NCBI GenBank assembly: GCA_902578505.1
Contig: CACHDD010000008.1
Coordinates: 1-28,689, forward strand
Direction: 5' to 3'
DNA length: 28,689 bases
Source: an uncultured Bacteroidota bacterium
GTDB taxonomy: Bacteria; Bacteroidota; Bacteroidia; Flavobacteriales; UA16
Shown: piece after piece, positions 1 through 28,689 of the stretch
Position numbering within the stretch: position 1 is the first letter of the stretch
Layout: each line of letters begins with the position of its first letter
The notes under the pieces: model-generated
What the model saw: the letters and a program-made list of their open reading frames with translations, nothing else
The model's database searches: none
Told to the model about the DNA's origin: nothing
Position numbers and translations under genes: made by a program

Positions 1-960
1 CCTGGGTCTATCACCTACAAAATCTGCAAACCCTTTCATAGAAAGAGCATCAGTAAATGCCAATCCTTTAAAGCCCATATTTTGCCTTAACAGAGTGTCA
101 ACGATGTTTGGCGAAAGGGTAGATGGTGATCCTACTGAGCTATCAAGAGCAGGAACATCTAAATGCGCAATCATAACAGAGCCAATTCCTTTGTCAAACA
201 AATATTGGAATGGGGCTAATTCTACTGAATCCAACCTCTCAGCAGTTTGCTTAATAACTGGTAGGGTTTTGTGAGAATCAGAATCAGAATCACCGTGCCC
301 AGGAAAATGCTTAGCAGTTGCAAGGATGTTTTGGCTTTGTAGTCCTTCTGCGTAAGCCCAGCCCAGTTCTGAAACTAATTCCACGTCCTCCCCAAAACTT
401 CTAGATCCAATTACAGGATTGATAGGGTTGGAGTTCACATCAATAACAGGGGCGAAATCAACCTGCACTCCTGTTTGTCTTAAACTTTGGCCTACAATCT
501 TACCAAATTCTCTTACCAAATTTGGGTTGTTTGTTGCACCTAATGTCATTGCTCGAGGAAAACTCCTTGTAGAATCCAAACGCATACCTAATCCCCATTC
601 TGCATCAGATGCAACTAGTAATGGAACCTTCGCAAGGTCCTGCATTCTTCTTATTCTAATTCTTTGATTTTCAGGACCGCCCTGCATGACGATAATTCCA
701 CCCAAGCCCAAATCCTCAACCCAATCTTCAGCTTCATGCCAACCTGCAGTGTCAGTTTGTGAGTAAACTGGAACCATTAGTAGTTGAGCTATTCGCTGCT
801 CAGTATTTAAAGTGATTAAAACTGAGTCAGCATAATTATTAGCATCTTGATTAGTTAAAAAATCAGGTGATTTAACCAATGCTTCGTCACTTGACTGTTG
901 AGCACATCCGATAATAACAAAAGAGAAAGCAAGAGTAGAGAGAAAGGTTTTTGAACTCAT
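1..960 (-). CDS. Glycoside hydrolase family 3 lipoprotein (beta-N-acetylhexosaminidase-like), 3' end outside window
   Basis: The start and first 320 codons are present; the rest lies beyond position 1. The protein opens with a lipoprotein signal (hydrophobic LAFSFVII followed by GCAQQ, lipobox Cys at about residue 19), so it should be membrane-anchored outside the cytoplasm. The GH3 TIM-barrel signatures are clear: KHFPGHGDSDSDSH begins at residue 217 and includes the Asp-x-His pair typical of NagZ-like enzymes, and TDALSMKG carries the predicted nucleophile Asp304. It probably removes N-acetylglucosamine from peptidoglycan fragments or chitooligosaccharides; the substrate is inferred from family only. 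In Bacteroidota such GH3 lipoproteins are often fused to a C-terminal beta-lactamase-like domain, which cannot be checked here. The ATG overlaps the cmk stop as ATGA, so it is the last visible gene of the lon-porQ-cmk cluster and is probably translationally coupled. Confidence 0.9.
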   Translation of the reverse strand, partial: MSSKTFLSTLAFSFVIIGCAQQSSDEALVKSPDFLTNQDANNYADSVLITLNTEQRIAQLLMVPVYSQTDTAGWHEAEDWVEDLGLGGIIVMQGGPENQRIRIRRMQDLAKVPLLVASDAEWGLGMRLDSTRSFPRAMTLGATNNPNLVREFGKIVGQSLRQTGVQVDFAPVIDVNSNPINPVIGSRSFGEDVELVSELGWAYAEGLQSQNILATAKHFPGHGDSDSDSHKTLPVIKQTAERLDSVELAPFQYLFDKGIGSVMIAHLDVPALDSSVGSPSTLSPNIVDTLLRQNMGFKGLAFTDALSMKGFADFVGDRPR

Positions 961-1652
961 ATTTCCATTCTCTTTAATGCTACATTCAGCATAAAATCAA
1001 ACTGTTCTTCCATGCCAAGATTACTGTTGTCAATTATTATAGCGTCTTCTGCCTTTTTTAGAGGAGCTACTGCTCTTTCGGAATCAATTTTATCGCGATG
1101 CAGCACGTTTTCTAAAACTTCGTCATACGTAGTCTCTTTGCCTTTGTCTTTCAGCTCTTTTAGTCTTCGCCAAGCTCTAACTTCTGGGTCAGCTGTCATA
1201 AAGAATTTAAGTTCTGCATCAGGAAGAACTACTGTGCCTATATCTCTACCGTCCATTACAACACCAGCACCTTCAGCCATCCTTTGTTGAGCAGAAACAA
1301 GCTTCTTTCTTACTTCTGGAATTTTAGCAATTAAACTAACATTCCTTGCAACCTCGAGTGTTCGGATCTCTTTATCTACGTTTACTCCTCCAAGATGGAT
1401 TTCAGAAGTTTCAGTTGCTGGATTGTATTTAAATGAAAGAAATAATCGATCTAAACTCGCAACGATTGACTCAATATCAATTTGCCCATTGATGATATGC
1501 CTTTCTTTCATAGCGTATAAAGTCGCAGCTCTATACATTGCTCCAGTATCAATGTAAACGTAGTTCAATTCATTTGCAAGGGCCTTAGCCATAGTACTCT
1601 TTCCAGCTGAAGAATGGCCGTCAATTGCAATTGTTATTCTACGTTTTGCCAT
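957..1652 (-). CDS. cmk: Cytidylate kinase
   Basis: Transfers phosphate from ATP to CMP/dCMP in pyrimidine nucleotide recycling, in the cytoplasm. The 231-residue product has the usual bacterial CMP kinase length. The P-loop GHSSAGKST lies near residues 12-20, the early DTGAMYRA motif follows, and MDGRDIGTVV, a CMP kinase hallmark, lies mid-protein. The ATG at 1652 gives a product starting directly with the kinase core. It is 12 nt downstream of the porQ stop, and its own stop overlaps the start of the GH3 gene (ATGA). Linkage of cmk to porQ is familiar in Flavobacteriia. No internal promoter is evident, so expression from the lon promoter is likely. Confidence 0.97.
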   Translation of the reverse strand: MAKRRITIAIDGHSSAGKSTMAKALANELNYVYIDTGAMYRAATLYAMKERHIINGQIDIESIVASLDRLFLSFKYNPATETSEIHLGGVNVDKEIRTLEVARNVSLIAKIPEVRKKLVSAQQRMAEGAGVVMDGRDIGTVVLPDAELKFFMTADPEVRAWRRLKELKDKGKETTYDEVLENVLHRDKIDSERAVAPLKKAEDAIIIDNSNLGMEEQFDFMLNVALKRMEI

Positions 1653-1664
1653 GTCTCTAAGATA

Positions 1665-2690
1665 CTACCTTGGTAGGTTGATGCCAATACTTAAATGTGT
1701 TGACCCTCCTGCAAAATGATGAGTATTTCTAGCAAAATTTACATCTAGGTTTTTCACCTTCATACCTAGGCCAAACGAAATCCCATTAATTCCTTGTAAG
1801 CCATTAGCTATCATTTCAGCTCTGCGCCTGTGATCATAACCGATTTGGGCTTTGAAATTTGTGCCGAAACTAAGCTCTACACCGAAGTTCAAATGCCTTG
1901 CAAGTTGATCTCCGAATTTCCACTTTTTGTTTGGGATGACTTCCCCAGTAAGAGGGTCTAAAGTGTCATCATATGTACCATCGGGAGCCAAATCCCACGT
2001 TTGAAGATTCTGAAGGTTCAAAAAGAATACAAAAGGTGCCTGATAAAAACCTTTGGTAATACCAGCCTGAATGTTAACCGGTGTGCTTCCTGTTGGCTGT
2101 GATCCTGTACTGGCAAATTGAACTCCAACACCAGAAACAAGTATTCCCACAGCCATATGTTTGTCACTCCACCTTTTCATTAAATTAAAATCCAATCCTA
2201 TCGAGCTAACGTTTTCCGAAGCAAGGTTCCTGAATCCACCCCAAACACTTAAACCACAAGTTATGCTTGAGTCTAATTTATATGACACTCCTCCTTGAAT
2301 AAAATAATCACCACCTGAAAAAATGTTTGTTGCAACTCCCGAAGGATCGTATCCTCTAAATTTTCCGAATGAAAAAAATCTAGCACCTACTTGAAAAGCG
2401 TATTTATTAGATGCTTTAACAATCGTATTTATTCCGCCGCCCTGTACGCCATCAAGGTAACTAACATATGACATTTTTACGCAATTTATATCGACACTAT
2501 CGGATAATGAAGGGTTATATAATGATGCGTATACGTTTGGATTAAGATCTGCAGTAATTTTAAACCCAAGACCACCAGACCTCGCGTCTAATGGAATTTC
2601 TAAAGCAGGTGATCCATAGTTAACCTGACCAATCATAAATGAGCTTATCAATAAGCTTAAAAGTAAGATTATTGCTTTGCTTTTCCTCAT
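1665..2690 (-). CDS. porQ: Type IX secretion system outer-membrane protein PorQ
   Basis: A 341-residue predicted outer-membrane beta-barrel with an N-terminal signal peptide (hydrophobic stretch IILLLSLLISSFMIG at about residues 7-21). The mature start, with SPALEIPLDARSGGLG, and the alternating hydrophobic/aromatic strands match the PorV/PorQ family. In T9SS bacteria PorQ works with PorU, PorV and PorZ, the cell-surface complex that cleaves cargo signals and attaches cargo to the outer membrane. The length matches the family and the gene neighbourhood (directly before cmk) supports PorQ over PorV. Its ATG overlaps the lon stop as ATGA, implying co-transcription and coupling with lon. A T9SS cargo gene lies about 4 kb away at 6414-8612. 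Confidence 0.88.
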   Translation of the reverse strand: MRKSKAIILLLSLLISSFMIGQVNYGSPALEIPLDARSGGLGFKITADLNPNVYASLYNPSLSDSVDINCVKMSYVSYLDGVQGGGINTIVKASNKYAFQVGARFFSFGKFRGYDPSGVATNIFSGGDYFIQGGVSYKLDSSITCGLSVWGGFRNLASENVSSIGLDFNLMKRWSDKHMAVGILVSGVGVQFASTGSQPTGSTPVNIQAGITKGFYQAPFVFFLNLQNLQTWDLAPDGTYDDTLDPLTGEVIPNKKWKFGDQLARHLNFGVELSFGTNFKAQIGYDHRRRAEMIANGLQGINGISFGLGMKVKNLDVNFARNTHHFAGGSTHLSIGINLPR

Positions 2691-5134
2691 TCTTCAATTT
2701 TAAAATCTAAAGGTGACTCAACGGTTTGGTTTAAAAGTGCTCTCTTCACAACCTCATCCATTTTATTTGCATAGGTGAATTGCATGCCCCTTAAGTATCT
2801 AGGGTCAATTTCCTCAATATCCTGTCTGTTGCGCTCGCATAAAATGATTTCTTTAATCCCAGCTCTCTTTGCTGCAAGAATTTTTTCCTTGATGCCGCCT
2901 ACAGGTAGTACTTGACCTCTCAGAGTTATCTCACCACTCATAGCAAGGTATTTCCTTACTTTTTTCTGTGTAAAAGCAGATGCTAGGGCAGTAAGCATAG
3001 TTATTCCAGCACTTGGCCCATCCTTTTTAATTGCTCCTTGAGGAACGTGAACGTGTACATTCCACTTATCAAATACTTTAGGATCTATTCCCAGTTCTTT
3101 TGAATGAGCTTTCAAATACTCTAGAGCAATAATTGCACTCTCTTTCATGACATCTCCCAAGTTGCCAGTTAGAGTCAATTTACCCTTACCTGGAGTCAAA
3201 GAAGTTTCAATAAAAAGAATGTCTCCACCAGTAGGAGTCCAGGCCAAACCTGTAACAACTCCTGCCACATCGTTATTCTGATATCTATCCTTTTCTCTAG
3301 GCCTTCCTAGGATGTCCTTAAGATCGTCGGGTTTTACCTCTGTCTTATATGGCTCCTCCATAGCCATCTCCTTAGCTCTATTTCTAACAATTTTTGCCAC
3401 CTTTTTCTCTAGACCACGAACGCCAGATTCATTAGTGTATTGTTCAACTACCTTTTCAATTGTTGCCATAGGAAGTTGAATGTCAGATTTAGCAAGACCG
3501 CTTTCCTTTATCTGCTTTGGAAGTAAGTGCTTCTTTGCAATTTGGACTTTCTCTTGAATCGTGTATCCACTAACTTCAATTATTTCCATCCTATCTCTAA
3601 GTGCAGGTTGAATTGTACTGAGATCATTGCAAGTTGCGATAAACATCACTCGGCTTAGGTCGTAGTCCAAATCCAAATAATTGTCGTGGAATGCACTATT
3701 CTGCTCTGGGTCTAAAACTTCAAGTAGGGCAGAAGAGGGGTCGCCTCTATGATCTGATCCTAGCTTGTCTATTTCGTCTAAAACAAAAAGTGGATTAGAA
3801 GTTTCAGCCTTTTTAAGATTCTGCAGAATCCTTCCTGGCATTGCACCTATGTAGGTTTTTCTATGTCCTCTTATCTCTGCCTCATCTCTTAACCCTCCAA
3901 GGCTCATTCTAACGTATTTCCTGCCAAGAGCTTCTGCAATACTTCTGCCCAGTGATGTTTTACCAACTCCAGGAGGACCGTATAGACAGATTATTGGCGC
4001 TTTTAAATCGCCTTTGATTTTAAGAACTGCTAAGTGCTCTACAATTCTCTCTTTTACTTTTTCAAGTCCATAGTGGTCTGAATCAAGCACTTTTATTGCA
4101 TTCTTTAAGTCGAAGTTGTCATCTGATTTTTCATCCCAAGGTAAATCGAGCAAAAGATCTATATAGCTTGATTGCATGCTGTATTCAGCAGCTTGAGGAT
4201 TCATTCTTTCTAGCTTCTGAATTTCTTTATCAAATGCTTCTTGGGCTAAATCAGGCCAAGTTTTTGACCTTGCTTTTGCTTTTTTTTCTTCTATCTCCTC
4301 TTTCAAAGGGTTTGCGCCAAGCTCTTCTTGAATTTGCTTCATTTGCTGATTCAAGAAGAATTCTCTTTGCTGTTGATCGAGATCACTCTTTACCTTGCTT
4401 TGAATGTCATTTTTAAGTTCCATCATCTGCTTCTCCTTATGAAGCATTTCGAGAACCTTATTTGCTCTTTCCTCAATTGATTCAATCTGAAGAAGCATCT
4501 GTTTGTCCTCTACTGAAGTATTCATATTTGAACCAATAAAATTGACAAGGAAGCTGAGTCTCTTAATGTTTTTAATAGCTCCTGCAGCTTCTGATGGAAT
4601 GCCAGGGCTTATTGTGATGATCTCAATTGCTAATTCCTTCAAACTCTCTTTGAGTGCTTGTGTTTCTTTAGTTTTTGGTACATCTTCAATTCCGCCAAAA
4701 GGATTAATGCTTGCTTTTAGATATGGATCTTCTTCAACAATTGTATCCCAAGTGAATCTTCTTTCACCTCGTAAAATCACAGTATTTGTTCCATCAGGCA
4801 TGCGAAGAATTTTCATAATTCTAGCTACTGTACCTACCTTATTTAAGTCTTCTCCTAAAGGAATTTCAACGTCTACATCTTTTTGGCTTACTACACCTAT
4901 GGCTAATTTTTTCTTATTTGCCTCTTTCATTAATCGAATTGACCTATCTCTTCCAACGGTAATAGGTATAACAACTCCAGGAAATAGTACAGTATTTCTC
5001 AATGCAAGTAGTGGAATGATATTTGGAAGGTCAGTTTTATGAATGGCCTTTTCATCCTCTTCAGAGATCAACGGTATGATATCGTGATCTTGTGAGTCAG
5101 ATAGGAGATGATGGCTGTTTTCTATATCAATCAT
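2687..5134 (-). CDS. lon: ATP-dependent Lon protease
   Basis: Cytoplasmic AAA+ serine protease that degrades misfolded and regulatory proteins. The 815-residue protein shows the full LonA layout: an N-terminal substrate-binding domain (IIPLLALRNTVLFPG at about residue 39), a coiled-coil region near 240-290, an AAA+ module with Walker A GPPGVGKTS near residue 385 and Walker B FVLDEIDK, and a C-terminal peptidase domain. The catalytic dyad is visible as Ser708 in GPSAG and Lys751 in GGIKEK. The ATG at 5134 is chosen because the family alignment begins soon after it. It lies about 17 nt after the transcription start predicted from the sigma-54-like promoter at 5154-5184. Its stop overlaps porQ, so lon heads a lon-porQ-cmk-GH3 cluster. 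Confidence 0.98.
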   Translation of the reverse strand: MIDIENSHHLLSDSQDHDIIPLISEEDEKAIHKTDLPNIIPLLALRNTVLFPGVVIPITVGRDRSIRLMKEANKKKLAIGVVSQKDVDVEIPLGEDLNKVGTVARIMKILRMPDGTNTVILRGERRFTWDTIVEEDPYLKASINPFGGIEDVPKTKETQALKESLKELAIEIITISPGIPSEAAGAIKNIKRLSFLVNFIGSNMNTSVEDKQMLLQIESIEERANKVLEMLHKEKQMMELKNDIQSKVKSDLDQQQREFFLNQQMKQIQEELGANPLKEEIEEKKAKARSKTWPDLAQEAFDKEIQKLERMNPQAAEYSMQSSYIDLLLDLPWDEKSDDNFDLKNAIKVLDSDHYGLEKVKERIVEHLAVLKIKGDLKAPIICLYGPPGVGKTSLGRSIAEALGRKYVRMSLGGLRDEAEIRGHRKTYIGAMPGRILQNLKKAETSNPLFVLDEIDKLGSDHRGDPSSALLEVLDPEQNSAFHDNYLDLDYDLSRVMFIATCNDLSTIQPALRDRMEIIEVSGYTIQEKVQIAKKHLLPKQIKESGLAKSDIQLPMATIEKVVEQYTNESGVRGLEKKVAKIVRNRAKEMAMEEPYKTEVKPDDLKDILGRPREKDRYQNNDVAGVVTGLAWTPTGGDILFIETSLTPGKGKLTLTGNLGDVMKESAIIALEYLKAHSKELGIDPKVFDKWNVHVHVPQGAIKKDGPSAGITMLTALASAFTQKKVRKYLAMSGEITLRGQVLPVGGIKEKILAAKRAGIKEIILCERNRQDIEEIDPRYLRGMQFTYANKMDEVVKRALLNQTVESPLDFKIEE

Positions 5135-5153
5135 GTCTTTTTCTTCGATTCGC

Positions 5154-5184
5154 TTTGTATTGGCAATTTATGTGCCAATACAAA
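5154..5184 (-). promoter_or_regulatory. Perfect 12-bp inverted repeat matching a sigma-54 promoter, in the lon leader
   Basis: On the plus strand TTTGTATTGGCA (5154-5165) and TGCCAATACAAA (5173-5184) are exact reverse complements with a 7-nt spacer. Read on the minus strand the centre is TTGGCAC-N5-TTGC, with GG and GC exactly 10 nt apart as in the sigma-54 -24/-12 consensus. The predicted start point (12 nt past the -12 C) is about 5151, leaving a 17-nt leader before the lon ATG. The symmetry extends well beyond what sigma-54 needs, so a repressor or activator operator overlapping or replacing the promoter is equally possible. The motif is seen directly; its function is inferred. Confidence 0.5.
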
Positions 5185-5196
5185 TAACAGCTTTTC

Positions 5197-5213
5197 TATG
5201 ACAGGGTGTCATA
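5197..5213. promoter_or_regulatory. Second inverted repeat upstream of lon, candidate operator
   Basis: TATGACA (5197-5203), GGG, TGTCATA (5207-5213) form a perfect 7-bp inverted repeat directly after the stop codon of the GlmU-like gene and 13 bp beyond the lon palindrome. It lacks a T-run on either strand, so it is a poor intrinsic terminator. It would sit at about -46 to -62 from the inferred sigma-54 start point. Alternatively it would lie just downstream of a weak -7 match (TACATTTG, minus strand 5232-5225). Confidence 0.35.
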
Positions 5214-6347
5214 CTACGATATGCCAAATGTACTGGAATTATATAATTCTTTGATTCTTACTTCTTCTTCTTTACACAATTTAATACCTCGACGACCCAT
5301 AACTTTTTTAACAGTTTCTATCGCTTTGTCTAAATCGTGAGGCACAGAGTTATTTACTCCACCCCAAGTGAATGATGAGATGTGTTTTTCTGGATTTCCA
5401 AAACCAAAAACATTGCAAAATGCACCAACTACCGTTCCTGTGTTGAAGGAAGTATTTATAGCTGTTTTACTATGCTCACCCATTAATAACCCGCAAAATA
5501 TCTTGCCACTATTTAAGTAGCCATTCTTTGCTGCATTCCAAACTTTAATCTCTGAGTAATTATTCTTTAGATTGCTTGTTGTTGTCATAGCTCCTAGGTT
5601 ACACCATGGTCCAATTACACTGTTTCCAAGAAAACCCTCATGTGCTTTGTTTGAATAATCATGAATTACAGAATTATTTATCTCGCCACCAACTTTACAG
5701 TATGACCCAACGGTGGTAGGTCCATAAACTAAAGCTCCCATTTTGATTTGGCTATTTGCTCCGAGTGCAAATGGACCCCTTATTTTTACTCCCTCCATAA
5801 TTTCAGAATCATTTCCAAGTATGATGTCTCCATTTTCAGTATTCAAAGAGCAATTTTTAATTATTACACCAGAACCAATGTGAATTCTTTCCATAGGACC
5901 GCTAATAAAAACTCCTATTTTGGCCCAAGTTGAACGTTCATCTTCTGCTAGAGTTCTGGTCCTCCATTTAACCTTCATTCTTTCAAGATCTTCACCTATA
6001 CCAAAGGAACATTTTTCAAAAACTTCAATAGAAGAATTCAATAGGTCAGCAGGATAAGAAGGTGATATGATTTCTCCATCATCTAATCCTTCAATTTCAG
6101 CTATTAAAATTTCATCTTGAATCCATCTATCTCCACTATTCATTTTTATTATAGTATCAATTGATTTAGATGTTGGTAAAAGTCTAGAATTCAATTTTAT
6201 ACGAATAGTATCAAAAATTGATAAAGCATCTTTCCACTGGTTAGCAATTGATCGTGCCCCAAAGTGAATTGATGACTCACACTTACCAAAATTTAATGGA
6301 TATAATTGACTACAATTTGAATCAGAAAAGAAGATGATTTCTACCAT
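5214..6347 (-). CDS. GlmU-family sugar nucleotidyltransferase-like protein
   Basis: A 377-residue protein of the Bacteroidota GlmU-like / putative sugar nucleotidyltransferase family. The N-terminal part is short and lacks an obvious GlmU-type nucleotide-binding LxxGxGTRM motif. The middle and C-terminal part is a left-handed beta-helix (hexapeptide repeats, roughly residues 145-320) containing stretches such as IKIGALVYGPTT-like turns and NSVIGPWCNLGA, typical of sugar acyl- or nucleotidyltransferases. It is probably involved in envelope sugar-nucleotide metabolism; the reaction cannot be fixed from sequence. The ATG at 6347 lies 4 nt after a perfect -7 box. It is divergent from the T9SS cargo gene, and its stop is followed by the two lon-leader palindromes. 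Confidence 0.75.
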   Translation of the reverse strand: MVEIIFFSDSNCSQLYPLNFGKCESSIHFGARSIANQWKDALSIFDTIRIKLNSRLLPTSKSIDTIIKMNSGDRWIQDEILIAEIEGLDDGEIISPSYPADLLNSSIEVFEKCSFGIGEDLERMKVKWRTRTLAEDERSTWAKIGVFISGPMERIHIGSGVIIKNCSLNTENGDIILGNDSEIMEGVKIRGPFALGANSQIKMGALVYGPTTVGSYCKVGGEINNSVIHDYSNKAHEGFLGNSVIGPWCNLGAMTTTSNLKNNYSEIKVWNAAKNGYLNSGKIFCGLLMGEHSKTAINTSFNTGTVVGAFCNVFGFGNPEKHISSFTWGGVNNSVPHDLDKAIETVKKVMGRRGIKLCKEEEVRIKELYNSSTFGIS

Positions 6348-6351
6348 TTGA

Positions 6352-6359
6352 CAAACTTA
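6352..6359 (-). promoter_or_regulatory. -7 box for the GlmU-like gene (near-leaderless)
   Basis: The minus strand reads TAAGTTTG, a perfect match to TAnnTTTG, followed by TCAA and the ATG at 6347. The start point expected 3-7 nt after the box would fall on or next to the start codon. No convincing -33 TTTG is seen. Confidence 0.5.
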
Positions 6360-6373
6360 ATAGATTGTTGGTG

Positions 6374-6405
6374 TTTGAACTCAGAAAATTATATAACTAT
6401 ATTTC
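6374..6405 (+). promoter_or_regulatory. -33/-7 promoter for the T9SS cargo gene
   Basis: TTTG at 6374-6377 and TATATTTC at 6398-6405 (one mismatch to TAnnTTTG) are separated by 20 nt, the usual Bacteroidota spacing. The box ends 8 nt before the ATG at 6414, which supports that start over the in-frame TTG at 6348. Confidence 0.5.
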
Positions 6406-6413
6406 AGGTTATT

Positions 6414-8612
6414 ATGAGGAAGTTCACGACAGTTCTTGGAATTATAATTGCTTTAATCTCAAGTGATTTTAATACTTTAAATGCTCAGTTTAATATTGAT
6501 CAAGGAATGACCCCTGAACAATATGTAAATGATGTTTTATTGGGTGAAGGAGTTATTGCAACTAATGTTCAATTTACTGGATTAGATATACAATTAGGAT
6601 ATCTAACAGGTGGAACGGGTTTCTCAATTGAAAGTGGACTTGTACTTAGTTCAGGTAACGCATCAAATCCAGAGACTTGTGCTGGTGATGCTGGATTAGG
6701 TGGTGTGACAGGTGAGCCTGATCTTCTTACTGTTGCAAATTCAGTTCCACCATTGATTGGTCAATCTTTTTCAGTTTCTAGTGTAAATGACGTTTGTATA
6801 CTTGAATTTGATTTCCAGCCAGCTGGTGATTTTGTTTCGTTTAACTATGTATTTGGCTCTGATGAATATCTAACATGGGTGAACTCTGCATACAATGATA
6901 TATTCGCTTTCTTCCTATCTGGTCCAGGAATTACAGGTCCTTATGCATCACCTGCTGGATTTCCTGATGGGGCAATTAATATTGCACAAGTACCTGAGAC
7001 AGATCCAGTGCTACCTATTACCATTAGCTCAGTGAATAATGTAACAAATCCAGAGTATTATATCGACAACCCAGGTGCTGTTGATCCACCATGTATTAAT
7101 GGATATACTCAAGCATTTACAGCTTCTCATCCAGTTAGTTGTGGATTAACATACCATATAAAGCTTGCTATTGCTGATGGTTCAGATAACTGGTTAGAAT
7201 CAATTGTCGTACTTGAAGAGGGTAGTTTTGGTTCTCCAATTGCAACTGAATACGAGGCCACTGCTGCTCCTGCTTGTGACCCAGATCCAGATGATGATGT
7301 AGTAATATACTGTTCTTGGGAGGATTGTGGTGTTTCAACAATTACTGTTAGTAGGCCATGTCTAGTTCCATCTGTTTATCCTTTTGAATTTCAAATAGTA
7401 GAGGATGATGACTCAGAAGCTTCTTTTGCTGATGATATTGAAGGTTTGCCTACCTCAGCTACTATACCAGTAGGAGAATATACTCTTTCACTAAGTTTTT
7501 ACGTCCCCCAAGATTTTATAGAAGAGGGGACTGAAGAACTTAAGCTTAAACTCATAAGTGGTAATATTGAAAGTTATTTGAGTATTTATATATACGACAC
7601 ACCTCCACTTGAAGCAGTCACACCAAACGTAGTTACAGTTCCTTGTGATGAAGGTGATGAGGTTTGTATAGAATTAATTCAAAATCCGGATCTTGAATAT
7701 CCTCCTGTAGAGTATAATTGGACAATTAATGGGGTTGATTTTGGAAATGAGTCATGTCTTTGGCATACGTCCTTAGTAGATCATTTGTTAGAGGTTTATG
7801 TAGAGGATGGATGTGAACGAACATTATATCTTCAAACACTTTTTGAAGTTCCCTATGAACCACTTGTAGTAACTCTGCCTCCAGATACAGTGCTTTGCAA
7901 CGGAGCTAGCACGACTTTAAATCTTGAAATTGAAGGTGGAGAGGAGCCATACGTTTTTGAGTGGGAAAACTTTACAACCAATCTATTTGCATATACTGTA
8001 GCTCCAACTGTTGGAACAAACTACACAGTATCAGTAATTGATAATTGTAATTACGAAGAAATCAAAACAACGCGGGTAGATGTTGAAACCGTATCTTCAA
8101 CAGTAATAAGATACAATCTAGGCGATGGTACTTACGAGTTTGATGTAATAACCTCACCTGAGGAACCTTTTGAAGGAGCGTTTAACTATCTATGGGATTT
8201 TGGGGACGATACTTGGGGATATGAAAAGAATATGTTACATACATATGACGGATTAGATGAGTATGATGCTTCTATTACCACAACAACTAATAACGGTTGT
8301 TCTGATGTTGCTACAGTCCACATATATGGTGATGTAATCGTTTATATCCCCACAGCTTTTACTCCAAATAACGATGGTAAAAATGATGCCTGGGAGATCA
8401 TTGCAAGACAGGTCGAATCATATGAACTATTTGTATATAATAGATGGGGTGACATAGTACATACAAGTACAACTTTAAATGAGCCGTGGATTGGAAATGT
8501 CAACGGAGGAAGTCATTTCGCACCAGATGGATTATACAATTGGGTTATTAAAGTCCAGGGCTATGATGTAGATGCTGAAGAAATAAGAGGAACAGTATAT
8601 TTAATGAGGTAA
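6414..8612 (+). CDS. Secreted choice-of-anchor L / PKD protein with type B T9SS C-terminal domain
   Basis: A 732-residue secreted protein. The start is at ATG 6414, which gives a clean signal peptide (MRKF then VLGIIIALIS, cleaved near LNAQ); an in-frame TTG 66 nt earlier would put 22 polar residues ahead of it and lies upstream of the promoter. The N-terminal third is a choice-of-anchor L domain (GFSIESGLVLSSG, then FVSFNYVFGSDEY). A PKD-like domain (YLWDFGDDTWGYEKN, from about residue 590) follows the central beta-sandwich region. The last 90 residues (from about 643) are the gliding-motility/T9SS type B tail: PTAFTPNNDGKNDAWEI, then VYNRWGDIVHTS and a terminal FAPDGLYNW. It is therefore exported by T9SS to the cell surface or medium. 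Adhesion or gliding is a plausible role but unproven. The porQ gene lies about 4 kb away. Confidence 0.92.
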   Translation: MRKFTTVLGIIIALISSDFNTLNAQFNIDQGMTPEQYVNDVLLGEGVIATNVQFTGLDIQLGYLTGGTGFSIESGLVLSSGNASNPETCAGDAGLGGVTGEPDLLTVANSVPPLIGQSFSVSSVNDVCILEFDFQPAGDFVSFNYVFGSDEYLTWVNSAYNDIFAFFLSGPGITGPYASPAGFPDGAINIAQVPETDPVLPITISSVNNVTNPEYYIDNPGAVDPPCINGYTQAFTASHPVSCGLTYHIKLAIADGSDNWLESIVVLEEGSFGSPIATEYEATAAPACDPDPDDDVVIYCSWEDCGVSTITVSRPCLVPSVYPFEFQIVEDDDSEASFADDIEGLPTSATIPVGEYTLSLSFYVPQDFIEEGTEELKLKLISGNIESYLSIYIYDTPPLEAVTPNVVTVPCDEGDEVCIELIQNPDLEYPPVEYNWTINGVDFGNESCLWHTSLVDHLLEVYVEDGCERTLYLQTLFEVPYEPLVVTLPPDTVLCNGASTTLNLEIEGGEEPYVFEWENFTTNLFAYTVAPTVGTNYTVSVIDNCNYEEIKTTRVDVETVSSTVIRYNLGDGTYEFDVITSPEEPFEGAFNYLWDFGDDTWGYEKNMLHTYDGLDEYDASITTTTNNGCSDVATVHIYGDVIVYIPTAFTPNNDGKNDAWEIIARQVESYELFVYNRWGDIVHTSTTLNEPWIGNVNGGSHFAPDGLYNWVIKVQGYDVDAEEIRGTVYLMR

Positions 8613-8718
8613 ATTTTCAATACCAAATGATAATTAAACTTAAAGTGTTTAAATAAAATAGATAATTAAGTAAATTTTTGTCCTATGTTGCGTTCATTCG
8701 TAATCTAACTAATATCTA

Positions 8719-8865
8719 ATGGCGAGAAAGAAAAAGGAAAAAGAGTTACAACCTAACATAAAAGTTAGATTAGACCGAAGGACTGTTATTACTATAAAAG
8801 ATAAAAGTAAATTAGATTTTTGGAAACAGAAATATCCAAATCTTGAAATACTCGAAGAATCTTAA
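8719..8865 (+). CDS. Small basic protein of 48 residues, unrecognised
   Basis: ATG 8719 to TAA 8863-8865 encodes a lysine/arginine-rich start (MARKKKEKE) followed by the beta-strand-like IKVRLDRRTVITIKD and a short amphipathic tail (FWKQKYPNLEILEE). I do not recognise the family. Support for a real gene comes from the ordered, non-random composition, placement in an otherwise empty gap, and a strong intrinsic terminator 50 nt downstream in the same orientation. A TTTG at 8677-8680 could be a -33 element, but no good -7 box follows. The charge suggests nucleic-acid or ribosome contact, which is only a guess. Confidence 0.6.
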   Translation: MARKKKEKELQPNIKVRLDRRTVITIKDKSKLDFWKQKYPNLEILEES

Positions 8866-8914
8866 GAAAATTAATTCGTATATATTTAGAAATAGCAAGG
8901 TGGTGCACATACAC

Positions 8915-8945
8915 AAAGGGGATGCTTTTGCGTCCCCTTTCTTTA
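8915..8945 (+). terminator. Intrinsic terminator after the 48-codon gene
   Basis: AAAGGGGATGC (8915-8925), TTTT loop, GCGTCCCCTTT (8930-8940) pair over 11 bp with one G-U wobble, followed by C-TTT. It is the strongest hairpin in the window. The minus strand lacks a T-run, so it serves plus-strand transcription. Confidence 0.8.
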
Positions 8946-8983
8946 TCAAAACACATCCGACTTAATTAAAAGACTTTTATTTC

Positions 8984-9259
8984 TTATGAAACCATCGCTC
9001 TATTCCAAGGAGCAAATGCTAAATGCTCTCGTCCCTTCTTAGTTAGTGTGTAGCCGTCCTTGTTTTGGATTAGACCATCTAGATATAGATTAGTAATTCG
9101 CTCTCCAATTCTAGCTTGTCCAACATGTAAATCAGTATCGGCTTCTATTCTTTTCCAGAAGTTTCTTTCTAGTACACCAAGTCTAATGTGATTTTGATTC
9201 TCTAATTTGAAATTTTGTATAATTTCAAGAATCATGAAGTCATACTTGTCCATGTGCAT
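8984..9259 (-). CDS. Small winged-helix-like protein, putative DNA-binding
   Basis: From ATG 9259 the product has 91 residues. An in-frame TTG at 9295 would add 12 residues; I prefer the ATG (a second ATG lies two codons on). Predicted helices at the N-terminus (FMILEIIQNFKLENQ), a helix-turn-helix-like stretch (ARIGERITNLYLDGLIQ) and a following basic wing-like segment (GYTLTKKGREHL) look like a winged-helix fold of the MarR/PadR/archaeal-like kind. It may act as a transcriptional regulator, but no specific family is recognised. It stands alone, ending about 45 nt from the terminator of the convergent small gene, with an AT-rich gap upstream. Confidence 0.6.
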   Translation of the reverse strand: MHMDKYDFMILEIIQNFKLENQNHIRLGVLERNFWKRIEADTDLHVGQARIGERITNLYLDGLIQNKDGYTLTKKGREHLAFAPWNRAMVS

Positions 9260-9295
9260 TTTTTGGATATTTTGGATGTTAAAGGATTCTTGCAA

Positions 9296-9685
9296 TTTAA
9301 GTTGTCCTGAAATTCAGTAACAATCCAAACCTCCTCAGATATCAACGTTTTGTTAACGAATATAATATTATTGTTAGTAACCTGTTGATACTAATAAGTA
9401 CTCTTGAATATTTAAGAATTTTATAAGGAATCATTTAAGATTTCTTTTGTTATGCGGAGTTGTTAAATTGTTAGAAAAATCAACTCTTTTATGATTTTAA
9501 TTCCAGATGAATACGCTTAAAAAATCCAATTTTTCTCTATCATATTTTAAATCAGAACACTTTTGTTTTTTAAATGAAATGTTTGTTGATTTTATTAATG
9601 AATGTGTTTTTTTTAACTCATAAACGAATCTAGGTCTTGGTTTCTAAACTTTCAACCTCCTAACAATTTCTTATTTTATTAATGC
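9296..9685. other. AT-rich intergenic gap
   Basis: This 390-bp stretch is markedly AT-rich with poly-T runs. I find no DnaA-box cluster, tRNA-like cloverleaf, terminator or -33/-7 promoter. It contains the short palindrome ATAATATTAT near 9363, an ATTTTATTAATG direct repeat (near 9590 and 9673), and a 38-codon open frame at 9507-9623 that I do not accept as a gene. Confidence 0.4.
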
Positions 9686-10381
9686 CTAGATTATTTCATT
9701 TTTCCATGAACCCTTTTTTGTCGGATATGAGGATAGATGATAATTAAGAATATTTTGAAATTCATCTCTTTTGATTTCTTTCGCACCTAGTGTTCTTAGG
9801 TGTTCATTCATAATTTGACAGTCTATGGGCCCAAAATCCCATTTTTTGAGGGTTTGGGCTAATTTGATAAGAGCGACTTTAGAAGCATTTGGTGAATTTG
9901 AAAACATACTCTCTCCAAAAAACATTGTCCCTATAGAGACTCCATATAGGCCACCAACTAACTTTTCATCTTCCCAAACCTCAACTGAATGAGCTAAACC
10001 AAGCTCGTGCAAATTGCAATAAGCATTGTGGATGTCTGAACTAATCCATGTTCCTTCGTTTGGGTTTCCTCTATCTGCAGTAGCGCAACCCTTCACTACT
10101 TCATCGAAACATGTGTCAAAAGTCACTTTGTAGATTTCTCTATTGAGAATGTTACGCATGCTTTTGTGAATCTTAACCTCGTCAAGTGGGATAATTGCCC
10201 TTGTTTTTGGCGCCCACCATAAAATCTCTTCCCCAGGATTGAACCAAGGAAACACTCCGTGTTCATAAGCGGCAATTAGTCTTGCTGGACTAAGGTCTCC
10301 GCCAACAGCTAATAGCCCCATTTCATTCGCCTTATCTACAGAAGGGAATTCTATGTTTTCATCTAAAAGCTGAATTTGCAT
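9686..10381 (-). CDS. aat: Leucyl/phenylalanyl-tRNA--protein transferase
   Basis: Transfers Leu or Phe from charged tRNA to N-terminal Lys/Arg of proteins, marking them for ClpAP under the N-end rule; cytoplasmic. The family signatures are all present: GLLAVGGDLSPARLIAAY, HGVFPWFNPGEEILWW, and the later GLYGVSIGTMFFGESMFS. I start at ATG 10381 (231 residues) rather than ATG 10402. The family usually begins only a few residues before the (W/E)FP motif, and a near-perfect -7 box (TACCTTCG) sits 4 nt upstream of 10381, inside the longer reading. It is divergent from the Nudix gene with only about 30 bp between the two starts. Confidence 0.95.
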   Translation of the reverse strand: MQIQLLDENIEFPSVDKANEMGLLAVGGDLSPARLIAAYEHGVFPWFNPGEEILWWAPKTRAIIPLDEVKIHKSMRNILNREIYKVTFDTCFDEVVKGCATADRGNPNEGTWISSDIHNAYCNLHELGLAHSVEVWEDEKLVGGLYGVSIGTMFFGESMFSNSPNASKVALIKLAQTLKKWDFGPIDCQIMNEHLRTLGAKEIKRDEFQNILNYHLSSYPTKKGSWKNEII

Positions 10382-10385
10382 TGAA

Positions 10386-10393
10386 CGAAGGTA
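10386..10393 (-). promoter_or_regulatory. Candidate -7 box for aat
   Basis: The minus strand reads TACCTTCG, one mismatch from TAnnTTTG, followed by TTCA and ATG 10381. The same 4-nt spacing occurs at ribBA, def and the GlmU-like gene. Confidence 0.35.
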
Positions 10394-10414
10394 GAAAGGC
10401 ACGATCTTGCGAAC

Positions 10415-11056
10415 GTGAAAATTGAGGAAGAAAAATTGATTGATGAATTGAGGAAGGTGCTCACAAATGGATTACCTGGGGTGAAATCCCAATTAAAAGC
10501 GGCTCCTCCTTTTAGAGTAAATTCTTTTACGGATAAAGATGTGATGGAAGCGAGAAAAGCATCAGTTGTTTTCATCATATATCCTCATGACAATAAATGG
10601 GAAGGAGTTTTGATTAAAAGGGCATCTTATGATGGCGTACACTCGAAGCAAATTGCTATGCCAGGAGGAGAGAGGGAGCCAGGTGATGCTAGCGATTTAG
10701 AAACTGCTATTAGAGAGTGTGAGGAAGAAATAGGGGTGAGTTTAGTGAAAGCCCAAATCATAGGAACACTTTCGCCATTGTACATTCCACCAAGTAGGTT
10801 TTTCGTTAGGCCATATTTGGCCTATTTGAATGCAAAACCTCAATTCAATATTGACCCAAAAGAAGTAGGAGAAGTGTTGTTTGTTAGTTTGGAGAGATTG
10901 TGTTCAGATAATCTTTGGGCTGAGTTTGAGATAAAAGGGAATAAGGTGCCGGGATTTGAATTGGATGGAAATGTGGTTTGGGGAGCTACAGCAATGATGC
11001 TTGCGGAGATATCAGATTGTTGTAGGGATATTTTCAGAGATACCTTTGCAACATGA
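10415..11056 (+). CDS. Nudix hydrolase, CoA pyrophosphatase (NudL) type
   Basis: A 213-residue Nudix protein beginning at GTG 10415. The segment from VLIKRASYDGVHSKQIAMPG into the Nudix box (PGGEREPGDASDLETAIREC, then EEEIGV) has the one-residue-longer spacing seen in the UPF0035/NudL group, which hydrolyses coenzyme A and its thioesters to 4'-phosphopantetheine and 3',5'-ADP. Catalytic glutamates of REC-EEE-IG are intact. It is probably cytoplasmic, with a role in CoA turnover. Its stop overlaps the ATG of the next gene (ATGA). The GTG start lies only about 30 bp from the aat start on the other strand, so the two promoters must overlap. Confidence 0.87.
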   Translation: MKIEEEKLIDELRKVLTNGLPGVKSQLKAAPPFRVNSFTDKDVMEARKASVVFIIYPHDNKWEGVLIKRASYDGVHSKQIAMPGGEREPGDASDLETAIRECEEEIGVSLVKAQIIGTLSPLYIPPSRFFVRPYLAYLNAKPQFNIDPKEVGEVLFVSLERLCSDNLWAEFEIKGNKVPGFELDGNVVWGATAMMLAEISDCCRDIFRDTFAT

Positions 11057-11550
11057 AAGATTTAAACTCTAAGGACAATAGTAAGGTTGAGGCTGAACTG
11101 GATAGGGCTGAGAAGAATGGTGATATTAAATGGATTAGGCCTTTGCTCTATGCGTATAGAGATAGGCCTGAGGATGCACTTAGGGAGAGAATGAGGACAA
11201 TGCTATCAACTATAAAGCTAAGTGGCGCAGAAGGAATTTATATTGAGGAATTAGAAAGTGGAGATTGCTCGGCAATATCTACAGATATTTTGGGCTTTAT
11301 ATGGAGTTCTGGGTTTGATCCTTCAAATAAGTTGGATCTCATAACTAGAATAGCTACCAATGGAGATTTTAGAGCTGCTATGGAAGGTCTAACAATTATT
11401 GAGCAATGTGAATCAATAGACGAGGAACACGTGTTACTCGAGGCAATACTCAATGTTAGAGGAGCAATTGAAAATTGTGAAGATGAAAGCCTAAAGGCAA
11501 TGTACGAGCCAATGTTAGCTTCTCTGCAAAGACTAGAAAGGGCTCAATAA
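11053..11550 (+). CDS. Hypothetical all-helical protein, HEAT-repeat-like
   Basis: A 165-residue acidic, helix-rich protein with no signal peptide or membrane segment. Alternating amphipathic helices of about 15 residues (IKWIRPLLYAYRDR, ALRERMRTMLSTIKL, DILGFIWSSGF, FRAAMEGLTIIEQC, HVLLEAILNVRGAIEN) suggest a HEAT/ARM-like solenoid. I do not recognise a named family. The ATG overlaps the Nudix stop as ATGA, so the two are coupled. Its TAA abuts the stop of the convergent carboxylase gene with no spacer and no visible terminator. Function unknown. Confidence 0.75.
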   Translation: MKDLNSKDNSKVEAELDRAEKNGDIKWIRPLLYAYRDRPEDALRERMRTMLSTIKLSGAEGIYIEELESGDCSAISTDILGFIWSSGFDPSNKLDLITRIATNGDFRAAMEGLTIIEQCESIDEEHVLLEAILNVRGAIENCEDESLKAMYEPMLASLQRLERAQ

Positions 11551-13188
11551 TCAAGTTTGTAAAACACCAGGTCTAAAAGGCTTTTCAGAAGGAGCTGCGT
11601 TAGCTGCTTCAATACCCTTGCTAATCCAAGATCTTGTATCCTCAGGGTCTATAATTGCATCAACCCAAATCCTAGATGCAGCATACTCTGGTTTTGTCTG
11701 CTCGTCATACCTAGCCTTGATTTTCTGTAATAGTTCTTCTTGAGCTTTTTTATCTACTGGTTTGCCAGCACTCTTTAATCGACTTACTTCAATTTGCTGT
11801 AGAACCTTAGCCGCTTGGTCTCCTCCCATCACTGCAATCTTTGCAGTAGGCCAAGCAACTATTAGCCTTGGGTCGTATGCCTTTCCACACATTGCATAGT
11901 TTCCTGCGCCATAGCTATTGCCTACAATAACTGTGAATTTTGGCACAACACTGTTTGAAACGACGTTTACCAGTTTTGCTCCATCCTTTATGATGCCGTT
12001 GTGTTCTGATCTTGAACCAACCATAAATCCAGTCACATCTTGAAGGAAAACTAAAGGGATGTTTTTTTGGTTGCAGGTCATAACAAACCTAGCAGCCTTG
12101 TCAGCACTATCAGAATAGATAACTCCGCCAAACTGCAAACCATCCTTGGTTGATTTTACAGTATTGCGTTGGTTAGCGACAATTCCCACACTCCAACCAT
12201 CAATTCTTGCGTACCCACAAACAATGGTTTTGCCATATGTTTTCTTGTATTCAGTAAAAGAACCATCGTCAACTAAAGCTTTAATTAGATCTCTTGTCTC
12301 ATATGGTTGGGTTCTACTCTCTGGTAGAATAGACGAAGGTGATCTTCCAGACGGGTCCTTTGCTTCAGCTCTTGAAAAACCTGCATCTGTTGGAGTATTG
12401 CCCCAGTGTGATGCCAGGTCTCTTATAGTCTTTAATGCGTGCTCGTCATCAGTACATGGGTAATCGATAACGCCACTTATTTCAGTTTGGGTTTTTGCAC
12501 CACCTAGAGTTTCGTTGTCAATATCCTCTCCAATTGCAGCTCTTACTAAATAGCTACCTGCGAGGAATATTGATCCTGTGCCTTCAACAATTAGACTTTC
12601 GTCACTCATTATTGGTAGGTATGCACCTCCAGCTACACATGATCCCATAACAGCTGCTATTTGAGGAATGCCCTCAGAACTTAGTTTGGCATTATTTCGA
12701 AACATCCTCCCAAAGTGCTCTTTGTCTGGGAAAATTTCATCTTGCATGGGAAGAAAAACGCCTGCACTATCTACTAGGTATATAATTGGAAGTCGATTTT
12801 CTAAAGCTATCTCTTGAGCTCTCAGATTCTTCTTTGCTGTGATAGGGAACCATGCTCCGGCTTTAACTGTGGCGTCGTTTGCAACGCAGATGCACAACCT
12901 TCCGTGTACTCTTCCAATTTCTACTACAACGCCACCAGAAGGACAACCTCCGTATTCATCATACATTCCATCACCTGCGAGAGCAGCTATTTCCAATCTC
13001 TCACAACCCTGGTCAAAAACTCTATCTAATCTTTCACGAGCAGTGAGTTTGCCCTTTGCGTGTTGCTTTTCCATTTTAGCAGTCCCACCGCCTTTCTTAA
13101 CCTTGTTAAGCTTGCGATTTAAGTCCGCCACCAGAAGACGCATTTTGTCTTCGTTCTTGTTTGCTTGTATATCTGCTTTTTTTGCCAC
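11551..13188 (-). CDS. Acyl-CoA carboxylase carboxyltransferase subunit (methylcrotonyl-CoA type)
   Basis: A 545-residue carboxyltransferase (crotonase-fold) that moves carboxyl from biotin to an acyl-CoA. Two halves are visible: the N-domain with HAKGKLTARERLD and GAWFPITAKKNLRAQEIA, and the C-domain with QDVTGFMVGSRSEHNGI and GNSYGAGNYAMCGKAYDP. The sequences LVDSAGVFLPMQDEIFPD and FGRMFRNNAKLSSEGIPQ are close to 3-methylcrotonyl-CoA carboxylase beta, pointing to leucine catabolism; propionyl- or geranyl-CoA specificity cannot be excluded. The start is GTG 13188. No biotin-carboxylase subunit is in the window, so its partner is encoded elsewhere. It is monocistronic here and convergent with the preceding gene. 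Confidence 0.92.
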   Translation of the reverse strand: MAKKADIQANKNEDKMRLLVADLNRKLNKVKKGGGTAKMEKQHAKGKLTARERLDRVFDQGCERLEIAALAGDGMYDEYGGCPSGGVVVEIGRVHGRLCICVANDATVKAGAWFPITAKKNLRAQEIALENRLPIIYLVDSAGVFLPMQDEIFPDKEHFGRMFRNNAKLSSEGIPQIAAVMGSCVAGGAYLPIMSDESLIVEGTGSIFLAGSYLVRAAIGEDIDNETLGGAKTQTEISGVIDYPCTDDEHALKTIRDLASHWGNTPTDAGFSRAEAKDPSGRSPSSILPESRTQPYETRDLIKALVDDGSFTEYKKTYGKTIVCGYARIDGWSVGIVANQRNTVKSTKDGLQFGGVIYSDSADKAARFVMTCNQKNIPLVFLQDVTGFMVGSRSEHNGIIKDGAKLVNVVSNSVVPKFTVIVGNSYGAGNYAMCGKAYDPRLIVAWPTAKIAVMGGDQAAKVLQQIEVSRLKSAGKPVDKKAQEELLQKIKARYDEQTKPEYAASRIWVDAIIDPEDTRSWISKGIEAANAAPSEKPFRPGVLQT

Positions 13189-13222
13189 GCCTCGAAGTTA
13201 AGCAAGAGGGGGACTTCGAGAG

Positions 13223-13230
13223 TACCTTTG
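13223..13230 (+). promoter_or_regulatory. -7 box for the membrane-protein gene
   Basis: TACCTTTG, a perfect match to TAnnTTTG, 33 nt before ATG 13264. No clear -33 TTTG is present at the right distance. Confidence 0.5.
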
Positions 13231-13263
13231 CATCAATGACCTTTCTTTTTACCCTAAGACCAA

Positions 13264-13839
13264 ATGAAGTTAGTTGAGAAGAATTTCCTGATTTACAAGC
13301 TCCTTAATTCTTCATTTACAGGACTATCAGTGGGAATATTATTCACTATCTACGAGCCGCTTGATCCCGAAATTTATTCTGTAGGGGGGATGGTGCTAGC
13401 AGGAGCAATGCTCATAATTGCCAAATTCTACGAAAGGTTACTGAACATTAAGAGCTTTTTTGCAATTTCATTGTTGGTTGAGTTTGTGATGCTATTAACC
13501 ATAATCACGTTCCTTGTTTTAAAGTACAGTATTACTTCTGCTCTAATTATATATTGTGGATATCAGCTTACATTCATTTTTGGGGGGTACCTAGTAAGAG
13601 CAGAAACTCTTGTCGCACATAGAAAGGAATTACTGAGTAGTATTGATGTAAATAAGCAGGTTGGATACTTAGTAGGTTTAGGAGCATCGTTTTTGTTTTA
13701 TAAAGCGTTGGATTTGGGCTTAGAGATTACAGATAAGAAGGTGCAAATTGACATACTTCATTACTTATTAATTCTATTGCAAAGTGCAATTCTTCTAATT
13801 GTATTTTTCAGTTTTAAAAAAGAGAGAGGACAGGGCTGA
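13264..13839 (+). CDS. Polytopic membrane protein, unrecognised
   Basis: A 191-residue inner-membrane protein with five or six predicted hydrophobic segments, for example near residues 20-30, 38-52, 64-86, 90-107, 133-147 and 165-184. A basic loop (RAETLVAHRKELL) lies between the two halves. I recognise no family motif. The size and loop pattern resemble half of an MFS-type transporter, but this is weak. It has its own -7 box and is followed 44 nt later by ettA, which also has its own -7 box, so the two need not be co-transcribed. Function unknown. Confidence 0.7.
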   Translation: MKLVEKNFLIYKLLNSSFTGLSVGILFTIYEPLDPEIYSVGGMVLAGAMLIIAKFYERLLNIKSFFAISLLVEFVMLLTIITFLVLKYSITSALIIYCGYQLTFIFGGYLVRAETLVAHRKELLSSIDVNKQVGYLVGLGASFLFYKALDLGLEITDKKVQIDILHYLLILLQSAILLIVFFSFKKERGQG

Positions 13840-13846
13840 GGTGTGG

Positions 13847-13854
13847 TACCTTTG
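13847..13854 (+). promoter_or_regulatory. -7 box for ettA
   Basis: TACCTTTG, identical to the box before the upstream membrane-protein gene, ends 29 nt before ATG 13884. The shared octamer suggests the same housekeeping sigma factor. Confidence 0.5.
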
Positions 13855-13883
13855 ACCTGAAATTAGACCAAACAAAAAACAAA

Positions 13884-15569
13884 ATGTCAGACGATAAGAA
13901 GGTGATTTTTTCCATGGTAAAGGTGTGCAAGGACACACCAGCTGGAAAACAAGTTTTGAAGGATATCTACCTGTCGTTCTTCTACGGTGCTAAGATTGGT
14001 ATCATAGGTGTGAACGGTTCGGGTAAATCAACGGTGATGAAAATTATTGCTGGGTTGGATGAGGCGTACAGGGGTGATGTGGTTTGGTCTGATGGTTACA
14101 CAGTTGGATACCTACCTCAGGAGCCAGAATTGGATCCTAACAAAACAGTAAGGGAAATTGTTGAAGAGGGTACACAGGAGATAGTTGATACACTAGCAGA
14201 GTTTGAAGAGATTAATGCAAAATTCATGGAGGATGAGATCCTGAATAATCCAAATAAAATGGAGGCATTGATTGCCAGACAAGCTCAGGTTCAGGATAAG
14301 ATAGACGCATTGGATGCTTGGGAACTTGATACAAAGCTCAACATTGCTATGGATGCATTGCGTTGCCCGCCAGATGACCAAAAAATATCTGAACTCAGTG
14401 GAGGTGAAAGACGTAGAGTTGCTCTTTGTAGACTTTTGCTGAAGCAACCTGATGTTCTGTTATTAGACGAGCCGACTAACCACTTAGACGCTGAGAGTAT
14501 AGATTGGCTTGAGCAGCACTTAGAGCAGTACAAGGGCACGGTGTTGTGCGTTACTCACGATCGTTACTTCTTAGATAACGTTGCTGGATGGATTCTAGAG
14601 CTAGATAGAGGTGAAGGCATTCCTTACGAGGGAAATTACCAGAGTTGGCTAGAGCAGAAGACAAAGAGATTAGCCCAAGAGGAAAAGCAAGAGTCTAAGC
14701 GCAAAAAAGAGCTAGATAGAGAACTTGAGTGGATTCGCACTAACCCTAAAGGTCGAAGAGCGAAAAACAAGGCTCGTATCTCTAATTATGAAACTATGCT
14801 TGCTGACGGTTCAAAGGAGAAGTCGACAAGACTTCAAATCCCAATTCCAAACGGCCCTCGCCTTGGAAACAAAGTGCTTGAAGTTGAAGGACTCCAGAAA
14901 TCTTATGGAGAGAAGCTTTTAGTTGAGGATTTGACCTTTAAGCTGCCTCCAGCAGGAATTGTTGGGATTATCGGACCTAATGGAGCTGGTAAAACGACAC
15001 TCTTTAAAATGATAATGGGAGAGGAGCAGCCTGATAAGGGATCGCTTGAATTAGGAGATACTGTTGAAGTTGGTTACGTAGACCAAACCCACAAAGACAT
15101 AGATCCTGAACAAACTGTATGGGAAGTTGTTTCTGGAAAAAATGAGCATATTGAAATTGGGGGTCAGCTAGTTAATAGCCGTGCATATGTAAGTCGCTTT
15201 AATTTCAACGGCCCAGACCAACAGAAAAAATGTGGCGTGCTTTCAGGAGGTGAAAGAAATAGACTTCACTTAGCTATGACTCTTAAGACTGAAGCAAACG
15301 TTCTACTTCTGGACGAGCCCACAAATGATATTGATGTGAATACGTTAAGAGCTCTTGAGGAAGGAATTATGTCTTTCGCTGGATGTGCTGTAGTAATCTC
15401 ACACGATAGGTATTTCCTCGATAGAATTTGCACTCACATCCTTGCTTTCGAGGGTAATTCTTCAGCATACTGGTTTGAAGGAACTTATAGCGAATACGAA
15501 GAAAACAGAAAGAAGAGATTAGGAGACGAAGGCCCTAAGAGAATCAAGTATCGCAAGCTCGTTCGCTAA
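13884..15569 (+). CDS. ettA: ABC-F ATPase EttA, translational throttle
   Basis: A cytoplasmic ABC-F protein of 561 residues, the usual EttA length, that binds the ribosomal E site and gates entry into elongation according to the ADP/ATP ratio. There are two ATPase domains and no membrane domain. The first has Walker A GVNGSGKST, signature LSGGERRRVAL and Walker B LLLDEPTNHLD; the second has GPNGAGKTT, LSGGERNRLHL and LLLDEPTNDID. Between the first pair lies the arm insertion (about residues 95-140), and a charged linker rich in Lys/Glu (WLEQKTKRLAQEEKQ) follows the first domain. Its stop overlaps the gluQ start (TAATG), linking two translation-related genes. Confidence 0.95.
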   Translation: MSDDKKVIFSMVKVCKDTPAGKQVLKDIYLSFFYGAKIGIIGVNGSGKSTVMKIIAGLDEAYRGDVVWSDGYTVGYLPQEPELDPNKTVREIVEEGTQEIVDTLAEFEEINAKFMEDEILNNPNKMEALIARQAQVQDKIDALDAWELDTKLNIAMDALRCPPDDQKISELSGGERRRVALCRLLLKQPDVLLLDEPTNHLDAESIDWLEQHLEQYKGTVLCVTHDRYFLDNVAGWILELDRGEGIPYEGNYQSWLEQKTKRLAQEEKQESKRKKELDRELEWIRTNPKGRRAKNKARISNYETMLADGSKEKSTRLQIPIPNGPRLGNKVLEVEGLQKSYGEKLLVEDLTFKLPPAGIVGIIGPNGAGKTTLFKMIMGEEQPDKGSLELGDTVEVGYVDQTHKDIDPEQTVWEVVSGKNEHIEIGGQLVNSRAYVSRFNFNGPDQQKKCGVLSGGERNRLHLAMTLKTEANVLLLDEPTNDIDVNTLRALEEGIMSFAGCAVVISHDRYFLDRICTHILAFEGNSSAYWFEGTYSEYEENRKKRLGDEGPKRIKYRKLVR

Positions 15570-16384
15570 TGGTGGGCCGATTCGCACCATCACCTTCAGG
15601 AAGGTTACACTTTGGCTCTCTTGTAGCAGCAGTTGCTAGTTATTGCGATGCTCGTGCAAATGATGGGAAGTGGTTGGTTCGAATAGAAGATGTGGATGGT
15701 TCTAGGACTGTAGATGGCGCTGCTGATGATATCCTTAGAACACTTGAAGCGTTTGGCATGTATTGGGATGGAGATATTGTTTGGCAAAGCCAAAGGGAAG
15801 AGCATTATCAAAGCGTGATTGATCATCTTCTCAATCGTGATTTAGCTTTTGATTGTGGGTGTACTAGGCGCGATTTAGAAGGCCAAACCACATACCCAGG
15901 CACTTGTCGCTTTGGACTCCTAAAAGGAAAAGAAGCCAGGTCTGTCAGATTTAAAACCCCAAATGAGGATTTGATTTGGGATGATCTAATTCTAGGCCCT
16001 CAATTGTCAAAAGCAGGAAGCGAAACAGACTTTATTATCAAAAGAGCAGATGGGTACTATGCTTTTCACTTAGCTGTTGTATTGGACGATGCTGAAGCAG
16101 GTGTGACAAGGGTTGTTAGGGGAGAGGATTTGTTGGATTCCACTCCAGCGCACCTGCACCTTCAAAAGGTTTTGGGATTTGAAAGGCCTGAGTATGCTCA
16201 CGTGCGTTTGGCCTTGAATAAGGAGGGGGCCAAACTCAGCAAAGCGAATAAGGCGACTCCAGTTGAAATTCATGATGCCCCAGCCCAAATTGCACTCGCG
16301 CTTGATTTTTTAAATCAACCAGCTGTAACAATGGATAATCCTAAAAAAATGCTCGCTGAAGCTGTTGCAAATTGGTCTCTATGA
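15569..16384 (+). CDS. gluQ: Glutamyl-Q tRNA(Asp) synthetase
   Basis: A 271-residue truncated paralogue of glutamyl-tRNA synthetase that attaches glutamate to the queuosine base of tRNA(Asp). It carries the catalytic core only. The HIGH-type motif is in FAPSPSGRLHFGS at the very start, the zinc knuckle is in DCGCTRRDLEGQTTYPGTC, and the KMSKS equivalent is KLSKA near residue 220. The anticodon-binding domains of a true GluRS are absent, which separates GluQ from GltX. The ATG overlaps the ettA TAA, and the 3' end overlaps the convergent recombinase gene by 6 nt. The presence of gluQ implies that the organism makes or salvages queuosine. Confidence 0.93.
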   Translation: MVGRFAPSPSGRLHFGSLVAAVASYCDARANDGKWLVRIEDVDGSRTVDGAADDILRTLEAFGMYWDGDIVWQSQREEHYQSVIDHLLNRDLAFDCGCTRRDLEGQTTYPGTCRFGLLKGKEARSVRFKTPNEDLIWDDLILGPQLSKAGSETDFIIKRADGYYAFHLAVVLDDAEAGVTRVVRGEDLLDSTPAHLHLQKVLGFERPEYAHVRLALNKEGAKLSKANKATPVEIHDAPAQIALALDFLNQPAVTMDNPKKMLAEAVANWSL

Positions 16385-17290
16385 GTTTGCCCTTGGGTGA
16401 AACTGATTTACCTGGTCTTGTAGGTATCTCTTGTCGAGGTGCGTGTAAATCTCAGTAGTAGTGATTTGGGCATGGCCAAGCATTTTTTGTACTGCTCTTA
16501 AATCAGCACCATGCTCGACTAAATGCGTTGCAAAGCTGTGCCTAAAAGTATGAGGGCTTATCTTCTTTTTTATGCCTGCAATTGTTGCTGCGTTTTTGAG
16601 TATTGTGAAAATCATTTGGCGAGTTAAGCCACGGCCATACCTCCCAAGGAATAAGGTATCCTCGTGACCCTCATTAATATTCAATTGAGACCTGTAGTGC
16701 TCAAGGTAGCTTGCAATTGCTTCGCAGGCTTGAGAACCAATGGGAACTACACGTTCTTTATTTCCCTTTCCAATAACACTGACTAAACTATCTATCATGT
16801 CTAAACGAGATATTTGAAGGTGAACAAGTTCGCTAACTCTTAAGCCACAGCTGTAAAGTACCTCAAGAATAGCTTTGTTTCTAATTCCTTCATTTTTACT
16901 CATATCAACTGACGAGATGATTTTTTCAATATCATCAACGGTTAGGACGTCTGGAAGCTTTCTGCTGAGTTTGGGTGTAGAAATAATCTCAAGAGGATCT
17001 GTGTCCATAAGCTTTTCAATCCTCATGTATTGGCAGAAACTTCTTATGCTACTTATTATCCTAGCCTGACTATTACTTGCTAAGCCCAAATCGTACATGT
17101 GTGAGATATATTTCTCAATATGTTTGGTCTTAAATGTATTGGGAACATTAATACTACATTCTCCCAATAGAAAATCTGCAAATTGGTTCACATCGCGCTC
17201 ATATGCTTCGATAGAATTTTCACTCAACCCTTTTTCCAAGGCCAAATAATCAGAGTACCCTTTAAGCGTCGACTTCCAACTTGATTGCAT
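16379..17290 (-). CDS. xerD: Tyrosine recombinase XerC/XerD family
   Basis: A 303-residue integrase-family recombinase, the standard Xer length, most likely resolving chromosome dimers at dif with FtsK. The N-terminal core-binding SAM-like domain (SDYLALEKGLSENSIEAYE) is followed by the catalytic domain. Active-site residues are visible: Arg in LYSCGLRVSEL, Lys in IGKGNKERVVPIG, His-x-x-Arg in HTFRHSFATHL, His in LGHAQITTTEIYTH, and the nucleophile Tyr within EIYTH. I start at ATG 17290 rather than the in-frame TTG at 17299. The choice of XerD over XerC rests on overall resemblance and is not certain. It is a stand-alone gene; no att-like repeats flank it, so it does not look like a phage integrase. 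Confidence 0.85.
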   Translation of the reverse strand: MQSSWKSTLKGYSDYLALEKGLSENSIEAYERDVNQFADFLLGECSINVPNTFKTKHIEKYISHMYDLGLASNSQARIISSIRSFCQYMRIEKLMDTDPLEIISTPKLSRKLPDVLTVDDIEKIISSVDMSKNEGIRNKAILEVLYSCGLRVSELVHLQISRLDMIDSLVSVIGKGNKERVVPIGSQACEAIASYLEHYRSQLNINEGHEDTLFLGRYGRGLTRQMIFTILKNAATIAGIKKKISPHTFRHSFATHLVEHGADLRAVQKMLGHAQITTTEIYTHLDKRYLQDQVNQFHPRANS

Positions 17291-17479
17291 GAAATTCAAA
17301 TGATTTGATGTAAAAATAACACAAAATTTAATCCAATGTTGACGTTTCTAATAGAACCAACATACTAAGTTGTCACTTGATATTTATAGATCATTACTAA
17401 ACTAAATTGAATTCCATTAAGCTTTAAAATACGATCCAAAACTATTTTTTTATTTATTCTTCATTACTTAATATTTATG

Positions 17480-17487
17480 TATCTTTG
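17480..17487 (+). promoter_or_regulatory. -7 box for rpmE2
   Basis: TATCTTTG, perfect TAnnTTTG, 17 nt before ATG 17505 with a T-rich stretch upstream (17445-17460) in place of a clear -33 TTTG. Confidence 0.55.
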
Positions 17488-17504
17488 CACTCCAATTCTG
17501 AGAG

Positions 17505-17837
17505 ATGAAAAAAGGAATACACCCAGAAAACTACCGCACAGTTGTGTTTAAGGATATGTCTAACGACTATGCTTTCTTAAGCAGATCAACTGCTAATACT
17601 AAGGAAACAATCAAGTGGGAAGATGGTAATGAATATCCTCTAATCAAGATTGAGGTAAGTTCTAAGTCACACCCATTCTACACTGGAAAGGCTCAGTTCG
17701 TTGATACCGCGGGTCGTATCGATAAATTCCGTCAGAAGTACGGTAAATTCAAGCAAAAAGCTGCTCCTACATCAGAATCAGAACCAGCAGATACAGCATC
17801 AGCTGCACAGGAAAATACAGAAAGCTCTGCAGAGTAA
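17505..17837 (+). CDS. rpmE2: 50S ribosomal protein L31 type B (zinc-independent)
   Basis: Component of the large ribosomal subunit forming an inter-subunit bridge. The start [15 protein letters not shown] and the later [18 protein letters not shown] and [11 protein letters not shown] are diagnostic of L31. The CxxC zinc motifs of type A are absent, so it is the zinc-free type B. At 110 residues it is longer than the roughly 85-residue core because of an acidic, Ala/Ser/Glu-rich low-complexity tail from about residue 84. It is a single gene with its own -7 box and a downstream terminator. No second L31 copy is visible in the window. Confidence 0.97.
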
Positions 17838-17859
17838 TTTACCTCTAGCACTTAGTAAT

Positions 17860-17888
17860 AAAAGCCCACTCAATTTGCGGGCTTTTTT
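17860..17888 (+). terminator. Intrinsic terminator of rpmE2
   Basis: AAAAGCCC (17860-17867), an 11-nt loop and GGGCTTTT (17879-17886), followed by two more T. It is 22 nt after the rpmE2 stop. The A-run on the left also makes it usable for the convergent ribBA gene on the minus strand. Confidence 0.8.
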
Positions 17889-17909
17889 ACTGTCTAATTA
17901 TTTTTATAA

Positions 17910-19031
17910 TTACTTGCTAAGAGGAGAATGGCTTATAATTTCTAAGCCGTAACCAATATTTCCTGACTTTCTAGGAGTGTCAGTAAGGATGTTGATTTTT
18001 CTAATTCCTAAATCTCGTACAATTTGCGCTCCTATTCCATAATCCTTAGAATCAAAAGGATGGAATACTCCAGTGTCCTTTTTCTTCTTATGGTAATCAT
18101 CATAAGCTTTTAGCTCTTCTGCAATTCCGCTACTCTGATGAAGCTTATTGATAAATATTATCGCACCCTTTCCTTCAGCTTCAATTTTTGCCATTGCTGC
18201 TTGAAGCTGAGGGCCCTTACCTAAATCGCTAACTTGAAAAACATCACCAATCATACTTGATGCATGTACCCTAACTGGAACTGCTTCTTCAATATTCCAA
18301 TTGCCTTTTACTAAGGCCAAATGCTCTGTGTCATCTGTCAACTGCTTGTATGATATTGCATTAAATGGACCAAACTCAGTATTCAACTTTACTTCATAAG
18401 TGCGATCAATCAGTGTCTCATTTTCTAGTCTGTATGCAATAAGATCCGCGATTGAAACTAGCTTCATGTTGTGCTTATCTGCAATCTTCTTAAGCTCAGG
18501 CAGCCTAGCCATTGTTCCGTCTTCATTGAGAATCTCAACAATGACTCCAGCAGGCTCAAATCCTGCAAGTCTAGCAAAATCAATAGCAGCTTCAGTGTGT
18601 CCGTTCCTTCTAAGTACACCTCCAGCCTTTGCTCTAAGTGGAAAAATATGCCCTGGCCTACCTAATTCTTCAGGTTTAGTGTTTGGGTCAATTAAAGCTT
18701 GAACTGTTTTAGATCTATCGCTGGTTGAAATACCAGTAGTACATCCATATCCAAGTAGGTCTACTGAAACTGTAAATGGTGTTTCGTAGGCTGCATTGTT
18801 TGTTTGTACCATCAATTCGAGGTCTAAAGCATCGCACCTGCTTTCTACAAGTGGAGCGCAAACTAGTCCTCTTCCATGAGTTGCCATGAAGTTTATGACA
18901 TCGGGAGTTACATTTCTTGCAGCAGTTAGGAAATCACCTTCGTTCTCTCTATCCTCATCGTCTACTACAATAATCACACCTCCATTGCGTATTTCTTCTA
19001 TCGCTTCTGGAATAGAATCTAAAATTGACAT
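17910..19031 (-). CDS. ribBA: 3,4-dihydroxy-2-butanone 4-phosphate synthase fused to a degenerate GTP cyclohydrolase II domain
   Basis: Riboflavin synthesis. The N-terminal half (about residues 1-200) is an intact RibB domain, with DDEDRENEGD, ATHGRGLVCAPL, CTTGISTSDRSKT and GRPGHIFPLRAK, converting ribulose 5-phosphate to the four-carbon precursor. The C-terminal half has the fold and length of GTP cyclohydrolase II but lacks the active site. Where the zinc cysteines belong (HSEC..DCG) it reads VHASSMIGDVFQVSDLGKG, and the RQEGRGIG loop is replaced by NKLHQSSGI. This resembles the RibBX-type hybrids described in other bacteria. A separate complete ribA lies at 26086. I start at ATG 19031 (373 residues) because the -7 box lies at 19043-19036; the longer in-frame start at 19046 would include that promoter. 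It is divergent from def. Confidence 0.93.
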   Translation of the reverse strand: MSILDSIPEAIEEIRNGGVIIVVDDEDRENEGDFLTAARNVTPDVINFMATHGRGLVCAPLVESRCDALDLELMVQTNNAAYETPFTVSVDLLGYGCTTGISTSDRSKTVQALIDPNTKPEELGRPGHIFPLRAKAGGVLRRNGHTEAAIDFARLAGFEPAGVIVEILNEDGTMARLPELKKIADKHNMKLVSIADLIAYRLENETLIDRTYEVKLNTEFGPFNAISYKQLTDDTEHLALVKGNWNIEEAVPVRVHASSMIGDVFQVSDLGKGPQLQAAMAKIEAEGKGAIIFINKLHQSSGIAEELKAYDDYHKKKKDTGVFHPFDSKDYGIGAQIVRDLGIRKINILTDTPRKSGNIGYGLEIISHSPLSK

Positions 19032-19064
19032 GGTGCAAAAATACATTCATAAATTTGCACCATG
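19029..19064. promoter_or_regulatory. Symmetric divergent promoter of ribBA and def
   Basis: CATGGTGCAAA (19029-19039) and TTTGCACCATG (19054-19064) are perfect inverted repeats across a 14-nt spacer and include both start codons. Each arm ends a perfect -7 box: TATTTTTG for ribBA (minus, 19043-19036) and TAAATTTG for def (plus, 19050-19057). Both are followed by CACC-ATG. A TTG at 19025-19027, 22 nt upstream of the def box, can serve as its -33 element. Both transcripts would be leaderless or nearly so. Confidence 0.65.
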
Positions 19065-19637
19065 ATAAAACCTATAGTTGCTTTTGGAGATCCTGTGTTA
19101 AAAGTAGAGGCAGAAGAGATAGAAAAGGGCTACCCTGAACTTAAAAAGTTGATTTCAGATATGTGGGAAACTATGTATGAAGCTGAAGGAGTTGGTCTAG
19201 CTGCGCCACAAATAGGTGAATCTATTAGAATGTTTGTCGCTGATGGTTCGCCTTTTGGAGAAGGTGAAGATGGAGATCCTGATTGCCTTGATTTCAAAAG
19301 AGTTATGATTAATCCTGTAATTTTTGAATCTTCTAAAGAAACGAGCATTATGGAAGAAGGGTGTTTATCAATTCCAGGTATTAGAGAAGAGGTAGAAAGA
19401 CCTGTAAGTATTAAAATTGAATACTTTGATGAAAAGTGGGAGTTAGTTGAAGAGGAGTTGTCAGGAATTGCAGCTAGAATTGTTCAGCACGAATACGACC
19501 ACTTAGATGGAATTATGATTCCTGACCATATTACTTCTATTAAAAGAAGATTACTTCACGGAAAGTTGAGAGATATAGGATTAGGTAAAGTACCTGTTGC
19601 ATACAGGATGAGATTGCCAAAAGGAAAAGTTAGATGA
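19062..19637 (+). CDS. def: Peptide deformylase
   Basis: Metalloenzyme removing the formyl group from N-terminal methionine of nascent proteins. All three family motifs are present: GVGLAAPQIG, EEGCLSIPG (metal-binding Cys) and QHEYDHLDG (two metal-binding His plus catalytic Glu). The length of 191 residues is within the family range, and a short insertion (PFGEGEDGDPDCLDF) between motifs 1 and 2 is common in Bacteroidota enzymes. The start at 19062 is 4 nt after a perfect -7 box. Its stop overlaps the ATG of the lipoprotein gene (ATGA), so it heads a def-lipoprotein-alkB run. Confidence 0.97.
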   Translation: MIKPIVAFGDPVLKVEAEEIEKGYPELKKLISDMWETMYEAEGVGLAAPQIGESIRMFVADGSPFGEGEDGDPDCLDFKRVMINPVIFESSKETSIMEEGCLSIPGIREEVERPVSIKIEYFDEKWELVEEELSGIAARIVQHEYDHLDGIMIPDHITSIKRRLLHGKLRDIGLGKVPVAYRMRLPKGKVR

Positions 19638-20149
19638 GGTGGTTTGGGCTAATTGCAACAGCGATAATTCTTGTATCATGCTCAACAGAGGTTGAGGTAA
19701 AGAATGTCGATTGCAATCAACACAATGAGATTATTAAGTCAAAGGAGGCGGCGTTTGTTGAATTTGGTTACGATGCACAATTAATACAGGATTTGATAGT
19801 TTTATATGCTACTTATGCAAATTTTTGCAGAGAGGATAGTCTTACTCCAGAGTACTTGATGCGTAGAGCAGACTTACTTAGAGGAAGTGGAAAAATTCGC
19901 CAAGCCATTTCTCAATTTAAAGATGTACACGATAGTTACCCATCTTACCAAAACAAAATCACTTGTGCATTTATCGCAGCCTTTTTATATGAAACAGAGT
20001 TGAATGACAGGGAAATGGCAGAAAAGCTGTACCTTCAGATAATTGAATCTTACCCCGAGTCTCATGAAGCAAGTGTTGCAAGAGTTTCTTTACAACATCT
20101 TCATGAAACTTCAGACGAGTTGATATCTAGATTGAAGCAAAATGAATAA
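19634..20149 (+). CDS. Lipoprotein with TPR-like helices
   Basis: A 171-residue protein with a lipoprotein signal (LIATAIILVSC, lipobox Cys at about residue 16), so it is anchored to the inner or outer membrane. The remainder is helical. The stretch from about residue 73 (PEYLMRRADLLRGSGKIRQ, AISQFKDVHDSYPSY, then EMAEKLYLQIIESYPES) has the A-x-x-LY..I..YP spacing of tetratricopeptide repeats as in YfgM/BamD-like proteins. No specific role is recognised. It overlaps def (ATGA). Its last codons and stop form the first unit of the 14-bp tandem repeat that leads into alkB. Confidence 0.8.
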   Translation: MRWFGLIATAIILVSCSTEVEVKNVDCNQHNEIIKSKEAAFVEFGYDAQLIQDLIVLYATYANFCREDSLTPEYLMRRADLLRGSGKIRQAISQFKDVHDSYPSYQNKITCAFIAAFLYETELNDREMAEKLYLQIIESYPESHEASVARVSLQHLHETSDELISRLKQNE

Positions 20150-20191
20150 AGCAAAATGAATAAAGCAAAATGAATAAAGCAAAATGAATAA
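20136..20191 (+). repeat. Four perfect 14-bp tandem repeats with overlapping start and stop codons
   Basis: AGCAAAATGAATAA is repeated exactly at 20136, 20150, 20164 and 20178, with a diverged fifth unit from 20192. The first unit encodes the end of the lipoprotein (Gln-Asn-Glu-stop). Each unit supplies an ATG, at 20142, 20156, 20170 and 20184. The first three open five-codon frames (MNKAK) whose TGA overlaps the next ATG; the fourth ATG starts AlkB (MNKVK). The array therefore looks like duplication of the original lipoprotein-alkB junction. Confidence 0.95.
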
Positions 20192-21221
20192 AGTAAAATA
20201 CATACTCGTATATACTATTCCACTTGTAACAGTGGTGGCGTTTATGTACGATGGTATTTGGTCTTGGGCGACAGTCTTTTATGCTTTTGTAATTCTTCCA
20301 TTTATCGATCATGTAATGAAAATTGATTCTTTGAATCTAACCAAAGAAGAATCTGAAGAAGCTTTAAATTCAAGGTATTACAACATTGCTCTATATGGTA
20401 CAGTTCCCGTACAGATAGGTTTTGTGGTTTGGTTTATAGTTGGAGTAATGCCCAAAGAGATGTCATCAATTGACATGTTTGCAAAAACATTTTCAATGGG
20501 TGCAATGGGAAGTGTTCTTGCAATAAACAGTGCACATGAAATTGGCCATAGATTAGGGAAGGCAAACAAGCTTTTGTCTAAGCTCCTTTTAACATCAGTT
20601 TTATATGTACACTTTTTTGAAGAGCATAACTATGGTCATCATAAAAATGTAGGCACGTATGATGATCCAGCTACGGCAAGGAGAGGAGAGTGGTTGTACA
20701 CGTTTGTTTTTAGATCAATGGTAATGGGATGGATTGAAGCGTGGAAGATTGAGAGAAATAGATTGAATAGAAAAGGAGGAAGTGCAATTAGTTTTAAAAA
20801 TGAAGTTCTAGTTTGGCAGGTTATACAAATAGGAGTTGTTGCAGCCGTTTATCATTATTACGGATTACTGATTTTAGGATGCTTTGCTCTTGCTTCATTT
20901 TTCAGTGTCTTTATTCTTGAAGCTATAAATTACATAGAGCACTATGGATTGACTAGAGAAAAGGTGAGTGAGTATAGATATGAAAAAGTAAAACCAATCC
21001 ATAGCTGGAATGCTGACAACCAAATCGGTAGAGCTGTTCTTTTTGAATTAACTCGTCACTCAGACCATCACGAGAACCCATCTAAGCCATATCAGGTATT
21101 AGTTTCTCCAGGAAACACTCCTCAATTACCTACTGGATATCCTGGAATGATTTTACTTTCACTTGTTCCTCCATTATTCTTTTTCATAATGCATAAAAGA
21201 ATTGATGCTTTCAATGGTTGA
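20184..21221 (+). CDS. alkB: AlkB-type alkane 1-monooxygenase
   Basis: Membrane di-iron hydroxylase that oxidises the terminal carbon of medium-chain alkanes, normally with rubredoxin and rubredoxin reductase. Hydrophobic segments cover residues 5-22, 28-42, 70-88, 105-115 and several later spans. The histidine boxes are complete and AlkB-like: HEIGHR (from His118), EEHNYGHHKN followed by DDPATARRGE, the AlkB-specific NYIEHYGL, and LTRHSDHH near the C-terminus. At 345 residues it is shorter than the classical 400-residue AlkB. No rubredoxin gene is visible nearby. A related substrate (fatty acid or xylene-type) cannot be excluded. Translation is preceded by the minicistron array at 20136-20191. 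The palindrome ATACAATTGTAT (21221-21232) follows the stop. Confidence 0.88.
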   Translation: MNKVKYILVYTIPLVTVVAFMYDGIWSWATVFYAFVILPFIDHVMKIDSLNLTKEESEEALNSRYYNIALYGTVPVQIGFVVWFIVGVMPKEMSSIDMFAKTFSMGAMGSVLAINSAHEIGHRLGKANKLLSKLLLTSVLYVHFFEEHNYGHHKNVGTYDDPATARRGEWLYTFVFRSMVMGWIEAWKIERNRLNRKGGSAISFKNEVLVWQVIQIGVVAAVYHYYGLLILGCFALASFFSVFILEAINYIEHYGLTREKVSEYRYEKVKPIHSWNADNQIGRAVLFELTRHSDHHENPSKPYQVLVSPGNTPQLPTGYPGMILLSLVPPLFFFIMHKRIDAFNG

Positions 21222-21284
21222 TACAATTGTATAATTGGTTTAAAACCTTCTGGGAATAAGTTTCTTCACCCTTTATGTCAGTAG

Positions 21285-21292
21285 TATTTTTG
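21285..21292 (+). promoter_or_regulatory. -7 box for fbaA
   Basis: TATTTTTG, perfect TAnnTTTG, ending 23 nt before ATG 21316. A weak -33 TTTC lies about 20 nt upstream. Confidence 0.5.
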
Positions 21293-21315
21293 CCTAAAAT
21301 TTTTTTAATACTGAA

Positions 21316-22389
21316 ATGTCAAATCGTTTTCGTTCAGGTGTTTTATTCGGAGAGGAAGTAAAAGCCGTTCTTGATGATGCAAAGAAGAGAGGTTATGCTC
21401 TTCCAGCTGTAAATGTTATTGGTTCATGTTCAATCAATGCTGTTCTAGAAACTGCTAGAGATTTGAATTCTCCTGTAATAATTCAATTTTCTAATGGTGG
21501 TGCTTCTTTTAATGCTGGCAAGGGATTAAACATGGATAATCAAGAACATACTGTTCTAGGTTCTGTTGCTGGAGCTCATCATGTTGACACTTTAGCAAAA
21601 GCATATGGAGTTCCTGTGATTCTTCATACAGATCACTGTGCGAGAAAGATTCTACCTTGGATAGATGGGTTGATTACTGCAAGTGAAGAACACTTTAAGT
21701 CTAATGGTCGACCTCTTTACAGCTCTCATATGATTGACTTAAGCGAGGATCCTGTTGAAGAGAATGTTGCTACTTGTAAGGAATATTTGAAGCGTTTGGC
21801 CCCTATGGGAATGTATCTAGAAATTGAATTAGGCGTTACTGGAGGTGAAGAAGATGGAGTTGATAACACAGACATTGATAGTTCAAGATTGTACACTCAA
21901 CCTGAAGAGGTGAAGTATGCTTTTGATGAATTAAGCCAAATCAGTGATCAATTCACTGTTGCAGCTGCATTTGGAAATGTACACGGTGTATATAAGCCTG
22001 GAAACGTAGAACTTCGACCAATCATTCTTGATAATTGCCAGAAGTATATCAGCGAACAAAATGGCCTAGGTGATAAGCCAGTAGATTTTGTATTCCATGG
22101 AGGTAGTGGTTCTTCATTAGAAGAAATAAGAGAGGCAATTGGATATGGTGTTATTAAAATGAACATAGACACTGATATGCAATGGGCTTTCCTTTCTGGA
22201 GTTAGAGATTATGTTGAAGGAAAATCAGCATACTTACAATCTCAAATCGGCAATCCTGATGGTGATGATAAGCCAAACAAAAAATTCTACGATCCAAGAG
22301 TTTGGTTGAGGGAAGGTGAGCAAGCTTTAGTACAACGTTTAAAGCAGGCTTTTGAGGATCTAAATTGTGTAAATCGCAATGAATTGTAA
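21316..22389 (+). CDS. fbaA: Class II fructose-bisphosphate aldolase
   Basis: Zinc-dependent aldolase of glycolysis/gluconeogenesis that interconverts fructose 1,6-bisphosphate with dihydroxyacetone phosphate and glyceraldehyde 3-phosphate; cytoplasmic. The 357 residues match the long class IIA form. Catalytic Asp106 and zinc His107 lie in VILHTDHCAR, further zinc ligands are the His in FGNVHGVY and the His in FHGGSGSS, and the phosphate-binding MNIDTDMQWA follows. It has its own -7 box and is separate from alkB. A weak hairpin with a short T-run follows the stop. Confidence 0.97.
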   Translation: MSNRFRSGVLFGEEVKAVLDDAKKRGYALPAVNVIGSCSINAVLETARDLNSPVIIQFSNGGASFNAGKGLNMDNQEHTVLGSVAGAHHVDTLAKAYGVPVILHTDHCARKILPWIDGLITASEEHFKSNGRPLYSSHMIDLSEDPVEENVATCKEYLKRLAPMGMYLEIELGVTGGEEDGVDNTDIDSSRLYTQPEEVKYAFDELSQISDQFTVAAAFGNVHGVYKPGNVELRPIILDNCQKYISEQNGLGDKPVDFVFHGGSGSSLEEIREAIGYGVIKMNIDTDMQWAFLSGVRDYVEGKSAYLQSQIGNPDGDDKPNKKFYDPRVWLREGEQALVQRLKQAFEDLNCVNRNEL

Positions 22390-22405
22390 ATAATGAACTT
22401 AGCAC

Positions 22406-22437
22406 GCGCAACCACTTATGTGTTATTGCGTCTTTTA
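22406..22437 (+). terminator. Weak possible terminator after fbaA
   Basis: GCGCAA (22406-22411) and TTGCGT (22426-22431) can pair over 6 bp including one G-U, followed by CTTTTA. The loop is 14 nt, so the structure is marginal and read-through into the next gene is possible. Confidence 0.3.
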
Positions 22438-22465
22438 TAAGAATCGAACTTTAAAAATTATAATC

Positions 22466-25400
22466 ATGAAGCAGTTTTTTCTCTTTTTAATTGCTGCGCT
22501 TACTACAGGAATAGCGTCGGCAAATTTTGTTGGTTTAGAGAGTGAGTTTATCACAGAATCTGAATACGGTACAGTATATCGAGTATACGCCACTTTTGAT
22601 AACCCAACAGATGAGCTAGTTGCGATATACGCATTAGAAACTGCTCCAATTGAGGTTGCTTGTTCAACTTCTTTCTTCCAATCTACAGTTGGTTCGGCTT
22701 TGGGGTCAGAGATTAACCCAATGTTTTTCACTTTCTTTCCAGATCTTGAATTCGACAGCTGGTTTACTATTGGATCTGAAAATTCAAATGGGACTTCAGA
22801 TATTCAGCAAGTTGGAATGGATGATTACTTTTCCTCTTTTGAAGCAGGTGATGGATTTACTATTGACACCTTTGTTGGAGGGTCTTTTTTCCTAATCCCA
22901 AACATTTCAGATGATGCAGAAGCTGGTGATGATTTAAAAGTTCTAATAGGCCAATTCACAACTGACGGTGAAGTGTCTATGTGTTTAAACTTCCAATGGG
23001 ATGATGCAGATGCTAATACCTTTAATGACGAAGGATATTGCATTACTTTCCCAGGTAGTGCATCAGTGCCTGGTTGTACAGACCCTGCAGCGAATAACTA
23101 CGATCCAACCGCTACAGAAGATGATGGTACATGTGAGTACGACGATGAGTGTTCTGGTGCAGATCAGCTAATTCTAGCTACAAATTACAGCTACACACCA
23201 AGTGAGATTTCAGTTGGTGTTGGTGCGACAATAGCATGGTCTAACACGGGTGGTTTTCACGATGTAAATGGTGTCGTTAACTCGATTACTGACGCATCAT
23301 TTAACAACCCAGAATCATTTTCATTAGCTGCTGTTAGTGGTAATGCAAATGGTGTGTGCATTGGTTCTTATACTTTCAATATTCCAGGTGTATACAATTA
23401 CGATTGTTCTATTGGTAACCACGCAGCTAATGGTATGGTAGGAACAATTACTGTTGGAACTGGTGGTTGTACTGACCCAACAGCTTCTAACTATAATTCA
23501 AATGCTGACTATGACGACGGTACTTGTGAATCAATTGGAGGCGGTGGAAATGATTTAGTCCTAGGTCTTACATACGAAACGGTAGCAACAAACCCGCTAG
23601 GAGATGGTCAAAATACATATAGACTTTATGTTGAATTCACAACAAATGATGTTGAACTTGTTGCTGTTTACGGTACAGACACAGCTCCTTGGCAAATGAC
23701 TTCTACGTCAGATAATGGATTCTACAATAATATGTTAGGTGGTGATTTTGGTGGAGCAATAAATCCAGTGTTCTTTCCTATGTTTCCAGAACTTGAATAC
23801 GATAGTTGGTTTACTATTGGTGCAGAACCAGGAGAAGATGATGGTCTAAATAGTGCATTTGATGCTGCTTTGACTTCTTTGGATGACTTTAATATCGGTG
23901 AAGACTTTATTGTAAACACATTTATTGGAGGTTCAATATTTATTGTTCCAGGAGCAAATCTTCAAGGATTGCCAGTAAATAATAAGGTTTTAATAGGTCA
24001 ATTTACTACTTCAGGAATTATTGATGCTCTTGTAAATATTCAATATAGAAATTCTGCGCAAGAGTCAATTCAAGATGAAGGACTTACTCTCACTTTCCCT
24101 CAGGCAACACTTGGTTGTACTGATGATAGTGCCTGTAACTTCGATCCTGCTGCTGAACTTGATGATGGATCTTGTTTAGAAAACGACTTATGTGGAGAGT
24201 GTGGAGGTGATAATTCCACATGTCAGGGATGTACTGATCAGAATGCATGTAATTACGACCCTGATGCTTTAGTAAACGATGGATCTTGTTTAGAAAACGA
24301 CTTATGTGGAGAGTGTGGAGGTGATAATTCTACATGTCAGGGCTGTATGGACGAAGCTGCATGTAATTTCGATCCACAAGCACAGTCTGATGATGGAAGC
24401 TGTGAATATCCTGAAGAATTTTATAATTGTGACGGTTGTATCAATGACGTTGATGAGGATGGAATATGTGATGAGTTAGAAGTGCTAGGTTGTACAAGTC
24501 CTGGTGCGGATAATTACAATTCAGATGCAACTGAAGATGATTTTTCATGTACTTACCTAGATGGTATGGTTCTAGGACTTTCTTATGAAGAAGTTGCAGC
24601 GGACCCTCTTGGTACAGGACAAGCTACATATAGACTCTATGTTAACTTCCCAAATGATGATGTTGAAGTAACAGCTATGTTCGGTACAGATACTGCGCCA
24701 TGGGAGTTACTTTCTACAGCAGAAGGTGGATTTTATAATAACCCTCTGGGAGGAGATTTTGGTGGTTCGATTAATCCAACTTTCTTCCCAATGTTTCCTG
24801 ACCTTGAATACGACAGTTGGTTTACAATTGGCGCAGAACCTGGAGACGACGACGGTCTTAATAGCGCATTTGATGCTGCTTTGACTTCTTTGGATGACTT
24901 TAATGCTGGCAATGACTTTGTTGTAAACACTTTTGTTGGAGGTTCAGTATTTGTTGTTCCCGGTGCAAATTCACAAGGAGTACCGGTAAATGGAAAAGTT
25001 CTTTTAGGTCAATTCACAACATCGGGGGTTGTTACAGCTCTAATCAATGTACAGTTTAGAGATGTTAATCAAATTTCATATCAAGCTGAAGGTATGACAA
25101 TTACATTCCCCGCTCCCGGAGTTGGATGTATAGATGAAGAAGCTTGTAACTATGACCCTGATGCAGTTCTTGATGCTGGCTGTGTATATCCAGAAGAGTT
25201 CTATAATTGTGATGGATGTATAAATGATACTGATGGTGATGGAGTATGTGATGAGTTAGAAGTTGAAGGTTGTACTGATGCTATGGCATGTAACTATAAT
25301 TTAGATGCAACAGATGATGATGGATCTTGTTTACAGAATGACCTATGTGGTGTATGTGGTGGTGATAACAGCAGCTGTTCGGGTTGTACCGATCCATTAG

Positions 25401-26005
25401 CATGTAATTACGACTCTAATGCTACATTAGACGATGGAACATGTGAATTCCCAATCATGTACTACGATTGTAATGGAAACTGTTTAAACGATAGTGATGG
25501 AGATGGAGTTTGTGATGAATTAGAAGTACAAGGTTGTACAGATGCAGAAGCTGATAATTATAACGCAGATGCAACTGACGAAGATGGTTCATGCCAGTAC
25601 TTAGGCTGTACAAACCCAAATGCAGAAAACTATGACGAAGGAGCAAACGTTGATGATGGGTCTTGTATAGTTCTTGGTTGTACTAACTCAAATGCAGAAA
25701 ACTATAATCCAGAGGCAACTGAAGACGACGGATCTTGTACTGCAACAGGATGTACATATTTAGGTGCAGACAACTACGACTCACTCAATACTACCGACGA
25801 CGGTTCTTGTATTTTCAACGGTTGTACAGACTCTGATGCACTAAATTTCATTGCACATGCAAATAATGATGATGGTTCATGTGTTTACGAGGAGTGTACA
25901 GGAGAGAGCGATTGTCCATTTGATGCGAACGGTGATGGAGAAATAGGATCTGCCGACCTTCTTGAATTCCTTGTAGCTTACGGTCAAGCGTGTGAGGATT
26001 TGTAA
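22466..26005 (+). CDS. Giant secreted repeat protein with three sister domains, a blue-copper domain and 14 GCTD..DDGSC repeats
   Basis: A 1179-residue exported protein. The start is ATG 22466, giving the signal peptide [19 protein letters not shown]; an in-frame ATG 48 nt earlier would precede it with polar residues. Three homologous domains of about 180 residues (22520-23050, 23560-24110, 24565-25125) share [14 protein letters not shown] and [12 protein letters not shown] motifs. A cupredoxin-like domain (about residues 232-333) has a complete type 1 copper set: His265, Cys314, His319, Met324. Fourteen cysteine/aspartate repeats of the form GCTDxxAxNYDxxATxDDGSC link them, some with [12 protein letters not shown] or DGVCDELEV inserts. 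The C-terminus carries one EF-hand/dockerin-like loop ([17 protein letters not shown]). No type A or B T9SS tail is obvious. Acidic residues suggest calcium binding. The physiological role is unknown. Confidence 0.88.
23855..24904 (+). repeat. Intragenic direct duplication with a 1011-bp period
   Basis: The second and third sister domains of the giant protein are related at DNA level. A 39-nt stretch at 23855-23893 recurs exactly at 24866-24904, and flanking sequence is highly similar. The period, 1011 bp, is exactly 337 codons, so recombination between copies would keep the frame. Confidence 0.85.
24164..24342 (+). repeat. Tandem 114-bp repeat inside the giant protein gene
   Basis: The 65 nt at 24164-24228 recur at 24278-24342 with a single mismatch, a period of 114 bp (38 codons). 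Each copy encodes the end of one DDGSC-type repeat plus the [18 protein letters not shown] insert. Recent duplication is likely. Confidence 0.85.
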
Positions 26006-26024
26006 TTAAATATTGAAATTTAAG

Positions 26025-26058
26025 AAAGCGTCAATTCACTATGATTTGGCGCTTTTTT
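26025..26058 (+). terminator. Intrinsic terminator of the giant protein gene
   Basis: AAAGCGTCAA (26025-26034), an 11-nt loop and TTGGCGCTTT (26046-26055) pair over 10 bp with one G-U wobble, followed by three more T. It overlaps the upstream part of the ribA promoter region. Confidence 0.78.
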
Positions 26059-26072
26059 AATATACATAGAAT

Positions 26073-26080
26073 TATCTTTG
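26073..26080 (+). promoter_or_regulatory. -7 box for ribA (near-leaderless)
   Basis: TATCTTTG, perfect TAnnTTTG, followed by TTTCA and ATG 26086. TTTG at 26045-26048, within the terminator stem, is a possible -33 element at a slightly long 24-nt spacing. Confidence 0.55.
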
Positions 26081-26085
26081 TTTCA

Positions 26086-26673
26086 ATGAAACCATTAGTC
26101 GAAACTAGGCTTCCAACAAAGTTTGGAGGATTTAAAATTCTCGCATTTGAAAGTGTTCTAAATGAAATGCCAACTATTGTTCTAGTTTCAGATAACTTCA
26201 CTTCAAACTCACATGAAGCTGTTGAAGTTAGAATTCACAGTGAGTGTATGACTGGAGATGTTTTTAGCTCATCAAGATGTGACTGCGGAGCTCAGCTTGA
26301 TACTTCTATGCAAAAGCTTCAGAAAGTTGGAGGAATATTAATCTATTTAAGACAAGAAGGAAGAGGGATTGGTTTAATTGAAAAGCTTAAAGCATATAAC
26401 CTTCAAGATGAAGGATTAAATACATATGAAGCAAATGTTAAATTAGGTCATCAAGAGGATGCAAGATCTTTTGATGCAGCTATTGAGGTTTTAAAATACC
26501 TGGGTGTAAAAAAAATCAAGCTACTAACCAACAACCCTGAAAAAATAAGTGCTTTTAAAGCCTATAGCATTGAAGTGATTGAACGCTTGCCTCTTCAAGT
26601 AGGGGTTATTCCTGAGAACGAGGAGTATCTTGAAGCTAAGAGATTAATTAAAGGTCATTTCTTCACGAAATAA
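26086..26673 (+). CDS. ribA: GTP cyclohydrolase II, stand-alone
   Basis: First committed enzyme of riboflavin synthesis, opening GTP to the diaminohydroxypyrimidine precursor. The 195-residue product has an intact active site: zinc ligands Cys54, Cys65 and Cys67 in HSECMTGDVFSSSRCDCG, the numbering also found in the E. coli enzyme, and YLRQEGRGIGL near residue 87, followed by the catalytic region containing LGHQEDARSFDAA and TNNPEK. The start at 26086 is chosen because the in-frame ATG at 26041 lies inside the preceding terminator and ahead of the -7 box. It supplies the activity that the RibBA fusion appears to have lost. Its 3' end overlaps the convergent DUF819 gene by 11 nt. Confidence 0.95.
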   Translation: MKPLVETRLPTKFGGFKILAFESVLNEMPTIVLVSDNFTSNSHEAVEVRIHSECMTGDVFSSSRCDCGAQLDTSMQKLQKVGGILIYLRQEGRGIGLIEKLKAYNLQDEGLNTYEANVKLGHQEDARSFDAAIEVLKYLGVKKIKLLTNNPEKISAFKAYSIEVIERLPLQVGVIPENEEYLEAKRLIKGHFFTK

Positions 26674-27934
26674 CGTGCATCCATTCCATGCAAATTATGG
26701 CGCCAATGGTGCCAACTGCATAACCCAACACTGCTAGTAATATTCCAACTGGTGCTAGAGCCGGAGAGAATGCACTTGCAACAATTGGTGCAGATGCTGC
26801 TCCTCCAATGTTAGCTTGGGAACCTACCGCTACAAAGAAAAATGGTGCTTTTATAATAACTGCTACTACTAATAATACAACTATATGAACAACCATCCAA
26901 AGTAGTCCAATTATGATTGCTGAAGAGTAAGTTTCCCAATTAGCGATTAGCTCTCCTACATTCATTTTCATACCTATAGTGGCTACTAATATGTAAAGGA
27001 AAATAGAACCTAGTTTGCTAGCGCCCGCGCCTTCGTATTTTTTGGCTTTGGTAAAGCTCATTCCGACCCCAAGAGCAGTTGCAACAACTACAATCCAAAA
27101 GAAACCTTTTTCTAAAGAACTAAGATATTTTACAAAACTTCCCGGGTTATCTGTAAGAATTGCGCTAAAGCTATCGTGTATGCTAACACTTGCAAAGTCT
27201 GCAACTAAATGAGCTATTGCAACAGAACCAAAAGCAATGCCTACAAGAATCATTAGATCTGTAAATGATGGGATTCTTGCTATACTATCCTGATAATCCT
27301 CAACTTTTTTCTTAAGTGTGTCAACTGCACTACTATCTGCCTTAAGCCAAGAATCAATCTTTTTACAATGACCTGCGCCGTAAAGCAAGAATGGCATCCA
27401 AAGATTAGCAACAAATACGTCTACGATAAGCATAATAGAAAACTGCTTGTCCAGAGTTTCAGAAATCTCTTTAAGAGCTGCCTGGTTTGCCCCTCCGCCT
27501 ATCCAACTTCCAGCTACTGTTGAAAGGCCTCTCCACATTGCTTGAGGAGTATCTCCACCAAAAACATCTGGATTGAACTGACCTACAGCATATAGAGCCA
27601 AAGGTCCACCTACGATAATTCCGATTGTTGCGGCAAAAAACATGATGATTGCTTTAGGCCCCAAATTGTAAATTCCTTTGAGATCTATACTTAAACAAAG
27701 GAGTACCAAGCTGGCTGGAAGTAAATATCTTGAAGCTACGAAGTACAAATTCGAACCTTCGCCGTCAACAATTCCCAAAGAATTAAACGCAGCCGGAACG
27801 AAATAGCACAACAAAAGTGTTGGTACAAACGTGAAGAATTTCTTCATTGATGGTTGCTGAGAAGCGTAGAAAATACCTGCAAGGGATACTGCTAATAATC
27901 CTAGAACTGCTGCGTCGTTTTCTAATGGGAACAT
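26663..27934 (-). CDS. DUF819 family membrane protein
   Basis: A 423-residue integral membrane protein with about ten or more hydrophobic segments and the glycine-rich family hallmark STVAGSWIGGGANQAA near residue 140. A second matching half contains VGSQANIGGAASAPIVASAF, suggesting an internal two-fold repeat as in many secondary transporters. The substrate is unknown; the fold family is related to Na+-coupled carriers such as the glutamate/symporter groups, but that is tentative. It starts 3 nt after the FKBP stop and is probably co-transcribed with it. It converges on ribA with an 11-nt overlap and no clear terminator between them. Confidence 0.87.
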   Translation of the reverse strand: MFPLENDAAVLGLLAVSLAGIFYASQQPSMKKFFTFVPTLLLCYFVPAAFNSLGIVDGEGSNLYFVASRYLLPASLVLLCLSIDLKGIYNLGPKAIIMFFAATIGIIVGGPLALYAVGQFNPDVFGGDTPQAMWRGLSTVAGSWIGGGANQAALKEISETLDKQFSIMLIVDVFVANLWMPFLLYGAGHCKKIDSWLKADSSAVDTLKKKVEDYQDSIARIPSFTDLMILVGIAFGSVAIAHLVADFASVSIHDSFSAILTDNPGSFVKYLSSLEKGFFWIVVVATALGVGMSFTKAKKYEGAGASKLGSIFLYILVATIGMKMNVGELIANWETYSSAIIIGLLWMVVHIVVLLVVAVIIKAPFFFVAVGSQANIGGAASAPIVASAFSPALAPVGILLAVLGYAVGTIGAIICMEWMHVIS

Positions 27935-27937
27935 GAT

Positions 27938-28528
27938 TTATGCCTTTTTGATGTCGATTAATTCAACCTCGAATATGAGAGCTGCGTACGGGGGGATTGG
28001 ACCGTTTGGGCTTGGGTTAGCTCCATATGCTAATTCTTGAGGGATGTAGAACGTCGTTTTTCCTCCAATCTTCATAAGTTGTAATCCTTCAGTCCAGCCA
28101 GATATTACGCCATTAAGAGGAAATGAGATAGGCTCACCTCGCTTGTAACTTGAATCGAATTCAGTTCCGTCGATAAGAGTTCCTTTGTAGTGAACAGTCA
28201 CTGTGTCTTCGGCCGATGGAGAATCTCCTATACCTAAAGTAGAGTGATTGTATTGAAGGCCACTTTCTGTCACTTCAATTCCATCATTATTTGCATTTTC
28301 AGTAAGGAAATTTTCACCCTCTGATTTTGCTTCTGCTGCTTTTTCTTCTTGAATTTTTGTCATCATCTCGCGAATTTTTTCGTCTGCTTCTTCAAACGTA
28401 AGTGAAGCAGATCCTTCTAGAGAGTCTGCAAACCCCTTAGATAATTCTTCTGAGTTAATGCTTTTAAAACCTTGGTTTTTGAGGTTTGCAGCTAGTACAA
28501 TGCCTAGTGAATAGGATACTGAATCCAT
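27938..28528 (-). CDS. FKBP-type peptidyl-prolyl cis-trans isomerase
   Basis: A 196-residue protein of the FKBP22/FklB/Mip type. The N-terminal helical dimerisation segment (SVSYSLGIVLAANLKNQGF, then a long helix around residues 60-80) is followed by a C-terminal FKBP domain. That domain shows VTVHYKGTLIDGTEFDSS, GEPISFPLNGVISGW and the closing FEVELIDIKKA, with most active-site aromatic residues conserved. It catalyses prolyl isomerisation and may act as a chaperone. There is no signal peptide from the chosen ATG 28528, so it is probably cytoplasmic, unlike many related lipoprotein or periplasmic forms. A perfect -7 box lies 34 nt upstream. DUF819 follows 3 nt downstream. Confidence 0.93.
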   Translation of the reverse strand: MDSVSYSLGIVLAANLKNQGFKSINSEELSKGFADSLEGSASLTFEEADEKIREMMTKIQEEKAAEAKSEGENFLTENANNDGIEVTESGLQYNHSTLGIGDSPSAEDTVTVHYKGTLIDGTEFDSSYKRGEPISFPLNGVISGWTEGLQLMKIGGKTTFYIPQELAYGANPSPNGPIPPYAALIFEVELIDIKKA

Positions 28529-28562
28529 TTGTTTTTAAATGTTTAAAATGTAATTAGGGCCG

Positions 28563-28570
28563 CAAAGATA
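28563..28570 (-). promoter_or_regulatory. -7 box for the FKBP-DUF819 pair
   Basis: The minus strand reads TATCTTTG, perfect TAnnTTTG, 34 nt upstream of ATG 28528 and just after the stop of the preceding open frame. No -33 TTTG is evident. Confidence 0.5.
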
Positions 28571-28578
28571 ATCCCTAC

Positions 28579-28689
28579 CTACCTACTTCTAGTATATGTG
28601 AGTTTGTTGGTAGAGCTTAATTCTTTTCTGAATCTATATCCCAATACCTCAAACCCCTTTAATTCTTCAATATTTTCAATGCGATTTTC
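28579..28689 (-). CDS. Probable C-terminal end of an unidentified protein, cut by window edge
   Basis: The minus-strand frame open from the window edge to TAG 28579-28581 encodes 36 residues (ENRIENIEELKGFEVLGYRF onward) with a natural-looking composition until a basic end (TYTRSR). It ends just before the FKBP promoter, as expected for an upstream gene. It is too short to assign, and chance cannot be ruled out. Confidence 0.4.
   Translation of the reverse strand, partial: ENRIENIEELKGFEVLGYRFRKELSSTNKLTYTRSR

Follow-up and report, generated by a model that had tools for sequence, protein, structure and literature searches.

A 14-bp tandem array of overlapping stop and start codons between a lipoprotein gene and alkB in an uncultured Bacteroidota bacterium, probably expanded from a single junction

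In a stretch of 28,689 nucleotides from an uncultured Bacteroidota bacterium (Flavobacteriales, lineage UA16; contig CACHDD010000008.1), in the following called the window, a 14-bp tandem array joins a TPR lipoprotein gene to alkB within a tight def-lipoprotein-alkB row (Table 1). On balance we favor the reading that the array is young and was expanded by slippage from one tight stop/start junction (ATGAATAA, overlap -8 nt), with the hand-over of ribosomes to alkB by repeated reinitiation still possible.

Table 1. Positions in the window of the def-lipoprotein-alkB row, its promoter-like motif and the parts of the array.
Feature	Position	Strand	Basis
Bacteroidota-type promoter-like motif TTG...TANNTTTG, just 5' of def	19025..19057	+	motif match
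def, peptide deformylase; 4-nt overlap of its TGA with the lipoprotein ATG	19062..19637	+	ORF, Pfam
TPR lipoprotein gene, 171 aa, TAA in unit 1	19634..20149	+	ORF; Pfam TPR_6 1.8e-06; relatives
14-bp array, four exact AGCAAAATGAATAA	20136..20191	+	TRF, self-match
Minicistron 1, MNKAK-TGA, 8-nt overlap with the lipoprotein end	20142..20159	+	sequence
Minicistron 2, MNKAK-TGA, ATGA overlap with minicistron 1	20156..20173	+	sequence
Minicistron 3, MNKAK-TGA, ATGA overlaps with minicistron 2 and alkB	20170..20187	+	sequence
alkB, alkane 1-monooxygenase, 345 aa, start in unit 4	20184..21221	+	ORF; Pfam FA_desaturase 3.8e-28

The array consists of four exact copies of AGCAAAATGAATAA starting at positions 20136, 20150, 20164 and 20178, and on the + strand of the window the exact unit is confined to it. 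The exact period-14 run extends at most from 20135 to 20193 (59 bp). TRF reports 20135-20199 (period 14, 4.6 copies, 98% matches, score 123), and in the window this is outscored only by 114-bp repeats at 24159-24397. The latter are direct repeats of about two copies with 82-90% matches, located within a 1195-aa ORF (22418-26005) that is built of GCTD..ACNYDPDA..DDGSC-like repeats. The longest self-match run in the window at periods of 4-60 comprises 45 bases, as compared to at most 15 bases after shuffling of the window with a third-order Markov model (n = 200). The initial annotation had placed the array at 20136..20199; the four exact units stand, but positions 20194-20199 lie beyond the exact run and are counted by TRF only, which allows a mismatch.

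The lipoprotein ends with ...RLKQNE followed by TAA at 20147-20149, inside unit 1. A minicistron MNKAK-TGA begins at each of the positions 20142, 20156 and 20170 with an ATG, and the fourth ATG, at 20184 in unit 4, is the start of AlkB (MNKVKY...). The first minicistron overlaps the lipoprotein gene by -8 nt (ATGAATAA), its ATG being located five bases before the TAA, and the three later overlaps (minicistrons 1/2, 2/3 and 3/alkB) are -4 each (ATGA). Self-match and reading of the ORFs thus confirm the four copies, the frames and the MNKAK minicistrons as they had been described from the sequence at first sight. Co-directed ORFs with overlapping stop and start, here one of -8 and then three of -4, belong to the characteristics of translational coupling by termination-reinitiation, and tandem repetition where a gene is controlled belongs to those of phase-variable or contingency repeats (VNTR); the junction has these two features.

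The gene order in the window is a ribB-like gene (minus strand), def, the TPR lipoprotein gene, alkB and an aldolase-like gene, where ribB-like and aldolase-like are names that we presume from our own reading of the sequence rather than names assigned by a tool. The label lipoprotein stands for an N-terminal signal and a Cys read in the sequence, with no tool behind it. A 108-aa protein (P0145) equals the lipoprotein over its first part and is unrelated afterwards, which suggests an assembly that is chimeric or truncated. AlkB is similar to solved AlkB structures (8sbb_A, 4.2e-64; 8f6t_A, 2.7e-63) and contains what we take to be the His boxes and the HYG motif (HEIGH at 118, EHNYGHH at 147, NYIEHYG at 249 and RHSDHH at 291), the combination by which an AlkB alkane monooxygenase is recognized; a search of AlkB against NCBIfam found no family at 0.001.

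A peptide-pattern search of a genome collection yielded one relative, locus L001 in a Crocinitomicaceae MAG (G001), whose AlkB is 78% identical to that of the window. In the family of G001 there is an AlkB match at E 1e-60 or better in 71 of 114 genomes. Among the matches listed only G001 (78%) and G105 (63%) have a close AlkB, the other listed full-length matches being less than 50% identical. The AlkB protein P0001 is 93% identical to that of the window and thus closer than that of G001, the closest relative compared at the DNA level. For the lipoprotein of the window, the protein cluster P0122 reaches 91% identity. No AlkB relatives were found in viral contigs or in plasmids, and the repeat dimer gave 0 matches in viral contigs.

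Altogether 31 loci were compared, of which L002 duplicates L001; def, lipoprotein and alkB matches occur together in 20 of the remaining 30. The overlap between def and the lipoprotein gene is -4 in the window, in G001 and in G105. At the lipoprotein-alkB junction G105 (L003) has CAGAAACATGAGTAA, a single copy of the same -8 junction, and G001 has a TAG immediately followed by ATG (overlap 0), both without the array; loci farther removed often show a larger gap here or an ambiguous start. Five lipoprotein/AlkB protein cluster pairs, matched by equal length of the longest contig, provide weak evidence, NE and MN termini being present in three and absent in two.

Between the window and G001, 794 of 1,035 aligned alkB bases agree and 241 differ. 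Since the four units are identical while alkB has diverged this far, the array looks young. With a single copy the window junction would hold AAGCAAAAT and AAGTAAAAT, a near-repeat 14 nt apart that could plausibly have been the slippage substrate. Most likely, slippage expanded the junction in this lineage specifically; slippage and ancestral state are what we infer from sequence comparison, as we do the direction of change from one array and two array-free relatives. Because the junctions of G105 (-8) and G001 (0) differ, it is less than certain that the ancestor had -8. The proposal of the initial annotation that the array arose from one overlapping stop/start junction gains support from G105, which carries such a single junction.

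The mechanism that we propose begins with replication slippage at the AAGCAAAAT/AAGTAAAAT near-repeat, which would duplicate the single -8 junction. As the duplicated stretch holds both the stop and the start, added units would become five-codon minicistrons linked by ATGA. Ribosomes leaving the lipoprotein gene could then be handed to alkB via repeated termination-reinitiation along the ladder, each step of which would stay at -8 or -4 although the direct gap widened from -8 to +34 nt. In addition, each of the four equal ATGs may admit new ribosomes.

In the available part of PMC10666635 it is reported that the commonest stop/start overlaps are -4, -1 and -8 and that at +38 nt three E. coli gene pairs had lost 80-90% or all of their reinitiation. 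From this distance dependence, as far as the excerpt goes, a bare spacer of +34 nt would nearly uncouple alkB. Other studies cited in the same excerpt describe coupling that spans 73 nt or 150-850 nt (PMC10666635), from which it follows that +34 nt may not uncouple.

The initial annotation had also claimed that the copy number can change without altering either protein. This held in silico: when the junction was rebuilt with 1-8 units, the lipoprotein end was the same and the chain to AlkB complete every time, the direct gap between the lipoprotein stop and alkB being -8 at one unit, +34 at four and +90 at eight. How readily such chains form was seen in simulated duplications of 9-40 bp covering the junction, a link being counted leniently wherever an ATG lay between -11 and +5 nt relative to a stop. 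The single-copy window junction (ATGAATAA) gave a chain to alkB in 327 of 560 duplications: 190/198 for lengths of 1 mod 3, 119/175 for 2 mod 3 and 18/187 for multiples of 3, where AlkB gained an in-frame extension in 77 of the 187 and a gap remained in 92. With the G105 junction the respective numbers were 191/198, 114/175 and 8/187. The zero-gap junction of G001 chained under the same lenient rule in 576 of 624 (213/220, 158/195 and 205/209), which indicates that bridging is not special to the -8 overlap. Since duplicated tight junctions often bridge themselves in simulation, no design is needed, and copy-number neutrality largely follows from the copying of a tight junction. The array is best read as the product of an ordinary mutational process on a tolerant junction, with the coupling plausibly preserved; we think that it is near neutral or brings about a mild change in AlkB output.

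The motif TTG...TANNTTTG 5' of def, in which we take TANNTTTG to be the Bacteroidota promoter consensus, is the probable promoter of the row. On the + strand no further TANNTTTG, the consensus being the one assumed, was found from the def element (19050) to alkB, and the element is also present in L001; a single transcript of def, lipoprotein gene and alkB from the def promoter is therefore likely, as judged by these motifs. A sigma-70-like site at 20015-20043 (+, 9/12 match) was not counted as a promoter, such sites numbering 2 in the region versus 8.2 expected. No terminator-like site was found between 19000 and 21400. The initial annotation had named an alkB promoter downstream of the array as an observation that would speak against it; since alkB starts inside the array, this does not apply as worded. 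Upstream, the TTG...TAAATTTG motif within 19025-19062 ends four bases before the def ATG, with the same stretch in L001, and def may be read from a leaderless or nearly leaderless transcript.

All four ATGs of the array have an A at -3 and at -6. In Flavobacterium johnsoniae, according to the accessible text of PMC6847099, A at these positions favors initiation without Shine-Dalgarno sequences, so that direct initiation is possible at each of the four. This weakens the claim that a ribosome would have to restart several times, which assumes that AlkB is fed only from the lipoprotein gene. The same context could mean that new ribosomes land at, or are decoyed by, the repeated A-rich ATGs, while those leaving the lipoprotein gene contribute little. 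The mean unpaired probability of the array, 0.73, would suit such a function. The units are 14 nt apart, less than the footprint of a ribosome, so that the sites would exclude each other, and the genes stay tightly linked in relatives, which suggests coupling. We regard this reading as rather unlikely.

Additional ATGs ahead of a gene may have a cost. In Bacteroidetes AUG is depleted near starts, as stated in the available portion of PMC6847099. In G001, by mechanical first-ATG ORF calls and hence approximately, ATG and GAT number 194 and 406 in the 21 nt upstream of starts versus 636 and 644 in mid-gene, and at least three ATGs within 45 nt upstream are found for 22 of 1,488 ORFs. By this depletion the array might do mild harm instead of being neutral.

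Could copy number be under selection as a rheostat, slippage altering the number of rungs, each rung losing a fraction of the ribosomes, and the copy number thereby setting the output of AlkB versus that of the lipoprotein? Both proteins are unchanged at 1-8 copies, as the idea demands, and repeat length controls expression elsewhere, albeit by other means (PMC3894217, PMC12817950, each as far as excerpted). A toy flux model with a restart probability r and a direct start d, in which mutual blocking of ribosomes is ignored, gave a decrease of AlkB from 0.70 to 0.35 between one and four copies at r = 0.6 and d = 0.1, where direct starts are weak. With strong direct starts (r = 0.6, d = 1.0) AlkB increased from 1.60 to 2.31, and with r = 0.9 and d = 0.1 it was constant at 1.0. 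The model thus gives both directions, and the sign of the copy-number effect on AlkB cannot be read from the sequence. G001 and G105, moreover, do without the array. A selected rheostat appears unlikely to us.

Slippage expansion of one junction leads one to ask how common ladders are elsewhere. Among the 25 window ORFs of at least 100 aa, three linked minicistrons precede one (alkB), one precedes three and none precedes 21. In a strict scan (first ATG, ORFs of at least 100 aa, ORFs nested in longer same-strand ORFs dropped), the calls of which are mechanical and the numbers therefore approximate, G001 (1,686,862 bases scanned of about 1.7 Mb; 1,491 ORFs) had no rung before 1,377 ORFs, one before 107, two before 7 and three before none; G105 (351,195 bases, 308 ORFs) had none before 276, one before 29, two before 3 and three before none. 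A loose scan of G001, in which any ATG was allowed as last start and the last ORF had to be at least 60 aa, gave as candidates 1,368 one-rung chains, 38 two-rung chains and one three-rung chain (C20:18811).

Repeats were also searched by a mechanical both-ends test, in which one ORF ends and another starts within an array. Among the TRF rows with a period of 5-60 and at least 2.8 copies, one of 60 in G001 passed (C33:18270), which lies inside an 837-nt ORF, and none of two in G105. A period-14 four-rung ATGA pattern was found in 9 of the 114 family genomes (102 matches, summed), mostly heptamer arrays among those listed, and was rejected as a sign of recurrence: the reversed pattern, used as control, had 105 matches (summed) in 15 of the 114 genomes, and because it matches as often there is no enrichment. 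Thirty of the 102 matches were examined as loci, among which some arrays occur more than once, and the both-ends test was passed by L033 alone, with ORFs of 62 and 64 aa. Heptamer-type arrays (ATGACAA, ATGAATT etc.) are carried by 9 of the 114 genomes and in these loci (L032-L061) are mostly located away from gene starts. A period-17 pattern matched in two of the 114 genomes and a period-11 pattern in one (G065), where an 11-bp tandem array with TGATGA rungs (L175:1492-1545) sits between convergent ORFs and so cannot couple genes. Another repeated sequence, GATATGCCNAGGNTATGAGTAA, occurs four times in G001 (C30; L111, 9860-20230) and three times in G105 (L162) and may encode the shared C-terminus (LEDMPRL) of tandem paralogues.

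The initial annotation knew of no described example of such a ladder. This has to be qualified by the mycobacterial MIRUs, which the passage at hand from PMC12548453 describes as repeats in which a small ORF is coupled at -4 nt to the gene that follows, and of which copies can be added with little harm. Three 77-bp MIRUs are present in the senX3-regX3 intergenic region of strain H37Rv, and two of 77 bp and one of 53 bp in that of CDC1551; the region can by itself drive regX3 (PMC4213456, in the section available). There is thus precedent for repeats that place stacks of coupled ORFs between two genes.

The two are alike in that here too the unit contains a small ORF coupled at -4 nt (MNKAK-TGA, ATGA; compare the PMC12548453 passage), and in that in senX3-regX3 copies likewise stack between two co-directed genes, with a make-up that depends on the strain (PMC4213456, same section). 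MIRUs, however, are 77 or 53 bp long, apparently mobile and interspersed, as far as that section tells, whereas the unit in the window is 14 bp, which is outside the MIRU lengths. It is also built from the junction itself, and its rungs have five codons. It is in this junction-derived 14-bp unit that the array differs, and among the literature matches listed the excerpts contained no tandem stop-start ladder beyond the MIRU passage.

Other systems share single features. Ordinary pairs coupled by termination-reinitiation have overlaps of -4 and -8, which are among the commonest in the excerpt of PMC10666635; they have one junction, whereas here there are four in series with five-codon minicistrons between them. 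In pil1 of Streptococcus gallolyticus, judged from partial text, repeat copy number changes ribosome behavior upstream of the controlled genes, but the repeats alter the length of one leader and act via transcription attenuation, and the window has no terminator-like site between 19000 and 21400. Synthetic bicistronic designs, as outlined in the abridged source, pass ribosomes from a short leader cistron to the gene of interest; they are engineered, with a single leader cistron and no repeat.

It is very unlikely that mis-assembly of short reads over the repeat has given a false copy number in the record, although the window may be a metagenome record and neither nearest relative (G001, G105) has the array: 59 bp is less than the length of an ordinary short read, and assemblers are more prone to collapse repeats than to expand them.

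If ribosomes walk the ladder, the expanded junction would provide a natural reinitiation series with identical rungs, one per 14 bp, and both proteins unchanged. The loss per restart would become measurable in Bacteroidota, a phylum that starts translation without relying on Shine-Dalgarno pairing. Quite improbable but of wider reach would be a purely translational heritable rheostat, in which slippage adds or removes stop-start rungs with the flanking proteins intact and AlkB output changes in steps; as duplicated tight junctions often bridge themselves, such junctions would then be possible general seeds of ladders that tune dosage, especially in Bacteroidota with their starts of this kind. 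If ribosomes do walk the ladder, tight gene junctions would tolerate tandem duplication without breakage of the operon.
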